A stretch of 64,000 nucleotides of DNA from Halobacillus litoralis (GTDB taxonomy: Bacteria; Bacillota; Bacilli; Bacillales; Halobacillaceae). The stretch's first letter is position 1; each line of letters opens with the position of its first letter. The position numbers and the translations under genes were made by a program. Shown here one piece after another: positions 1-64,000 of this stretch. The notes beneath the pieces are model-generated. The model was not told where the DNA came from and ran no database searches. It saw nothing but the letters and a program-made list of their open reading frames with translations. Location of the stretch: positions 377,001 through 441,000 of the forward strand of contig NZ_CP129016.1 in assembly GCF_020524085.2 (NCBI RefSeq), read 5' to 3'.

Positions 1-3000
1 TCGAACTCCAGTAAATCTCCTCTGACCAAAGTACCATCTTCATTCCTTTCAAAAGGAAGAGTAGGTGTCAAACTCTTGAAGTTGCTCTCATCAAGCACTA
101 CACCTGATTTATTTTTACTGACTTCACCATCGAAGAAGAAATTGTTGTCTGCTTCATTTTCTTCAGGGTATTGATCCGCTGAAGCCGCCCCTTGGTGATA
201 AGAAATCAGCCCATCAACGATGAAGTCTTCTTCGATGTTCGCGTATGTGGTTAAAGATACATTACGCCCGCTGTTGCTGAATGATGTAGAGTTCTCTACA
301 ATCACACCAGGGTTGCTGTTACTTGTGATTCCATCCGCACCATTATCGAAAGCAAGGCTCCCTCTTAATACATGAGGAACATGGATTCCTTCTCCACCAA
401 GCTTGAATCCATTTTTGTCTCCGTCACCGACCGTGCCGTCAGTGAGTATTCCATTTTCATAAGCAATACTATCTTCTATAAGCACAGCACCAATTGCTCC
501 TGTGCCTGCTTTCGTGTAAAGATCCCATCCATCATCGATGTTGTGATGAGCGACACACCCCCTGAATATGTTGCCTTCTCCAGACGTAAGTTTCGCTGCA
601 AAACCATCAGCATTGTTATCAGACGGGTCACGGTTATCGAACGATTCACTGTTTAAAATTAAGTTATCTGAAGGCCATTCCTCTTTAGCTGCTTCACTGT
701 CCGTCCGGCTGATTTGAAGGCCTGTATCCCCGTTCCCATAAAAACGACTGGCTTCGACAATGTTATGACTACCACCAACGACAAAGCCTTTCGTATTTCC
801 AGCTGATCTAGCTACATCAATTCCTTTCACATACCAGTAGTTGCCACTAAGCACGACACCTTCCGATTTTTTATCAAAATCGATGACCGGTCGGGCTCCA
901 TCCGCTGCTAGCAAATATTTCATTTGAGCCTCTGTACCATCATTGTATTTGGAAATTTCAAGTTTGGAATCCCTGACGTAATTTCCGTCTGCCAGGATAA
1001 TCTTCTGCCCAGGTTGTACGTATTCTACGGCAGTATCGAGATCAAGGGGTTTTTCCACTGTTCCATCCCCAACATTCGTTCCGTCCGCAGTGACATGAAT
1101 GGTTTCTCCATCTCTGAACGTCCGATTCATAACTGTAAAGTTCTGAACCTGTCGCTCATAATCAGTCAGGAATTGTGTGTCGTCTGGTAAAAACGTCAGG
1201 CTGAAGTTCGTAGCCGCATTCGTTTCTATGTCCGTTTCAATAGATAACCTTTCACCAGCTGTGATGGTTTCATTTTTGGAAATGACTTCATTCCCTTGTT
1301 TTACACTTACTTCTCCATCTACATTGGACTCGAGAAGCAACTCATACGTTTCTTCAGAAGTTTTGTCTCTTGATTCTACTGTAAACTCCGGCTCGACAGG
1401 TTCTTCCGGTGCTTCCACCTTAGGAGGATCTGTTTCCGCTGCTGTCACCGAATAATCGATGTTGCTTACTTCAATATCTGCTAAACGCGCGGTATAAAAC
1501 CCAACATAAACCTTTGAATCTTGGACATTCAATAGATCAGGATCAAAGAAAATGGCTTCTTCCCCATCATTCAACTGTCCTGTATAGCCACTGTTCGTTT
1601 TAGAAAGTGTCAGGCGGTATTCCTGTTCAGGGTGTGTATTGACCGGACCAGGCTTTTCATTTTCGAGCATCACTTTTTGGATACCTTGACTGCCGGCACC
1701 ATCCGGGGAATTCACCCCTGTACGAATGAAAAGTTGAGTGGCGTTGTCTTCACGTGTTCCACCACTAAAACCTCCAATGGCAGCGATGTTTGAGGCAAAA
1801 ACACTGGAATTGTCATTTTCCCCAATCGCGTCTCGTGCCATGATGCCAAAAGACTCCTTGCCATCATGATTCGGTGTTTTCGCGTATTCATTCACTTTGA
1901 TATCCGCTGAAAGGGTGAAGTTATCTTCTACTGCATCAATTTCTGTATAGTAAAAGGTAATCCCGTCATGGTCACCGGTGATCTTCCCGGCTCCCGGCTC
2001 TGCGACGATTCGTACTGTATCATCCATTTTTTCTATATAGTTTGTATCCTCACCCGTGGATTGGCCGAATTGAATCTCCTTCCAATCCACCTCTTCTGCA
2101 TTTCTGACCGTTACTGGGAAGTCTATTGAATCGATACTGTTATCAGTCGGAATGATTTGTATTGTATATACACCGAGTTGATCAGCATTGTATGAAGAAT
2201 CATCCACTTTGTACATATTTGGATCAAGGAGCTCTTGATCGCCGTTGTCATACACTTTAGATATCGACAATCCTGAACCATCAAACGCTTGTCCAGTCTC
2301 ATAGGTTGTCTTCGGATATTCGGTCACCTCAATGCCCTGAAGCTCCCTTTTTTTGACATTCACAGTGAAAGAAGTTTCTGATTCCTTATAACTCAGCTCG
2401 ACTTCTTTATCACCCGCTTCACTCGTATCGAGATCAGACACTTTCAGGTGTTCTTTCATGACTCGAACAGTTTCACCATCTGTATAGGTGGCTTCTACAG
2501 ACAAACCATCTAAGTCCAATACTTCTCCTAAGAAATACTGCGTTTTAGATGGTGGCTGTACAACGTTCAACGCAGTGACGTCTTCATCTTTCACCTCAAT
2601 CTCAAATTCGCTGGCCACATCATCATTTTGATTCGACCGAATGGTCACTGTCTGAGTCCCGCTTTTGGTAAGTTGTGTACCATCCTCAATTTCCACTCCT
2701 TCTATAAGAAGAGTGTACTGATCTTCAGTTAATGTCTCCTCTAGATATCCATCTTCGTAAACCCCTGTTACTTCCAACCCTTCTGGATCGAAAAAATCAT
2801 CGACGTAATATTCCGTTTGAGCAGGGTAGTAAAGGATAGACATGTCGGTCAGTTGAAGTTCCCTGATTTGTAAGGGGATCGTCTTTTGGATTCCATTGTA
2901 ACTGACGATCAAATCGACTTGTCCAGCCTCTGTGCTGTCAAAACCGGTGACAATATAATCCCCCTCCTCAAGGGCGATTGCGCTTCCGTCCTCATGGATA

Positions 3001-3761
3001 CCTTTTACTTCCAGCCCCTCCAACTGCATATGTTCGCCGGTTAAGTACTCTTTCTTCATAGCATCTGCGTTTATTTCAAGATCTTTTACATCTGCCGCTT
3101 GTTCTATGTCCGTATCCTGGAATGTAATCGTACCGTTCCTTGCTACAAACACCCCGAGATACAATTCTTCTTCGAATAAATCATCAATGGAAAGTGTCTT
3201 TGATTGACCGTTAGATGTCACTTTGAATGTATCCCCTGACTTTTGAATCGACAGTTCATACGCTTCCCCCGGGCCTGGGGCAACATTATCTGAAAATACA
3301 TCCAGTTTTTCCAATCCACCTTCACTGTAGAAACCTCTCATCGCATCATCCAATGCACCTACGGCAACATAATTAGCAGCTTGTTTCCCGCTATCTCCAT
3401 CCTCACCGACACCATCTCTCAACATTAATCCGAATGCCCGTTGGCTCTCAGGACTGTATGCATCTGCATAAACCGTTGTTGTCAGTTTAAAATTCGAATT
3501 TGCGGATAGTTTCCTATAATAATAGGAAAGACCCTCTTCACTGCTGGCAATTTTCCCACCTGCTGCCTCGATCGTAACTGATCCATCCTCATTGAATTGT
3601 GGATCAGGGTTTTTATCCTCCCCTGTATTTGAACCGAATGCACGAAAACTCCACTCTTCCTCACCTGCTCCAGCATCTGCAAAAACATGTGGTGGAAAAG
3701 CGGAGAATAAAAGGACCAAAACCGTCATGACTACCCAACTTCTTCTATAAAAGTGCTGCAT
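1..3761 (-). CDS. Secreted multidomain pectate lyase, PL9 family (partial, C-terminus outside window)
   Basis: This is the start of a very large exported protein, at least 1253 residues, with no stop before the window edge. An AAGGAGG site lies 6 bases before the ATG, and the first 28 residues form a signal peptide ending near HVFA. Two similar modules of about 190 residues (about 30-215 and 555-760) flank four Big_3-like Ig domains (about 225-550) that share a GLxVxxxYxDG pattern. From about residue 885 a right-handed beta-helix of the PL9 type begins, with blocks such as GDTGLQISR, NADGFAAKLTSG, HHNIDDGWDLYTK and NGFKLGGEG. PL9 enzymes cleave polygalacturonate by beta-elimination at a Ca-bound Asp cluster with a catalytic Lys; the D-rich stretch before GFAAKL fits that. 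It follows a complete galacturonate pathway on the same strand, which suggests secretion of the enzyme that feeds it. Confidence 0.88.
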   Translation of the reverse strand, partial: MQHFYRRSWVVMTVLVLLFSAFPPHVFADAGAGEEEWSFRAFGSNTGEDKNPDPQFNEDGSVTIEAAGGKIASSEEGLSYYYRKLSANSNFKLTTTVYADAYSPESQRAFGLMLRDGVGEDGDSGKQAANYVAVGALDDAMRGFYSEGGLEKLDVFSDNVAPGPGEAYELSIQKSGDTFKVTSNGQSKTLSIDDLFEEELYLGVFVARNGTITFQDTDIEQAADVKDLEINADAMKKEYLTGEHMQLEGLEVKGIHEDGSAIALEEGDYIVTGFDSTEAGQVDLIVSYNGIQKTIPLQIRELQLTDMSILYYPAQTEYYVDDFFDPEGLEVTGVYEDGYLEETLTEDQYTLLIEGVEIEDGTQLTKSGTQTVTIRSNQNDDVASEFEIEVKDEDVTALNVVQPPSKTQYFLGEVLDLDGLSVEATYTDGETVRVMKEHLKVSDLDTSEAGDKEVELSYKESETSFTVNVKKRELQGIEVTEYPKTTYETGQAFDGSGLSISKVYDNGDQELLDPNMYKVDDSSYNADQLGVYTIQIIPTDNSIDSIDFPVTVRNAEEVDWKEIQFGQSTGEDTNYIEKMDDTVRIVAEPGAGKITGDHDGITFYYTEIDAVEDNFTLSADIKVNEYAKTPNHDGKESFGIMARDAIGENDNSSVFASNIAAIGGFSGGTREDNATQLFIRTGVNSPDGAGSQGIQKVMLENEKPGPVNTHPEQEYRLTLSKTNSGYTGQLNDGEEAIFFDPDLLNVQDSKVYVGFYTARLADIEVSNIDYSVTAAETDPPKVEAPEEPVEPEFTVESRDKTSEETYELLLESNVDGEVSVKQGNEVISKNETITAGERLSIETDIETNAATNFSLTFLPDDTQFLTDYERQVQNFTVMNRTFRDGETIHVTADGTNVGDGTVEKPLDLDTAVEYVQPGQKIILADGNYVRDSKLEISKYNDGTEAQMKYLLAADGARPVIDFDKKSEGVVLSGNYWYVKGIDVARSAGNTKGFVVGGSHNIVEASRFYGNGDTGLQISRTDSEAAKEEWPSDNLILNSESFDNRDPSDNNADGFAAKLTSGEGNIFRGCVAHHNIDDGWDLYTKAGTGAIGAVLIEDSIAYENGILTDGTVGDGDKNGFKLGGEGIHVPHVLRGSLAFDNGADGITSNSNPGVIVENSTSFSNSGRNVSLTTYANIEEDFIVDGLISYHQGAASADQYPEENEADNNFFFDGEVSKNKSGVVLDESNFKSLTPTLPFERNEDGTLVRGDLLEF

Positions 3762-3789
3762 GTCATTCCTCCTTATTTTTCGGTGAAAC

Positions 3790-4650
3790 TCAATGGGACA
3801 AAGCAGAGTGGATGGATGCTTTCATTCGCGCTTCTTCTCTTACCTTCTCAATGTAACTTTTCGCTTCTGTCATTTGATGCTCCTTAGCTTTTTCCATAAT
3901 GATCTTCACCTGTGGTTTGTATTGCTCCAGCAAAGTCATATACAACTCGTAATTCAACCCCCCTTTTCCAGGAACAACGGTTTTTATTTCTCCATCATTG
4001 TTGAGTATCCTGTCTTTGGCGTGGGCGGCAATAATCCGAGAACCCAACAAATGAAAAGCTTCTTGGATGACTTCATCCTGATTAGCGAAATTATCTTCGT
4101 GCACGAGGTTTCATGGATCTAAAACGACACCGATATGAGGTGATGGAACTTCATCCAGCATTCTCTTCAACGATGCTGCCGTTCCGATCAAGTGGTCGTT
4201 TGCCGGTTCGATCCCAATGTAGACCCCCCATTTCTCCGCCTCTTCCACAAGCTCTTCAAGCGCTGTTTTCAGAATCAGCCATTCATCACCTGTCAGTTCC
4301 TTCGTATTCATCTTGCCGACTTCAGCTGCCACCATCGGAGCTCCAAAAAAACGCGCGTGGCGAATAAGTTCTTTGAATCGTTCAATGTTCTCCCGGCGGA
4401 CGTCCACATCTTCATGGAAAAAATGGAGGTAGCAGGCAAGCACAGAAATCGATACATTATGCTTACCGAATTCTTCTCTGATATCTTCTGCTAACCCAGG
4501 ACTGAGCAGCCCAGGTTTACTAAAATCATAGTTGTCGAACGCTTTCCATAATGCAAGCTGCACATGGGAGAAACCTTTGCTTCCTACTTTAGATGCTAAT
4601 TCCTGATACGACATTTTGCCGAATAAATGAGCCAATACACCGACACTCAT
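3790..4650 (-). pseudogene. Sugar phosphate isomerase/epimerase (xylose-isomerase-like TIM barrel), in-frame TGA
   Basis: The product resembles the AP-endonuclease-2/xylose-isomerase-like TIM-barrel family: GIEPANDH in the middle, VVLDP, then HEDNFANQDEVIQEAF and IIAAHAKD near the end. Reading is open for 179 codons from the ATG at 4650, meets TGA at 4111-4113, and continues in the same frame to 3790, so the two halves belong to one gene of about 286 residues. Relatives usually have DPVNL where this has DP-stop-NL. The sequence TGAAAC could come from GTGAAC by loss of a G and gain of an A, so paired sequencing errors are possible. It lies 12 bases after kdgK and 28 bases before the lyase, inside the galacturonate operon. 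Its substrate is not evident. Start chosen for the GGAGG 8 bases upstream. Confidence 0.75.
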
Positions 4651-4662
4651 CAAAAGTACCTC

Positions 4663-5643
4663 CTATCTTGTGACCATTTTTCCATTGTTCATGTACTGAC
4701 GAACTTCCTCCTTGGTCGGTGCTCCTTCCCAATCGCCTGAGAATTGTGTTGCTAGTGCACCTGTAATATTGGCTTGTTCCAACGCCTGAGGAAGTGTCCT
4801 CACAATGGTTTCTTTATCGAAAAGAGACTTCTCCTCCAACAAAGAATCAAGCAATCCTGCGGCAAAAGCGTCACCTGCTCCAACAGTATCAACCACCTGT
4901 TTAACGGTGTGGCCCGGAGCTTCGAAAACATGTCCATTGGTAAATCCGATCGAACCCTCTTCTCCTAACTTCATTGCTACAACGGATGGTCCCATGTTTA
5001 AAAATTCTTCTCCGTAAGCGGCTGACGACTTCTCTCCAAGTAAAAATTCCGCCTCTTCTATGCCTGGTAAAAACACATCACAATATGGTATCAAATCAAG
5101 CAAGACCTTCCTCGCTGTATGATCATCCCACAGCTTCCTTCTTAAATTAGGGTCGAATGAAACGGTGAGTCCTTGTTCCCGTGCTTGTATCATTGCTTCC
5201 TTCGTAAATGCCGCAGTCTCTTCCCCTAACGCGGGTGTAATTCCTGTCACATGCAGGTGACGGGCATCTTTAAACCATTCCGAGCGGATGTGGTCAGAGG
5301 AAAAGCGGCTTGCCGCTGATTGCTGACGATAGTAATAGACACTTGGATCACTAGGGACTTTTGCTTCTTTGAAATAAAGAGCGGTCGGATGATCGGGGTC
5401 TTTGACTGCATGCGTGACATCCACGCCTTCCCCAGCCAACGTGGCTAGAATCAATTCACCGAAAGGGTCGTTTCCTACACGGCTGACCCACCTCACCTTT
5501 CTTCCAAGCTTTGTAAGACCGAACGCAAGATTGGATTCAGCTCCGCCTACTGATTTAGTGAGAAGAGGTGTATATTTAATTCCTCCGCCTGTGTAAGGTT
5601 GAAAAAGAACCATGCTCTCCCCAATCGTGACAATATCAGCCAT
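4663..5643 (-). CDS. kdgK: 2-keto-3-deoxygluconate kinase
   Basis: PfkB-family sugar kinase of 326 residues. It phosphorylates 2-keto-3-deoxygluconate (KDG) to KDPG, the step before the aldolase encoded just upstream. Visible features are the N-terminal ITIGE-like strand (VTIGESM), the GGAESNLA substrate region, and the C-terminal VDTVGAGDAFAAGLL signature, whose Asp is the catalytic base in this family. The reading frame stays open for 51 codons upstream, but those lie inside kdgA. The ATG at 5643 has a GGGGGTG-type site and overlaps the kdgA stop by 8 bases, which suggests translational coupling. Substrate assignment rests on the neighbours as much as on the sequence. Confidence 0.9.
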   Translation of the reverse strand: MADIVTIGESMVLFQPYTGGGIKYTPLLTKSVGGAESNLAFGLTKLGRKVRWVSRVGNDPFGELILATLAGEGVDVTHAVKDPDHPTALYFKEAKVPSDPSVYYYRQQSAASRFSSDHIRSEWFKDARHLHVTGITPALGEETAAFTKEAMIQAREQGLTVSFDPNLRRKLWDDHTARKVLLDLIPYCDVFLPGIEEAEFLLGEKSSAAYGEEFLNMGPSVVAMKLGEEGSIGFTNGHVFEAPGHTVKQVVDTVGAGDAFAAGLLDSLLEEKSLFDKETIVRTLPQALEQANITGALATQFSGDWEGAPTKEEVRQYMNNGKMVTR

Positions 5644-6283
5644 GAACGACACCCCCTTCAATTTTTGACACGTACGATTTTGCTCTCTTCGTAATTTCTT
5701 CATACTTCCCTTCAGATACAGATGCCTTATCGACAAGATTCCCTCCAAGTCCAACCGCTTTGACACCGTATTGAAGGACTTCTTCGATATTCTCAAGGTT
5801 CACTCCACCTGTAGCGATCATCGAGATATGGCCGAGTGGTCCACGGACATCTTTGATATACTTCACACCGAGCGCACCGGCAGGAAATACTTTGACAGCC
5901 GGTGCTCCGAGGTTGGTAGCTCTGACCATTTCCGTCGGAGTCATCGTCCCAGGTAAAACAGTTACACCTTTGGATAAACAATAAGTCACGATTTCTTCAT
6001 CAAAATGAGGAGAAACGATGTATTCAGCTCCCGCCTCAAGAGCCGTTTCTGCATCCTTTACATTTAGTACCGTTCCTGCTCCAATTTTCAAGTTTTCATC
6101 ATAAATTCCTCTCAGGCTTCTAATCATTTCCAAAGCCCCCTCTGTATCAAGGGTGACTTCAAGGAAACGAATGCCGCCATCGTACAAAGCTTTGGCTACT
6201 TTTTCACCTGTACCAGCAGGGATACCCCGTATGATGGCTATGATTTTATCTTCTTCTAACTGTTCCAGTATGCTTGGACTCAT
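5636..6283 (-). CDS. kdgA: 2-dehydro-3-deoxyphosphogluconate aldolase (KDPG aldolase)
   Basis: Class I aldolase of 215 residues, the usual length for the family. It splits KDPG into pyruvate and glyceraldehyde 3-phosphate, completing galacturonate breakdown. The early AIIRG motif, FLEVTLDT, GAGTVL (catalytic Glu/Arg region nearby) and PAVKVFPAG are all present; the Lys in VKVFPAG forms the Schiff base in characterised homologues. The phosphate-binding ATGGVN loop follows. It is separated from uxaA by 16 bases and overlaps kdgK, so it is clearly an operon member. Confidence 0.93.
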   Translation of the reverse strand: MSPSILEQLEEDKIIAIIRGIPAGTGEKVAKALYDGGIRFLEVTLDTEGALEMIRSLRGIYDENLKIGAGTVLNVKDAETALEAGAEYIVSPHFDEEIVTYCLSKGVTVLPGTMTPTEMVRATNLGAPAVKVFPAGALGVKYIKDVRGPLGHISMIATGGVNLENIEEVLQYGVKAVGLGGNLVDKASVSEGKYEEITKRAKSYVSKIEGGVVHG

Positions 6284-6299
6284 CTCTTTTCCTCCTCAT

Positions 6300-7805
6300 T
6301 CAAAGAGTTACTCCTGATTTAAAAATGGCGATTTCCCTGAAATCATTTTTTTCGTTGTTGACGAGTTTACCGCTAGCAACCTTGATGATGTAGTCACGGA
6401 AGTCCTCCAGTACTTGTTCTGGAGGTGCCCCTTCCAGTAAGCTTCCTGCATTGAAATCGATCCAGTGTTTTTTCTTTTCATATAATGGGGTGTTCGTTGA
6501 AATTTTCATGGTAGGTACGAAAGATCCGAAAGGCGTTCCTCTTCCTGTTGTAAACAAGACGACCTGACAACCGGCAGCAGCAAGTGCTGTCGATGCTACT
6601 AGATCATTGCCTGGAGAAGACAGCAGATTAAGCCCTTTCGTTTTTAGTGGCTCCCCATACTTCAACACGTCCATGACAGCAGAAGTTCCCGCTTTTTGAG
6701 TACAGCCCAGTGATTTATCCTCAAGTGTCGTTATGCCCCCGTCTTTGTTTCCCGGGGATGGATTTTCATAGATTGGTTGGTCATGCGTAATGAAATATTG
6801 TTTAAAATCATTGATTAAATCTACCGTTTTATGAAAGACTTCTTCTTTGACTGCTCGTTCCATGAGTATTTTTTCTGCCCCGAACATCTCAGGCACTTCC
6901 GTCAAGACCGTCGTCCCGCCTTGCGCAGCAATATAATCCGATATCCTACCAAGAAGGGGGTTTGCGGTAATTCCTGAGAACCCATCAGAACCCCCACACT
7001 TCAAGCCGATTTTCAATTCGGAGAGAGGAACTTCTTCTCTCACATCATCCTTAGCTGCCTGATAGATTTTGTGCAGGTAATTGACCCCTTCTTCAATTTC
7101 ATCGGAAACATCCTGAGAAGTCAGAAACTTGATTCTGTCCTCATCGTAATCCCCGAGCGACTCTCTGAATTCATCCACATTATTATTCTCACAACCCAGT
7201 CCTAACACGAGCACTCCTCCGGAATTAGGGTGTTTGACCGCATTCCCGAGAATCGTCCTTGTATTCACGTGATCATCTCCAAGTTGGGAGCATCCATAGT
7301 TATGTTTAAGGACTTGAATGTTGTCAAAAGGCGCGATATCTCCTACTTCGGATTGGAAGATTTTAATGATCTGTTCAGCGATTCCATTCACACATCCGAC
7401 CGTCGGAACGATCCATAGTTCATTCCGTATTCCTACACGTCCATCCGCACGCTTGAACCCTTTGAATGTCAGGTTTTCTTTTGGATAAGGATTTTCTGCA
7501 AACTTCGGTTCGTATTGGTATTCCTGGACACCGTCGAGGTTGGTTTTCGTGTTTTCCGTATGAATCCAGTCTCCTTCCCTCACTGCGGTCTTCAAATGGC
7601 CGATCGGAAATCCATACTTCATGACATCGGTTCCTTCACTCATGGACAACAAGGCGATCTTGTGTCCTCTTGGGATATCAGAACTCAAGGTGATCTTCTT
7701 CCCATCCACCTCAACTTCTGTTCCAGCTGTTAAATCTTTTAGTGCGACTGCGACGTTGTCCTGTTCATTGATCTTTAAGATACTTTCCAAAGTTGATTCT
7801 TTCAC
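6300..7805 (-). CDS. uxaA: Altronate dehydratase
   Basis: Protein of 501 residues that converts D-altronate to 2-keto-3-deoxygluconate. An N-terminal SAF domain (about residues 10-90) precedes the large catalytic UxaA domain, as in fused Bacillus and E. coli enzymes. Conserved blocks include GFKRADGRVGIRNELWIVP, GCSQLGDDH, GLGCENN, KCGGSDGFSGITANP and TTGRGTPFG, with Cys residues likely to bind the iron centre. It starts with GTG: a GGAGGTG site sits 6 bases before 7805, and the uxaC stop lies within that same segment, so the two are tightly coupled. Confidence 0.93.
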   Translation of the reverse strand: MKESTLESILKINEQDNVAVALKDLTAGTEVEVDGKKITLSSDIPRGHKIALLSMSEGTDVMKYGFPIGHLKTAVREGDWIHTENTKTNLDGVQEYQYEPKFAENPYPKENLTFKGFKRADGRVGIRNELWIVPTVGCVNGIAEQIIKIFQSEVGDIAPFDNIQVLKHNYGCSQLGDDHVNTRTILGNAVKHPNSGGVLVLGLGCENNNVDEFRESLGDYDEDRIKFLTSQDVSDEIEEGVNYLHKIYQAAKDDVREEVPLSELKIGLKCGGSDGFSGITANPLLGRISDYIAAQGGTTVLTEVPEMFGAEKILMERAVKEEVFHKTVDLINDFKQYFITHDQPIYENPSPGNKDGGITTLEDKSLGCTQKAGTSAVMDVLKYGEPLKTKGLNLLSSPGNDLVASTALAAAGCQVVLFTTGRGTPFGSFVPTMKISTNTPLYEKKKHWIDFNAGSLLEGAPPEQVLEDFRDYIIKVASGKLVNNEKNDFREIAIFKSGVTL

Positions 7806-7807
7806 TC

Positions 7808-9239
7808 TTACACCTCCAGGCTTTGGGTTGGGGTCTTGATGCCAATATAATTCGCTGCGTTCCGGTAAGAAATATCCTTGATGATCGGCTCAAGTAACTC
7901 ATCATCATTCGGGACTTCACCGTTTTCCACCCATGTGGCCAGCAAGTCACAAAGGATACGTCGGAAATATTCATGACGTGTGTAGGAAAGGAAGCTTCTT
8001 GAATCTGTCAGCATTCCGATAAACTGACTGAGCATCCCCATATCTGCAAGCGTTTTCATTTGTGAGAGCATTCCTTCCTTTGTATCGTTGAACCACCAGG
8101 CCGTGCCAAATTGCATTTTCCCCTGGCACTCCGCCTTCTTGGAAACTTCCGGCAATCGTAGCGAGGACAGGGTTATCTTTCGGGTTCAGAGAATACAAAA
8201 CGGTCTTAGGTAAGGAGGACTGCTTCTCCAATGAGTCCAATAGCTTGCAGAGTGGCTTTGCAATCTGTCCATCATTCATGCTGTCAAAACCTGTGTCCGC
8301 ACCTAAACGTTTGAACATTCTCGAATTATTGTTCCGCTGCGCACTGATATGGTATTGCATCACCCATCCATGTTTACAATAAAGTTTGCCTAAATAATTA
8401 AGCGTATAGGATTTGTATTTCGCTTCCTCTGCATGACTGACGTTTTCACCGTTCTTCGCTTTTATAAAAATATCTGAGGCCTCTTCCACCGTTGCATCTT
8501 CATACACGACTTCATCGAGGGCATGATCGGAAACCCTTCCGCCAACCTCATGAAAGTACCTGACCCTATCATCTAGGGCAGCAAGGAAATCTTCATACGT
8601 ATCAATGGAAACCTGGGTGGCCTCTTCTAACTGACTCAGCCATCCTTGGTAGCCGTCACGGTTCAATTCCAGTCCTTTATCCGGCCGGAAACTTGGCAGT
8701 ACCACCGTTTCAAAATCCGAATCCTTCAGCTTCTTGTGATATCGCAAGTCATCAACCGGATCGTCCGTCGTACAAATGACTTCGACATTGGAAGCTTTAA
8801 TCAAATCCTGTACGCCAAAATCCTTCTGATTCAACTGTTCATTGACCCTCTCCCAAATTTCAGGTGCAGAGTCTTCATCCAATGCGTTATACACATTAAA
8901 GTACCTTTGTAACTCTAAATGCGTCCACGTATAGACTGGGTTTCCGATCGATTTCGGTACTGTTTTAGCCCAGGCCAGAAACTTATCGTAAGGATCTGCA
9001 TCTCCCGTAATCAGCTCTTCATCAATGCCGTTTGCCCGCATTAAGCGCCATTTATAATGATCCCCATCGAGCCAAATATCTGTAATTGTCTTATAAGATT
9101 TGTTTTCAAAAATCTCTTTTGGACTAAGGTGGCAGTGGTAATCAATGATTGGCATATCTTTGGCATAATTGTTATACAAACGTTCTGCCGTTTCACTGTT
9201 CAATAGAAATGTCTCATCCATAAAGTTTTTCAATATCAT
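7808..9239 (-). pseudogene. uxaC: Uronate isomerase, single-base frameshift
   Basis: Uronate (glucuronate/galacturonate) isomerase catalyses galacturonate to tagaturonate, the first step of this pathway. The N-terminal part carries the metal-binding IIDYHCHLSPKEI motif; the C-terminal part continues from [13 protein letters not shown] through [11 protein letters not shown]. The two parts lie in different frames and join at a run of four C on the plus strand (8120-8123). Removing one base restores PGKMQFG, so a one-base insertion is the simplest explanation. Full length would be about 475 residues, normal for the family. The ATG at 9239 gives the expected N-terminus; a TTG two codons later is an alternative with better spacing to the AAGGAT site. 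Every other step of the pathway is intact, which favours sequencing error. Confidence 0.88.
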
Positions 9240-9255
9240 CCCATCCTTTTTAGTT

Positions 9256-10761
9256 TTATGTTTTGGAAGCTTTTCCTTCAGACAAGCTTTCCGTCGTCGT
9301 TTTTGCTCCATGTTGGTTTATATCTTCAAAATAGTTAAAAATCATATCCGTATAGAGAGCCAAATCTCTTCCCCATAACTTTTCCTCCCTCAATAATGAG
9401 CGCACCTCTTCCTTCCCTTGCTTATCCTTGCTCCAAAAATCAATGAATGCTTCCAGAACGACTTGATCGTCCCGGACCTTGTATTTTTCACCATTATGGA
9501 CTCCCGTGAAATGACCCTCATGGATCGTGTGAGGTTTGTAATAATGTAGAAGGGACGCAAGCGACAAAGCAATGGATTCCGGCAGTTTCTCATCTTCCGA
9601 GATTAATGGAAACACCCGGCTTTTCAGTTTTTGTACGGCATTTTGACCTAAGTCAGAGAGTCTGTGTTTCACAAAAGGATTTTGAAAGCGCTCGATGACA
9701 GAGTCTGCGAATTGACTTTTTTCTGTATCATCGAAAGATAGTCGTGGCAGTAGATCTTTATAAAGAACGTGGCGTACATAAGTGGAAACAACGTTATCCG
9801 CCATCACTTCTTTCACAGTTCGAAGTCCGGACATAAACCCTACAGAGAAAAGCAACGTATGAGGCGCATTCAACAGGCCGACCTTCAAATCACGATAGGG
9901 CTTTACCTCTGCCCATTTCACTTGAAGTCCTGCCTTTTGAAACGGAAGCTTATGCTCTAAAGGTAATTCTGACTCGATGACAAAAAGATGAAACGGTTCT
10001 CCTACCGTCATCAGCACATCCTCATACCCGAGCTTCTTCTGCCACTGTTCTACGCTTTCTCCTGGGTACCCAGGGACAATCCGGTCCACTAGTGTGTCGC
10101 AGAAAACATTGTGATCATCCACCCATTTCAAAAAGGATGTTGGTAAACTCCATTCCTTAGCTAGCCGAACAACGATGGATTTCAAAAGTTTTCCATTGTC
10201 TTCTACTAGCTCACATGGGATAATCTTAAAACCTGATTGAGGATCCCCTTTTGTATGAATGAAACGGCGGTACATGAGAGCGGCCAACTTCCCCGGAAAG
10301 GAAAGCGGGGATTCTTTCTCCGGATACTCCTCCTGCATGTACACAAGTCCAGCTTCCGTTGTATTGGAAAAAATAAATTCAATGGAATCTTGTTCTGCAA
10401 GCGCAAGAAGAGACTCCCAAGCGTCATAGGGATTGATACTCCGGGCAATTGTTGAGTTCACTTCTACGTGCTGGACTTCTTCCCCGTCTTCCATCCCCTG
10501 AATAATCGTTGTGTACAGGTGATCTTGCTTTTCAAGCTTTGGTACAACTTTTCCATGAGGTGTCGGCTGAATGGCCACCGTCCTTCCTTTAAATAATTGC
10601 TGTCGGTTCATCCGCTCAAGCATCCAATTCAAATAACCACGAAGAAAATTCCCCTCGCCGAACTGAATAGCGCGAATCGGAAGTTCTTTATTAATCATTG
10701 ATTTGTTAGAGTCATCTATCGTCGGTAAATGGGCTGCTGTCTCTCGATTCAACCGTTCCAT
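9256..10761 (-). CDS. uxaB: Tagaturonate reductase (altronate oxidoreductase)
   Basis: NAD-dependent mannitol/altronate dehydrogenase-family enzyme of 501 residues, reducing tagaturonate to altronate. The N-terminal FGEGNFLRGYLNWMLERMN block is the nucleotide-binding signature. DRIVPGYPGE and the KVGLLNAPHTLLFSVGF block contain the catalytic Lys and His/Asn pattern of the polyol dehydrogenase superfamily. It is the first gene of the operon. Its AAGGAG site is about 12 bases before the ATG, slightly long. The gene ends 16 bases before uxaC. Expression is probably controlled by the two operators directly upstream. Confidence 0.93.
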   Translation of the reverse strand: MERLNRETAAHLPTIDDSNKSMINKELPIRAIQFGEGNFLRGYLNWMLERMNRQQLFKGRTVAIQPTPHGKVVPKLEKQDHLYTTIIQGMEDGEEVQHVEVNSTIARSINPYDAWESLLALAEQDSIEFIFSNTTEAGLVYMQEEYPEKESPLSFPGKLAALMYRRFIHTKGDPQSGFKIIPCELVEDNGKLLKSIVVRLAKEWSLPTSFLKWVDDHNVFCDTLVDRIVPGYPGESVEQWQKKLGYEDVLMTVGEPFHLFVIESELPLEHKLPFQKAGLQVKWAEVKPYRDLKVGLLNAPHTLLFSVGFMSGLRTVKEVMADNVVSTYVRHVLYKDLLPRLSFDDTEKSQFADSVIERFQNPFVKHRLSDLGQNAVQKLKSRVFPLISEDEKLPESIALSLASLLHYYKPHTIHEGHFTGVHNGEKYKVRDDQVVLEAFIDFWSKDKQGKEEVRSLLREEKLWGRDLALYTDMIFNYFEDINQHGAKTTTESLSEGKASKT

Positions 10762-10786
10762 GAGTCAGACCACACTCCTTATATCA

Positions 10787-10810
10787 CAAAATAACAACGT
10801 TGTTATTTTG
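10787..10810. promoter_or_regulatory. LacI-family-type operator, proximal copy
   Basis: Perfect 24-bp palindrome with a central CG and core TAACAACGTTGTTA (10792-10805). It lies in the untranslated leader of the uxaB operon. A central CG in an even palindrome is typical of LacI-family sites, and Bacillus uronate regulators (ExuR, KdgR) belong to that family. The regulator itself is not in this window. Confidence 0.85.
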
Positions 10811-10850
10811 GGGTAAAAAAATATTCCATAGGGGGGGAATAAGGGAATGT

Positions 10851-10864
10851 TAACAACGTTGTTA
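10851..10864. promoter_or_regulatory. LacI-family-type operator, distal copy
   Basis: Second copy of the 14-bp core TAACAACGTTGTTA, centred 59 bp from the proximal copy. It falls just after the -10 box, about where transcription should begin, so a bound repressor would block initiation. The pair could also bind one tetramer by looping; that part is inference. Confidence 0.85.
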
Positions 10865-10870
10865 CTTACT

Positions 10871-10899
10871 AGTTTATGGATGGTCCTTAACTTTGTCAA
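10871..10899 (-). promoter_or_regulatory. Sigma-A-type promoter of the uxaB operon
   Basis: On the minus strand TTGACA (10894-10899) is followed after 17 bases by TAAACT (10871-10876). The -35 box is perfect and the spacing optimal. Both operators lie downstream of it. Confidence 0.75.
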
Positions 10900-10952
10900 T
10901 GGTTAACCCGTATTATATTCTGAAAATTATGTCGTTTCGGTCTATAAAGATA

Positions 10953-10987
10953 ACCGGGTGAAAATATAGTTCAAGATTTCACCCGGT
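10953..10987 (-). terminator. Stem-loop terminator after the PBP gene
   Basis: An 11-bp perfect stem (ACCGGGTGAAA / TTTCACCCGGT) with a 13-base loop lies 8 bases past the stop of the penicillin-binding protein gene. The following T tract is weak. Confidence 0.6.
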
Positions 10988-10994
10988 ATCTGCT

Positions 10995-12989
10995 TTATCT
11001 TAAGGTTTGAAAAACATTCTTCACTTTCGGTACAACATAATGACTTCCACCTTCAGCATCTTCAATCATCATCGAAACCATAAGATCCTGACTTTCCGTA
11101 TCCCAGGCAATGAACCATCCATTTTCCTGACCATCCTCATCCTGGGATTGTTTTAATTCAGCTGTTCCCGTTTTACCAGCAAGACTCAATCCTTTCACAA
11201 CCGGCTCATGACCTGTCCCTGCTGGATCCTCGACAACAGCTTTCAAATCTTCCCGTATGATTGAAGCCGTATCCTCACTCATCACGTTCTCATGCCAGAC
11301 CTGACTCTCTTCTCCAGAAGAGACCAACTTTGGTTTCATAATGTCCCCATCGGTCACGAAAGGCGTATAAGTAAGCGCTAAGTGAAGACTGCTCATTTGA
11401 ATTTCTCCTTGTCCAAAACCCGTGTCTCCAAGTAACGCGTCCCGTTCGAATGCTTCTCCATTCAACAACTGAGAATTTTCAATTGGAAAAGTCAACGGAA
11501 GATCTTCACCAAAGCCGAATTCTCGGGCTTCCTGAAGGAAGGTTTCCCCACCAATTTCGAGGATCTTGCGGGCAAAATAAATATTATCTGAACGCACAAG
11601 CGCGTCTCTTAAATTCACTTGTTCATCTTCGGCTGCCCCTGGCACTCTTGTCACTGTGTATCCGTTCTGCTCAAACGTCGTTCCTTTAATGGAGAGTTCT
11701 TCCTCTGGTGTAATGACCCCTTGTTCCAGACCTATAGATGCTGTGATCGGCTTGAATGTCGATCCGGGAGAATAGGTGCGGTTGAATTTGTTCAAGGTCG
11801 ACTTTTCGTCGCGACCTAGCACAATCGCATTTGGATCATAAGCAGGAGCACTGACAAGAGCAAGGACATCACCTGTCATCGGGTTTACAGCAGAAGCTGC
11901 CCCTGATTCTCCTGACAATTGTGCATGAAGGGATTCCTGCACTTCCGATGATATCGTCAGGTTAAAATCTTCTCCATCCTTCGCCGCTGTTTCAGCTAAG
12001 ACCTCTTTCGTTTCTTCCGCGTCTGTCTGTATGACGACTTTTCCACCTTCCTCGCCTCTCAATTGATCTTCAAGAACACTCTCAAGTCCTGTCTTTCCAA
12101 GTTGATCTGCAGCTGTATAGCCTTCACTTTCCAACTCTTCAAGTTCGTCTGCTTGAATCGGCCCTATATATCCAATTAAGTGAGCAGCAGCTTCTCCCAA
12201 AGGATAGCTCCTTGCTTCTTGATCAGCTTGGAATGTGACTCCACGGGGCAGGTCATCATCCTTAAGTGCCTCGATCGTCTCTTCATCATTTTCAGCTACA
12301 GCTCCCACAGGTACGAATGTATCTGCCGTAACCCAGGATTGATTCAACTGCTGATCGATGTCCTCTACGGTTGTATCCATAATCTCAGCGACCGCTTTTT
12401 TCAGCGTCTCTGTTTCCTCTTCCGTGTGCTCTTCCATCCAACCCGGTACGAGACCAACCTCAAGAACACCTCCATTTACAGCCAGCGGACTTCCATTTGC
12501 ATCAAAAATCTCACCACGTTCCGGATCCAATGTCCATGCTCTTACCTCGTCTCCGTCTTCCATTTGAGGAAAGATCATCGAAGAATTCCACTGCACTGCC
12601 CATCGGTCACTCTCCTCTCCTTCTTCATAGACGAGCGTGGCCGCGTGAGAAAATTCAATCGATCCTCCCAACGAATCCAACGCCCCTTCAAATTCAAAGG
12701 AAGGTGTATCTCCTGTTTCATACTCCTGTTCTTCATCTGGAAGTTCGTATGTAAGCGAGAGGTTTGCCATGTCAATTCCTTCATAAATCGTTGTATATCG
12801 ACTGACAAATTCCTCTTTATTCAAGAGTTGCTTGGAATTCTCACTGAGAGCTTCATACATGTTCCCATATTCTCCATTCTCCCAACTCTCCATATAGGAT
12901 TGGAAAGCCTCTCCCGGCTTCGGCTGTTCCGAGCAGGATACTAGTAAAATTAACCCAATTCCAACAATTATGAACCGCCACCACTTCAT
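10995..12989 (-). CDS. pbpC: Penicillin-binding protein 3-like transpeptidase (class B, MecA-like N-terminus)
   Basis: Cell-wall transpeptidase of 664 residues. The first 20 residues form a lipoprotein-like signal ending LILLVSC. An NTF2-like MecA N-terminal domain follows (about 25-150), then the dimerisation domain and the transpeptidase domain. The active-site motifs are visible: SxxK as STFK near residue 410, SDN near 466, and KTG in AGKTGTAEL near 601. Length and order match B. subtilis PBP3 (PbpC) and staphylococcal PBP2a. These proteins often have low beta-lactam affinity, but nothing here measures that. It appears monocistronic, with a GGGGAGAGG site before the ATG and a stem-loop after the stop. 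Confidence 0.9.
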   Translation of the reverse strand: MKWWRFIIVGIGLILLVSCSEQPKPGEAFQSYMESWENGEYGNMYEALSENSKQLLNKEEFVSRYTTIYEGIDMANLSLTYELPDEEQEYETGDTPSFEFEGALDSLGGSIEFSHAATLVYEEGEESDRWAVQWNSSMIFPQMEDGDEVRAWTLDPERGEIFDANGSPLAVNGGVLEVGLVPGWMEEHTEEETETLKKAVAEIMDTTVEDIDQQLNQSWVTADTFVPVGAVAENDEETIEALKDDDLPRGVTFQADQEARSYPLGEAAAHLIGYIGPIQADELEELESEGYTAADQLGKTGLESVLEDQLRGEEGGKVVIQTDAEETKEVLAETAAKDGEDFNLTISSEVQESLHAQLSGESGAASAVNPMTGDVLALVSAPAYDPNAIVLGRDEKSTLNKFNRTYSPGSTFKPITASIGLEQGVITPEEELSIKGTTFEQNGYTVTRVPGAAEDEQVNLRDALVRSDNIYFARKILEIGGETFLQEAREFGFGEDLPLTFPIENSQLLNGEAFERDALLGDTGFGQGEIQMSSLHLALTYTPFVTDGDIMKPKLVSSGEESQVWHENVMSEDTASIIREDLKAVVEDPAGTGHEPVVKGLSLAGKTGTAELKQSQDEDGQENGWFIAWDTESQDLMVSMMIEDAEGGSHYVVPKVKNVFQTLR

Positions 12990-13090
12990 ATTTACCTCTC
13001 CCCTTTACATATATAGACAAAAATAACCTATTTTCATCATAGTACACTCCGGACTAAATGAACAGAAAGCCACATCCCATATAAAAACCC

Positions 13091-13112
13091 CTCTTCATAG
13101 AATTATGAAGAG
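13091..13112 (-). terminator. Stem-loop after the BCCT gene
   Basis: A 9-bp perfect stem (CTCTTCATA / TATGAAGAG) with a 4-base loop, ten bases past the BCCT stop. On the minus strand it is followed by GGGGTTTTTAT, a short T tract. Confidence 0.6.
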
Positions 13113-13121
13113 AGGTACGGT

Positions 13122-14651
13122 TTATCTTATATTATTGCTCCATGCACAATCTTCATCAATCATCCGCTTCGCAGCGTAAATGAGGATGAATTGAATAATG
13201 ATGACAGGTAGACCCATTAACCCTGAAATGACTTCCAGCGGTGCCAATCCACCGATCCTCATCAGAACAAGGGCAAACCCAGTAATAATGGCAGCGATGA
13301 TAATTCTTAATAGCTTCGGTGGTTCAAACTTACTCATGTCCCTTGTACTTGTGTAGGCGGCTACGGTATACGTGGTCGAATCTAGTGTTGTCGTCAGGAA
13401 AATGAGAGCGACAATCATAAAAATAATGATAGCCACTTCACCGAATGGAAGAGTAGAAAGAATATCCGGAATCGCAGCCATTCGGTCATTTTCTTTAACT
13501 AGATTCAAAACGGAAAGATCCCCAGAAAGGTAGCGATGGACACCAAGTCCACCGAGCACCCCTGTCGCTATCCAGGAAATCAGTGTTGGCGCGAGCAAGT
13601 ATGTCAAAATCATTTCCTTGATTGTACGCCCTCTGGAGATCTTTGCAGCAAACACACTGTGCAGCATCGCCCAAGTCGCACTGTACGCGTACCAGAAAAC
13701 GGTATTACTCTGAATATGCGATGCTTCTCCCTGGTGAACAGAGTCTGTATTCAGCGACATATTCAAATAATTGGATAATAAGAACGATACGCTGTCCGAG
13801 AAATAATTGAGAATGAACACACCAGGTCCGCCAATTAAAATAAACACAGCAAAGAAACCTGCAATATACATGTTCCACGTACTCAATCTCTTGATTCCCC
13901 TCTCGATGCCGAGATAGGCACTTAACGAGAATAAAAGCACCCAAATAATTGTAACGGTAATCGTCAGGGTGAAGTTCACTTCAATTCCGAACAAGTGAGA
14001 TAAATTCTGTGTAATAATCGGTGCTCCAAGACCTAACGTTACAGATGCACCTGCAAGAATACTGATTAAAAACAAAACATCCAGCATTCGGCCTCCGATG
14101 CCATCTGTAAACTTATCTCCGAACAGCACCCGGCACGCTTCTGAAATTCTCATTAACGGTCGCTTGCGGACATGAAGAATGTACCCCATGGCAGGTGCGA
14201 TCATGACAAAAATGGCGAATACTTGGAAGCCCCATAAAAACATACTGTAAGCATTTCCCCACAGCAATGCTTCGGCGGAACCTGCTTCAACCCCGGCAGG
14301 TGGATCGTTAGCTACAGAAGTCCATTGCAGCATCCCTGTCCGCATGATGGTCGAACCGACGCCCATCGCAATTAAAATGGAGGCATATTCAAATAGTGTA
14401 AAACGGGGCTTTTCTTTGGGATCACCTAGAACCACCTGTCCATATTTAGAAAAAGATAAATACAACCCGGCTGCCACTAAAATGACACCATACCAAAGAT
14501 AACCCCAACTGAAGTTATTCACGATAGAATCAAAAATGGCATTCAGCAGTTCCAGTGATTCTGCCTCATACAAGGCAAATGGAATGCTGATGCCAATCAT
14601 TATGATTAATGATGGAACAAAAATTTTATAGTCGATCAACTTCTTTCTCAT
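13122..14651 (-). CDS. BCCT-family transporter with atypical signature
   Basis: Integral membrane protein of 509 residues with about 12 predicted membrane spans. It fits the betaine/carnitine/choline transporter family: DPKEKPRF near residue 80, PPAGVEAGS, and the diagnostic KISRGRTIKEMI loop after helix 8. In characterised members that loop is preceded by a Trp-rich segment (WAWWISW-like) that forms the aromatic box for quaternary amines. Here the segment reads FWYAYSATWAMLHSVFAAK, so most of those Trp residues are missing. The substrate may therefore not be glycine betaine. A compatible-solute role would suit a halophile but is not shown. The next gene upstream starts 110 bases away and may be co-transcribed. 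Confidence 0.85.
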   Translation of the reverse strand: MRKKLIDYKIFVPSLIIMIGISIPFALYEAESLELLNAIFDSIVNNFSWGYLWYGVILVAAGLYLSFSKYGQVVLGDPKEKPRFTLFEYASILIAMGVGSTIMRTGMLQWTSVANDPPAGVEAGSAEALLWGNAYSMFLWGFQVFAIFVMIAPAMGYILHVRKRPLMRISEACRVLFGDKFTDGIGGRMLDVLFLISILAGASVTLGLGAPIITQNLSHLFGIEVNFTLTITVTIIWVLLFSLSAYLGIERGIKRLSTWNMYIAGFFAVFILIGGPGVFILNYFSDSVSFLLSNYLNMSLNTDSVHQGEASHIQSNTVFWYAYSATWAMLHSVFAAKISRGRTIKEMILTYLLAPTLISWIATGVLGGLGVHRYLSGDLSVLNLVKENDRMAAIPDILSTLPFGEVAIIIFMIVALIFLTTTLDSTTYTVAAYTSTRDMSKFEPPKLLRIIIAAIITGFALVLMRIGGLAPLEVISGLMGLPVIIIQFILIYAAKRMIDEDCAWSNNIR

Positions 14652-14760
14652 CCAATCCTCCTAAGTTATGTAAGATTCTCCTCCCTTTCTACCCGCTGGA
14701 GCCTTATCCATAACTTAAAAGAAACAATTTTCATATCATCATTTGGATGATGATTTTCTT

Positions 14761-15984
14761 CTATTTCACTCTCTTCAATTCTTGAGCGTTCTCCACACCT
14801 TGACCATCTTCTTGTTCCTCATCTTCCTCCTTCTTTATCTGCTCATAACGCTGGCGCTGACGGTATCCATAAGTGGAAGAAAGAACCACCTCTTCTTTTT
14901 CAAGTACAGAACCGAGTGCTCCAATAATCGTAGAAACACTCGTTGCGGTCCAGGCGATATAAAAGTAATTGACGTACCCTGCGTCACCCGTTAACTGTGA
15001 CTTCAACATACCCATTGGAATGAAGGCAACCACCGCAAGAGAAAAGATAAAGAACAGAAGCATATAATACAAACTGACAGAAACCAAAAGTGTCAATACT
15101 GTAACCCCGTTATACAGCTTTCGTAAATAGGGTGCTCTCTTGTCGTTCGGTTTTTCCCATAGTTTATGAGCAATGATGATCCACCCGACCATCGCCACTA
15201 TGGATACAACCGAAAGCATGAACATGCGCCATATGCCGTAATTGTTGCTCAGATTCCATAATGTCGGGAACACCAGGGCATAAGCACCTGTCGTAAAAGC
15301 AAAAACGATAACTTTCAGGAAAGCCGGAAACATGGCCCATGGACGATTGGCACGAACCATACCAGTCAACAGCCGCAAAGCGCCACTGATCCGAGACTTC
15401 ACAGTGAACCGGACATCGATGTTTGAATCCTCTTCGTGAGGGGTTTCTCTCTGGATCGGTGAGAGCCATTCTAACCCCCTTTTCCCCATCAGTCTTGTTG
15501 AGCTTTTATTTCTCAATTCTTCATGCTGGTCATCATCTTTCGACTGAATTCTATGTTCTGCCTGCTCGCGTTCTTTGTCAGAACTGCCATAATAGATTTC
15601 ATTCACAAGTTGTAAAATAGACTCTCTGACTCTTTTAATCATAGGAGTTGATCCAAGACCCGGCAGACTAATCAAAGCAACATGTCCATCTTCATACGCT
15701 TCCGCTACAACCGGAAATTTCCCTTTGAATAATGGTAGGTCAGTCAGACATACAGCAAAGTCCCAGTTTTTCTTTTTACTTCTGTCCATCGTCGCTTCCA
15801 GAACATCCTCTGAGTTTTCCGTAACTCCTGTAAGCGCATCGACCGTATATTCCACTTCCCAGTTGTAATTGTCTTCCACATAATAGCTGAGGAGCTCAGG
15901 AAGTTCTTTTACCAAAGCCTCTCCTAATTCTTTAGGATATCCTGGCGCTGTAATTAACCCCAGTCGTTTTTCTTCTCGTCCCAT
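14761..15984 (-). CDS. Uncharacterised membrane protein with soluble N-terminal domain
   Basis: Protein of 407 residues. The N-terminal third (about 1-135) looks like a soluble alpha/beta domain beginning GLITAPGYPKELGEAL and including WDFAVCLTDLPLF and VALISLPGLGS. A charged linker follows (about 140-195), then four or five hydrophobic segments (about 220-365), and a highly acidic tail. Similar Bacillus proteins have, as I recall, been labelled methylenetetrahydrofolate dehydrogenase; I see no folate-dehydrogenase motif and do not accept that name. It precedes the BCCT gene on the same strand with a 109-base gap. A GGAGGG site lies just before the ATG. Function unknown. Confidence 0.8.
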   Translation of the reverse strand: MGREEKRLGLITAPGYPKELGEALVKELPELLSYYVEDNYNWEVEYTVDALTGVTENSEDVLEATMDRSKKKNWDFAVCLTDLPLFKGKFPVVAEAYEDGHVALISLPGLGSTPMIKRVRESILQLVNEIYYGSSDKEREQAEHRIQSKDDDQHEELRNKSSTRLMGKRGLEWLSPIQRETPHEEDSNIDVRFTVKSRISGALRLLTGMVRANRPWAMFPAFLKVIVFAFTTGAYALVFPTLWNLSNNYGIWRMFMLSVVSIVAMVGWIIIAHKLWEKPNDKRAPYLRKLYNGVTVLTLLVSVSLYYMLLFFIFSLAVVAFIPMGMLKSQLTGDAGYVNYFYIAWTATSVSTIIGALGSVLEKEEVVLSSTYGYRQRQRYEQIKKEEDEEQEDGQGVENAQELKRVK

Positions 15985-16083
15985 AGCCTTCCCTCCAAAT
16001 CCCTACAAAAACGATTTTTTAAAAATATATAACCGTAATAAAAGATTTTAAACGGAAAAACATGACACGATCCATGAAAACAT

Positions 16084-16125
16084 AAATAACCTACAGCCCT
16101 TATCAATTGGGGCTGTAGGTTATTT
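16084..16125. terminator. Bidirectional stem-loop terminator
   Basis: Sixteen-bp perfect stem (AAATAACCTACAGCCC and its complement) with a 10-base loop between two minus-strand genes. It probably ends transcription of the VOC/ZIP pair, although it lies 110 bases after the VOC stop. Confidence 0.65.
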
Positions 16126-16234
16126 GTGTTCCTACATAGTAAAAAAGATCTCTATTACTCGCCGAATTGTTGTATTTGTTCGAGGAGGCTTGTAAGCTTG
16201 TTGGATTCATGTACTTCTTATATGAAGCCATCCA

Positions 16235-16606
16235 CTATTTGTTAAACTCAATAATATTTCCATCTGGGTCACTGATGTAAACCTGGTGCCATTCGGTTTT
16301 GTTCTCAGGCTTGTTCAGCATTTCCACACCATGTTCATCCAAGCGGTGAATGAAAGCCTCCATATCCTTCACCCTTACTGCAAAATGTCCATCCCGGGAA
16401 TCAATTTCTGTTGTTCCACGGAAAGTTCGTCCTTCCTTATGTACAATAAGATGAATCTGTGTGGATCCAACCTGATACCATGCACCAGGAAAACCAAAAT
16501 CAGGGCGATCCGGACTCTCTTCAAACCCTAATACATTTCCATAAAAGTGCTTCGCTTTTTCGATATCCGATACTAATAAGGACACGTGGTGAATACCTTC
16601 GTACAT
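16235..16606 (-). CDS. VOC-superfamily protein (glyoxalase/dioxygenase fold)
   Basis: Small protein of 123 residues made of two beta-alpha-beta-beta-beta units: IHHVSLLVSDIEKAKHFYGN at the start, then DGHFAVRVKDMEAF and DPDGNIIEFNK at the end. The His in HHVSL, the His in QIHLIV, the His in DGHFAV and the Glu in IIEF are the usual metal-ligand positions. The reaction cannot be read from the sequence. The frame is open further upstream, but the ATG at 16606 has an AAGGAG site at the right distance. It lies 56 bases after the ZIP transporter gene. Confidence 0.85.
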   Translation of the reverse strand: MYEGIHHVSLLVSDIEKAKHFYGNVLGFEESPDRPDFGFPGAWYQVGSTQIHLIVHKEGRTFRGTTEIDSRDGHFAVRVKDMEAFIHRLDEHGVEMLNKPENKTEWHQVYISDPDGNIIEFNK

Positions 16607-16662
16607 CTCTCTTCCACTCCTTTTTCCTTTTCTATCAGTGTAATCGAAATGAAGACGAGTAG

Positions 16663-17394
16663 CTACCTGAACCACTCCACCACACCGATCATACTGAGAA
16701 GCCCCAGCAAGAAGGAAAAAGTAGCGAGCCTTTCATATCCATGACCATGTGTTTCCGGTATCAATTCTTTATATACAATGAATAACATCGCTCCAGCAGC
16801 AAATGCGAGACCGTATGGAACGAGAAACAAAGCGATATGAACCATAAAAAAACCAAAAACACTAGCTAAACATTCAATGGCTCCTGTTAAAAAGGCCATC
16901 GCCACCCCTAACCATTTGCGCACGCCCTGATTTAACAAAAACAAGGCGACAAGAAAGCCTTCCGGAGCATTCTGCAAGCCCATTGATAAGGCGACGACCA
17001 GGCCAAGATTTTCAACTTCACTCGCCAAACTTGCTCCAACAGACAGACCTTCCGGAATATTATGCAAAGTCATAGCCGCAACGAACATAAGCCCCTGCTG
17101 AGGCAGTTTCACATCACTTCGTTCATGATCAAGGTCGATGTGAGGAATAATGTATTCCAATACGTTCAATAACAAGGCACCCACAAGAACTCCAAGACAG
17201 AGCACATACAAATTGGTTAACTTGAGCGAAGCAGGAATCAATCCGTAAGTCGAAGCTGCAACCATAATCCCCGCTGTATAAGCAAGGATGCTATCCATGC
17301 GCCTGTGTGAAATGCCACGTATGAATAGTACAGGGAGAGCTCCGACACTTGTGGCAAACGCCGACATCACCATTACCCATAAACTCCACTCCAT
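16663..17394 (-). CDS. ZIP-family divalent metal transporter
   Basis: Membrane protein of 243 residues with about eight predicted helices. The helix-4 signature HNIPEGLSVGASL and the helix-5 motif GLQNAPEGF supply the metal-binding His, Asn and Glu residues of ZIP transporters. It resembles ZupT/GufA-type proteins that take up zinc or other divalent metals. The specific metal is not evident. The ATG has a GGGGGGG run upstream as ribosome site. Confidence 0.88.
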   Translation of the reverse strand: MEWSLWVMVMSAFATSVGALPVLFIRGISHRRMDSILAYTAGIMVAASTYGLIPASLKLTNLYVLCLGVLVGALLLNVLEYIIPHIDLDHERSDVKLPQQGLMFVAAMTLHNIPEGLSVGASLASEVENLGLVVALSMGLQNAPEGFLVALFLLNQGVRKWLGVAMAFLTGAIECLASVFGFFMVHIALFLVPYGLAFAAGAMLFIVYKELIPETHGHGYERLATFSFLLGLLSMIGVVEWFR

Positions 17395-17574
17395 AGCATC
17401 CCCCCCCTGTTATGGACAAAGCTTTTTTTCTACCCTATGACCAAGCCCCCCGAATTAGACTCCCCCTAAGCGTGCAGTTCGAAATTTTCACAACGTTCAT
17501 CTCATAGTTTTAGAGAGAAAGCACCTATTTTTACAGCCTATCGTCACTCGTCCATTCACCTTCGTTAATAGAGA

Positions 17575-17583
17575 CATATAGTA
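17575..17583 (+). promoter_or_regulatory. Possible sigma-K-type -10 element
   Basis: CATATAGTA fits the sigma-K -10 pattern (CATAnnnTA) 72 bases before the csxC-like start. An AC dinucleotide occurs 15 bases upstream, one short of the usual spacing. The rest of the 260-base gap after the ZIP gene shows nothing I can name. Confidence 0.35.
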
Positions 17584-17654
17584 TTAATGAGTCAAAAGGA
17601 ACTTGTCTGAAAGAAAGATAGACTTTTGACAAAAAAATAGAAGGAGTGAACAAT

Positions 17655-18452
17655 ATGAGAAAAAACACAGGATGCGGAAATGGTTATGGACAAGGTAAAA
17701 AATGTCCATCTCTATCTAGTGATGTAGCTAAATCAAGAAGTTTATCTACAGAAACAGAAGAGTTCTCTACTGATGATAATGAAAAAACAAGAATTCTTGG
17801 TGATGTGTTGATCCAGTCTCTTACTGAGGCGGACTTCAAACTACCATCTTATGCTAGAGCCATTAAAAACATCGAGAAGAACGTTTCCTTGACACAGTGT
17901 AAAGCGATTCCCGTTGTCGGAAACCCTAGGTACGTGAAATTGTTTGTTGAAGGGGTCGTACACAAAAACATCCAGTATGTGGAAGATGGGTATGGATATG
18001 TCAAAGACTACAGCATCGATATCCCGTTTAAAGCGTACGATCAGGTTGAACTTGCAAACGACGTCCAGTATCCATTCGATTTCCCATACAGCGTGAAAGA
18101 CAACGTCCTCGAACGCCGTGAGCTTGCCAAAGACGGCATGGGCGCCAACCGTTGCGAATTCGGTTCTTTGACATTCGAAATCAACAACGAACCAATCAAA
18201 TGTAAACTTCTCGCTTCTGCTGTAAACCAGTGGGACATTGTGCATCATTTTGATAACTGGGGACGTTTCAACAAAGTAACGGAAAAAATGGACATTAACC
18301 TTGTCATTAAATTGACCCAAAAACAACAAGATCTCGATTTCCCACCAATTCCGCCAAATGGCGATAATGGTGGAGGAGGAGAAGCTCAGGCTTCTACAAC
18401 TCAACAACAAGAAACGGTTTACAGCCGCTTCCGAAAAATCATCGGTCAATAA
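17655..18452 (+). CDS. CsxC-like spore surface protein with SPOCS (DUF3794-type) domain, copy 1
   Basis: Protein of 265 residues. The N-terminus is Gly/Cys/Lys-rich (GCGNGYGQGKK). The core shares with the two copies downstream the pattern LTQCKAIP, LFVEGVVHKNIQYV and a long C-terminal helix VTEKMDINLVIKLTQKQQ. This is the SPOCS-type domain of sporulation proteins such as SipL and SpoVID and of the exosporium protein CsxC. The C-terminal tail is Gly/Gln-rich. It has diverged most of the three copies: the equivalents of HQESxxYNELPFCEL are absent. An AGAAGGAG site favours ATG 17655 over the GTG three codons earlier, which overlaps that site. A spore-coat or exosporium location is inferred. Confidence 0.8.
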   Translation: MRKNTGCGNGYGQGKKCPSLSSDVAKSRSLSTETEEFSTDDNEKTRILGDVLIQSLTEADFKLPSYARAIKNIEKNVSLTQCKAIPVVGNPRYVKLFVEGVVHKNIQYVEDGYGYVKDYSIDIPFKAYDQVELANDVQYPFDFPYSVKDNVLERRELAKDGMGANRCEFGSLTFEINNEPIKCKLLASAVNQWDIVHHFDNWGRFNKVTEKMDINLVIKLTQKQQDLDFPPIPPNGDNGGGGEAQASTTQQQETVYSRFRKIIGQ

Positions 18453-18457
18453 TAAAG

Positions 18458-18490
18458 AAGAGAAGCTCCTTGTCGGGGCCTCTCTTTTTT
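18458..18490 (+). terminator. Stem-loop terminator after csxC-like copy 1
   Basis: GAGAAGCTCC pairs imperfectly with GGGGCCTCTC, followed by a run of T. It separates convergent genes and may serve both. Confidence 0.65.
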
Positions 18491-18504
18491 TATAGTAAAC
18501 AAAA

Positions 18505-19905
18505 CTATATACGTACATATTGTTTTTGCAAAAGGTCATAGAGAATTTGAGCGGATCCTTGAATGTAGAGTTTCCCATCTGTCACAGAGGCATCACTATG
18601 ACTGACGAAGCGTACACTTTGCGCTTCTACTTCCACCTGTTCAACGAAGGTTTCAACAAACTCATAGTGCACGTTTCCTGTCCCGTCACACTCAAAAGTA
18701 TATTCCTTCCGATCTGAATACGGAATCTGCGGATCGCTCTTCCAATCTACACCCACTGTCTTCTCCCAAGGTACCGTCTGTCTGAGCTGCTGCAATGATT
18801 CACCATTGTCATAAATGACCTCCACCATGAGTACACCGCTAAGAAAAACATAAGAAGATGGCAGAACAACCGTTTCTTTTTGAGAGTGAATAGATAAGTG
18901 TATTTCTATGATTTCGCAAAGATCATCAGGAATATTCAACGTTTCCATAAGGTCCACTTCGACCATCTTAGTAGACAATAAGACGGGCACTTTCACGGTC
19001 ATGTTCCATGAGGAGTTTGACGATTCTTCCACTTCTTCACAAAGGAATTCCAAAGAAGAAGAACTCTCCATTACTTCCTGCTCGTGCACACATAGAGATT
19101 CTTCGTCCCCTTCCAGCGTACAAGATGAGCTTTCATCCAGAGGGAGGATTAATGAAGATTCTTCCTCCTCGTAAGACCATTCGATTTTTTCTGACCAGGA
19201 ACTGGATTCATCCAGCATGGAGCAGACCTCATGACGGAAGTTGTCGGATGGGTGTTCATTCCTTGGCTTTTCTACTGACATGTCTTCCTTTGGATAACCG
19301 AAGTCTTTCTCTTCCAAAATGATATTTTTCTGAGCATGGTAGTGATCCTTAAAATCTTGCCGATGGTCCGAGGACTCTTCCATGGAAGACACGATATCCG
19401 TCAAGATGGAGTAGTCTTGGCGATCATTTTCTACCATCTCTTGAGGATCGTTCATAGAACTCCAGTCTGGACTAGGATCCTCTTTTAGTAATGCTAGTAT
19501 TTCCGGAAGGAACGGGTTGTTTTTCTTCCTTTCCCTATCAGACTTCGTGGGAAGATGGTCCAATGATTCATCAAAAAAATCAACCCTGTTACTGGTACCT
19601 TCGACTATGGACTTCTGATCTTCCCGGAAGGAGGACATCCGTTTTCGGTTCTCCGCTAATCCATGTTCTTCCGTTTCTTCATCCAAAATTTTGGAAGGTG
19701 GGGAAATGACGGGTCGAGGCATTTCTCCACCTGAGTTGTAAGGAGAATAGATTTCATGGTAATTAATGGAAGAAGAGAGGTCTTCTTCGAATTGAAAATG
19801 ACGGGGAGGGATATCTTTCCCACGCTCTTCCTTTGTTTTCAATGGTTTGGGATGGGATCGTTTCGTCCAACGTGTTTGATTGAACTTGATTTCATCTCTT
19901 TTCAT
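18505..19905 (-). CDS. SpoVID/SipL-like spore protein with C-terminal SPOCS domain
   Basis: Protein of 466 residues in two parts. Residues 1 to about 300 are low-complexity and acidic, rich in Ser, Glu and Asp with recurring ESSS blocks, and likely disordered. Residues about 305-466 form a SPOCS-like domain: VKVPVLLSTKMVEVDL, then IEIHLSIHSQKETVVLPSSYVFLSGVLMVEVIY and a C-terminal helix. In B. subtilis SpoVID, a SPOCS-type N-terminal domain and an acidic region organise coat encasement; here the order is reversed. No clear LysM domain is seen. The ATG has no strong site of its own; it follows a nine-codon leader reading frame. Confidence 0.7.
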   Translation of the reverse strand: MKRDEIKFNQTRWTKRSHPKPLKTKEERGKDIPPRHFQFEEDLSSSINYHEIYSPYNSGGEMPRPVISPPSKILDEETEEHGLAENRKRMSSFREDQKSIVEGTSNRVDFFDESLDHLPTKSDRERKKNNPFLPEILALLKEDPSPDWSSMNDPQEMVENDRQDYSILTDIVSSMEESSDHRQDFKDHYHAQKNIILEEKDFGYPKEDMSVEKPRNEHPSDNFRHEVCSMLDESSSWSEKIEWSYEEEESSLILPLDESSSCTLEGDEESLCVHEQEVMESSSSLEFLCEEVEESSNSSWNMTVKVPVLLSTKMVEVDLMETLNIPDDLCEIIEIHLSIHSQKETVVLPSSYVFLSGVLMVEVIYDNGESLQQLRQTVPWEKTVGVDWKSDPQIPYSDRKEYTFECDGTGNVHYEFVETFVEQVEVEAQSVRFVSHSDASVTDGKLYIQGSAQILYDLLQKQYVRI

Positions 19906-19906
19906 A

Positions 19907-19936
19907 TTACTCAGAAAGGTGCTTGCCTTTCAGCAT
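19907..19936 (-). CDS. Possible nine-residue leader peptide
   Basis: ATG at 19936 has an excellent AAGGAGG site and reads MLKGKHLSE then stops one base before the ATG of the SpoVID-like gene. Within it GAAAGG and CCTTTC can form a six-bp hairpin. This would couple translation of the main gene. Alternatively the base count is wrong and this is the true N-terminus of the main protein. Confidence 0.35.
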   Translation of the reverse strand: MLKGKHLSE

Positions 19937-19972
19937 CCTTTCTCCCCTCCTTTCTATCATAGACTTCACTCA

Positions 19973-20704
19973 TCAATCATCATTGGAAGCTGAAGCTACG
20001 CGTATTTGCTGGTCCTGGAGAACTTTCAAGTAAATATCAAGCACCATTTTTTCTTCGACTTGAGTAAAGTACCCTTCATTGAATGGTGAAGAACCCGGAA
20101 GAGGTTGACGATCGATGGCCTCATCCCATTCGATGATCTTACTGGAAAGAAGCTCACAATAAGGAAGCTCATTATAATATTGGCTGCTCTCCTGGTGATA
20201 TTGAGAAAGATCACTGCTCAACAGTTCATCCTTTTCAGGGAATCCAGAAGGTAAGGGTTGAGATACGGCAAAATCAAATTCTTCACGCTTATTATTTTTC
20301 GGCATGACCGGCATGGATAAGAAGTCTTTGACTTCAATCACCGTATCGAATGGAATATCAACGGTAAACGAATGGAGATCCGAAGCGACCGTCGTATCCG
20401 TGCTCATTTCAATTTCGTTCGATGGACTTGCATATTGGATATTTTTACGGACAAATCCTTTAATGAATAGTTTTTTTGTCGGGAGTAGCAAACGACATTG
20501 AGTCAAGGCGACTCTTTTCTTAATGTCTTTAATTTCAAGAACAGGTTCTGGAAAAGTGATGGTTTCATTTATGTTCAGCTGGACATTGAGTTCGGCGAGA
20601 ACGACCGGCACCTTTGTGACGATTTTGCCTATGCTCACATGAGGCTTGCATGGCTTACAATACCCTTTTTCACACTCATAGGAATCGTTATGTTTATCAG
20701 ACAT
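19973..20704 (-). CDS. CsxC-like spore surface protein with SPOCS domain, copy 2
   Basis: Protein of 243 residues. A Cys-rich N-terminus (CEKGYCKPCKP) is followed by VTKVPVVLAELNVQLNIN, FPEPVLEIKDIKKRVALTQCRLL and LFIKGFVRKNIQYASPS. Then come a variable segment and the conserved YHQESSQYYNELPYCELLSSKIIEWDEA block ending in a helix. It is closely similar to the next gene upstream, so a tandem duplication is likely. TAGGAGG lies 7 bases before ATG 20704. A sigma-K-like promoter is visible, which fits late mother-cell expression. Confidence 0.85.
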   Translation of the reverse strand: MSDKHNDSYECEKGYCKPCKPHVSIGKIVTKVPVVLAELNVQLNINETITFPEPVLEIKDIKKRVALTQCRLLLPTKKLFIKGFVRKNIQYASPSNEIEMSTDTTVASDLHSFTVDIPFDTVIEVKDFLSMPVMPKNNKREEFDFAVSQPLPSGFPEKDELLSSDLSQYHQESSQYYNELPYCELLSSKIIEWDEAIDRQPLPGSSPFNEGYFTQVEEKMVLDIYLKVLQDQQIRVASASNDD

Positions 20705-20733
20705 TCGATGGCCTCCTAAACGAAAGATATCCC

Positions 20734-20760
20734 CATGGTATGTAGAAGAACTGACAATGT
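20734..20760 (-). promoter_or_regulatory. Sigma-K-like promoter for CsxC-like copy 2
   Basis: On the minus strand AC (20759-20760) is followed after 16 bases by CATACCATG (20734-20742), close to the sigma-K consensus AC-N16/17-CATAnnnTA. It lies 30 bases before the start codon. Confidence 0.5.
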
Positions 20761-20846
20761 CTGGGCTCTTATCTCGACTTTGAGATACGTTCAAGCCAAC
20801 AAGCTGAAGGAGGATGAACCATCAATCGCCTATGAAATAAAATAAG

Positions 20847-20878
20847 AAAACACGATCCCTTATAGGGGACCGTGTTTT
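20847..20878 (-). terminator. Stem-loop terminator after CsxC-like copy 3
   Basis: AAAACACGATCCC pairs with GGGGACCGTGTTTT with one mismatch, 13 bases past the stop of the upstream gene. T-rich flanks on either strand. Confidence 0.7.
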
Positions 20879-20891
20879 GATGTTCAGGAGA

Positions 20892-21668
20892 TTATCCGTT
20901 TCCGTTTCCATTTCTGTCTAGTTCGACTTGTTGCTTTTGCAAAACTTTGATGCGGAATCGGACCATCATTTTCTCAACGATGTGGTGGAAGTAGCCTTCA
21001 TCAACCGGACCGTATGAATGGCGGTCTGTTGCTTCATCCCACTCGATGATGTCACTTGCGACAAGCTCACAGAATGGAAGCTCGTTGTACGCTTGTGTGC
21101 TCTCCTGGTGGTACTGAGAAAGATCGCTGGATAGATATTGATCTTTTTCAGGGAATCCTTCACCAAGGTCCTGAGCACGGAAGAAGTCAAATTCTCTTCT
21201 TGTATTCGCTACAGGAAGTTGAACCAATCCTTGAAGATCTACAGTCGTCATGCAGTCAAAATGGATTTTAGTCGTCAATGACTTCATATCAGATGATACA
21301 CATTCGCCTGAAGCACCGTACACCGGGCTAGCATATTGAATGTTTTTACGGACATACCCTTTGATGAACAATGGGAATTCTCCGTCGGTGAAAAGATCGT
21401 CGCTGCCTGTTGACGTACGAGTCATCAAACGACATTGAGTGATTACCACTCTTTTCTTAATGTCTTTGATTTCCAGTACAGGGTGCGGGAACTTAATGTT
21501 CGCTACAAGATGAGTCGTAACATCATAGGCTCCAAGTTCTACAGGAACTTTGATTGTCAGTTCATCTGCAGGGTTTACCGGAGTATCCGCTTCTGAGTTT
21601 GTGCAATTGTCAACTGAGGCTGAAGCATTAAGGTTTACACATTTATCGTGACAATTATCTTTTTTCAT
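20892..21668 (-). CDS. CsxC-like spore surface protein with SPOCS domain, copy 3
   Basis: Protein of 258 residues. The N-terminus has scattered Cys and Asn (NCHDKCVNLN). The SPOCS core reads LTIKVPVELGAYDVTTHL, HPVLEIKDIKKRVVITQCRLM, LFIKGYVRKNIQYASPV and YHQESTQAYNELPFCEL followed by EWDEATDRHS. It is the copy closest to family CsxC proteins of Bacillus exosporium. AAAGGAGG precedes the start; ATG 21668 or the adjacent GTG 21671 could be used. CATAGAATA (21701-21709) upstream fits a sigma-K -10 box without a clear -35. Confidence 0.87.
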   Translation of the reverse strand: MKKDNCHDKCVNLNASASVDNCTNSEADTPVNPADELTIKVPVELGAYDVTTHLVANIKFPHPVLEIKDIKKRVVITQCRLMTRTSTGSDDLFTDGEFPLFIKGYVRKNIQYASPVYGASGECVSSDMKSLTTKIHFDCMTTVDLQGLVQLPVANTRREFDFFRAQDLGEGFPEKDQYLSSDLSQYHQESTQAYNELPFCELVASDIIEWDEATDRHSYGPVDEGYFHHIVEKMMVRFRIKVLQKQQVELDRNGNGNG

Positions 21669-21860
21669 CACTATTTTCCTCCTTTATATTAACCTCACTG
21701 TATTCTATGCAATCTACTCTATTAAGCATGGTCATTTGAAGGAGTATAAACGTGGAACTTTGACCAAGTCATCTCATTTTAATAGATATCACCTGTAGTC
21801 TTTATCTACTTTCATTAAAAGTTTCTTATGTTGTAATCTCTATCTTCTCTCATTAGCATG

Positions 21861-22007
21861 GTTTACACTCTCTTCGGAACAGTTAACACATCCTTTGGCG
21901 CGGTTCGCACTAACTTTGGTGCGATTCGCACTCCCTTTGGCGCGGTCCGCACTCCCTTTGGCGCGATTCACACTCTCTTTGGCGCGGTCCGCACTCCCTC
22001 ACAGTCT
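21861..22007. repeat. Seven 21-bp tandem repeats upstream of the ParM-like gene
   Basis: Seven direct units of exactly 21 bp begin at 21861, 21882, 21903, 21924, 21945, 21966 and 21987. The consensus is close to GTTCGCACTCCCTTTGGCGC plus G; outer units are more degenerate and the last is half-conserved. A further ATTCGCAC occurs at 22041. The 21-bp period equals two helical turns, so each unit presents the same DNA face. It could be the centromere (parC-like) of the actin-type partition pair downstream. Similar low-complexity intergenic repeats also occur in other Bacillaceae, so this role is inference. The rest of 21672-22093 holds a six-bp hairpin (22061-22079) just before the parM ribosome site. 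Confidence 0.9.
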
Positions 22008-22093
22008 GATTTTTGCAGAGTTCGAGACAGGAAATTGGGTATTCGCACAGGGACTGCCTCTTCTACATAGGTTGTAGAATGAGGAGGTTGAAA

Positions 22094-23284
22094 ATGAACA
22101 GAAATAATTTTCTTGCCGTAGATGTCGGAAACAGCTGGTACAAAGCGTTGGTATCCGATCAAGGGGAAACGTTTGATTATCAGATGCCGAACGCAATCGC
22201 CTTGTTTGATGAGGAATTTTACGAAAAACCGTACGATGAAGAAGATGTGGATCTTGAGGAAAATTTGATCGTTGAAATCAAAAGCCCTTCCATTCAGGAT
22301 CGACGCGAGATCTTTTATATCGGTAAGTCAGCGATGCAGCAGAAAAACGTCAGCTTAACATCATTCAACAATCAAAAAGTTGACGAAGAACGCACGTACA
22401 TCTTACTTTTTGCAACCGCTGCGTATCATGCATTATTGACGAATCCTGCTGAGGGGGACCTGCAATTTACGATTGATCAGCTGGCGGTATCGTTACCTAC
22501 AACCCAATACAAAGAGAAAAAGAATCAATTCAAACAGCGCTTGATTGGAAATCATACGGTCATTTTTCATAAAGTTCCTGGTATAAGAGAACCGAAGGAA
22601 GTCGCGGTCAAAATACAAATTGAAGATGTCATCGTAGGTGCTGAAGGAGCCCTTGCCTACTTAGCTTTGACAAGGGATCAGGAGACGCTCATGATCTCGG
22701 ACGACTCACTCGTAAAGGATTCTTTCAAAGGCATCCTCATCGGTGACCTCGGTGGAGATTCTGTGGACTTTGTAGGGATCAAGAAAAATAAACCGGTGGC
22801 ATCTGTCGAAGGTGAGCCATTCGGCATCAACCAATTCCTCGACCATATCATACAAAAAGTAAGTAAAAATGAAATGTACAGCTTCAATTCACGGTCGGAG
22901 CTTGAAGAAAAACTCGTGGCCGGACAGTCCGAATGGTATGTTGAACCATTCGCGGGAGTACGAAAAGATATAAGTAAATACATCACCCCACAGATGCGTT
23001 TGATGGCTATCAAGTATCTTGAACATTTCGACCGGGTGAGAAGCCGTTCCATCGAAATTAAGGGTGCCTCCCGTTATATTGCGGTTGGTGGCGCCGCTGA
23101 AATCGCTGAAAAACATATCAAAGAAGCAGCCGTGAAATGGAATGAACGCGGCCGTCCGATTGAATTACTTTTCCCTGAAAACATGTCGCAATTGAATGTC
23201 CAGGGATTGATGATTCTTGCTAAGATGCAGTGGATCAGCAAAAACAAAGAATATGCGGACGATTACGCTTATATCAAAAGTTAG
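22094..23284 (+). CDS. parM: ParM/StbA-like actin-family protein
   Basis: Protein of 396 residues with the actin/Hsp70 ATPase fold of plasmid segregation proteins (ParM, Alp7A). Phosphate-1 motif is AVDVGNSWYKALV at the N-terminus, phosphate-2 is LIGDLGGDSVDFVGI near residue 220, and the adenosine motif is AVGGAAEIAEKH near residue 338. It has GAGGAGGTTG before the ATG. The small gene 11 bases downstream and the 21-bp repeats upstream reproduce the layout of type II partition loci. Filament formation and DNA segregation are expected from the family; why such a locus sits among spore-coat genes is unclear. Confidence 0.85.
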   Translation: MNRNNFLAVDVGNSWYKALVSDQGETFDYQMPNAIALFDEEFYEKPYDEEDVDLEENLIVEIKSPSIQDRREIFYIGKSAMQQKNVSLTSFNNQKVDEERTYILLFATAAYHALLTNPAEGDLQFTIDQLAVSLPTTQYKEKKNQFKQRLIGNHTVIFHKVPGIREPKEVAVKIQIEDVIVGAEGALAYLALTRDQETLMISDDSLVKDSFKGILIGDLGGDSVDFVGIKKNKPVASVEGEPFGINQFLDHIIQKVSKNEMYSFNSRSELEEKLVAGQSEWYVEPFAGVRKDISKYITPQMRLMAIKYLEHFDRVRSRSIEIKGASRYIAVGGAAEIAEKHIKEAAVKWNERGRPIELLFPENMSQLNVQGLMILAKMQWISKNKEYADDYAYIKS

Positions 23285-23295
23285 AGGGTGAAGGA

Positions 23296-23664
23296 ATGTC
23301 AAACGTATATCACGATTATTTTAAAGAAACCGTGCTTACGATCCCTGATTCCTTCATTGACATAAAGTCAGGAGACCAGCACCCGGTCTCCGCTGAAATT
23401 AAAGAGGAAATAGCCTATCATGCAGAAAATAACACCTTGAATCATTTGATTTTCTCTGCCTTGAACCACTACTTTCATAAAGCGGCTGTTTCTCAGCCAG
23501 AGGGTACCAATGGGGTCTTGTCTGAATTGCTGGAAATAAAAAGGTTGCTTGCGGGAGGTTCTTATCAAAGACGGAATGGACCACTATCCATCAAGAAACC
23601 CACTGGTTCTCAGGAGATGGACCTTCAGGAAATCGAGGATCTGTTAGAAGCTTTCGGAGGGTAA
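23296..23664 (+). CDS. Small ParR-like partner of the actin homologue
   Basis: Protein of 122 residues directly after the actin-like gene. The N-terminal half has a short strand (ETVLTIPDSF) followed by two helices, compatible with a ribbon-helix-helix DNA-binding fold. The middle is basic (SYQRRNGPLSIKKP), and the last 15 residues (MDLQEIEDLLEAFGG) form an acidic amphipathic helix like the filament-binding tail of ParR-type adaptors. I name it by position, size and this layout, not by confident family recognition. GTGAAGGA serves as ribosome site for ATG 23296; the frame overlaps the end of parM further upstream. Confidence 0.65.
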   Translation: MSNVYHDYFKETVLTIPDSFIDIKSGDQHPVSAEIKEEIAYHAENNTLNHLIFSALNHYFHKAAVSQPEGTNGVLSELLEIKRLLAGGSYQRRNGPLSIKKPTGSQEMDLQEIEDLLEAFGG

Positions 23665-23676
23665 GCATATATGTAC

Positions 23677-23710
23677 AGAAGGTAGGCTGCTGAAGCTACC
23701 TTCTTTTCTT
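23677..23710 (+). terminator. Stem-loop terminator after the parM-like operon
   Basis: AGAAGGTAG and CTACCTTCT form a 9-bp perfect stem with a 10-base loop, followed by TTTCTTTT. It also faces the convergent coat gene. Confidence 0.7.
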
Positions 23711-23770
23711 TTACCGGTGAACGCATAGGAAAGGTAAGTTAATGTTTCGTCATTTAAAAGAAGACGTGTT

Positions 23771-24328
23771 TTACAAATGAACCGCTGGCAGGCAGGTAAT
23801 CGCACAGAAACATGATAAATCCACAGTGATGCAGATGCCGGTTCCGATGAGGTCATTCAAGCTCTTATGGTCTAGTTGATGACAGGCAGACCCGTGCTTG
23901 CTGTGACAATTCTTCGGATGCTTTTCTTTCAAGTCTGACTTAAAGTCAAGAAGCTCAAGAACCGCACAATCTTTATTCAATTCTTTGATCTTAAAAATGT
24001 GGGTATGGATACACTTGATTTTTTCTTTCTTAGAATGACAGGAATAAGTAGCTACCCCCGTGCCTTTGAAAGGTTCACAACCGCAATATAAAAGGAAAGG
24101 AATCGTGTTTTTCTTCACACGCTTCTCTCCTAGAAGCTCATTGATTGATTGCTGGCAAGATGTGTAGCAATCATCTTTTTTCACTTTCTTTTGCGCATAG
24201 AGAATCGCCTCTAATACTTCTTCTACACAGTTTTTATAATGTTTCATTTTATGTTGTTTATCTTTTTTTCCACAGCACCCACCTTTAGGGTGGTGATCAT
24301 AGTCATAGTCATACGCTCGGTAACTCAT
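23771..24328 (-). CDS. cotZ: CotY/CotZ-family spore coat protein
   Basis: Protein of 185 residues rich in Cys, His and Lys. It starts MSYRAYDYDYDHH and ends with the family signature GICITVDLSCFCAITCLPAVHL-like region, where five Cys cluster. FLLYCGCEPFKGTG is another conserved block. CotY and CotZ form the crust (outermost coat) of Bacillus spores, or exosporium layers in the B. cereus group, and polymerise through disulfides. The ATG at 24328 has AAGGAGTG upstream. An AC-N16-CGTATAATA element upstream resembles a sigma-K promoter with one mismatch. Which of CotY or CotZ it corresponds to is not certain. Confidence 0.85.
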   Translation of the reverse strand: MSYRAYDYDYDHHPKGGCCGKKDKQHKMKHYKNCVEEVLEAILYAQKKVKKDDCYTSCQQSINELLGEKRVKKNTIPFLLYCGCEPFKGTGVATYSCHSKKEKIKCIHTHIFKIKELNKDCAVLELLDFKSDLKEKHPKNCHSKHGSACHQLDHKSLNDLIGTGICITVDLSCFCAITCLPAVHL

Positions 24329-24566
24329 TTTTTCACTCCTTAATGATTCAGTTACCGTATTATACGTGTGGAGATGATTTTCGTTTGATATGTGCGCCCA
24401 CAGCAAGGAAATTTCTTCACCTTCAGAAGATGAGGGTTCCTCCTGGTTACACCACCCTACAAAAGTCCCGTTGTAGGACTTTTTCATTATGAGCGTATCG
24501 TACCTTGGTTCACTTCTTTCCTTCACTTATACTAAGAATAATAGAAAGGAAAGGTCAGTGATTTTC

Positions 24567-24992
24567 ATGCTTTACATACGGCAGGTTGAAGATATTATTA
24601 AGGAGACACTGCTTGAACATCAACTGGACATCAATTATGAAATCAATAATAAACTTCCAGCCCCTATGAGTTATAATGTATCTACAAATACAGTGAATTT
24701 TAACTATCTACAAATCAATGGATATATGAGTAAAATAAAAGTAAATGAACCTGAAGAAAACATTGTGAGAATCATCCTCTATCATGAAATCGGCTACTAC
24801 CTGACATTTAAAAAACATAGACATGATCTGCGCACACTTATGTACGGTGAAGATCAGGAGATTGAAGAGCTGAAGTCAGTCATTGAAACGAATGCATGGA
24901 ACTATGGCCGTGCATTGGTTCCCGAACATCTGGTTGAAACTTACGACCTTGTTCGGGAAAAGGACGAGAGCCTTCTGCAAGGGTTGAAATAA
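24567..24992 (+). CDS. Hypothetical protein with HEIGY motif
   Basis: Protein of 141 residues; family not recognised with confidence. The N-terminal part reads MLYIRQVEDIIKETLLEHQL. In the middle VRIILYHEIGYYLTFKKH looks like a helix of a zincin-type peptidase (HExxH), but the second His is Tyr, so activity on that basis is doubtful unless the later His substitutes. A GTG at 24558 is an alternative start, closer to the AAGGAAAGG site. It lies divergently from the cotZ-like gene and may be part of the spore cluster. Confidence 0.7.
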   Translation: MLYIRQVEDIIKETLLEHQLDINYEINNKLPAPMSYNVSTNTVNFNYLQINGYMSKIKVNEPEENIVRIILYHEIGYYLTFKKHRHDLRTLMYGEDQEIEELKSVIETNAWNYGRALVPEHLVETYDLVREKDESLLQGLK

Positions 24993-25109
24993 AAAATTCC
25001 TTTATTCTACAAATTATCCTTGAAAATGGAAGGTCATCGGATAGACCTTGTAGAAATAGTTATACAGTCACTACATGATTAGGCTTAATAAAAAAGGAAG
25101 GTGAATGGC

Positions 25110-25610
25110 ATGTTCAAGAATCGTTTATTCAAGAATGTCCTATTCCGATGGATGCCACATAAAGAGCAAAGCATTTGTGAAAAGAGATTGGTCAAAGTGG
25201 TCAAACGCCTGAAGGTTGAGAATTTCAATTTTAATTGGGACCGTAACAGTTGTTTTGTGGAGTTTACATATCAAGGGGAGAGCTATCGTCTCGAGCATTC
25301 CGTTGATAAAGCCAAAGAAAAAGGCATTATTTTAAGGAATGGTCTGGACTGCTTGAACGAATTGACACAGTCACTCGAAGATTTGGGTTTGATTATCGAT
25401 CGTGGCATGTATGACTTCGACACTTGGATTGCCGGCATGAGACAGTCACCTTCCGTTGAGGAACCGCCTGAAGTGCAGGATGAGTTTCAACTTAAGTATA
25501 AATCTCTGGGAAAACAAGCGGGAGAAGAAACAATTGCGCTTAAACCAGAAACTTCTTTTAAGAAATTCGAAGACAGCCATCCAGCATCGAAACGAACGCA
25601 AATCAAATAA
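25110..25610 (+). CDS. Hypothetical protein
   Basis: Protein of 166 residues, not recognised. The N-terminus is basic (MFKNRLFKNVLFRW), the middle (about 30-110) has alternating strands and helices including FVEFTYQGESYRLEHSVDKAKEKG and IDRGMYDFDTWIAGM, and the C-terminal 50 residues look disordered and charged. It ends just before a strong terminator. AAGGAAGG lies 9 bases before ATG 25110. Monocistronic on the evidence of the 117-base gap upstream. Confidence 0.7.
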   Translation: MFKNRLFKNVLFRWMPHKEQSICEKRLVKVVKRLKVENFNFNWDRNSCFVEFTYQGESYRLEHSVDKAKEKGIILRNGLDCLNELTQSLEDLGLIIDRGMYDFDTWIAGMRQSPSVEEPPEVQDEFQLKYKSLGKQAGEETIALKPETSFKKFEDSHPASKRTQIK

Positions 25611-25613
25611 AAG

Positions 25614-25654
25614 AATGACCTGACTCTTCTTCCTAAAGAGCAGGTCATTTTTTA
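25614..25654. terminator. Bidirectional stem-loop terminator
   Basis: AATGACCTG and CAGGTCATT form a 9-bp stem around a smaller CTCTT/AAGAG stem, with T6 on the plus strand. It overlaps the last codon of a small minus-strand gene. Confidence 0.8.
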
Positions 25655-25749
25655 TTGATCTTTTTCTTGCCGATGTACATCCACATCGCTATATAACTTA
25701 CAAAAAGCAGGATCAAAAACATGGGTACAGATAAAACATCACGGATCAT
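25645..25749 (-). CDS. Small single-span membrane protein
   Basis: A 34-residue reading frame begins MIRDVLSVPMFLILLFVSY and ends with a basic GKKKINKK tail. That is one membrane helix with a positively charged C-terminus. It lies 21 bases after the membrane protein gene upstream, on the same strand, and has an AAAGGGTG site. A GTG at 25752 is an alternative start. Function unknown; the composition is unlikely to be chance but conservation should decide. Confidence 0.5.
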   Translation of the reverse strand: MIRDVLSVPMFLILLFVSYIAMWMYIGKKKINKK

Positions 25750-25770
25750 CACTGCTGCATAACACCCTTT

Positions 25771-26325
25771 CTATTTTAAACTGTCCAAGGGAAACGGAAA
25801 GAATACATAGAAAAGGACAACAATCGGCACGGATACGAGAAGACCCCGGACTGGGTTCTTGTAATGAAGATAAAGGACGACGAATAGTACGGCATTCAAC
25901 GGAATGTTGAGCCAGTTGTTCCACCCATGATCATAAACGTACATCCCCTTTAGTGAAAACAACCATTCCAATACCGTGTAAAACACGACCCAGACCGTGA
26001 TATAAATGAACTGGTTGCTTCGCGTTTTTGGAAAACGCTGCAAATAGATAATTAAGCCGACAGGGCAGATGAAAAAAGTGAACGCCATGTTGATGATGGA
26101 ATGGTTCAGCCACTCCATTGTCACTCCCCGGAATGCCCACAGCGTGTGATTGTAATAAAGGAAATTGTAGGTCATGTTGACAGCAATAAAAAACAGGATC
26201 GTCGGATATTGCTTCCCTATCTGCTTCCAATCAACAAATCGATAAGCAAAAAGAATCCACACCACGATGACTAATAATAAATACATCTCCCACCACTCCA
26301 AGCAATCGATTTCGATTATCTCCAT
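25771..26325 (-). CDS. CBO0543-like integral membrane protein
   Basis: Protein of 184 residues with about five hydrophobic helices and many aromatic residues. The pattern WKQIGKQYPTILFFIAVNMTYNFLYY and the central YITVWVVFYTVLEWLF resemble a family of Bacillus/Clostridium membrane proteins of unknown role (CBO0543 type). No catalytic motif is visible. TAGGTGGG precedes the ATG. A tiny membrane protein gene follows. Confidence 0.7.
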   Translation of the reverse strand: MEIIEIDCLEWWEMYLLLVIVVWILFAYRFVDWKQIGKQYPTILFFIAVNMTYNFLYYNHTLWAFRGVTMEWLNHSIINMAFTFFICPVGLIIYLQRFPKTRSNQFIYITVWVVFYTVLEWLFSLKGMYVYDHGWNNWLNIPLNAVLFVVLYLHYKNPVRGLLVSVPIVVLFYVFFPFPLDSLK

Positions 26326-26377
26326 TCTGGACCCACCTAATATCCTTTATACATAAGCGGTCCATTCCCAGAAATAG

Positions 26378-26416
26378 CCACACCAGGTCATCCAATATCT
26401 GGATGACCTGGTGTGG
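26378..26416. repeat. Palindromic repeat, copy 1 (ACCAGGTCATCCA family)
   Basis: Perfect 17-bp inverted repeat with loop ATATC, core ACCAGGTCATCCA. The same core and a similar loop form a 22-bp stem at 29515-29563. It lies between divergently spaced minus-strand genes and could act as terminator, but no strong T tract follows. Likely a dispersed palindromic element. Confidence 0.8.
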
Positions 26417-26442
26417 TAAATAATGTAAGTGAAACACAAAAA

Positions 26443-26487
26443 AACGCCAGCTTCGTTTCCACTGGGAAGCGGTTGGAAGCAGGCGTT
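26443..26487 (-). terminator. Terminator after the NADH dehydrogenase gene
   Basis: AACGCC-A-GCTTC pairs with GAAGC-A-GGCGTT across a 21-base loop; on the minus strand a run of seven T follows. Confidence 0.7.
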
Positions 26488-26522
26488 CGTTAAGGTGGTT
26501 TACCTTAAATTATTTTTTTATC

Positions 26523-27704
26523 TTAATAGGCAAGTGCGAATAGTCCCTTGATGTGGGAAAGATAGCGCACGTTACTTGCTTCTTTCATGACAGAAGCTGG
26601 AAGACCTTTCAATGGTGTCTGGTTAGCACCGATGAAAGCGACCGCGTCTTTACGGCCAAGGCTTGCAAGTGTACCTGAGTTGACAGGTTCGAACTCTTCA
26701 AAGCTCTTGTCTTCAAGGAAGGCATATAGGTTATAACCGACGGTCTCACCCATCTGCCAAGCAATTTGTGCTGTCGGTGGCTGCGGGCGTTCTTCACCTG
26801 GTTTGAAGTAAACTGCACTATCACCAACAACAAAGACGTCTTTGTGGGATACGGACTGAAGGTAGTTGTTCACAGACGCACGTCCGCGATTCACTTCAAT
26901 GCCGGATTCCCCGACAAGTGGGTTTCCTGCAACTCCACCCGTCCAAACGAACGTATTCGCTGTCAGTTTACGGCCGTCTTTCAACTCGATGACGTTTCCT
27001 TCTACATTTGTGACAGGAAGTTCTGTCAGGAATTCTACGCCGCGTTTTTCAAGGCTCTTCGTTGCTCTTTCGATCAAGTGATCAGGAAGCATCGGCAAAA
27101 TTTTCGGCATGGCTTCTACAAGTGTCAGCTTGATTTCATCAGGGTTAACCCCATATTTTTTAGCCATTGCTGGTGTTTCATCAGCCAATTCACCGACAAG
27201 CTCGACACCAGTCAAGCCACCGCCACCGATAACGATGTGTGCATCTGCTTCGTTATTCGTCGCTGCATAATCACGAATACGAGCTTCCACATGTTCGCGG
27301 ATTTTATTTGCATCTTCTGCGGACTTAAGAACCATGCTGTGTTCTTGTAGTCCTGGGATGCCGAAGTAGTTCGTTACACTACCCAGTGCCACGACCAAAG
27401 CATCATAGAACAGTTCAGAACCATCTTCCAGTGAAATCTTTTTGTCATTGACAGAAAAGGACTCGACTGTTGCAACCTTAAGGTTGATGTCTTTTCCTTT
27501 CAATAACTTTTCAAGAGGAAGCGCGGCCGCCTGCTCAGAAATGTTTCCTGCTGCCAAACGGTGCAATTCTGTAATAATTTGGTGTGTCGGGGTTTTGTTA
27601 ATGATTGTGACGTTCGCTTCAGAAGCGTCCATGTATTGGCGCACAGACAAAGCGGCAAGAAGCCCGCCATAACCGCCGCCTAGAATGACGATTTCTTTTG
27701 ACAT
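26523..27704 (-). CDS. ndh: Type-II NADH dehydrogenase (NDH-2)
   Basis: Flavoprotein of 393 residues that passes electrons from NADH to menaquinone at the inner face of the membrane without pumping protons. FAD-binding ILGGGYGGLLAA starts the protein, NAD-binding IVIGGGGLTGVELVGEL lies near residue 157, and the second FAD motif VFVVGDSAVY near 290. The quinone-site region QIAWQMGETVGYNLY follows. Length and motifs match Bacillus Ndh/YumB-type enzymes. It lies 17 bases after a DUF1641 gene, probably co-transcribed. Confidence 0.92.
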   Translation of the reverse strand: MSKEIVILGGGYGGLLAALSVRQYMDASEANVTIINKTPTHQIITELHRLAAGNISEQAAALPLEKLLKGKDINLKVATVESFSVNDKKISLEDGSELFYDALVVALGSVTNYFGIPGLQEHSMVLKSAEDANKIREHVEARIRDYAATNNEADAHIVIGGGGLTGVELVGELADETPAMAKKYGVNPDEIKLTLVEAMPKILPMLPDHLIERATKSLEKRGVEFLTELPVTNVEGNVIELKDGRKLTANTFVWTGGVAGNPLVGESGIEVNRGRASVNNYLQSVSHKDVFVVGDSAVYFKPGEERPQPPTAQIAWQMGETVGYNLYAFLEDKSFEEFEPVNSGTLASLGRKDAVAFIGANQTPLKGLPASVMKEASNVRYLSHIKGLFALAY

Positions 27705-27721
27705 GTTGATTCCTCCATTTC

Positions 27722-28153
27722 CTACTCTTTGTGATTGCGTTCAGCAGATACTTTTAAGTATGCGTTGACGAAACGGAACATTTTTTGAGCTTGAGGATCT
27801 TTCAACATCTTCATCAAGCCGAAAAGTCCGATGACTTCTGAGCTGCTTTCCGCATGATCTTTCGCTTCGATTGCGTTTTGAGCTACTTCCTTCACGGAAT
27901 GCTTGAGAGGCTCAGCCACTTCTGACATGAACTCAACGGTGTCCTTTTTCAGAACTTCATCCGTCGCAAGCGCTTGAACGGTGTCGTAGGAGCTTGAAAG
28001 AATCTTTACCAATTCGGTAAGCTTCGGAAGCTCTTTCACAAGAACAGTCAAAGATTCCTGTACTTCAGGTTCCAGTAGTTGGTCGAGCAGTTCACGCTCG
28101 TCACGAGCAACGTTTGTCTGCCCGTCTTTTTCTGTTGTGAATGAATCTGCCAT
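27722..28153 (-). CDS. DUF1641 protein
   Basis: Acidic helical protein of 143 residues: ELLDQLLEPEVQESLTVLVKELPKLTELV, then VIGLFGLMKMLKDPQAQKMFRFV near the C-terminus. The latter is typical of DUF1641, which often neighbours NADH or formate dehydrogenases (for example YrhD). Here it sits directly before ndh, so a role with that enzyme is plausible but unproven. AAAAAAGGAG supports ATG 28153 over an in-frame start 11 codons earlier. Confidence 0.85.
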   Translation of the reverse strand: MADSFTTEKDGQTNVARDERELLDQLLEPEVQESLTVLVKELPKLTELVKILSSSYDTVQALATDEVLKKDTVEFMSEVAEPLKHSVKEVAQNAIEAKDHAESSSEVIGLFGLMKMLKDPQAQKMFRFVNAYLKVSAERNHKE

Positions 28154-28186
28154 ATCCACTTCTCCTTTTTTGAGCCCTAGGCTCAT

Positions 28187-28477
28187 TTTTTTATAAGTAA
28201 ATAACTAGTACAAGCAACGAAAGCTCTACCTGTTATAAAACAGTAAGAGTGCTATTTTATAGCTAACGTTACTAGAGTAAAATATAATCTTGTGAAGCAC
28301 AACACATTCTTTCAAAATAAACGCTTACAATCAAGATTTTTTTCATAATCCCCGTTCTTTTTACAGCATTTTCAATCAAAAAGACGGATTTATCGCTCTT
28401 CTTATCATTCGCTAAAGATATTTTCTCATTCTGAATTCTCCCTGTTTTATATGAAGAAAGGTTCTCCATATGAGAAA
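28187..28477. other. Non-coding gap
   Basis: AT-rich stretch upstream of the DUF1641-ndh pair. TATAAAATAGC-like boxes around 28235-28270 could be promoter elements of that operon, but none fits a consensus well. Nothing else supported. Confidence 0.4.
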
Positions 28478-28504
28478 GAGGCTAACCATGACCCGATTAG
28501 CCTC
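28478..28504 (-). terminator. Stem-loop after the aldo-keto reductase gene
   Basis: GAGGCTAA and TTAGCCTC form an 8-bp stem 15 bases past the stop. The T tract is poor. Confidence 0.5.
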
Positions 28505-28519
28505 CTCCTCCAACAGATG

Positions 28520-29437
28520 TTACGGTAAGTCGTTACCAGCAGCTCGATAAAGCTCGTACCATTCTTCTCTGGACAAGACAATATGAGAAGCTTTGGCAAT
28601 ATCCTGCATTCGCTGCGTGTTCATTGTCCCTACGACAGGTTGAATGTTTGCAGGGTGACGCAGAATCCAGGCAATCGCGATGGCAGAATCCGTCACGTCA
28701 TACTTTTCAGCCAGTTCCTGAAGCTTGGCATTCACTTCTGGAAAAGCGTCATTGCCTACAAAAGGACCCTCAATCATTCCGTGCTGGAATGGCGACCATG
28801 CTTGAATGGTGATATCATTCAGTCGGCAGTACTCCAAGACGTTGCTGTCCCTGACGACGGCCGGATCGTTTTGCATGTTCACATTGAATCCGGCATCAAT
28901 CATCGGCGTATGGACGATACTGAGTTGCAGTTGGTTGACGATCAAGCTTTCTCCCATATATTTCTTCAGTAGTTCCATCTGCATCGGGTTTTGGTTACTG
29001 ACACCGAAGTAACGCACCTTTCCGCTTTCTTTCAGTGTAGTAAACGCTTCAGCTACTTCTTCCGGCTCCATTAATGCATCTGGACGGTGGAGCAGAAAAC
29101 TGTCCACATAATCTGTATTCAACCGCTTCAGACTTCCGTCTACAGACTCCAAGATATGTTCTTTAGAAAAATCGAAGAAACCATTGCGAATGCCGCACTT
29201 CGTTTGAAGTTTGATGTCATCACGTGACAGGCCGGTCGTTTTCAAAGCTTCAGCAAAGACTGACTCCGATTCGCCTTTCCCATAAATATCAGCATGATCA
29301 AATAAGTCGACTCCATTTTCGACTGCATTTGTAATGACTTTAGATGCATCCTTCGTACTCAGTTCACTCATTCTCATACAGCCGAGCGAAATCTCCCCGA
29401 CCTCTAAATCACTTTTCCCTAATTGAATTTTCTTCAC
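28520..29437 (-). CDS. Aldo-keto reductase
   Basis: NADPH-dependent oxidoreductase of 305 residues with a TIM-barrel fold, similar to B. subtilis YdhF. The catalytic tetrad can be followed: DLFDHADIYGKGESE (Asp, Tyr), LQTKCGI (Lys), and SFLLHRPD (His). Cofactor-binding IAWILRHPANIQPVVGT lies near the C-terminus. The most likely start is GTG at 29437 with an AAAGGTGG site; a longer frame upstream lacks one. Substrate unknown. Confidence 0.88.
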   Translation of the reverse strand: MKKIQLGKSDLEVGEISLGCMRMSELSTKDASKVITNAVENGVDLFDHADIYGKGESESVFAEALKTTGLSRDDIKLQTKCGIRNGFFDFSKEHILESVDGSLKRLNTDYVDSFLLHRPDALMEPEEVAEAFTTLKESGKVRYFGVSNQNPMQMELLKKYMGESLIVNQLQLSIVHTPMIDAGFNVNMQNDPAVVRDSNVLEYCRLNDITIQAWSPFQHGMIEGPFVGNDAFPEVNAKLQELAEKYDVTDSAIAIAWILRHPANIQPVVGTMNTQRMQDIAKASHIVLSREEWYELYRAAGNDLP

Positions 29438-29514
29438 TTTGTTTCCACCTTTCCCCAAACCTATCCTTATCTTATCACTTTCCCTCAAAACCTTAAGAAA
29501 TAACGCTTACCAGT

Positions 29515-29563
29515 AAAAGGAGTACCAGGTCATCCAGAATATGGATGACCTGGTACTCCTTTT
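29515..29563. repeat. Palindromic repeat, copy 2 (ACCAGGTCATCCA family)
   Basis: Perfect 22-bp inverted repeat with loop GAATA, sharing the inner 13 bp with the element at 26378-26416. The outer bases differ but remain complementary, which suggests selection for the hairpin. Flanked by A and T tracts, it could terminate in both directions. Confidence 0.85.
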
Positions 29564-29631
29564 ATTTCCAATTATCTTCATTCCCTTATATAATCCAAGG
29601 TAGACAGATCATTTCAGAGGAGGAACTTTGA

Positions 29632-30829
29632 ATGGGGAACATGGAAACACTTCACCAGTCTAATTTTAAAGTAGGTGCCTTTTCGTTTTACGAAGAACTT
29701 CGCAGAGATCAACCAATTTTTCCGATGAACAGTGACGCAATGAATCACTCCTGGATGATTACAAAATACGATCACGTAAAAGAGCTGTTGAAATCACCCA
29801 GTTTCATTAAGGACCAAAGCAAGTTATTTTCTTCTTCACCTCAAGACACGGACCAAAACGACTTCAATATCTTCCAAAACATGATGCTCGACGTAGATCC
29901 ACCTGACCATACACGCCTGCGCAAACTTGTCCAACCTTACTTCAATCCTAAGACCATTAAGCAGCTGGAACCGAGAATCCGTGAAATTGCGGATGATCTA
30001 TTGAACAACATGAATCAAAAACACAAAACGATCAATTTAATTGATGATTATGCATTTCCACTGCCCATCATCGTCATCAGTGAGATGCTCGGTGTCCCCG
30101 CAGAGGATCGGGACAAATTCAGAAAATGGTCCAACACCATAGTCTCTGCCTCCAACGAGATGGACCCTGATTTTATGGGTGATGTAGAAGCTTTCACTAC
30201 ATACCTGACAGAGCTTTTTGAACAACGAAAATCAGAACCTCAAGATGATTTGGTTTCCCACCTCATTCAAACCGAAGAAGACGGCGAGCAGCTGACACGG
30301 AACGAACTCTATTCGATGATTGTCCTTTTGATCATCGCCGGCCACGAGACAACGGTCAATTTGATCGGGAATACCATGTATGCCTTGTTTGAGCATCCTG
30401 AACAGCTGAAAAAAAGTAAAGGCTGACCCTGCTCTCATTCCTGGTGCAATCGAAGAAGGGCTTCGCTATTACAGCCCTGTCGATTTTTCGACCGCTCGCT
30501 GGGCAGATGAAGACATCGATTTCCACGGCCAACTCATCAGACGTGGAGATTTCATTATCGCTTCAATCAGTTCAGCTAACCGCGATGAGGAAAAGTTTGA
30601 TCGGGCCTCCCAGTTTGATATTACGAGAGAAAGGAATGCCCACGTCGCGTTTGGATTTGGCATTCACTTTTGTCTGGGCGCCCCACTCGCCCGACTGGAA
30701 GGAAAGATTGCCTTGGAAAAACTGCTATCGACGTTTCCGGATATCGGCCTAAACCGTGATGTACGCTCGCCCGAATGGCGTTCCGTCTTCCTTTTAAGAG
30801 GACTTGATTCCCTCCCCGTTTCTTGGTGA
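29632..30829 (+). pseudogene. Cytochrome P450, single-base frameshift
   Basis: Soluble bacterial P450 of about 398 residues. The I-helix AGHETTVNLIGN motif is in the first frame. After a run of seven A (30409-30415) reading ends; removing one A gives KKVKADPALIPGAIEEGLRYYSPV and continues through the K-helix ExxR (EEGLR) to the heme-binding FGFGIHFCLGAPLARLE and a normal end. Both halves are well conserved, so the enzyme is probably intact in the organism. It resembles CYP107-type hydroxylases. Substrate and redox partner unknown. AGGAGG lies before the ATG. Confidence 0.88.
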
Positions 30830-30837
30830 ATAAAAAA

Positions 30838-30865
30838 AGCCACTTGATGAACGCATCAAGTGGCT
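30838..30865. terminator. Bidirectional terminator
   Basis: AGCCACTTGATG and its complement form a 12-bp perfect stem with loop AACG, with A7 on one side and T-rich sequence on the other. It serves the P450 gene and the convergent TspO-like gene. Confidence 0.9.
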
Positions 30866-30866
30866 C

Positions 30867-31592
30867 TTATTTTTTCCTCCATCCATATAAAATGGTGATC
30901 ACAAGAAGCAGTCCCGCAAGAATAAAAGCAGAGTTCACAACGAGAGGTACATCGTTGCCTTGATTTTTCACGCCGATGCCGATAAACGCCCAGACAAAAA
31001 CGAGCGGATACACCCAATCATCCTGACTTTTCATAAAGAAGACAGCAAGCAATGTACCCACAATCATCAACAGTATCGTCCATACAGAGGCGGAAATTCC
31101 GAATCCGTCCCAACCGATGTAGGTTAAATAATAGCTGATGTTTGCGATGGTTGCGACACTGATCCAACCGAGATAAAAAGAGAACGGAAGCCGGTCGAAA
31201 AAAGATGCCTCATTTTTCTGTAAGGTTTGATATAAGCGGATCAAAGTCAACAGCAATCCTATCATTACCAAAACCGAAAGGCCGAAAAATTCATAATGCC
31301 ACATAAAAATCCAGAGACTGTTCAGCACGCTGCTTAAAACGAAGAGTCCGCTTGTTTCCTGATAGATGGGCAAGTCCCTTCTACTTTTCGGGAACTGCCG
31401 GATCACCCAGATTCCTAGTAAAATATAAATGAGACCCCATATACTGAATACATAACCTGCAGGAGTAAATAACACGTTTAAACGGTTGGATATTTCACCT
31501 GTCGTCTGACCATTCAAGGGCAACGCATTAGCAAGTCCATTCACAGTGACTACAAGAATGAACGCCAGGACGTTCATGATCCATTTCCCCAT
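30867..31592 (-). CDS. TspO/MBR-related membrane protein
   Basis: Integral membrane protein of 241 residues with about seven helices and many Trp residues. FTPAGYVFSIWGLIYILLG is the conserved N-terminal block of the long Bacillus-type TspO relatives, and YYLTYIGWDGFG lies in the middle. True TspO proteins bind porphyrins with five helices; this longer form is of unknown function. GGAGGAG supports ATG 31592. Confidence 0.8.
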   Translation of the reverse strand: MGKWIMNVLAFILVVTVNGLANALPLNGQTTGEISNRLNVLFTPAGYVFSIWGLIYILLGIWVIRQFPKSRRDLPIYQETSGLFVLSSVLNSLWIFMWHYEFFGLSVLVMIGLLLTLIRLYQTLQKNEASFFDRLPFSFYLGWISVATIANISYYLTYIGWDGFGISASVWTILLMIVGTLLAVFFMKSQDDWVYPLVFVWAFIGIGVKNQGNDVPLVVNSAFILAGLLLVITILYGWRKK

Positions 31593-31767
31593 GAAAACTC
31601 CTCCTCTATACTCCGATTGATACATAGTATTCCTTTTCATGTCCTAATAAAACACGATCTCCTACATCCATAGTAAAAACTCTTCTTCCATTTCAGGTTA
31701 TGCATGTCCAATTTAAGGGAACAGTAAAAAGGGAAATTTTTCACACTACGAAAAAGGAGTGGAAAAC

Positions 31768-32658
31768 ATGAATAACAAGCAATTTGAAAAAATGAAGAAC
31801 GGTAATGGATTTATCGCTGCGCTTGACCAAAGTGGTGGGAGTACACCGAAGGCGCTGGCAGCTTATGGCGTCCCAGAAGATTCTTATTCTGGCGAGGATG
31901 AGATGTTCGACCTTGTTCATCAAATGCGGACAAGAATCATCACCTCCCCGTCTTTCAATGCCGACCATATCCTGGGAGCCATCCTGTTCGAGCAAACGAT
32001 GGACCGGGAAATCGAAGGTCAATTCACCGCTAATTATTTGGCCAGCAAAGGCATCGTTCCTTTCCTTAAAGTCGACAAAGGGCTTGCGGAAAAGGAAAAC
32101 GGCGTACAGCTCATGAAACCGATTGATGATCTTGATGAAACATTGCGCCGTGCCAATGAACGTAACATTTTCGGCACAAAGATGCGTTCCGTCATCCATG
32201 AGCCAAACCCTAGCGGAATCAAAGAAGTCGTTCAACAGCAGTTCGACATAGGAAAGAGAATTATCGCTTCTGACCTTGTGCCGATCATCGAACCAGAAGT
32301 CGACATTCACAGCAGCGATAAAGAAAAATGCGAGGAACTCCTCAAAGATGAGATTTTGAAACACTTGAACGAGTTATCTGAAGAGGAGAACGTGATGCTG
32401 AAGCTTACGATTCCAACTCAACCGAATGCATACAAAGAACTCGTCGATCATCCTCGAGTCGTCCGTGTCGTTGCACTTTCCGGTGGTTATTCCCGTGAAG
32501 AAGCGAACGAAAAGCTGAAAGAAAACAATGGCGTCATCGCAAGTTTCTCCCGTGCCCTGGCCGCAGACTTGAATGCCAATCAGTCTGATGAGGAATTCGA
32601 TGCAGAACTTAAGAAAGCTGTCGATTCCATCTATGACGCCTCCGTCAATAAAAAATAG
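31768..32658 (+). CDS. fda: Class I fructose-bisphosphate aldolase
   Basis: Aldolase of 296 residues, cleaving fructose 1,6-bisphosphate via a Schiff base. [29 protein letters not shown] (Lys), and VMLKLTIP (the likely Schiff-base Lys) are the family blocks, as in S. aureus Fda. AAAAAGGAGTGG precedes ATG 31768; an in-frame GTG three codons earlier overlaps that site. Monocistronic with a strong terminator. Confidence 0.93.
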
Positions 32659-32662
32659 CAGC

Positions 32663-32696
32663 AAAAAAGGTGCGATCTATAGATCGCACCTTTTTT
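32663..32696. terminator. Bidirectional terminator
   Basis: AAAAAAGGTGCGATCT and its complement form a 16-bp stem with a two-base loop and T7. It overlaps the stop codon of the convergent ATPase gene. Confidence 0.9.
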
Positions 32697-35308
32697 TATA
32701 ATTTACTTCTTAATAACCTCATACTATTGAGAATGACAAGTAAAGCTGCCCCTGTATCACTCAACACAGCCATCCATAAAGTCAGGACACCCGGGAAAAT
32801 AAGCATCAGTGCCGCGAGCTTTGTAACTAAGGAAAACCACACATTCTGTTTGATGATTTTCAACGCTTTCCTACTCAAGCGAATCGTGTGAGGAAGCTGT
32901 TCCAGGTTATCGGCCATCAAAACAATATCCGCCGTTTCCATAGCGGTATCCGTCCCTGCTCCCCCCATAGCGATGCCAAGATCAGAGGTCGCTAGAGCCG
33001 GGGCATCGTTGATTCCATCCCCAACCATGGCTACACTCTTTCCTTCTGCTTGAAGCTTCTTCACAGCTGAAACTTTATCCTCAGGTAAGAGCTCAGCGAA
33101 ATAACGATCGACGCCTGTTTCCCTGGAAATCTTATCCGCTGTTCCATTGTTGTCCCCTGTGAGCATCACCATTTCCTGCATTCCAACCTGCTTCAACTTT
33201 TGAATCGATTGAACGGTGATCTCCCGAATAGTATCGGCAACAGCGATAAGGCCTAGAACTTTCTCAGAGGTCCCTACAACGACAATGGTGTTGCCCTTTT
33301 TTTGCAACTGATCAATCCGTTCTTTTATATCAGAAAGCGGTACCTGCATGTCTTCATACAGCTTCGGACTTCCAGCGAAATATTCTACGCTATCCAACTT
33401 CGCCTTCGCCCCTTTTCCTGCAATGGCTTGAAAGTCTTCCCCTTCTATCGCTGCGATGTTTCGTTCGGTGGCATACGTCGTAATCGCCTGAGCAATCGGA
33501 TGAGTGGAGTGTTCTTCAATGGTTCTTGTCACACGAATCAGTTCATCTTCTCTTATGCCTAGTGCGTAAATTTGAGATACCTTTGGACGTCCTTCTGTTA
33601 GCGTCCCAGTCTTATCGAAAGCGATGGCTTTAATGGTTCCGGCTTTCTCAAGAAAAGTACCGCCCTTGATGAGGACACCATTTTTAGCTGCATTTCCAAT
33701 GGCCGAAACAATCGCGACCGGTGTGGAAATGACAAGCGCACAAGGACAGGCAACCACGAGTAAAGCGAGCCCTTTATACAACCACTCTCCCCATGTACCA
33801 AAGCCAACGAGAGGTGGAAGCACCATGACCAACAAAGCAAGTGTGAAAACAATTGGCGTATAGACACGTGCAAATCGGTCGACGAAAGCCTAGGTGGGAG
33901 CTCTTTTCTCTTGAGCCTCTTCCACAAGATGGATGATTTTAGCGATGGTTGTATCTTCCACGAGCTTCGTAACTTCAATTTCTAACGATCCACTTTCATT
34001 TACTGTACCTGCATAAACAACATCTCCCGTTTGTTTGTCTACAGGCAGGGACTCTCCCGTAATTGGAGCCTGATTGACACTGGATGTGCCTGATATCACA
34101 CCACCATCCAAAGGAATCTTCTCCCCAGGTTTAACGATGATGAGCTCACCAATTCCAACCTCTTCTACCGCTTTGCGGACGAGTTGGTTCCCTGATTTGA
34201 CCGTAGCTTCTTTTGGCGTGAGATTGATCAAACTCCTGATCGACTCTCTCGTCCGTTCAATCGATCGGTTCTGAAGGGTATTACCCAATGCGAAAAGCCA
34301 GACGACCATGGCCCCCTCAAACCACTCGCCGATCAGGGCTGCACCGATAGCGGCCGATGCCATGAGGACGTTCATATCCAAAGAACCGCTCTTGACTGCA
34401 TAAAAAGCACTTCTCGCAGGCTTGAAACCACCAATAAGAATGGCTGCCGCATAAAAGGCCACGATGAAATCAGAAGGAACACTTGTGAACGATCCAATAA
34501 AGCCGAGACCAAGGAACAGACCAGAGAAAGTCGTCGTTGATATGCCTTTAAGTTTGTTATCCTTCTGATTATGGACGCCTTCCTTGCCTTCCAAGGAAGC
34601 TTGAAAACCGGCCCTTCCTACTTCTTTTATGATCTCTTTCGGAGAGGTCGTATGGTGAATCTGCATCTTCCCTGTTGAAAATTGGACTTGAACGTCTTGA
34701 ACAGCAGGATTTTTACTCAAATGCTTTTCAATTGTCTTGGCACAAGAGCCACAATCCATCCCGTCTATTTTATAGGTTTGCTGATTCTTATGACGATCCA
34801 CCCGTTCCGCTTCAAAGCCCAAGCGGCGTATGTGCTTCGGAATCTGGTCATAGAGAGATTCATTCTCGGCACCTACTGTCATCTTCCCCGTCCCGTACTG
34901 AACACTAATCGATTGGACACCGCTGATTTTCTGCAGGCCTTTTTCAATCGTAGCTGCACACGAAGGACAGTCCATGCCTTTCACATCGAACTTCACAACG
35001 TTTGAACCTTCAGGACTGTCTGAGGTACAGCATGAAACATTTTCTTGTTCATTTCCACAACAATCGTCTTGGGAAGCTTCACCACCCTTGGTATCACTAG
35101 AACAACACGTTGTGGTTGACTCCGCCTCTTCTGGAGCAGTGGAGCAACAAGATGTCTCCATTTTGTCTCCATCCTTAGCGCTGGAACTGGAACAACAAGT
35201 GACTTGCGGCTCCTGTTCTTCTTTAGCACTCGAGCAACAGGACACCGCTTCATCTTTCAAAACCTTTTCCGAACTTGAACAACAGCTCGATTTCTTCTCC
35301 TCATTCAT
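32696..35308 (-). pseudogene. cadA: CadA-type heavy-metal P1B-ATPase, in-frame TAG
   Basis: Metal-exporting ATPase of about 870 residues. The first 100 residues are an unusual Cys-rich region with about seven CC-containing blocks (SSCCSS, SCCSS, TCCSSS, TSCCS, TTCCSS, DCCG, SCCTS). Two HMA domains follow (GMDCPSC, GMDCGSC), then the membrane domain with TGESLPVDKQ, the CPC motif in VACPCALVIST, DKTGTL phosphorylation site and GDGINDAPAL. A TAG at 33890-33892 interrupts the frame after EKRAPT; the same frame continues AFVDRFARVYTP, where relatives have a Gln (CAG), so one C-to-T change explains it. The neighbouring CadC-type repressor suggests Cd/Zn/Pb as substrate. If the stop is real, translation could restart inside only poorly. 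Confidence 0.88.
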
Positions 35309-35329
35309 TCCTCTCACCTCTGTTTCTCT

Positions 35330-35701
35330 CTAAATTTCTTTCGAATGTTGAATCGCAATAGAGACCAACTGGTGTACATGTTCGTCAGCTAAAGAATAAA
35401 AAACGAGCTTCCCTTCCTTACGGTATTTAGCTAATTTCATATTGCGCAGTAACCGGAGGTGATGCGAAGCAGTTGCTGTCGTTGAACCAATAATGTTCGC
35501 TACATCACACACACAGAGCTCGTTTTCGAGTGTCAAAGCATAGGCAATTTTCAAGCGCGTGGCGTCAGACAGGGCTTTGAAAATCAACTCCACTCCAAGA
35601 ACTTCTTCCACCTTCGGCTGGACTCTTTGGACAAGTTCTTCGTCGTAACAAAAAGTATCGCACGTATCTTTGGGCGTTTTCTTCACAACATTTTCACTCA
35701 A
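35330..35701 (-). CDS. cadC: ArsR-family metal sensor, CadC-like
   Basis: Winged-helix repressor of 123 residues. It keeps the CadC metal-site Cys residues: DTC and TFC in the N-terminal arm and LCVCD in the recognition region, then TATASHHLRLLRN as the DNA-recognition helix. DEHVHQLVSIAIQH supplies the C-terminal His/Asp zinc site. Loss of DNA binding on Cd, Pb or Zn would switch on the ATPase gene 21 bases downstream. AAGGTG lies 6 bases before TTG 35701; an ATG at 35716 has no ribosome site, so I prefer the TTG. An ATTCATTTGAAT inverted repeat (35790-35801) may be its operator. Confidence 0.87.
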   Translation of the reverse strand: MSENVVKKTPKDTCDTFCYDEELVQRVQPKVEEVLGVELIFKALSDATRLKIAYALTLENELCVCDVANIIGSTTATASHHLRLLRNMKLAKYRKEGKLVFYSLADEHVHQLVSIAIQHSKEI

Positions 35702-35890
35702 TATATTCACCTTCATTCAAATAATCGTTTTAATGTTTAAATATAGTGTATGCCCTTTCTTTCAACCTCGTCAATGGTAATAATCAAAGATTCATTTGAA
35801 TATAAGAATAACTCGATATACCATGAGGCACTGAACAGGATTTCTAACCTTAAATCATCAGCGCGACTCGCACTTTGATCCAAAATAAAA

Positions 35891-35922
35891 AGCCTTCCCT
35901 CAACTGAAGTTGAGGGAAGGCT
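35891..35922 (-). terminator. Stem-loop terminator of the MMPL-YhgE operon
   Basis: AGCCTTCCCTCAACT and its complement form a 15-bp stem directly after the YhgE-like gene, with A/T tracts on both sides. Confidence 0.85.
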
Positions 35923-35927
35923 CCTCT

Positions 35928-37742
35928 TTACCTGAACAAATCTAACAAGCGATCCCAGAAGCTCTTTTCCTCTTTTTTCTCAGGAGCCTCTTCTTGTTCT
36001 TCGTCCTTTTTGATGCTTTCGGTTTTAATGACGAACTGCACCGATCCAACCTTTTCATTCTTCTCGGAAACGAAGGATGTTGGTTCGAAGTCGGATTTAT
36101 CGTATTCTTCGACCATTTGTTCAATTTCTGAATTCATTTGACCAGGTAAATCACTGGTGTTGGAGGCTAATTCGGATGTACCCTCGTGGAGTTCTGCAGC
36201 TCCATTTTCGAGCTCGGCGGTTCCGTTCGTCAGACTTCCAATGCCGCTGTGGATGTCTGCATAAGATCCTGCCAACTGGTCAACTCCACCTGTATAATCT
36301 TTGAGTCCTGCGTGGAACTCAGCATATTTTGATGAAAGTGACTGTAATCCTTCCTGCAATTGTTTGACCGATTCACCAATATCCATACTTTCCATACTAC
36401 TACCGATCTGGCCAGCCATCGTGTTCAGGTTTGTACTCATTTCATTCAATGAACCCGCACTCTGTTCCAAAGCTGGGCCGACGGCTTGATACGCTTCTTT
36501 TACATTAGCGTACGTTCCTTTTGCGGTTTGAGCAGCCTGGTATGTTTCTACCAACTTGTTGACGACTTCCGGGTCGGCCCCACTTTCACGCAAGGCTTGA
36601 ATTTCCTGTTCTGAAATCTGATATCCGGGAATGGCTTCAATGGACTGACTCAATGCCTGATGGGCTTGACTGTACTGATCCTTTAGATTCGTCAATCTTT
36701 TTTCAGCCTCACTCAAACCTGCAGCAAGCTGACGCAACCCATCTTCCATTTTGGCAAAGTCACTCACGTTCACTTCACCAGATCCGGAAGCGACAGACTC
36801 GTTCATCTGTTGCAGTGCATTCTTGATTGAAGCTGAGCCTTCCACAAGCTCTGATGAACCATCGCTTACCCCTTGGATGCCGCTGTTAAATTGTTCTGAT
36901 CCGTCATAAAGACTTGCTGCGCCATCATTCAGTTCAGCAATTCCATTTTTGAGCTCACCGACACCTTTGTTGATTTCAGCAGTGGCATTCGATAAAGAGC
37001 CCATGTCGTTCTTCATTCCACCAATGTCCGGAGCGTCAATGGACATGGAGGATGGAATCGCTGCAAATTCAATGCTTTCCATCTCCAAATCGGTAACATC
37101 CGCGGTCAGAGTGAAACTTCCTTCTTTTTCAGGCATGACGGTGAAGGTCACTTGCCGGTCTTTCCCTGCGTTCGCAACCGTTCCTTCAGGAGCTTGAATG
37201 TTTTCATAAACCATGGAATCAAGCTTCATCGTGATCTGCATCAAGTAATTGTTGAAAAAGCTCTCATCCGCCTTTTCATTTTTCCTTGTATCAATGCTTA
37301 CTTTGAGCTTGCCGTCTTTTCCGACCAGCTCTTCAGGATTCATGGCTTCTCCATCTAATTGATAGGATACATCGATATTCCATGGCAGTGGTTTGCCTTC
37401 TAAATTGCCTTGATAGTAATACTCTTCTTCTTTCGCGTGCAATTCGACTTTTTCATTCTGCTGCTCAATTTCAGTGACATCCGTCAAGTTCTGAACACTT
37501 GTATAAGGGCCATAATCGACGATTTCCCCAGGCTCTTCGATTGTAAAATTGTTGACGACGTACATTTCTTCTTGATCGCCGGAAGCATCAAGTGTGGTGT
37601 ACACTACTTCATGCTTTTTCGAGTAGGAGCCTTTCCCTTCCGGCTCTGTTTTTTCGTTGTCTTCTGCCGACACAGGAACGGCCGGCATGACGAGAAGAAA
37701 TGCTGTGAACATCGCAGTCGCACGTTTGAATCTCATCCTCAC
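35928..37742 (-). CDS. YhgE/Pip-like secreted or membrane-associated heptad protein
   Basis: Protein of 604 residues with a signal peptide ending VSAEDNE. About residues 250-340 and 500-540 contain xxxLxxG heptads (for example GVGELKNGIAELNDGAASLYDG), the hallmark of YhgE/Pip-type proteins. The middle is coiled coil. The C-terminus is Lys/Glu-rich and ends FWDRLLDLFR, an amphipathic segment. Homologues with this heptad pattern are often fused or linked to MMPL exporters; here its GTG start overlaps the MMPL stop (GTGA), so they form a pair. It may help export a lipid or peptide; specific role unknown. Confidence 0.8.
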   Translation of the reverse strand: MRMRFKRATAMFTAFLLVMPAVPVSAEDNEKTEPEGKGSYSKKHEVVYTTLDASGDQEEMYVVNNFTIEEPGEIVDYGPYTSVQNLTDVTEIEQQNEKVELHAKEEEYYYQGNLEGKPLPWNIDVSYQLDGEAMNPEELVGKDGKLKVSIDTRKNEKADESFFNNYLMQITMKLDSMVYENIQAPEGTVANAGKDRQVTFTVMPEKEGSFTLTADVTDLEMESIEFAAIPSSMSIDAPDIGGMKNDMGSLSNATAEINKGVGELKNGIAELNDGAASLYDGSEQFNSGIQGVSDGSSELVEGSASIKNALQQMNESVASGSGEVNVSDFAKMEDGLRQLAAGLSEAEKRLTNLKDQYSQAHQALSQSIEAIPGYQISEQEIQALRESGADPEVVNKLVETYQAAQTAKGTYANVKEAYQAVGPALEQSAGSLNEMSTNLNTMAGQIGSSMESMDIGESVKQLQEGLQSLSSKYAEFHAGLKDYTGGVDQLAGSYADIHSGIGSLTNGTAELENGAAELHEGTSELASNTSDLPGQMNSEIEQMVEEYDKSDFEPTSFVSEKNEKVGSVQFVIKTESIKKDEEQEEAPEKKEEKSFWDRLLDLFR

Positions 37743-39794
37743 TTCTCCTCCTTATAAAAGTTAGCTTTCCAAGTCGTTCTTTTAATCACACCGTCAAAAA
37801 TGACGAGCAGGGCCGGAAGCACGAACACAACCATAAGGAAAGCAAGTAAAGCTCCCCGCCCTAACAACAACCCAATAGAAGATACAATCGGATTGGAGGA
37901 TGTGATCCATAAAATAAATCCGACACTCGACAAAATGGCCGCTGATACGAAAATCGCGAAAATCTTATCATCGATCGTTTTCTTAATTGCTTTCAAGGCT
38001 GGCATTTCTTTTCTCAAATGATTATAGTTTTCCGTAAATAAAATCGCGTAGTCCACCGTCGCCGCGAGCTGGATGGTACTGATTAAAAGATAACCCACGT
38101 AAACAAGAGACGTATCCATAAAGTATGGGAATGATAAGTTGATCCATACGGAAGCCTGGATCGTCACCAGCAGAACGACAGGGATCGAAATCGAACGGAA
38201 CGTGAGCAGCAGCACGAGCGCTACGGTCACGACCGTCAAAATATTGACGAGCCGGTTATCGTCCTGGACGATATTTTTCATATCATACAAAGTGACACTT
38301 TCACCGAGCATGTACGTTTCATCATAATAGCTCCCCGTGGTCTCCTTGATTTCATCTATAAGAGAAAAGGCTTTTTCCCCCTCGGCGTCCGTTTCGGTGT
38401 ACAGAGTGATCCGTGCATAGTTCTCGGAATAAAAAGACTCCGTGATCGACTCCTCTAAATAAGCAGGCGGTATAGCAGGGCTGACCATGTTGACGTAAGA
38501 GATGACACTTGAAACAAGCGGAAGGCTTTCCAACTCCCGTACAAGCTCTTCCTCCTTGGCCCGGTCGCCTTCAGGTACGAGCAGGACCATTGGCATATTC
38601 TTTCCGAACTCCTCCTGAATCGCTCTTGCATCCTGGCCTGCCCGTGTGTTTTCAGGGTGTTCTCCTGTTCCATAAATGAAAGAAGTTTCGCTTTGCGCCA
38701 GGAAGGCAGGAACGATGATCAAAATGACAAAGATCAAACTCGGAATACGGAATTTCATGACACGTTTGCCGATTCCTTTGAAATCTGGAACAAACGGACG
38801 GTGCTGGGTACGATCAATCCAGTGGTAGAACATTAGCGTAAGCGCTGGAAGGAAAATCATCACACTGAGGAAACTCAGTAAAATTCCCTTCAGCAAGTTG
38901 AGACCTAAGTCTGCACCGATGCCGAAGTCCATGAAGGTGAGAGCCGTGAACCCGAAGAAGGTTGTCGACGCACTGGCGATAATTGCCGGAAACGACCGTT
39001 TCATCGCAAGCAGCATCGCTTCTTTCGGATCGGACACTTCTTTTCGATAATCAGAAAAGCTGTGCAGTAGGAAGATCGCATAATCGAGCGACACCGCGAG
39101 CTGTAAAATCGGTGCGACCGATTGCGTGACAAACGACACTTCTCCAATGAAGATATTCGTCCCCTAGGTTGATCAGGACAGAAACTCCGATCGCTGTTAA
39201 AAAGAAGACGGGTTCCATCCAAGATGTTGTAGACAAAATCAATATGAGGATAATGATCGGAACAAGCAGTGCTGCCGCATACATCGACTCACTGCCCGCC
39301 ATCTTCTGAGAGACCGCTGTGTTGACCGCTTCACCTGCGACCGCATTTTCTTCACCAACCAAATCATAAATGGCATCGATCGCTTCCACTTCAAAACCTT
39401 CTTCAATCGTCACAGAAAAAAGGGCCGAACGTTTCTGATAATACGTTTCGACTGTATCAGGGTCGGCCATTTCCAGAGGGACTTTCAAGTCGATGACATC
39501 ATCGAGCCACATCACATTTGTGACACCTTCGATTGAATCGAGGTCTTCTTTATAACTCAAGGCTTCGGTGACGGAGATGTCCTGGATCATGACCCTGGTA
39601 TTTTCCACCGGCTCATCAAACTCTTCCTCCATCAACTCCATCGCTTCCATTGATGGAGAGTTTTCCGGCAGATAATCGACCATGTTGTAATTGACCGATA
39701 CCCCGAACTGCGCCACTGTACTGAGAATGGTTAAAATCATAAAAATGATGACAATGCTTTTCTTATGCTTAATTATTCTTGATGCCCAGCCAAT
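37739..39794 (-). pseudogene. MMPL/RND-family exporter, single-base frameshift
   Basis: Membrane exporter of about 684 residues. The N-terminal half has a first helix, an extracytoplasmic loop with YLPENSPSMEAMELM, and helices; the second half has SLDYAIFLLHSFSDYR and TVDYAILFTENYNHLR, the paired proton-relay segments of MMPL proteins. The frames change at four C on the plus strand (39161-39164); removing one base gives NLGTNIFIGEVSF. The start is also odd: ATG 39740 would cut the first helix in half, while the frame is open to 39794, where an ATT follows a GAGGTGAG site by 5 bases. ATT initiation or another base error is possible. Divergent TetR gene suggests regulation. Confidence 0.82.
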
Positions 39795-39894
39795 AAGGCC
39801 TCACCTCTCTTGCAAATGACATTCATACATTCTATCATTTTATTAACACCGTGTTGGATATTCAACAAACAGTTTTTTAACTACCGTCAGTTTC

Positions 39895-39919
39895 CCAACA
39901 TAACTTTATTTTGTGTTGG
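39895..39919. promoter_or_regulatory. Candidate TetR-type operator
   Basis: CCAACA and TGTTGG form an inverted repeat spaced by 13 bases, 35 bp before the TetR-family start. AACACCGTGTTGG at 39845-39857 carries a related half-site. The positions between the divergent genes suit autoregulation. Confidence 0.45.
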
Positions 39920-39954
39920 ATTGTCACAGAAATGTAACAAAAGGGGCCAGAACG

Positions 39955-40521
39955 ATGAACGAAAAACTCGACCGCAGAAAAAAATATACAAGGAAAGTAC
40001 TAAAGGAAAGTTTGATCAGTCTGCTTGCGGAAAAGCCGATTTCGGATATTACGGTAAAGGAATTATGTGAGCTTGCTGATATCAACCGTTCGACCTTCTA
40101 CACCCATTACTCTGACCATTACGACCTGCTCAGCAAAATCGAAGAGGAAATCACAGAAGATATGAACCGTTACCTGCACAGCTATAACTACGAACATGAA
40201 GAAGAATCCATTCAGATGACCGAGAAGATATTGGAATACATCATTGAAAACAAACTCATGTTCCGGACCTTGCTTAACAAAGAGGCTGCTCCGACTTTTG
40301 AAAAACGAATGATGGACCTGACGCGGGGGTTCATGAGGAACAATTGGATGGACGAGCATGTGACAAATAAGCATGAATCGGAGTATTTAAGCTCCTTCGT
40401 CATCAGTGGAGCCATTCATGTGATCAAAGATTGGATTGAAAAAGATATGGATCAATCACCGCGCGAGATGGCCGTCATGATCAATCATTTTATTAATTAC
40501 GGATTTTCTTATCTTGAATGA
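39955..40521 (+). CDS. TetR-family transcriptional regulator
   Basis: Regulator of 188 residues. The N-terminal helix-turn-helix reads ISDITVKELCELADINRSTFYTHYSDHYDLL, a typical TetR pattern; the C-terminal half is helical with IEKDMDQSPREMAVMINHFI, as in the TetR_C_7/DhaS-like group. It is transcribed away from the MMPL-YhgE pair, which it probably represses. Start chosen at ATG 39955; the site is weak (GGGGCCAGAACG). Confidence 0.88.
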   Translation: MNEKLDRRKKYTRKVLKESLISLLAEKPISDITVKELCELADINRSTFYTHYSDHYDLLSKIEEEITEDMNRYLHSYNYEHEEESIQMTEKILEYIIENKLMFRTLLNKEAAPTFEKRMMDLTRGFMRNNWMDEHVTNKHESEYLSSFVISGAIHVIKDWIEKDMDQSPREMAVMINHFINYGFSYLE

Positions 40522-40571
40522 TGTCCTCTTTAGTGGGATAGCGGGGCAATCATCGTTGTGATTCAAAGATT

Positions 40572-40856
40572 TCATGAGTGCCCCTTCCTCCTCATGGACT
40601 TAAATGTTTCAGCAGCTCTTTTTATATAGATAAATTGAGAAAATGAAAACAGGATAAGGAACAAACTCACTACGAAGGTTTCCAAAAAAGTCCCCCCTGC
40701 CATTTTTCCAATGGTGATTCCCAAACCCGACCCCTGAACAGTCGCTGGGTAGAGAATCGCTCTTTTTGTAAATCCTTTCTTCTCATATCTTTTTGAAACA
40801 GCTATAGAAAGGATAATCAAGACAATTGTTGCACTGAGGAAAATCCACACATCCAA
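40572..40856 (-). CDS. Small membrane protein
   Basis: Protein of 94 residues with an N-terminal helix, a Gly-rich segment (GSGLGITIGKMAGGTF) and a second helix, ending in a basic tail. Family not recognised. It is 12 bases after the next gene and shares an operon with it. AAGGAGG lies 11 bases before the ATG. Confidence 0.65.
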   Translation of the reverse strand: MDVWIFLSATIVLIILSIAVSKRYEKKGFTKRAILYPATVQGSGLGITIGKMAGGTFLETFVVSLFLILFSFSQFIYIKRAAETFKSMRRKGHS

Positions 40857-40868
40857 TGCAATTCCTCC

Positions 40869-41126
40869 TTACAGTAAAATACTCGTCCAGTGATAAATAG
40901 CTATAGAAACCAAAGCAACTCCGATTGCTGCAAAAACCATTCTCAATACCCACCAAGGTGCTTCTGGAAGGATCCATTGAGATAAAACCCCTGCCCATTC
41001 TTGGTTTTCCCAATCCATTTTTTCGTGTTGTTCCTCGTCATATTTATAAGCTGCGTAAAGCATAAACCACCCTGAATCTATTAATAAAATGGGGCCTGCG
41101 ATGTTCCAGAACTTCTCTTGAGTCAT
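40869..41126 (-). CDS. Small membrane protein
   Basis: Protein of 85 residues with two hydrophobic segments separated by an acidic, Trp-rich loop (YDEEQHEKMDWENQEW). Family not recognised. First gene of a two-gene operon; GGGGGAGG precedes the ATG. Confidence 0.65.
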   Translation of the reverse strand: MTQEKFWNIAGPILLIDSGWFMLYAAYKYDEEQHEKMDWENQEWAGVLSQWILPEAPWWVLRMVFAAIGVALVSIAIYHWTSILL

Positions 41127-41321
41127 GATCCTCCCCCTCTCATTCTATCTATCTTTTTTTCTGAACTTAGCTTTTAATAAATCAAAACCACATTAACATT
41201 ATGAAAGAAAGCAATAAATGAAAGATCACAGGGAATGGATGGAAATGCCTCTGCACTTCCCTCTTCCCGCACTCACCTCAAGTCACCAACAGAAACTTTT
41301 TAAACGTTTTTTTCATAAAGG

Positions 41322-41367
41322 TTGACTTTTATTGGTTTCACCTATATATTTTGCACTAAGGAAACTT
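41322..41367 (+). promoter_or_regulatory. Promoter with MntR-like box, copy 1
   Basis: TTGACT (41322-41327), a 17-base spacer, and TATATT (41345-41350) form a good sigma-A promoter. TTTTGCACTAAGGAAACTT (41349-41367) overlaps the -10 box and closely resembles Bacillus MntR (DtxR-family) sites. Binding there would block transcription when manganese is high. The rest of the 434-base gap before the ABC genes is AT-rich. Confidence 0.75.
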
Positions 41368-41441
41368 TTTAAACGATCATCAATTATTGTCAACTTTCTT
41401 TGAGATCCCCCATATAGTAAAAGGACTATTTTTTTACCCAA

Positions 41442-41462
41442 AAAGTTGCACTAAGGAAAATT
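41442..41462 (+). promoter_or_regulatory. MntR-like box, copy 2
   Basis: Shares TTGCACTAAGGAAA with copy 1, centred 94 bp downstream and about 100 bp before the first ABC gene. A GATAAT with a preceding TG around 41490 might be a second, extended -10 promoter. Confidence 0.65.
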
Positions 41463-41560
41463 AAATGAACAGAACAAATTTTTGTGATAATACGACAAAA
41501 CCATGAGTATATCTAAACCTTATAAGTCATGGGGATATTCATGATAAAGGAGGAGAAAAG

Positions 41561-42301
41561 ATGGCGAATGCTGCTCTATCCATCAAAAATCTGCACGTTT
41601 CGTACTATGGGAATGAAGCGGTAAAAGAAGTCAGCTTAACTGTGAACCCAGGAAATCTCGTTGGAATTATTGGTCCAAATGGTGCTGGGAAATCCACTTT
41701 TTTAAAAGCCATGTTGAACTTGATTCCACGGGATAAAGGAGAAATTAGAATTCTTGGAAAAACGGTGAAAGAAGTGAGGAAAAAAATCGCTTATGTCCCT
41801 CAGCGGAATGATATTGATTGGGATTTTCCGATCACCGTCCTTGATGCGGTGCTGATCGGTACCTATCCTAATTTGAAAATATTCAAGCGACCAAAAAAGA
41901 AAGACAAAGAATGGGCGATGGAATGTCTACGTCGAGTCGGTATGGAAGACTTCAGCAAAAGACAAATTGGAGAATTGTCCGGCGGTCAGCAGCAACGCGT
42001 CTTTTTGGCCAGAGCGCTTGCACAGAAAGCCGAGTTGTTCTTCCTTGATGAGCCGTTTGTCGGTGTGGATGCATCGAGTGAAGAGACGATTGTCCGCATT
42101 TTGAAAGAATTATGCTCTCAGGGAAAGACGGTCATCGTTGTGCATCACGATTTGAGCAAAGCCAACGATTATTTCAATCAACTCATTCTATTAAACAAAG
42201 AATTGATTGGGTTCGGCTCCGTCCAAGAAGTCTTCCAAACAGAAATCATTGAAAAAGCCTACCAAGGACAGTTTGCTTTTATGAAAGAGATAGGAGTGTA
42301 A
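41561..42301 (+). CDS. mntB: ABC manganese importer, ATP-binding protein
   Basis: ATPase subunit of 246 residues. Walker A is GPNGAGKST near residue 36, the Q-loop is VPQRNDIDWDFPITV, the signature LSGGQQQRV near 140 and Walker B LFFLDEPFVGVD near 163, with the switch His in VIVVHHD. The QRxxIDWxFP pattern is characteristic of Mn/Zn/Fe importers of the ZnuC/MntB group. Gene order ATPase, permease, binding protein matches psa/sca/mts operons. The MntR boxes support manganese. Confidence 0.92.
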   Translation: MANAALSIKNLHVSYYGNEAVKEVSLTVNPGNLVGIIGPNGAGKSTFLKAMLNLIPRDKGEIRILGKTVKEVRKKIAYVPQRNDIDWDFPITVLDAVLIGTYPNLKIFKRPKKKDKEWAMECLRRVGMEDFSKRQIGELSGGQQQRVFLARALAQKAELFFLDEPFVGVDASSEETIVRILKELCSQGKTVIVVHHDLSKANDYFNQLILLNKELIGFGSVQEVFQTEIIEKAYQGQFAFMKEIGV

Positions 42302-42304
42302 GCC

Positions 42305-43105
42305 ATGGCTTTTATTGAAGCAATTATGCAATATGGATTTTTACAAAAAGCGTTATTGACATCGGTTATGGTCGGAATCATTTGTGGAGTGGTCGGTTGT
42401 TTCATCATTCTCAGAGGAATGGCCCTTATGGGAGACGCCATCTCTCATGCCGTCCTGCCCGGAGTCGCGATTTCTTATATGTTCGGAATCAATTTCTTCT
42501 TCGGTGCTGTTTTCAGTGGTGTCATTACGGCGGTTGCCATCGGATTCGTCACTCAGAACAGCAGGATCAAACACGACACATCGATCGGCATCATGTTCAC
42601 CGCGGCCTTTGCTGCAGGGATCATCATCATTACCATGTTAAAAAGCAGCACGGATCTCTATCATATACTGTTTGGAAATGTTCTCGCGGTCAGAGCCTCT
42701 GATATGTGGATCACGCTCGGAATCGGCGTTGTTATCCTAGCAGCGGTGTACCTTTTTTACAAAGAACTCCTGGTCACCTCCTTCGATGAAACGATGGGAG
42801 CGGCTTACGGTTTACCCGTACGACTGATTCACTATTTCCTGATGACTCTGCTAACGATGGGAACCGTAGCATCTTTACAAACGGTAGGAATCGTTCTCGT
42901 TGTTGCGATGCTGATCACACCTGCAGCGGCTGCCTACCTTTTGACGGACCGTTTATGGGTGATGATCTTCCTTGCTTCTGGTATTGGAATCCTTTCGTCT
43001 GTCATCGGGCTTTACTTTAGTTTCACCTATAACCTGGCTTCAGGAGCGACCATCGTCATAGCAGCAACGGCTATCTTTGTGCTTGTCTTCCTGTTCTCCC
43101 CCTAA
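42305..43105 (+). CDS. mntC: ABC manganese importer, permease
   Basis: Membrane subunit of 266 residues with about eight helices, of the ABC-3 (ZnuB/MntC) family. FLQKALLTSVMVGIICGVVG starts the protein and RGMALMGDAISHAVLPGVA is the conserved ABC-3 cytoplasmic loop that contacts the ATPase. It begins 4 bases after the ATPase stop, indicating coupling. Confidence 0.92.
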   Translation: MAFIEAIMQYGFLQKALLTSVMVGIICGVVGCFIILRGMALMGDAISHAVLPGVAISYMFGINFFFGAVFSGVITAVAIGFVTQNSRIKHDTSIGIMFTAAFAAGIIIITMLKSSTDLYHILFGNVLAVRASDMWITLGIGVVILAAVYLFYKELLVTSFDETMGAAYGLPVRLIHYFLMTLLTMGTVASLQTVGIVLVVAMLITPAAAAYLLTDRLWVMIFLASGIGILSSVIGLYFSFTYNLASGATIVIAATAIFVLVFLFSP

Positions 43106-43201
43106 ACACGGTTGGTTATGGAGAATGTTGAAAGTCAGAAAGAAAAAAGCATCTCTTGTTTAATTTCAAAATTTCCATAGAAAAAAAGAGGAGGAATTTT
43201 C

Positions 43202-44146
43202 ATGATTAAGAAAAAGTTTTTATTGTTAGCATCCACTCTATTCACCCTGCTTCTGCTGGCAGCATGCGGTGGAGAGGAAGCGAACGGAAACACGGAGCAG
43301 GAGGACGGAAAAGTCCAAATCGTAACTACGTACTCCATTGTCTATGACATTGTAAAAAACATCGGTGGTGATCAAGTCGATATTCACAGTTTAGCGCCTA
43401 TTGGTTCCAATCCTCACGAGTATGACCCTTTACCAGAAGACGTGAAGAAAGCGACCGATGCGGATGCGGTGTTCTACAACGGCTTAAACCTTGAAGCAGG
43501 AAACGCCTGGTTCGACAAATTGATGGAAACGGCAGGAAAAGATGGTGAAGATGCACCTGTTTTCCTAATGAGTGATGGTGTTGAAGCGATGTATTTAACG
43601 TCAGAAGGGAACGAAGGTGAAGAAGATCCTCACGCATGGCTGGATGTTCGCAATGGAATCAAATATGCGGAAAATGCCAGAGATGGGCTGATCAAAGTCG
43701 ATCCTGCGAACAAAGAGGTTTATGAAAAGAATGCCGAAGAATACATTGCTGAACTGAAAGCTTTACACGACAAAGCTGTGGAGCAATTCAATGAAATTCC
43801 AAAAGAAGAGCGTGTACTGGTGACAAGTGAAGGTGCGTTCAAATACTTCAGTGACGCCTACGGGTTCCAAGCGGAATACATTTGGGAGATCAACCAGGAA
43901 AATCAAGGGACCCCGGAGCAAATCACAAGAATCGTAGATATCATCAATGATAAGGAAATCACCGGTTTATTTTTAGAAACAAGTATCGACCCGCGCAGCA
44001 TGGAAGCCGTCTCGAATGAAACCAATGTTCCGATCATGGGCGATGTTTTCACCGACTCTTTAGCTGAACCAGGTGAAGAAGGCGATACGTACATTTCCAT
44101 GATGGAGTCCAATATCAATACAATTAAAGAAGGATTGAGCAAGTAA
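43202..44146 (+). CDS. mntA: ABC manganese importer, substrate-binding lipoprotein
   Basis: Cluster A-I metal-binding lipoprotein of 314 residues. The lipobox is LLLLAACGG. Metal ligands of the family are visible: His in GSNPHEYDPLP, His in EDPHAWLD, Glu in VTSEGAFKYFSDAYGF, and Asp in LFLETSIDPRS. An acidic linker helix follows the second ligand. Such proteins bind Mn or Zn; the MntR boxes upstream favour Mn. GAGGAGG lies before the ATG and a 30-bp palindromic terminator follows. Confidence 0.92.
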   Translation: MIKKKFLLLASTLFTLLLLAACGGEEANGNTEQEDGKVQIVTTYSIVYDIVKNIGGDQVDIHSLAPIGSNPHEYDPLPEDVKKATDADAVFYNGLNLEAGNAWFDKLMETAGKDGEDAPVFLMSDGVEAMYLTSEGNEGEEDPHAWLDVRNGIKYAENARDGLIKVDPANKEVYEKNAEEYIAELKALHDKAVEQFNEIPKEERVLVTSEGAFKYFSDAYGFQAEYIWEINQENQGTPEQITRIVDIINDKEITGLFLETSIDPRSMEAVSNETNVPIMGDVFTDSLAEPGEEGDTYISMMESNINTIKEGLSK

Positions 44147-44160
44147 ACATCTTCACTATA

Positions 44161-44192
44161 AAAGCTCCACACCCTAGGGTGTGGAGCTTTTT
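44161..44192. terminator. Terminator after mntA
   Basis: Perfect 30-bp palindrome built on AAAGCTCCACACCCT with T tract; serves the convergent sortase gene as well. Confidence 0.9.
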
Positions 44193-44200
44193 AGGTCTTT

Positions 44201-45185
44201 TTACTTTTGTCCGGCAATCTCCGATGGTGAAGATTCTTGCCCATCTTGATTAACGGTCGTCACGTAATACTGATGTTTGGAAGCTTCTGCATCCACAAAG
44301 GTTTTTCGTTCATGTTTGGATATGCTCGCCACCTTTTGAAAATCCTCTCCGTCTTTACTTTTATACACCCTGTATCCCGCTACATAATCCTCCCGAACAG
44401 CATGCCAGGTTACGAAAGTACCTTGTACCTGGACTTTGGCCGGAGGAGCGATATCCTTTTGGTCCATTTCCGGTTCCTTCAACTTAGAATAGACGACCAG
44501 TCGATCTTGATGCCCGCCGCGTTCACGAACAAATTCCCCCCGTGCAAGTAATGAGGTTCAACCGTTTCTCATTCGTGCTTCCGAAAATCATTTCAATCGG
44601 TGACTCTTCCATCGGATAACTTTCCAGCTTTTCCACGATATAGACTTTTTCATCGCCCTCTTCATTCTGGATTTTGATTTCATCACCTTTTTGAAGTTTC
44701 TTCAAATCATAAAAAACAGCAGGTCCTGTGCGACTATCGACGTGCCCTGCGATGACAGCGTTCCCTCGGTTCCCTGGCTGTGTACCCGGTTCAAACCAGC
44801 CGGATGCCTGCGGATCTTCAGGTACCCCCATTTGTCCATTGTCCAGGATTCCTACATCCTCAACGGATGCATCAACCCCAATGGAAGGGATATGAATGTG
44901 AGTAGGTATAATTCCAGGGTCTGATTGTTCTTGGTTTTTAACTACCTTTTCATCATTGAGGTCCTTTTCTTTATTCAATACCGTAAATTCGCCATCTAAT
45001 ATTTCTTTTTTATCATCTGAAGAAGCTTCTTGTACCTGTAAACTTTGAGAGGCATTCTCCACCCTTACAATATCAGGGTTCGTCTCTGTTTCAGATCCCA
45101 ATGTCCACATATCCATTTCATATGAAACCATCACCATAGCGACCAATCCTACAACTGTAAAATACAGCCTCCATCCGATTTTCAT
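44201..45185 (-). pseudogene. Sortase with C-terminal FnIII-like domain, single-base frameshift
   Basis: One N-terminal membrane helix, a charged linker and a sortase domain. Active-site His148 is in VIAGHVDSRTG and Cys214 in LNLITCTG. The frame then ends; removing one base from six C on the plus strand (44536-44541) restores TGEFVRERGGHQDRLVVYSK, which holds the catalytic Arg228. The frame continues into about 85 residues resembling a fibronectin type III domain (VQVQGTFVTWHAVREDYVAGYRVYKS, then ISKHERKTFVDAEA). Such an appended domain is unusual in sortases. Class D/F-like by size and motif. The gene 59 bases upstream encodes the probable substrate. Confidence 0.85.
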
Positions 45186-45244
45186 AGTAAGCTCACCTCT
45201 ATATGATTAAAGGAAGGGAAAAATTTTCTCCCCTCCCTGCCTAA

Positions 45245-46576
45245 TTATTGTTGATTTACTCTTCTCACATAAATAAAGCTTGCCGAAGCAGCAGCCAAGA
45301 GACCGAACGCTACCCACAACCAAGTAGAAAGGCCTTGATCACTTGTACCACCAAATCCAGTATCAGGCATCTCTTCAGGCATCATTTCATGATTAAACTG
45401 ATCCGGCATCTGTTTAACGATGGCATCTCCAAGCGTCTCACCAATTCCGAACATGAATCCATATCCTTCACGGAAAGAAGTGTAAGCTGCCTCATAATCT
45501 CCCTCTACATATGCGTCAAACGTTTTCAGCACTTGCTCTTCATGCATCCACACCGCTTCAGTAGCCGCTTCTTCAGGTAGATTGCCTTCAGTTGCAGAAC
45601 CTAGGAATGCACCAAAATCTTCAGCGAACATCTGCAAACTTTCTTCTGCCATTTTTCTAGCTTCTTCATCTTCTTCAAGTGCAGCGGTAACAATATCAGA
45701 TTGTGCATTGATGTGGTCTTGCTGCCAGACTTGTTCAAACTGCTCGGCACCTTCTTGTCCGTAAATAGACGCAATCGCTGCTTTGAAATCTTGTGTATGC
45801 TGGTTTTCTGCCCATGTAACAAAATCATAGTCCTCGGATTGATTATAACCCTTCTGCATTTCCAATACAGCTAAAGCAAAATGTTCTGAAGCAAGAGCAT
45901 TCAAATTGGAACGAAGGTCAGCTGCAGGTGCATCTGCTTTCGTATTTTCAAATTGATCAGGCATTTGTGTGACGATCGCTGAGGAAAGAGCCTTACTGAT
46001 ATCAAACATACGCTGGAACCCTTCGCGATAAGTGGCATAGGCTTGCTCATACTCTTCATTCACATAGTGATCGAAGACTTTCACTACATCTTCTTCGTGA
46101 GCGGCAAGCACTTCTTTAGCTGCTTCCTCTGAAAGGTTACCTTCCGTTGCCGTTGCTAGAAAGCTTCCGAATTCATTCACGAACTCATCCACTTCCGCTT
46201 CTGCCATCTCACGTGCTTCTTGATCATCGTTTTTTGCAGCTTCTACAAAGCCATCCGAATAGTCATTATGCCCACGAAAAATCTCTTCAAATTTATTCGC
46301 TGCTTCTTCTCCATATACAGAAGCAATCGCAGGGGTCATGTCTTTTGCATTCTGATCGAGCTTTTCCCAAACCTGGTCCGCGTCTTCTGCATCCTCATAA
46401 GATTTCATCATGTATGTCGTTGCTAATACAAAGTGCTCAGATAGTAATTGATCCAAACTTGCTCTTAATTCAGAGGCTGGCGTTTTTACCGTTGCGCTGT
46501 TGTTTGCCATACTAACCGAAGGAACAATAAGAACAAGAGCTATCATTAGAACCAGTACTTTTTTCAAGTGTTTCAT
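45245..46576 (-). CDS. Cell-wall-anchored two-repeat protein with MPDTG sorting signal
   Basis: Exported protein of 443 residues. A signal peptide (to VSMANN) is followed by two homologous helical domains of about 185 residues (about 32-210 and 220-395). Each contains an LRxxLxxLxSEHFxLA start, an IASxYGxE block, and an MPDQF end. Each repeat has three His in the same places (SEHF, a His before a second helix, and HEExVxKxFD), compatible with metal binding, which is speculation. The C-terminus has MPDTGFGG, a 20-residue membrane span and a basic tail (YVRRVNQQ): a variant LPxTG sorting signal. The adjacent sortase is its likely anchor enzyme. Confidence 0.85.
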   Translation of the reverse strand: MKHLKKVLVLMIALVLIVPSVSMANNSATVKTPASELRASLDQLLSEHFVLATTYMMKSYEDAEDADQVWEKLDQNAKDMTPAIASVYGEEAANKFEEIFRGHNDYSDGFVEAAKNDDQEAREMAEAEVDEFVNEFGSFLATATEGNLSEEAAKEVLAAHEEDVVKVFDHYVNEEYEQAYATYREGFQRMFDISKALSSAIVTQMPDQFENTKADAPAADLRSNLNALASEHFALAVLEMQKGYNQSEDYDFVTWAENQHTQDFKAAIASIYGQEGAEQFEQVWQQDHINAQSDIVTAALEEDEEARKMAEESLQMFAEDFGAFLGSATEGNLPEEAATEAVWMHEEQVLKTFDAYVEGDYEAAYTSFREGYGFMFGIGETLGDAIVKQMPDQFNHEMMPEEMPDTGFGGTSDQGLSTWLWVAFGLLAAASASFIYVRRVNQQ

Positions 46577-46858
46577 TTGGTCCTCTCCTTTTTTTACTTT
46601 TTATTTGTTATCAACAAGCTAACGAGAGGAAAATGAAATTGGATCACTATTTTCTACATTTTTTTATTATTTTTTCTATAGACCATATAGAAGCTAAAAA
46701 ACACCATTCAAAAACATTGAACTAAAACCTCCTCCAAACTTCTTTAAAAGGAGTATCTTCCAGCAATAAAAGCTTAACCACTACCCTCATTTAATGAATG
46801 GAACTTTTCCTAATTCTTAACCGTATGGAAAAGTATCAATTATAAAGGAGAAATTCAA

Positions 46859-47338
46859 ATGACGACTTTACGCAGGATGTCTGAAGAAGAATTTGTGCAA
46901 TACATTGATTTTTCAATCGCTGCCTATGCAAAGGAAAAGGTGGCGGCAGGAAATTGGACAGAAGAGGAAGCGCTTGAAAAAGCAAAAACCACCCATGCAG
47001 AGCTGCTCCCTGAGGGAAAGGATACGGACGATCATTTTCTTTATACGATCCTGAATGAAAAAGGTGAAAACGTAGGCTGTTTGTGGATTTGTAAACAATC
47101 CCCTGACAAAGCCTTTATCTATGACATTCGAGTTTGGAATGATCGTCAGGGGCAGGGACATGGAAAAAATGCGATGAGACTGGCAGAAGAAGAAGCCAGT
47201 AAAATCGGGGTTCAGAAAATCGGCCTGCACGTATTCGGCCATAACACGGTTGCAAGGAAATTGTATGAAAACCTATCTTATAAAACGACCAACGTTGTGA
47301 TGGAAAAAGACATCCAACCCAGACATAATGAAGAATAA
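46859..47338 (+). CDS. GNAT-family N-acetyltransferase
   Basis: Acetyltransferase of 159 residues. The acetyl-CoA loop is DRQGQGHGKNAM (QxxGxG pattern), preceded by AFIYDIRVWN and followed by GLHVFGHNTVARKLYENLSY, which completes the GNAT fold. The acceptor substrate is unknown. A TATAAAGGAG site lies before the ATG. The 282 bases upstream are AT-rich and show no clear feature. Confidence 0.88.
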   Translation: MTTLRRMSEEEFVQYIDFSIAAYAKEKVAAGNWTEEEALEKAKTTHAELLPEGKDTDDHFLYTILNEKGENVGCLWICKQSPDKAFIYDIRVWNDRQGQGHGKNAMRLAEEEASKIGVQKIGLHVFGHNTVARKLYENLSYKTTNVVMEKDIQPRHNEE

Positions 47339-47342
47339 ACAG

Positions 47343-47371
47343 AAAAGAACCCTTGATGAAAGGGTTCTTTT
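47343..47371. terminator. Bidirectional terminator
   Basis: AAAAGAACCC and GGGTTCTTTT form a 10-bp stem with a 9-base loop between convergent genes. Confidence 0.85.
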
Positions 47372-47375
47372 AAGT

Positions 47376-47774
47376 CTATTTTGCATTTTCATCAGGTTGG
47401 TGAACACCGAAGATATTTCCTTCCGTATCCAAGTAATATCCCTGCCACGCCATTCCGGGAAGGGCGTATTTAGGAAGAGCGACCTTGCCTCCGTGTTCCA
47501 TGATTTTAGCTTCACTCGCATCGTAGTCTTCCACTCCGATTGTACAGGCAAAACCATTCACCGCCTGGTTCAATTCTGGCGGTGCACTTTTGCGCTGCAT
47601 TAAAGCTCCATTGATCCCAAGCTGATCTTCTGCCCCTGTTACCACTCCGAAATAAGGCATCCCTGCGTATTCACTCCAGTCTTCGAATTTCCAATCAAAG
47701 ACCTCTCCATAAAATTTCTTCGCTCGTTCCATGTCATCGACATGAACTTCAAAATGCACAACTCTTCCCATCAT
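47376..47774 (-). CDS. VOC-superfamily protein
   Basis: Protein of 132 residues in two VOC units: VVHFEVHVDDMERAKKFYGEVF at the start and GYYLDTEGNIFGVHQ at the end, with the hydrophobic FACTIGVEDYDASEAKI in between. This resembles the glyoxalase-like YxeH/hydroxylase group, often without fixed substrate. Either of two adjacent ATG codons (47774 or 47771) may start it; GGTGGAG is close upstream. Confidence 0.85.
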   Translation of the reverse strand: MMGRVVHFEVHVDDMERAKKFYGEVFDWKFEDWSEYAGMPYFGVVTGAEDQLGINGALMQRKSAPPELNQAVNGFACTIGVEDYDASEAKIMEHGGKVALPKYALPGMAWQGYYLDTEGNIFGVHQPDENAK

Positions 47775-47891
47775 CTCCACCCACTTTTTCAAAGATTTTG
47801 ATCAAACGTAAAATGCTACTCGCTTACATATTCGCCTAACAATCATCTACTCCTGCTTCTTTATATGATTAAACTATATGGCAGGATTGTG

Positions 47892-48415
47892 GAAGACTCA
47901 GTTTCGAGATGTTCCTGGGTTCGTTTGCCTTGGTATGAGTCAGGGGTGGCTGGGAAGCTACTCGCTTTCCTGTGGGGGGAGTGCCGAGCTTCCTCGGGCT
48001 AACGCCCTGCGGGATCTCGCCTATCTCCTTCCTCCCACGGGAGTCTCGCAGCTTCCCATCCACCCCATTCGATGAAGGGGATAACGATCCCCTGTACCAA
48101 GTTGTGAGGTTTCCCACTATCCCGATTGTTGTAAGCATAAAACGCTCTGTATCAAGCTTTCAGAGTTCAAGTATCTCAGCGTGGGAGTATTATTCTTATA
48201 CTCCCATCAAACTGAATAGCTGATTATTAAGTAAGTGGTTTCGAGACACTGATATAGCAAAGGGGCGGAGGGGAATGGCGAGACTCCTGCGGGAAAAAAG
48301 TGCAGGGTGAGACCCCACAGGACGAAGTCCGAGGAGGCTCACCGCGCTCCCGCGGAAAGCGAGCCATTCCCCGCAGCCCCCATCCACTCAACAAACGTCT
48401 CGAAACTGAGTCTTC
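47892..48415. repeat. Dispersed repeat region with 18-bp terminal inverted repeats
   Basis: GAAGACTCAGTTTCGAGA (47892-47909) is repeated in inverted form at 48398-48415. Between them lie two G/C-rich blocks. The right block (48265-48375) carries GGGGAATGGCGAGACTCC, GAGACCCCACAGG and GCGGAAAGCGAGCCATTCCCC, a repeat that I recognise from many Bacillaceae genomes. The left block (about 47915-48065) looks like a related unit in the other orientation, and TTTCGAGAC recurs at 48240. It has no convincing reading frame. It may be a non-autonomous mobile element or paired palindromic repeats. The remaining parts of 47793-48465 show no gene. Confidence 0.7.
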
Positions 48416-48465
48416 AACAAACGGGAGCTTATATGTAAGATGAAAAAGTGTGATTTATAATAAAA

Positions 48466-48498
48466 AGCTTGCAGGGAAACTAGGGTTCCCTGCAAGCT
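48466..48498 (-). terminator. Terminator after ltaS
   Basis: AGCTTGCAGGGAA and its complement form a 13-bp stem with a 7-base loop, followed by TTTTTA on the minus strand. Confidence 0.9.
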
Positions 48499-48504
48499 CA
48501 TGGT

Positions 48505-50420
48505 CTATTTCTTATCCTTTGAAGAATCTTTTTGTTCAATCATTTCAATTTCATCAAGGTAACGTAGCAAGTCTCCGTACACGACGGAATCAGATAAGGC
48601 TAGTTCTTCTTCTGCCTGCTTGAAGCCAGGCGCGCAAGCCTCTCCTTCTTCGACGGGTTCACCTGTTTCTCTGTCATAACAGTTTCCATTCACACCAACA
48701 TATTTTTCATTGGCGAAGTTTCCATCTCGTGTGACCATCATTTCGCGACGATCTTCACTGAAGAGGTCCTGTCCAAATTGAACAGGGTTCTCATCTTCGA
48801 CACCTAAAAGATTCATAAGCGTTGGACGTAAGTCAATCTGTCCTCCAACGGTGTCGTTTTCCTGCGGTTCAATGCCTTCTCCTAAAATAAGCAGAGGCAC
48901 ACGCTGCAATTGGAACTGTTCGTAATCATTGATGTCTTTATCAAGATACTCTCCCATCGCTTCCTTATGGTTTTCGGAGATTCCGAAGTGGTCCCCATAG
49001 ATCACAAGGATCGTATCATCATAAAGATCGGATTTCTTGAATTCCTCGACGAACTGTTTCAAAGCTTCGTCCTGATAGCGGATTGTCTGGAAATAGCGGT
49101 TCAAGGTTTCACTCGACGTATTTCCTTTTTCAACGAATTTCTTATCTTCAGGCAATGTGAACGGATGGTGGTTTGTCAGCGAGATCATTTTGTTGTAGAA
49201 CGGCTGCTCCAACTGTTCCATCTTATCTAAGGAGTCACTGAAGAAATACTCGTCCAGGTAACCCCAGCCGTAGGACTTCTCTTCGGTCACGTTGAAATCC
49301 TTTTTAGAGAAGTACTCGTCATACCCAAGAGAATCGTACATGACATTACGGTTCCAGAATGTTTCATCATTGGCGTGCATCGATGAAGTGAAGTATCCTT
49401 GTTCCCCCCAGTACTTCAGGAGTTGCTTGATATTCGTTTCCTGAGTGAGTGAAGAACGCTGCTCCACGGTTCAGTCCATACAATGAGTTATCAAGTAAGA
49501 ACTCAGAGTCGGAGGTACGTCCTTGTTTGACCTGGTGATAGAAGTTGCTGAAGTAAGCCCCTTCCTCTTTCAGGTCGTTGAAATATGGAGTCAATTCTTC
49601 CCCGTTCACCGTATTATCCACAACAAAGGTCTGCGTACTTTCAAGGGACAACGCAATGACGTTTTTCCCCTTCCGCTACGCCTGTCATCTTACTGTTCGG
49701 CTCTGTTTTCTGTTCATTGATATAGTTCAAGACAGGTGAAAGTTCGTTACTATCAGCAAATGTCTTCTTCGCTTCTGTCTGACCTTGCAGGACGATATCA
49801 TACGCGTGGAAGTTCAGGACACCGATATACTTCACGAGCATGTTACGATCAAAAGCTCGCTCCAGTAGTTGTGTACGTTCGGTTGTCGCCCAGCCTAAGT
49901 TCACCAGGAACAGAGGAATCGCAATGACAGCCAAGATCAAGCCTTCTCTTCGCTTCGGCATGAAACTTTGGAAGCGTTCCGGTTTCAAATAGAATAGTAG
50001 AAACGCAGCAACCAATACATCGACGAATAAGAAAATGTCTGTCACAGATAGAATTTTAGTGATACTGCCCCCCATACCAGCCAGGTTCGCAGCTTGCCCT
50101 AACATCGGAATCGTGAGGAAGTCACTGTATTCCCTGTAGAACAGGACGTTTACATATAATAAGAGGGAACCAAATATATACGTCGCCAGCATCCCTCTTC
50201 GGCCTGCCAACATAATCCCCACTCCAAATAAGAGGAAAATACTACTCAATGGGTTAAAAGCTAAAATAGCCGCTTCATTGGCGTTTTCAATATCAAGCGT
50301 AAAAATACCACCTTGTATGAAGTACATCTTCGCCCAGAAAATCGCCATCACTGCAGCATAAATCATACTTTTCTTCTTAAATGCGGGGTCTTTCATTTTC
50401 GTTTTTAATTTTGAAAACAT
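48505..50420 (-). pseudogene. ltaS: Lipoteichoic acid synthase, two single-base frameshifts
   Basis: LtaS-type polyglycerolphosphate polymerase of about 637 residues. Five N-terminal membrane helices (to about residue 175) precede the extracellular sulfatase-fold domain. The catalytic Thr lies in [10 protein letters not shown], and VIYGDHFG and GIEPQEN belong to the metal-binding and later regions. Reading shifts frame twice: at four C (49667-49670; one base less gives [13 protein letters not shown]) and at six C (49404-49409; one base less gives [12 protein letters not shown]). Both are insertions in G runs of the coding strand. Because LTA synthesis is important for growth, sequencing error is the likely cause. 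GGAGG supports ATG 50420. Confidence 0.9.
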
Positions 50421-50426
50421 GATCAA

Positions 50427-50837
50427 ACCTCCGTTGATTTAACCTTTATCTATTTTCATCAGTCTTTCCATCATTAAGTCTCGTATACTAGCATTTTTTC
50501 ATGACGTTGTAAATGAAGACGAAACTTATCATAACACATGTTCCATAGAAATATACCATTATAATTAAACTGTTAAACTCATTTAAAGAGATGACATATC
50601 CGTTACATAGAAGATAAAAAACAGACAAAAAATCCCACCAACAATGATAAGGGTTGATAGGATTTCCTAATAAGTTCTTATAAACCTATTCTTTTACGCG
50701 TTTCTCTTTAATCATTCCAACCACTTTTCGTCACTCGGATCTGTTTGCTTAAACTCCCTACTCTCGACGAGGAAAAGGAGTGGCCCCCATCCGCCACGGC
50801 ATGTTCGTCATGATCGTGGCGGAGTACAGCTATAAAT
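50427..50837. other. Non-coding gap with one structured element
   Basis: AT-rich leader of ltaS, then a hairpin at 50791-50822 whose outer stem CCGCCACG/CGTGGCGG encloses CATG..CATG. It is G/C-rich compared with its surroundings and is not followed by a T tract. No gene is supported here. Confidence 0.4.
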
Positions 50838-50839
50838 GA

Positions 50840-50866
50840 AAAAAACGCCTGTTCAGACGTTTTTTT
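50840..50866 (-). terminator. Terminator after the FAD monooxygenase gene
   Basis: AAAAAACG and CGTTTTTT flank an imperfect CCTG/CAGA stem; a T run follows on the minus strand. Confidence 0.65.
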
Positions 50867-50872
50867 CTTCAC

Positions 50873-52499
50873 TTAACTAAAGAAACTGCTTACTTTTTTT
50901 AGTGTCTGTTCAACGTCTGAGGATGTTTCGTGAAAAGCCACATGGCCATCAGGTCGTATAAGTAGCGTATGGCCCTTCTTTATACCAAGCTTATTACCCA
51001 AATGCCGATGCACGTCGTAAATGATCGGAAGATCGCCACCATTTGTTCTTACCGTCCCACCTTTAGCAACGAGAAAAACCTTGATGAGTCCTCCATATGT
51101 TCCGTCGACTTTTTTTGAAAAAATGTGCGCTTCATCAATAAGTGACTGTTCCTGTGCGTCTATATAGATAAAGCAGACGTATCCATACCTCCGTATCAAC
51201 GGGTACACACTTTTATCATTGGAACCATCAAAGAATAAAAGGTGATCAGGCACCCGTTCGCCTGCTCGTATCGCTTCTTTAGAAAGAGACGAGTCTTGCA
51301 ACTCCTTGTTTTTGGAGGTCTCGTCATATTCGTTATATATATTGGAAAGGTGGTTAGCAATCTTTTTTTGAACCCAGTCCTGCGTTAGAGCTGCTTTCCC
51401 CGTCCAATTCCGTATTTTCCCTTGCGTGCCTTGAAGGTCGATAATTTTAAGCATGCGTGACGTTTCTTTCAATACATCCAATCCAATCGGAGCCCGTTCG
51501 TGATGATAGCTGTCGAGGAAAGAATCATCCGCGTAGCCGTTAAGCACGACATCCAGCTTCCAAACGATGTTCGCTGCATCCTGCAAACCAAGGTTCATCC
51601 CCTGACCACCAATCGGATTATGGATATGTGCTGCATCCCCAACGAAAAACACTTTCCCCTTCCTGTAGTTGGGCACTTGCCGATGAGCGGTCCCAAAGTA
51701 AGAAAGCCATTTAGGGTTCTCTACTTGGTAAGACTCCGACAATACCGTATTCAAACTTTCCTGCAAATCTTCCAAAGTCAACTCTTCATGGTGAGGAAGC
51801 CCTTGTCTGGATCGATTCATTCCAACCACCCGGTAACTGCCGTCCTTATATGGAAAGAAAGCGACAGCCCCCCGATCATTCAAGTGCATATTAATATAAA
51901 TTTCATTCAGGGTAGGAACATCAACGTCCCCAAGGAAAAACGTGTACCCTTCATCCTCCCCTTCAAAAGGCACATTCAAATCCTCGCGAACTTTACTATG
52001 AGCACCATCACAAGCGAGAAGGTATTTAGCGACATATCTCTTCATTTCTCCATTATGCTTCGCAGTAACATACACACTCTCGTCGGATTCCATCACTTCC
52101 ACCACTTCGTGTTCTCTGTTGATCCTCCCCCCTAATGATGAAAGGTGATCTTCTAATATATTCTCGGTTTCACTTTGAGGAATAATAAGTAGATATGGAT
52201 ATTGACTCTCGATATGATAGAGTTCCACCACAGAAGGTTTTTCCCCTCCGAGATGGAGCTTGGATCCTGGCTGGACCTGGATATCCTTTCTTCAAGAATT
52301 CCTGATGAACGCCTAACAGTTCAAACATTTCAAGCGTTCGCGCCTGAATGCCGAGAGCTTTGGAGAGTTCTGAATGACTAGATCTCTGCTCTAAACAGAT
52401 AAAATCCATGTCCCGCTTTTGCAGTTCATTAGCCGCCATAAGACCGGCTGGCCCTGCTCCAATAATAAGCACATCGGTTTCAATTACAGAAGTCATCAT
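50873..52499 (-). pseudogene. FAD-dependent aromatic monooxygenase, single-base frameshift
   Basis: Class A flavoprotein hydroxylase of about 540 residues (PheA/TfdB/MhpA-like). Dinucleotide motif VLIIGAGPAGLMAANEL is at the N-terminus; VKYLLACDGAHSKVRE-like DG motif and VFFVGDAAHIHNPIGGQGMNLGLQDA (GD motif) lie in the second part; a thioredoxin-like C-terminal domain ends the protein. The frames join between 52262 and 52285; dropping one base in the CCAGCCAGG region gives GPAGSKLHLGGEKPSVVELYHIES. Unlike the others this is not in a long homopolymer, so genuine inactivation is possible. Substrate unknown. AAAGGAGC precedes ATG 52499. Confidence 0.85.
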
Positions 52500-52735
52500 T
52501 CGTGCTCCTTTCCCCAGTCTTTTATTCACTATTTTATAAAGAAACGTGGATCATTCTTTTTTCGTTCGTCTATGAAATAGAAAGCCTATCATCATACGAT
52601 ACCCGTATTTGGACCTATGATGCACCTATGAGCATGTTCACTGCATTTCTTTTTTTGAAAATTCAACCAAATATCTAATTCAGTAGCTTTGTACATAATT
52701 TCTAGACTTTTTTAATCTTAAAAACAAAGTAGAAT

Positions 52736-52763
52736 TTGTCTGTTTTTATCTAAATATTGTAAT
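52736..52763 (+). promoter_or_regulatory. Possible sigma-A promoter of the FAD-linked oxidase gene
   Basis: TTGTCT, a 16-base spacer and TGTAAT, about 90 bases before the start codon. The remainder of 52500-52853 is AT-rich without other features. Confidence 0.45.
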
Positions 52764-52853
52764 TTTTAAGAATAAATTGAAAATTTATGGAGTGGTGGGT
52801 ATACTTGGATGTGTCAGAAGTCCTTAAGCCTAAAAATATTAAGGAGGAGAAAC

Positions 52854-54242
52854 ATGTTAGAACAATCCAAAGTGGAATCTTTCTCTGAAAAGATGCGAGG
52901 TCATTTGGTGATGCCAGACGATTCAAATTATGATGAAGTTCGGACGATCTGGAATGGAATCATTGATCGCAAGCCAGCTTTGATTGCTCAATGTGTAGGA
53001 ACAGCCGATGTAGTCAGCGCGGTGAATTTCGCACGTGAAGAAGGATTAGAAGTTTCCGTCAAAGGTGGGGGCCACGGGGTTGCCGGAAAAGCCATCTGTG
53101 ACAATGGACTGATGATCGACCTTTCCCTGATGAACACTGTCCGTGTCGATTCAAAAGCCAAACGTGTACGTGTAGAAGGCGGAGCAAAGCTTGGCGACAT
53201 GGACCATGAAACCCAGGCATTCGGCCTAGCCACCACCGCAGGAATGGTGTCTGTCACTGGTGTTGGCGGATTGACTCTAGGTGGAGGTATCGGTTATTTA
53301 GGGCGAACTTATGGACTTAGTGCGGATAACTTAATGAGCGCGGATGTCGTTACGGCTGAAGGAAAAGTCATCCACGCAAGCGAAACAGAGAACTCTGACT
53401 TATTATGGGCTCTCCGCGGCGGTGGCGGAAATTTCGGGATCGTCACCTCATTCGAATTCAAACTGTATGAAGTCGGTCCCGAAGTGATGACAGGTCAATT
53501 ATTTTTCCCGATCGAACAAGGAAAAGAAGTGCTCCAGATGTACCGCAAAGTGATGGATGAAGCACCAGACCAACTCACGCTGAACGCCATGGTAATTAAA
53601 ACTCCTCCTGCAGAACCCTTTCCACAACAGTACCATGGAAAACCTGCGCTTGCGATCGTAGGCTGTTATGCTGGAGATCTTGAAAAGGGCAGACGGTTGA
53701 TGGAGCCATTAGAAGACTTTGGCCAACCCATGCTGAAAATGGTCCAACCGATGCCTTACAAACACTTACAGTCCAGTTTCGATGCGGCTAACCCGGATGG
53801 AGGCCGCTATTACTGGAAATCTCAATTTTTAAAATCAATTCCTGATGATGCCCTTGATACGATTTTAGACTACTCTTTCAAAGCTCCCGGTGCATTTACG
53901 GCCACTTTCCTCGAGCCTATGGGTGGCGCCATTAACCGTATAGGAAAATCAGACACCGCCTACCCGCACCGTGATGCCATGTATAATTTAGGGGTTTGTG
54001 CCGGATGGATGGAAGAAGAGGATGATGACGCGTGCATCTCCTGGACAAGGGAATTCCATAATAAAATGTCCACTTACTCTACGGGCGGCGTTTACTCCAA
54101 TTACCTTTCCGAAGGAGAAGAAGAACGCATCAAAGCAGCCTTCGGGGAAAACTTTTATCGTCTGCAGAAAATTAAGAGCAAGTACGACCCTGGCAACTTC
54201 TTCAGCAAAAACATGAACATCAAGCCTGTGAGCACGACATAA
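52854..54242 (+). CDS. FAD-linked oxidase, berberine-bridge-enzyme type
   Basis: Oxidoreductase of 462 residues. An FAD-binding PCMH domain occupies about 35-210: VSVKGGGHGVAGKA contains the His that is covalently linked to FAD in this family, and VGGLTLGGGIGYLGRTYGLSADN follows. The second FAD-linking Cys of bicovalent enzymes would lie near this motif; here GGIGY lacks it, so mono-covalent binding is likely. The C-terminal BBE segment reads YDPGNFFSKNMNI. Such enzymes oxidise sugars or secondary metabolites; substrate unknown. AAGGAGGAG supports ATG 52854. Confidence 0.88.
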   Translation: MLEQSKVESFSEKMRGHLVMPDDSNYDEVRTIWNGIIDRKPALIAQCVGTADVVSAVNFAREEGLEVSVKGGGHGVAGKAICDNGLMIDLSLMNTVRVDSKAKRVRVEGGAKLGDMDHETQAFGLATTAGMVSVTGVGGLTLGGGIGYLGRTYGLSADNLMSADVVTAEGKVIHASETENSDLLWALRGGGGNFGIVTSFEFKLYEVGPEVMTGQLFFPIEQGKEVLQMYRKVMDEAPDQLTLNAMVIKTPPAEPFPQQYHGKPALAIVGCYAGDLEKGRRLMEPLEDFGQPMLKMVQPMPYKHLQSSFDAANPDGGRYYWKSQFLKSIPDDALDTILDYSFKAPGAFTATFLEPMGGAINRIGKSDTAYPHRDAMYNLGVCAGWMEEEDDDACISWTREFHNKMSTYSTGGVYSNYLSEGEEERIKAAFGENFYRLQKIKSKYDPGNFFSKNMNIKPVSTT

Positions 54243-54250
54243 TGAAAGTT

Positions 54251-54280
54251 AAAGCGGCAGCCTTGAGGCTGTCGCTTTTT
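54251..54280 (+). terminator. Terminator after the FAD-linked oxidase
   Basis: AAAGCGGCAGCC and GGCTGTCGCTTTTT pair with one G-T, loop TTGA. Confidence 0.85.
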
Positions 54281-54354
54281 CTACATAACAAACACCTTCT
54301 CATAAACAAAAAGACAATCCGCCATAACGGCCGATTGTCTTTCATCCAAAACCC

Positions 54355-55008
54355 TTATGTCAGCGAAGCAATCGCATCTTTCACCGATTGTTCTCCACCT
54401 ACGACCTGAAACTCTTTGCCAATCGTTGAATCATCCTCCAACGTAGCCAAGATCACCCGAGCCACATCTTCGCGAGAGATTTCGCCTCTTTCGACAGTTT
54501 CAGAAGCCTTGACATTCCCGCTTCCCTCATCATTGGTAAGCATACCAGGATGGATGATTGTATAATCCAAATCCGTTCTTCTCAGCCAATCATCTGCATA
54601 GTGTTTCGCTACGACATAAGGAGCGAATGACGAAGGAGCGCCCTGAATCGCTTCACGCGTTGTATCAAACGAACTGATCATAACGTAGCGGTCTATGCCT
54701 TTTTGTTTCGCTGCTTCTATCGTTTTTACTGCGCCATCAAGGTCAATCATAACCGTCTTATCAGGTCCCGTGTTCGGCCCCGAACCAGCCGTGAATACGA
54801 CGGCATCCACACCCTTATAAGCTTCGGCAATCGTGTTTGTATCATCTTCAAGGTCGACTAAGACCGTTTCTGCACCGAGTTCCTTGAAATAAGATGCTTG
54901 TTCTTCTTTGCGGATCATTGCTTTTGCTTCCATTCCATCCGTTTCTTGAATAAACTTGACGAGATGTTTGCCTACTTGACCATTTGCACCTACAACAAGT
55001 ACCTTCAT
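54355..55008 (-). CDS. NAD(P)-binding atypical SDR (YhfK-like)
   Basis: Protein of 217 residues. VLVVGANGQVGKHL is the nucleotide-binding GxxGxxG loop; VDAVVFTAGSGPNTG and YVMISSFDTTREA follow, then YVVAKHYADDWLRRTDLDYTIIHPGML, with the YxxxK-like pattern of atypical SDRs (NmrA/HSCARG type). Similar to B. subtilis YhfK. Redox role unknown. ATG 55008 chosen for the downstream motif; AAAGGATG is its site. Confidence 0.88.
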   Translation of the reverse strand: MKVLVVGANGQVGKHLVKFIQETDGMEAKAMIRKEEQASYFKELGAETVLVDLEDDTNTIAEAYKGVDAVVFTAGSGPNTGPDKTVMIDLDGAVKTIEAAKQKGIDRYVMISSFDTTREAIQGAPSSFAPYVVAKHYADDWLRRTDLDYTIIHPGMLTNDEGSGNVKASETVERGEISREDVARVILATLEDDSTIGKEFQVVGGEQSVKDAIASLT

Positions 55009-55166
55009 TTTTTCATCCTTTCTATGCCTCTTCACTAAATTTTATTCCTACATTAAATGTTACCCAAATCAAAAGAAAGAAAACCGACTTTACGCTTAAA
55101 AGGACCTTACAAGAAGGAATCCCCTTTTTCAGAAGCACAACTAAGAGACTATTTTATCCAATGAGA

Positions 55167-55191
55167 GGTTACAGGTAGATAGAAAGGGTAT
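55167..55191 (+). promoter_or_regulatory. Possible sigma-B promoter of the YflT-like gene
   Basis: GGTTAC (55167-55172), a 13-base spacer and GGGTAT (55186-55191). The -10 box matches the sigma-B consensus exactly; the -35 is partial. YflT-family genes are sigma-B dependent in B. subtilis. Confidence 0.5.
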
Positions 55192-55228
55192 GAACCTACT
55201 AACGGAATCTTAAAGGAGGAAACTTATC

Positions 55229-56038
55229 ATGGATAAAAGAATCATAGGCGGTGTTTTTTCAAAAGTCGGCCATGCAGAAAAAGCGATTACGGATTTACAG
55301 CATCACGGATATGGATCGAACGACATCTCTGTTTTTGCAAGAGACAAAAGCAAAATCAATGTGCTGGAGGAAGAAATGGATACCACGGTCACATCTAATC
55401 ACAGCGGCCGAGGCAAGAAAGCAGGAAAAGGTGCAGGGCTCGGGGCCCTGTCTGGAGGGGCCTTAGGTGGTATTGGTGGACTCATTGCAGGGTTAGGTCT
55501 CCTTGCCATCCCTGGAATCGGACAAATTGCTGCCGCAGGCCCCATTGCTGCCGCTCTTACGGGAGCAGGCATAGGCGCTGGTGGCGGTGGAATTGTCGGG
55601 GCTCTTGTCGGAGCAGGTATGTCAGAGAAGGATGCCCATCAGTACGAGAACCATTTGAAGGATGGAAAGATCATTGTCATCGTGGAAGCGACGGAAAAAT
55701 TACAGGACAAAGTCTACCGCACGTTCCTTTCGAATAAAACGGAAAACTCATCCATGTACCCGAACCATTACCAAAACCATGACCACTCCACTCGTCATGA
55801 TTCTGATATGAGAGACCCTGATCATTCTACACATCATGATTCCGTTTCAAAGGACCATGATTACACTACTCAGCATGATACCGTTTCAAGAGAGCATGAT
55901 CATCAAAATAAAACAGATGTAGTGAAGGAAAAATTGTATGCCGGCCATTCATCTAAGGATTCAACACCTACTTCAAATACTTCAAATGAAACACGTTCTC
56001 GAACGGCCGAAAGACACCGCTCCAACAAACACGACTGA
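55229..56038 (+). CDS. General stress protein, YflT-like with Gly-rich core and His/Asp tail
   Basis: Protein of 269 residues. The N-terminal YflT (heat-induced stress) domain (IGGVFSKVGHAEKAITDLQHHGY, then ISVFARDKSK) is followed by a Gly/Ala-rich hydrophobic core (about 65-135) with repeated GxxxG. The C-terminal 85 residues are hydrophilic, with repeats of about 13 residues in the pattern DHSTxHDSxxxD. The repeats are His/Asp-rich and could bind metal, but this is inference. AAAGGAGG precedes the ATG; a sigma-B-like promoter is present. Confidence 0.85.
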   Translation: MDKRIIGGVFSKVGHAEKAITDLQHHGYGSNDISVFARDKSKINVLEEEMDTTVTSNHSGRGKKAGKGAGLGALSGGALGGIGGLIAGLGLLAIPGIGQIAAAGPIAAALTGAGIGAGGGGIVGALVGAGMSEKDAHQYENHLKDGKIIVIVEATEKLQDKVYRTFLSNKTENSSMYPNHYQNHDHSTRHDSDMRDPDHSTHHDSVSKDHDYTTQHDTVSREHDHQNKTDVVKEKLYAGHSSKDSTPTSNTSNETRSRTAERHRSNKHD

Positions 56039-56066
56039 TTCAAAAGAGGTTTCTCATCAAAATTTT

Positions 56067-56095
56067 TGAACCTTTTCCTTCTAATCGTTCGTATA
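56067..56095 (+). promoter_or_regulatory. Possible ECF (sigma-W-like) promoter of spo0M
   Basis: TGAACC, a 17-base spacer and CGTATA, close to the sigma-W pattern TGAAAC-N16-CGTATA. In B. subtilis spo0M is, to my knowledge, part of the sigma-W regulon, which supports it. Confidence 0.5.
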
Positions 56096-56118
56096 ATCAA
56101 GTGAAGGAGGAGATCCGC

Positions 56119-56880
56119 ATGTTCAAAAAATTATTAGCAAGTGTTGGCATAGGCGCTGCCAAAGTGGATACACAACTAGAAAAAGACCAATTCATCCCAG
56201 GTGAAACCGTCCACGGTAAGGTGGTCATCCAGGGAGGAGACGTCGAACAATCCATCGACTCCATCCATATCTTCCTCATGACCGAGGCCATCCGTGAAGT
56301 GGATGATAAGAAAGTAAAAGAAAAAGTGGCTTTGCAAAAGTACCCGATTGCCGGTCAGGAGATGATCAAGGAAGGGGAAACGAAAGAGGTCCCATTCTCC
56401 ATTCAGCTTCCTTATCATGTCCCTGCTTCGCACGGCAGACTTCCGATCTGGTTCGAAACCGGCCTCGACATTCCGATGGCTCTGGACCCTGAGGACCGCG
56501 ATCCGATTAAAATCGCCCCACATCCATACATCGATCAGGTATTGCAGGCTTTAGAAAGCCATTTAGGTTTCCATTTAAGAAAAGTCGAAATGGAATACTC
56601 GAAGCGCTACGGATATGTACAGGAATTCGAATTCGCCCCTGGTGGAGAATACCGTTCCTATTTAGATGAACTGGAAACCATTTTCTTCCTACATGAAGAC
56701 CGTATCGATGTCATGCTTGAAGTCGACCGCCGGGCGCGAGGACTCGGAGGGTTATTTGCCGAAGCTTTGGAAATGGATGAAAGCCGCGCGAAAGTGACGT
56801 TCACTGACCACGAGCTGAACGGTTCGTTGGAGACAGTAGCTCGTAAGTTGAAGCAGACAATTGATCAATATAAAAAATAA
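56119..56880 (+). CDS. spo0M: Sporulation-control protein Spo0M
   Basis: Arrestin-like protein of 253 residues. The N-terminal MFKKLLASVGIGAAKVDTQLEK and FIPGETVHGKVVIQGG are typical of Spo0M, followed by the second beta-sandwich with PYHVPASHGRLPIWFETGLDIP and DPEDRDPIKI. It regulates early sporulation and envelope stress in B. subtilis. GAAGGAGGAG supports ATG 56119 over an earlier in-frame GTG. Confidence 0.92.
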   Translation: MFKKLLASVGIGAAKVDTQLEKDQFIPGETVHGKVVIQGGDVEQSIDSIHIFLMTEAIREVDDKKVKEKVALQKYPIAGQEMIKEGETKEVPFSIQLPYHVPASHGRLPIWFETGLDIPMALDPEDRDPIKIAPHPYIDQVLQALESHLGFHLRKVEMEYSKRYGYVQEFEFAPGGEYRSYLDELETIFFLHEDRIDVMLEVDRRARGLGGLFAEALEMDESRAKVTFTDHELNGSLETVARKLKQTIDQYKK

Positions 56881-56883
56881 AGA

Positions 56884-56922
56884 AAGCGGACCCTCTCCAA
56901 TCTTGGTGAGGATCCGCTTTTT
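56884..56922. terminator. Terminator between convergent spo0M and DUF454 gene
   Basis: AAGCGGA and TCCGCTT enclose a second paired segment (CCTCTCCAA/TTGGTGAGG), with T5 on the plus strand. Confidence 0.85.
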
Positions 56923-56942
56923 ATCATTTCATCCATTAACAA

Positions 56943-57332
56943 TTAGGACTGTTCCCTTTCAGGGTGGTATGTTTTCGTCCAAAGAATGAGGACTGTAAAG
57001 AAGACTCCACCAAAGATGAAACCAGCTCTCAACAACGGATGAGATGTGATAAAGAAAGCTGAAAATAAGAAGGAAAACCAAATCATGATGAGCAGCGATA
57101 CCTTTGCACGAACAGGAATTCCACGGCCAGCCTTATAATTTTTAATATAAGACCCGAACCATTTATTCGAAATTAGCCAGTTATACAGACGATCTGAACT
57201 CCGCACATAACAAGCTCCCGTCAACAGTAAAAAAGGGGTCGTTGGAACAAGGGGAAGCACAATCCCCAACACACCCAGGACAAGGGATATACTTCCGATC
57301 ACGATTAATAACACTCTAACCATTTGTTTCAT
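56943..57332 (-). CDS. DUF454 (YbaN-like) membrane protein
   Basis: Protein of 129 residues. Two N-terminal helices separated by PLVPTTPFLLLTGACYVRSSDRLYNWL, the conserved YbaN/DUF454 block, then SYIKNYKAGRGIP and two more helices. Function unknown. GAGGAG supports ATG 57332. Confidence 0.88.
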   Translation of the reverse strand: MKQMVRVLLIVIGSISLVLGVLGIVLPLVPTTPFLLLTGACYVRSSDRLYNWLISNKWFGSYIKNYKAGRGIPVRAKVSLLIMIWFSFLFSAFFITSHPLLRAGFIFGGVFFTVLILWTKTYHPEREQS

Positions 57333-57578
57333 AGGCGATCTCCTCAACACATCGTTACGCCTTTGTTCTTCCTTGTACATTAAGTAGTTTCAGACAACAA
57401 AAGCTCTCTCTTCTTCCAAGCTTACTCCACATACTGTTCATTGTTCAACCAATGGCATTTCATTGAGCCTAATAAGAATGTTTTATAGAAAATTCTGAGG
57501 GGTAAACACCCTTTGTTTGTTCACTTTCTACGTAAAAGTAATCCACTCAAACGGTAAATACATAAGGAGGATGTACAC

Positions 57579-57776
57579 ATGGTCGTATCTGGAAGAGTCC
57601 ATTATAAGCATCATCAGATTGATTTTGAAGTCAGAATGAACCATGAAGACATAAAAGAAGGCGAAATTGCCTCTGAAGAAGCAAAGCACGAGTTGATCCA
57701 TGCTATAAACCGCAAATTCCGAGTGAAATATCCTCTCTCAAGTACCATCGATCCCGTTCATGTCCGTGAATTCTAA
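57579..57776 (+). CDS. Small hypothetical protein
   Basis: Protein of 65 residues: short beta strands (VSGRVHYKHHQIDFEVRM) followed by an amphipathic helix (EEAKHELIHAINRKFRVKY). Not recognised. AAGGAGG lies 8 bases upstream and a strong terminator follows, so it is very likely expressed. Confidence 0.7.
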   Translation: MVVSGRVHYKHHQIDFEVRMNHEDIKEGEIASEEAKHELIHAINRKFRVKYPLSSTIDPVHVREF

Positions 57777-57797
57777 ACTATTCTTCTATTCTTACTG

Positions 57798-57838
57798 AAA
57801 AAGAGGTCTAACCAATGAATGGTTTGACCTCTTTTTTT
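57798..57838. terminator. Bidirectional terminator
   Basis: AAAAGAGGTCTAACCA and TGGTTTGACCTCTTTT pair with one mismatch, followed by T7; its end overlaps the stop of the next gene. Confidence 0.85.
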
Positions 57839-58355
57839 AACCTCTATATTTGATCGTTAATCCTTTTAAGAAGTTCCTGGCATACTGATCGCCGAACTGT
57901 CTATAATTCTTATGCCCTTCTTTCCTTAGTAAACCACTTAGTTCCCCTTTAGTGATTTTCACGTCCGCTGCATCCATGATATCCATGACATCCTCGTTCG
58001 TCAGTTTCAGGGCAATTTTTACTTTTTTCAGCATGACATTATTCACACTGGAGTAATTCTTAATCGAACGATCGGGTTTATTCGATTGACCAGGCTTAGA
58101 CGGTTGTGGCCCCCGCTTGAATGTGATGAATCCATTCAAAAAGGACTCCAGCATGCTGTTGGTGCATTTGATGTGATCTTCATCTTCATAAACTTCATCA
58201 TCTTCCGCATCATAACTATCCTCTGACTTTGTGAGGACCTTTTGAACTTCTTCTTTCGTAAGGTCTACTCCGCCAAGCTTGAATATTTCAATCATATCTT
58301 GATCTTTAATGTCGAGGGCGTATCGTAGTCGAATCAGTATATCGTTATTATCCAT
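57837..58355 (-). CDS. DUF1456 protein (YehS-like)
   Basis: Protein of 172 residues with two copies of a helical unit: NDILIRLRYALDIKDQDMIEIFKLGG near the N-terminus and NNVMLKKVKIALKLTNEDVMDIMDAAD in the second half. This duplication is the DUF1456/YehS pattern. Unusual acidic and Pro/Ser-rich linkers separate them. Function unknown. AGGTTTATATATGG precedes the start. Confidence 0.85.
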   Translation of the reverse strand: MDNNDILIRLRYALDIKDQDMIEIFKLGGVDLTKEEVQKVLTKSEDSYDAEDDEVYEDEDHIKCTNSMLESFLNGFITFKRGPQPSKPGQSNKPDRSIKNYSSVNNVMLKKVKIALKLTNEDVMDIMDAADVKITKGELSGLLRKEGHKNYRQFGDQYARNFLKGLTIKYRG

Positions 58356-58588
58356 ATATAAACCTCCAAACTATAGCTTTCTCACTACAGTAATTTTAAA
58401 AACGTTCAAGTTCACATCATAACATGTTCCATTACAAGTTAGTGTAACCGAACGGAATTATTCCTAAGCGGATTATAGAAGAGCAAAAGAGACACTTGAG
58501 GAATCTCTTTTATTTTCTAGAATAGGGGCTTGAACAAAAACAATTGGGGTCAACAACGGATGATCTTTCTTTAGTCTCTATTGAAATT

Positions 58589-59773
58589 TCATAATAGGGT
58601 TTGGACTTGACCAGCAAAAGCCACTCCATCTATCAGTCTCTTTCCTCCACCTTGAACAAAGTTAGGTTTACCTCCGCCTTTTCCTTCGATAAGGGGCATC
58701 GCTTGTTTGGCTACGTGGTTCATATTACGATCGATGTGATCTCCGCGAGCAAGCACGAACTGCAGTTGTTCTTCCTGTTCACTGATGAGAATCACATACG
58801 CTTCAGGAGCTTCTTCGATGATGGCTTTCCCTAGAGACTGAAGCGTCTTGATTGGACGATTGTTGAAAACGCGCTGAATCACTGACTGTTCTTTGGACGC
58901 TGAAAGGATCTCCTTCGCTTCATAGTGAAGAAGCTGTTCCTCCAGCTCAGCAATTTTCTTGTCTTTCTCCTTACTTGCCTTGATCAGTTCTCCAACTTCC
59001 CCGACAAGCTGTTGTTCCGGCTTCGGAACAATCCGCTTCATTTCGGTCAGCACCAGATGCTTCTGACCGAGCTTTTGCAAGACCCGATTACCGCAAACGA
59101 ACTCTAAGCGCACCTGCTTCTTGTTTTTGGTCCACCCTAAAAACTTGGCAGCCATGACTTCCCCAGTTGAGTGAGGATGCGTGCCACCGCAGCCGTTGTA
59201 ATCAACCTCTGGTATGACGACAAGGCGCACATCACCTTGAACAGCGAGTGGTTTGCGAAGCGGATACTTTCCTGCGTCCTCCACCGACATCCACGTCGTT
59301 TCAACCGGATAGTTGGAACGGATGATTCGATTCACCTGCTCTTCTACTTTCTCCAGCGTTTCGCCGGACAGGGTTTCCGTATCCAAATCAATGGTCACCG
59401 TATCTTTTCCTAAATGAAAGCTCGTGGTCTGCATATCGAATTGATCGTCGAAGACAGCGGAAATGATATGCTGACCACAGTGCTGCTGCATGTGGTCCAT
59501 CCGTCGATCATGGTCGACCCTACCATGTACGATTTCTGTACCAGTGGGAAGGCTGTCTGCTATGTAATGGCGCACCTCTCCTGCGACTTCTTCAACATCG
59601 AACACCACAATTCCATTCAAGGTCCCTTCGTCGTGCGGCTGTCCGCCCCCTGTTGGGTAAAAGGCCGTTTCTTCAAGCACAACAAACAAGCCATGTTCAT
59701 CTTCATCTATTTTAATTACATTTGAATCAAATTCCATCTTGTAAGCATCTTCATAGTACAGCTTTCTTGTCAT
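58589..59773 (-). CDS. Alanyl-tRNA editing protein, AlaX-long type
   Basis: Trans-editing protein of 394 residues that hydrolyses Ser/Gly-tRNA(Ala). FYPTGGGQPHDEG, the zinc ligands HCGQH and CGGTHPHSTGE are visible; the first motif is usually HSGQH, so Ser is replaced by Cys here. A coiled coil (about 265-290) leads to a DHHA1 domain with GGGKPNFVQGGG. This is the AlaX-L form, without the synthetase domain. GAGGAACG precedes the ATG. Confidence 0.9.
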   Translation of the reverse strand: MTRKLYYEDAYKMEFDSNVIKIDEDEHGLFVVLEETAFYPTGGGQPHDEGTLNGIVVFDVEEVAGEVRHYIADSLPTGTEIVHGRVDHDRRMDHMQQHCGQHIISAVFDDQFDMQTTSFHLGKDTVTIDLDTETLSGETLEKVEEQVNRIIRSNYPVETTWMSVEDAGKYPLRKPLAVQGDVRLVVIPEVDYNGCGGTHPHSTGEVMAAKFLGWTKNKKQVRLEFVCGNRVLQKLGQKHLVLTEMKRIVPKPEQQLVGEVGELIKASKEKDKKIAELEEQLLHYEAKEILSASKEQSVIQRVFNNRPIKTLQSLGKAIIEEAPEAYVILISEQEEQLQFVLARGDHIDRNMNHVAKQAMPLIEGKGGGKPNFVQGGGKRLIDGVAFAGQVQTLL

Positions 59774-59936
59774 TGTACGTTCCTCCTCTAAATTCCTAAG
59801 GATATCGTAACATGATTGGGATTGACCATGCTCCTTTGCTTTAGTATGAAAAAACCACCCAATATTTGGATGACCAGGTCTTACATATTATACCATTTCC
59901 ATCCATGACCCCTCATCTCTGGAATAAACCTCTTCA

Positions 59937-59973
59937 AAAAAAGAAGGATCAACGTCTTTCACGCTGTCCTTCC
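59937..59973 (-). terminator. Terminator after the phosphofructokinase-like gene
   Basis: GAAGGA and TCCTTC flank an imperfect ACGT/ACGC stem, with a run of seven T on the minus strand. Confidence 0.65.
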
Positions 59974-59981
59974 TTCTCCTT

Positions 59982-60950
59982 CTATATAGACATTCTCCCT
60001 AATAACTCATACATACCTTCATCAATTTGAGACGTTTGTGAAAAGACATGGTCGAATGCATAGCTCTCAAGGGTATTGTTTTTCAGACCGACGACCTTGC
60101 CGGATTCCTTTGAGAGCAGCAGATCAATAGCGTGTGCCCCTAATCGACTGGCCAGCACTCGATCTCTCGCCGTTGGAGCTCCCCCGCGCTGTGTGTGGCC
60201 TAGAACAGTGACACGGGATTCAATCCCTGCTTCTTCTTTCAACTTGGCATTGAGATCGATTCCATTCATACCACTACCTTCAGCTACTATGATGATACTA
60301 TATCTTTTGTCCCTGGAAGGTCCACTTTTGATCTGATCTATAATGGTGTTCATGTCCTCTTTTTTCTCAGGGATCAAAATATTCTCGGCTCCACCAGCAA
60401 GCCCTGACCATAACGCCAGATTCCCTGTATCTCTTCCCATCACTTCAATAATTGAGGATTTTTCATGAGAAGACGCCGTATCACGAAGGCGATCAATATA
60501 ATCAATGATTGTATTTAACCCTGTATCAAAGCCGATGGCCTCAGCTACACCCGGGATATCGTTATCAATCGTAGCCGGGATGCCGACACATGGAAAGTTC
60601 TTTTTTTGTAACGAAGCAGCGACTGCTAAGTCTTCTCTTCCACCAATCACAACTAAGGAATCGATTCCTTGTTTGTGCAGATTTTCAATGGCTTTCTCCT
60701 GACCTGCATCCGTGTGAATCTCATCACATGTGTAGGATTGCAGGATTGTCCCTCCACGTTGAATAATAGAGCCTACAGATGATGCCTCCATTTTCTCCAA
60801 CGTTTCATTCAACAGACCTTGAAAACCATACTTGATTCCAACCATTTCAACGCCGTAATAGATTCCTGATCTCACGACTGATCGTATGGCTGCGTTCATT
60901 CCGGGAGCATCTGCTCCACTCGTCAACACACCGATTCTATCCATCGTCAT
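59982..60950 (-). CDS. Divergent 6-phosphofructokinase paralogue
   Basis: Protein of 322 residues, full PfkA length. The fructose-6-phosphate side is retained: TIDND with the catalytic Asp, MGRDTG with Arg, AEGSG with Glu, and ESRVTVLGHTQRGG with Arg, His and Arg. The nucleotide side is altered: GGDSPG has become GADAPG, the ATP-contacting Arg of the SARC motif is replaced in QSYTCDE, and the Mg-binding GGDGS loop reads GGRED. It is therefore unlikely to be a normal ATP-dependent PfkA. PPi-dependent enzymes have GGDDS, which this also lacks. It may be a regulatory or differently specific paralogue. Start uncertain among GTG 60953, ATG 60950 and ATG 60944. Confidence 0.8.
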   Translation of the reverse strand: MTMDRIGVLTSGADAPGMNAAIRSVVRSGIYYGVEMVGIKYGFQGLLNETLEKMEASSVGSIIQRGGTILQSYTCDEIHTDAGQEKAIENLHKQGIDSLVVIGGREDLAVAASLQKKNFPCVGIPATIDNDIPGVAEAIGFDTGLNTIIDYIDRLRDTASSHEKSSIIEVMGRDTGNLALWSGLAGGAENILIPEKKEDMNTIIDQIKSGPSRDKRYSIIIVAEGSGMNGIDLNAKLKEEAGIESRVTVLGHTQRGGAPTARDRVLASRLGAHAIDLLLSKESGKVVGLKNNTLESYAFDHVFSQTSQIDEGMYELLGRMSI

Positions 60951-61135
60951 CACTCACTTTCCTACGAATCAACACTATATATTCTATACCCTTCCAGTGC
61001 TTGCCACAAGTCGACCCTGTCACTCCTAAAGCAATGGCAATAGTTTTGGGAGAGGACCAACACGCCCAGCTATAGAATAACCTTTTCCCAAACCGTTCAT
61101 AATGAAACTAATGACAGGCAAAGGAGGGATTAGGA

Positions 61136-61258
61136 ATGAAATCGAAAGCCCAAATTTCCAAAGAAAAAAGAAGTACATTAACGAAAGCACAAGAAGTAAA
61201 GTTCCAGCAAGCATTTAAAAGAGCGAATAAAATCGTAGAAAACACAAGAATGAAGTAA
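61136..61258 (+). CDS. Small basic protein, YfhE-like
   Basis: A 40-residue basic protein (MKSKAQISKEKRSTLTKAQE at the start). The STLTKAQEV segment resembles the YfhE family of tiny Bacillus proteins of unknown role. AAAGGAGGG lies 9 bases before the ATG. Confidence 0.55.
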   Translation: MKSKAQISKEKRSTLTKAQEVKFQQAFKRANKIVENTRMK

Positions 61259-61294
61259 TGGTGCTTACAGCGACTTATCCTTTCTGTCATAAAA

Positions 61295-61336
61295 AAACAC
61301 CCAGCATTGCCACACTGAGGGCACTACTGGGTGTTT
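61295..61336. terminator. Terminator after the 2OG oxygenase gene
   Basis: AAACACCCAG and CTGGGTGTTT form a 10-bp stem; T7 follows on the minus strand. Convergent with the small YfhE-like gene. Confidence 0.8.
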
Positions 61337-61375
61337 CATTATGTTATAAATCGCCATTTCTCTACGGCGCTGTCT

Positions 61376-62011
61376 TTATCTATACTGTTTTCTTCTCACC
61401 CACATCGTAGCTGCCCATTTTTCCCCGATTGTGACCGGCGATCCTCCATGCAGGGTTCGTTCATTGATCACAGGATCGGAATAAAAATATTCGAAATAGA
61501 CGCCCATGCCTTTTTGCGGGGAGACAGATAAATTCATCTGTGGAAAGTACGTTTCTCCACCCTCTTCAACATCGTTTAAATAAAGAACAAGCGTACTGAT
61601 TCTCGGATTGTTCTTTGCATGGACCTTCGATTTAAAGTAATCATAATGTGCTTTATATTCATGGCCTTGCTTATAATTCAAGATGTGAAGTCCTTCTCCA
61701 TGTTCAACGGGTACATTCATGATATGCGCCAACCGCCTTTCAATGCGTGTTGTGATATCATCCTCAGGTAAAAATGTGCTGCTGCTTGTCCGAATGTCAT
61801 TCACTTCATGACGTGACCCGATTTTTGAACGGTTCATCCGGTTTTGAGAAAGACGGATAAGCTCATTGCATTCTGCATCACTGACGACATTTCCCAATAT
61901 AGCAATCTTAGGATCTTCCATTTTTGCAATGATGGAAATCTCACGGTCTTCCGTCATAATCCTGTTGCCCTTGTGGTCAAAAATGGAAGCTTCTTTCACT
62001 GTTAATGTCAA
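61376..62011 (-). CDS. Prolyl 4-hydroxylase-like 2-oxoglutarate/Fe(II) oxygenase
   Basis: Protein of 211 residues. The iron triad is in YKAHYDYF (His, Asp) and TLHGGSPV (His); the 2-oxoglutarate Lys/Arg is in EKWAATMWVR. LDTVxxGGxTxFP-type block reads LNDVEEGGETYFPQ. This is the bacterial P4H alpha-subunit type, hydroxylating proline in an unknown protein. The start is uncertain: TTG 62011 has a GAGG site 11 bases upstream. Confidence 0.88.
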   Translation of the reverse strand: MTLTVKEASIFDHKGNRIMTEDREISIIAKMEDPKIAILGNVVSDAECNELIRLSQNRMNRSKIGSRHEVNDIRTSSSTFLPEDDITTRIERRLAHIMNVPVEHGEGLHILNYKQGHEYKAHYDYFKSKVHAKNNPRISTLVLYLNDVEEGGETYFPQMNLSVSPQKGMGVYFEYFYSDPVINERTLHGGSPVTIGEKWAATMWVRRKQYR

Positions 62012-62212
62012 CTTTTCATCAACCTCTTCTTGTTTTAATAGAACGCTTTCAAAAACGTATATCCTTGAGGAAGATCGGATATGAGAAATATCTTACCACC
62101 TTTTTATGATTTATTCCTGAGTTTTTATAAAAATTACAAAATTGTTCACAAATGGTAAATAGATTACTATTTTTATTCGTCTGACCCCCAAAGAATGGTT
62201 GATCTTATTAAA

Positions 62213-62260
62213 AAAACACTATCTCCCCACGTTTACCACATTGTAAGGAGATAGTGTTTT
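62213..62260 (-). terminator. Terminator after the cupin gene
   Basis: AAAACACTATCTCC and its complement form a 14-bp perfect stem with a 20-base loop. It lies 117 bases after the cupin stop. The rest of 62012-62376 shows nothing else. Confidence 0.7.
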
Positions 62261-62376
62261 CACCTAACCAAGATAACTAGGAAAGATGGATGACCTAGTG
62301 AACGGCCCCGGCTGGATTCACGAACTTGGTACACTGAATAGCGAAAGAACAACCAAGATAAGTTTCCCTTCCGCTA

Positions 62377-63156
62377 CTACATGTTTTTACTTTGTTGTAG
62401 AAGTTTTGACTTTCCTGTCCTTTCCCACTCTTCTACTGTTTCATATGCTTTTTCAGGAGTATATCCCTTCCCTACAAGCAATCCCATTAAGATGAATTCT
62501 TGAAGGATGTGCGTAGCATTGATCCCTCTTTTAACATCTTCTAACCCTTCATCCACCAAGTATTCCGTGTACTTCACCCATTCGTCTGGAGTCTTCCCAT
62601 ATACAACGGGATTTCCATTCTCCTGCCCGTTTCCTTCTTCCGCAGCCATGGCATCTGCTTTGGTCACATGAACCGTACCAAATGGATGATTGGGAGGAGC
62701 ATAGATTGAATAGAGCTTAAGTGGCGTATTCCCTGTATTGGTTACATTGTGCCATGTTCCAGCAGGAATGAAAATGGCGTCATCATCATAGACATTTCTT
62801 TCAAAACTTAAATTGTTTTGACTCTCGCCCATTTGAGCAATCCCCTGCCCCTGTTCAATACGCAGGAACTGATCGACACTTGGATGCACTTCTAACCCAA
62901 TATCTCCGCCTGGAGGAATACTCATTAAGGTTACTTGTAAATTTGATCCCGTCCATAAAGCCGTACGATAGTTTTGATTTTGCGTCGTCGCTTCATTGAT
63001 ATTGATGACGAATGGATTGGATCCATAATCTTTCAGCGTCACCCTGTTATAGAAGCCATATTGTTGGTTAGGTGCAGACCAGTACCCTGCAGGATTTCTG
63101 TAACCATACACTGGCTGGTTCACATAATATGGATGCGTATAGGGTCCAACATACAT
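62377..63156 (-). CDS. Cupin-domain protein
   Basis: Protein of 259 residues. The Tyr/Asn/Pro-rich N-terminus (about 1-40, including THPYYVNQPVYGY) looks like a spore-coat-type tail. The cupin core (about 55-155) has GLEVHPSVDQFLRIEQG and FIPAGTWHNVTNTG, providing His, Gln/Glu and His metal ligands. A helical C-terminal region follows with HILQEFILMGLLVGKGYTPEKAYETVEEW. Enzymatic role unknown; Bacillus relatives are annotated only as cupins. The N-terminus hints at a surface protein. Confidence 0.82.
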   Translation of the reverse strand: MYVGPYTHPYYVNQPVYGYRNPAGYWSAPNQQYGFYNRVTLKDYGSNPFVININEATTQNQNYRTALWTGSNLQVTLMSIPPGGDIGLEVHPSVDQFLRIEQGQGIAQMGESQNNLSFERNVYDDDAIFIPAGTWHNVTNTGNTPLKLYSIYAPPNHPFGTVHVTKADAMAAEEGNGQENGNPVVYGKTPDEWVKYTEYLVDEGLEDVKRGINATHILQEFILMGLLVGKGYTPEKAYETVEEWERTGKSKLLQQSKNM

Positions 63157-63271
63157 TTTCTCAAATCCCTTCCCATTTGCTGATTTATCCTATGCAGGGA
63201 AAGTGAAGAGTGTCCTTGATGTATAGTTTTGTAGGGAGATGAGGTCAAACCAAGTGTTCTCAACGGAAAAA

Positions 63272-63315
63272 GCCTGCCTCCTTGCGCGAATAGGTTCACA
63301 CATAGAGAGGCAGGC
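63272..63315 (-). terminator. Terminator after topB
   Basis: GCCTGCCTC and GAGGCAGGC with a 26-base loop, then T5 on the minus strand. Confidence 0.75.
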
Positions 63316-63329
63316 ACCGAATGACATAT

Positions 63330-64000
63330 TTAACTTTTTTCTTCTGCTTTCTTTTTAAAATCGAATTTAATTTTGAAATCTTCATCCAGTGTTAGAGCCG
63401 TACTGAACGTCTTCTTTCCCTTAAACCCTTTTAATACCTTCGTACGTTTTTTCTCGCAAAGCGTTTTAATCATATTTGCACTCAGCGACTTCCCTGCCAA
63501 CCTTTTCGGAAAACTTACCTTACACCCTTTTTTGTATTCGGAACACGCATAAAACTTGTAACGGTCCATAATGGAACCCGTCTGGCAGGCCGGGCATTTG
63601 GCAATGGGGGTATTCCACTTTTTCTTTTCACCTGTATTCCGGATTTGAACCTGTTGAATGGAATCAGGGGTCTCCTGGATCAGTTTTTCAATAAACTGGC
63701 TCGTCTGCTTGATGAACATTTGTTTCGAGCCTTCGCCACTTCCGATTTTCTTCAAATACGACTCCCACTTGGCGGTCATGGAAGGGCTCGATAACAGCGT
63801 CCCTTCGATAGCTTCACAAAGTGTGATGCCTTTAGCCGTGACGTAGACGTTGTTCTTTTTCACTTCAATGTATTTTTGCGCCTTGATCGTTTCAATGATG
63901 CTTGAGCGGGTCGCTTCAGTCCCGAGGCCTTCCACCTCTTTCAGGATCTCCACGTCTCCCTCGTCATCCATGAGCTTTCCACACGTTTTCATCATGTTGA
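63330..64000 (-). CDS. topB: DNA topoisomerase III, C-terminal part (N-terminus outside window)
   Basis: The last 223 codons of a type IA topoisomerase. VEGLGTEATRSSIIETIKAQKYIE is the highly conserved segment near the end of the topoisomerase domain. A Cys-containing zinc-ribbon-like segment (KCPACQTGSIMDRYKFYACS) and a TOP3-like basic tail follow. No start codon is needed since the frame continues beyond position 64000. Confidence 0.92.
   Translation of the reverse strand, partial: NMMKTCGKLMDDEGDVEILKEVEGLGTEATRSSIIETIKAQKYIEVKKNNVYVTAKGITLCEAIEGTLLSSPSMTAKWESYLKKIGSGEGSKQMFIKQTSQFIEKLIQETPDSIQQVQIRNTGEKKKWNTPIAKCPACQTGSIMDRYKFYACSEYKKGCKVSFPKRLAGKSLSANMIKTLCEKKRTKVLKGFKGKKTFSTALTLDEDFKIKFDFKKKAEEKS

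Follow-up and report, generated by a model that had tools for sequence, protein, structure and literature searches.

Organization of the locus

The window, i.e. the whole stretch of 64,000 nucleotides of Halobacillus litoralis analysed here, carries at 22094..23284 (+ strand; ATG at 22094, stop codon ending at 23284) a gene for an actin-like protein of 396 aa. A small gene of 122 aa (23296..23664, + strand) begins eleven bases past it. The pair is set among spore-surface genes. On its left lie csxC_u1 (20892..21671, - strand), divergent from the actin-like gene, then csxC_u2 (19973..20794, - strand), a gene for a SPOCS-domain-like protein of 466 aa (18505..19905, - strand) and, at the far end of the cluster, csxC_u4 (17646..18452, + strand). 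On its right a CotZ-family spore coat gene (23771..24328, - strand) is convergent; its start was chosen at ATG 24328, the frame being open back to 24526. The products of csxC_u1, csxC_u2 and csxC_u4 score 245.8, 261.1 and 155.2 bits respectively against the CsxC family of NCBIfam (NF045794, cut-off 135), and the CotZ assignment has an E of 4.2e-46 (Pfam PF10612). Thus the spore-surface neighbours reported in a preliminary description of this DNA are confirmed. The SPOCS-like protein stays just below the cut-off of Pfam SipL/SPOCS (22.1 bits for 23.6). CsxC was identified in, and named from, the exosporium of Clostridium sporogenes (PMC4942563).

The actin-like protein

The actin-like protein matches the Pfam families ALP_N (E 7.5e-14) and Alp7A_like_C (E 3.3e-5), both above cut-off, and the top Foldseek match of its AF2 model (pLDDT 72, pTM 0.77) is Alp7A (5ec0, E 9e-21). 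These matches bear out its earlier assignment to the ParM family; it is of the ParM/Alp7A type. The other best PDB folds are Bacillus thuringiensis ParM, CorM of Anabaena (PDB 9rmi) and other ParMs, while DnaK/Hsp70 and PilM rank lower. The nucleotide motifs D10-x-G12-N13-S14, D218-L-G-G-D222 and G332-G333 are invariant in 20/20 aligned actins, a subset of the orthologs that includes the window protein. We predict for it the ATPase activity of the ParM-type actin-fold proteins of type II partition systems.

Relatives of the protein occur in 24 plasmid records with an identity of at most 32.1%, and the phage collection searched gave no match. A midpoint-rooted tree was built from the window protein, 21 orthologs, nine weak-match proteins and five plasmid proteins; the window actin and the 21 orthologs form one clade (support 0.81) on a long stem. 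The actin is the most conserved and slowest-evolving of the seven cluster genes compared, with a median identity to the window of 73.8% vs 31.3-68.7% for the six others. Its frame is interrupted at two loci, L108 (Compostibacillus humi) and L115 (Bacillus sp. J33), by gene decay or by a sequencing error; the actin gene may thus decay while csxC remains adjacent.

The small protein

The acidic C-terminal helix attributed earlier to the 122-aa protein is present, and this tail is conserved in its relatives. A conserved N-terminal block (approximately residues 5-60) is followed by a helix and a variable linker. The last twelve residues (111-122, encoded at 23626-23661) are again conserved and finish with AFGG; an F-(G/L)-G end is kept in 70 of the 74 aligned small proteins. 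ParR tails dock on ParM, and a peptide that docks on its partner would be expected to look like this, i.e. conserved and attached by a loose linker.

The small protein is not recognisable as ParR. No Pfam or NCBIfam profile matched it above cut-off, and no solved structure matched its AF2 model, in which the N-terminal domain is strand-helix-helix, i.e. compatible with an RHH fold but not showing one. Compared with a set of eight ParR-like proteins, the profile of the small proteins (alignment of 41 sequences) gave an hhalign probability of 0.7%; the label "ParR-like" is thus not supported by sequence comparisons. As the fold was not identified, the role of partner rests on the gene pairing and the C-terminal motif. 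A match to the DNA-binding YbaB family (E 0.063, below cut-off, in 2/41 members) was judged to be due to chance, as were other weak Pfam matches among the small proteins. The charge of the N-terminal domain (median -2, from -8 to +2, n = 73, vs -2 to +4 for the eight ParR-like proteins) was considered as an argument against DNA binding and found too weak. Four database entries (P0001-P0004) name the 122-aa protein "dehydrogenase" and list no domain for it.

Conservation of the pair

Patterns of the window protein were used to find 75 loci in named genomes, which are by design close relatives. The small gene directly follows the actin-like gene in 73 of them, and the two others (L068 and L114) are contigs ending at that point. 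Loss of the gene order, which would have spoken against the pair, was therefore not found. The gap between the two genes is 4-19 bases in 70 of the 72 loci for which both genes were taken up; the other two are L108 and L115, with their broken actin frame.

The pair is conserved at 64-97% identity, in the company of its spore neighbours, in records bearing sixteen genus names, which include Halobacillus, Priestia, Cytobacillus, Niallia, Rossellomorea, Mesobacillus, Neobacillus, Metabacillus, Solibacillus, Oceanobacillus, Thalassobacillus and Pontibacillus, a count that excludes three doubtful record titles (Pseudomonas, Chryseobacterium and Paenibacillus). L059 (Pseudomonas sp. ISL-84) and L073 (Chryseobacterium sp. 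ISL-80) carry a Bacillaceae cluster with an actin identity of 73-76% and are probably mislabelled or contaminated. In the window the pair sits in a 3.9-Mb contig and not, as a type II partition system, on a plasmid. A chromosomal parM-type gene with an adjacent small gene, conserved among species, is the arrangement described for chromosome-encoded ParMs (cParMR).

Association with csxC and spore formation

At 74 of the same 75 loci the direct neighbour of the actin gene on its divergent side is csxC; the remaining one (L110) is a contig that starts inside the actin gene. The SPOCS-like gene was located at 72 loci and is never separated from the actin gene by anything but csxC genes: one (13 loci), two (58) or three (1). 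A further csxC on the + strand is found to the left of the SPOCS-like gene in 59/75. The CotZ gene is downstream of the small gene in 48 loci, elsewhere in 10, and was not found in 17 within the DNA compared. The same cluster is present in a distant carrier (G094), with no CotZ match within the 17 kb examined.

In the family of the window, orthologs of the actin and of csxC_u1 co-occur in exactly the same 22 of 44 genomes, which are related and do not amount to 44 independent trials. Actin orthologs were counted at E 1.1e-100 or better, all other matches being at 9.3e-22 or weaker, and csxC_u1 orthologs at E 1.9e-84 or better; two genomes, G020 and G030, have only weak csxC matches (E 6.1e-7 and 1.5e-4 respectively). 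Inside three genera the carriers are patchy (17/22, 2/11 and 2/5). SpoIVA is found in 41/44 genomes of the family, including 19 of the 22 that do not carry the actin ortholog. This result indicates that the module is an accessory of spore formers. A class-wide search retrieved the small protein in 5/398 genomes, all five with SpoIVA, which says little given the base rate of SpoIVA (268/398).

The pair is thus inherited together with csxC genes, and its membership in a spore-surface module is well supported. Neighbourhood alone is no proof of a function in surface assembly.

Promoter of the pair

A sigma-K-like promoter, GCACA-N16-CATAGGTT, precedes the actin gene at 22045..22073 (+ strand). 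We searched for the strict pattern GCAC(A/C/G)-N13-17-CATA-N3-T at no more than 120 bases from the start in 75 upstream regions (the window and 74 loci; L110, which starts inside the gene, was left out). It is present in 73 of them, with a spacing of 17, 16 or 15. In 200 rounds of base shuffling the mean number of regions with the pattern was 0.065 and the maximum 2, and it occurs in none of the reversed or reverse-complement regions. In the 64-kb window 22045-22073 is the sole strict match on either strand. The two regions without it are L049, which has a T at the fifth -35 base and fits a looser pattern, and L108, whose actin frame is also broken.

The sigma-K consensus is quoted as [a/c]AC[a/c] N16 CATA N3 TA in PMC5749712, and its elements are described in PMC517825 as a -35 of five bases and a -10 of ten bases with a gap of 14-16. 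The window promoter, CACA-N16-CATA-GGT-TG, differs from the quoted consensus by one base, the last (PMC5749712); the full consensus has no perfect match anywhere in the 64-kb window. According to PMC517825 the -10 elements of sigma-K and sigma-E are alike and the -35 elements differ by one base. Some loci may thus be served by sigma-E. On the csxC side a sigma-K-type -10 was counted in 44/75 regions vs a shuffle mean of 3.5, a supportive but incomplete count since the csxC start was located by the ribosome-site pattern only. The promoter sequence, found in 73/75 regions, predicts sporulation-dependent expression of the pair.

The 21-bp repeats and the search for a centromere

The intergenic region contains 21-bp tandem repeats at 21892..21999. 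TRF gives a period of 21, 5.1 copies and an 81% match; by eye five copies are clear, and ahead of them lie a fragment and one copy that has decayed badly. The period score is approximately 50, whereas shuffling the 500 upstream bases ten times never gave more than 10. The array is thus real and non-random; the "seven exact-period" repeats of the preliminary description are an overstatement.

The preliminary description read these repeats, the actin gene and the small gene as the parC-parM-parR layout of a plasmid partition system. Sought in relatives, this three-part arrangement divides: the two genes stay together in 73/75 loci, while the repeats leave a trace in 1/74. Of the 75 upstream regions two have a 21-bp array that rises clearly over the shuffles, namely that of the window and, with 2.3 copies, that of L044 (Halobacillus sp. 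Nhm2S1), a near relative; the repeats are absent from the 73 others. Elsewhere in its own genome the repeat is found, with up to two mismatches, at three places, one of which has three copies (C1:2659836-2659916). Over the genus, matches occur in 8/22 Halobacillus genomes. In five of these (G000, G002, G005, G010 and G021) the repeat forms arrays, which lie either on contigs other than that of the actin gene or over 12 kb away from it; all five carry the pair, and G021 has two repeat copies beside it as well. As a control the pattern was reversed; it then matched 12 times in the 22 genomes, 0-2 times in each, so that the single matches in G013, G015 and G018 may be due to chance. As the single matches, those of the own genome included, are perhaps chance, the dispersal rests on the five genomes with arrays. 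The family consists of TTTGGCGCGATTCGCACT plus 3 bases in several Halobacillus genomes, and its places include G002:C33:63748-63870 and G010:C50:52654-53247.

The 21-bp array is thus a dispersed repeat that happens to sit upstream of the pair; we place it outside the system. Neither conserved in orthologous upstream regions nor confined to the vicinity of parM, it is not a parC, and this part of the proposed layout falls by the very outcome, repeats scattered away from parM, that had been named beforehand as speaking against it. More generally, no conserved tandem iterons were found beside the genes within the 500-base upstream regions. The site search upstream of the pair covered tandem repeats in these 500 bases and the iteron core of the second system described below.

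A single-copy candidate was also considered, i.e. a conserved 22-bp AATCAGTATAAACGTGGAATTT-like motif in the promoter region of csxC_u1 (21739..21760 in the window). Its spacing was surveyed in 330 bases per locus, a range outside which the window's own copy falls. With up to 6 mismatches the motif is present at 47 loci. Its distance to the csxC -10 is 37-38 bp at 33 of these and 26 bp at 3, no -10 pattern having been found at the remaining 11; its distance to the actin -35 is variable. We rejected the motif as a parC because it is the csxC promoter, rather than the actin gene, from which it keeps its distance. It is perhaps an activator site of spore-surface genes.

A second actin-like pair in the same genome

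The same chromosome carries a second actin-like gene (G000:C1:1082675, loci L012 and L155), 26-28% identical to the window actin. Its pair spans L155:7270-9466 (G000:C1, about 1082270-1084466) and has relatives at L035-L041. Like the window pair it consists of an actin-like gene and a downstream small gene on the chromosome. Unlike it, it has a ParR-like protein and iteron-like cores: the downstream gene encodes a protein of 199 aa, and a profile made from this protein and seven relatives has a weak match to the Arc repressor (E 0.0037). Upstream of the actin gene there are 6 TGYNNRCA cores, for 0.22 in shuffles, and the self-match of the region is strongest at 20 bases. Seven relatives were tried and six located (L038 was not); the six have 3-7 cores, and the strongest self-match is again at 20 bases in five of them. 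Thus the same methods do find iterons and a ParR-like protein where they are present. The window intergenic region contains 0 of these cores, which we do not use as an argument because only 0.2 are expected and another ParR would use another site.

The second pair also differs in its distribution, as it occurs in genomes of the family with or without csxC. A weak actin match of this kind is found in 41/44 family genomes, that of G037 grouping with a plasmid protein. The three genomes with no actin match at all (G035, G036 and G038) are the three without SpoIVA.

A proposed role in spore-surface assembly

We propose, with a probability of slightly more than one half (about 0.55), that the pair is a domesticated ParM/Alp7A-type actin with a small filament partner, acting late in the mother cell in the assembly of the spore surface. 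A further statement, that many Bacillaceae possess a sporulation-specific filament of the ParM/Alp7A type which has lost its centromere and DNA-binding partner and which, made under sigma-K in the mother cell, lays out or anchors the CsxC-based outer layer of the spore, we hold to be somewhat less probable than its negation. Of the three options left by the preliminary description, we retain that of a filament used in sporulation, the filament itself being a prediction. A domesticated segregation system agrees with the ancestry of the pair but not with repeats that are unconserved and arrayed away from parM.

The filament mechanism that we infer is the following. A two-gene chromosomal operon of ParM/Alp7A ancestry would have become fixed in an accessory exosporium or outer-coat module and would be transcribed late in the mother cell from its sigma-K-type promoter. 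The actin-like ATPase would probably polymerise about the forespore, or close to it, after engulfment. Of the small protein, the conserved C-terminal helix probably binds the filament, and the N-terminal domain probably links it to CsxC, the SPOCS-like protein, CotZ or the forespore membrane. Filament and partner may then guide where the surface layer is laid down, with the CsxC proteins as presumed cargo.

Sigma-K acts after the chromosomes have already been divided between the compartments, so a pair transcribed late in the mother cell is unlikely to have DNA segregation as its task. That the small protein is nevertheless a ParR, bound to the 21-bp repeats or to other, unrecognised or distant sites, and that the filament moves DNA of the chromosome or of a plasmid, has in its favour the gene order found on plasmids, the conserved acidic C-terminus, an N-terminal domain compatible with an RHH fold though not showing one, and the limits of a site search that covered only the tandem repeats and one other iteron core. 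The absence of the repeats from 73/74 of the other upstream regions, the arrays lying away from parM and the hhalign probability of 0.7%, added to the timing, make it very improbable. It is hardly conceivable that the pair is the leftover of an integrated plasmid without present function. The ParM ancestry, the 24 plasmid records and the frames broken in 2/75 loci can be cited for a remnant; conservation at 64-97% together with the spore neighbours over sixteen genus names contradicts it, as do the slow evolution of the actin relative to the cluster genes compared, the low identity of the plasmid matches and the phage collection without a match.

Two other alternatives keep the pair in sporulation. 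The actin fold is shared with DnaK/Hsp70 and PilM, both of them lower-ranking matches of the fold search above, and polymerisation of the window protein is a prediction; it might thus be a monomeric or oligomeric actin-fold ATPase, e.g. a chaperone-like or scaffold-loading factor for CsxC. We consider this rather unlikely as the best structural and Pfam matches are of the ParM/Alp7A type, whose members are known to polymerise (PMC12270681). Another late task, e.g. forespore positioning or mother-cell lysis, with csxC merely co-inherited, agrees with a promoter that points to the late mother cell only and with the fact that function is not readable from sequence. Against it stands that the pair and csxC occur in exactly the same genomes although SpoIVA is retained by 19 of the 22 non-carriers, and we regard this alternative as improbable.

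Comparison with known systems

Type II (ParMRC) plasmid partition and Alp7A of Bacillus subtilis plasmids share with the window pair the actin fold with ALP_N and Alp7A_like_C and a small gene directly downstream, annotated in four of five plasmid loci. The window pair differs from them in being chromosomal, without conserved tandem iterons, with a small protein not recognisable as ParR, and in having a sigma-K-like promoter amid spore-surface genes. CorM/CorR is reportedly a ParMR system turned into a cell-cortex cytoskeleton. It would resemble the window pair in having a job other than segregation; the bacteria, the setting and presumably the cargo are different.

Chromosome-encoded ParMs (cParMR), some of them conserved in Bacillus, were reported by Ali et al. 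2025 (PMC12270681). By their description they are like the window pair, i.e. a conserved chromosomal ParM-type gene with a neighbouring small gene. The paper lists cassettes of Bacillus tropicus, leaving their function open, and its discussion describes what cParMs do as "yet to be explored"; a sporulation-specific amidase is part of its Clostridium cluster (PMC12270681). Its text uses "sporulation" once and neither "halobacillus" nor "spore" (PMC12270681). CsxC of C. sporogenes belongs to the same NCBIfam family as the neighbours of the pair, and the available part of its account mentions no actin-like partner (PMC4942563). Among the matches listed from open-licence papers, considered by titles and starts of abstracts, there was no account of a sporulation actin of the ParM type.

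Here promoter, neighbours and co-inheritance connect one clade of the chromosomal ParM-type actins with a concrete process. If the proposal is true, the spore surface is built with the participation of a cytomotive filament, and a machine for plasmid segregation would once more have been converted into a cytoskeleton of the cell.

Other observations in the window

The neighbour gene at 16663-17394 was searched in eight genomes. In G008 (L144) d2 and d3 adjoin it; at loci L145, L147 and L149 no window neighbours were found within 3.7 kb. Two genes named by eye appear split: a cytochrome-P450-like frame at 29632-30752 (264 + 102 aa), and a metal-transporting P-type ATPase with a cysteine-rich N-terminus at 32696-35317, in two frames.
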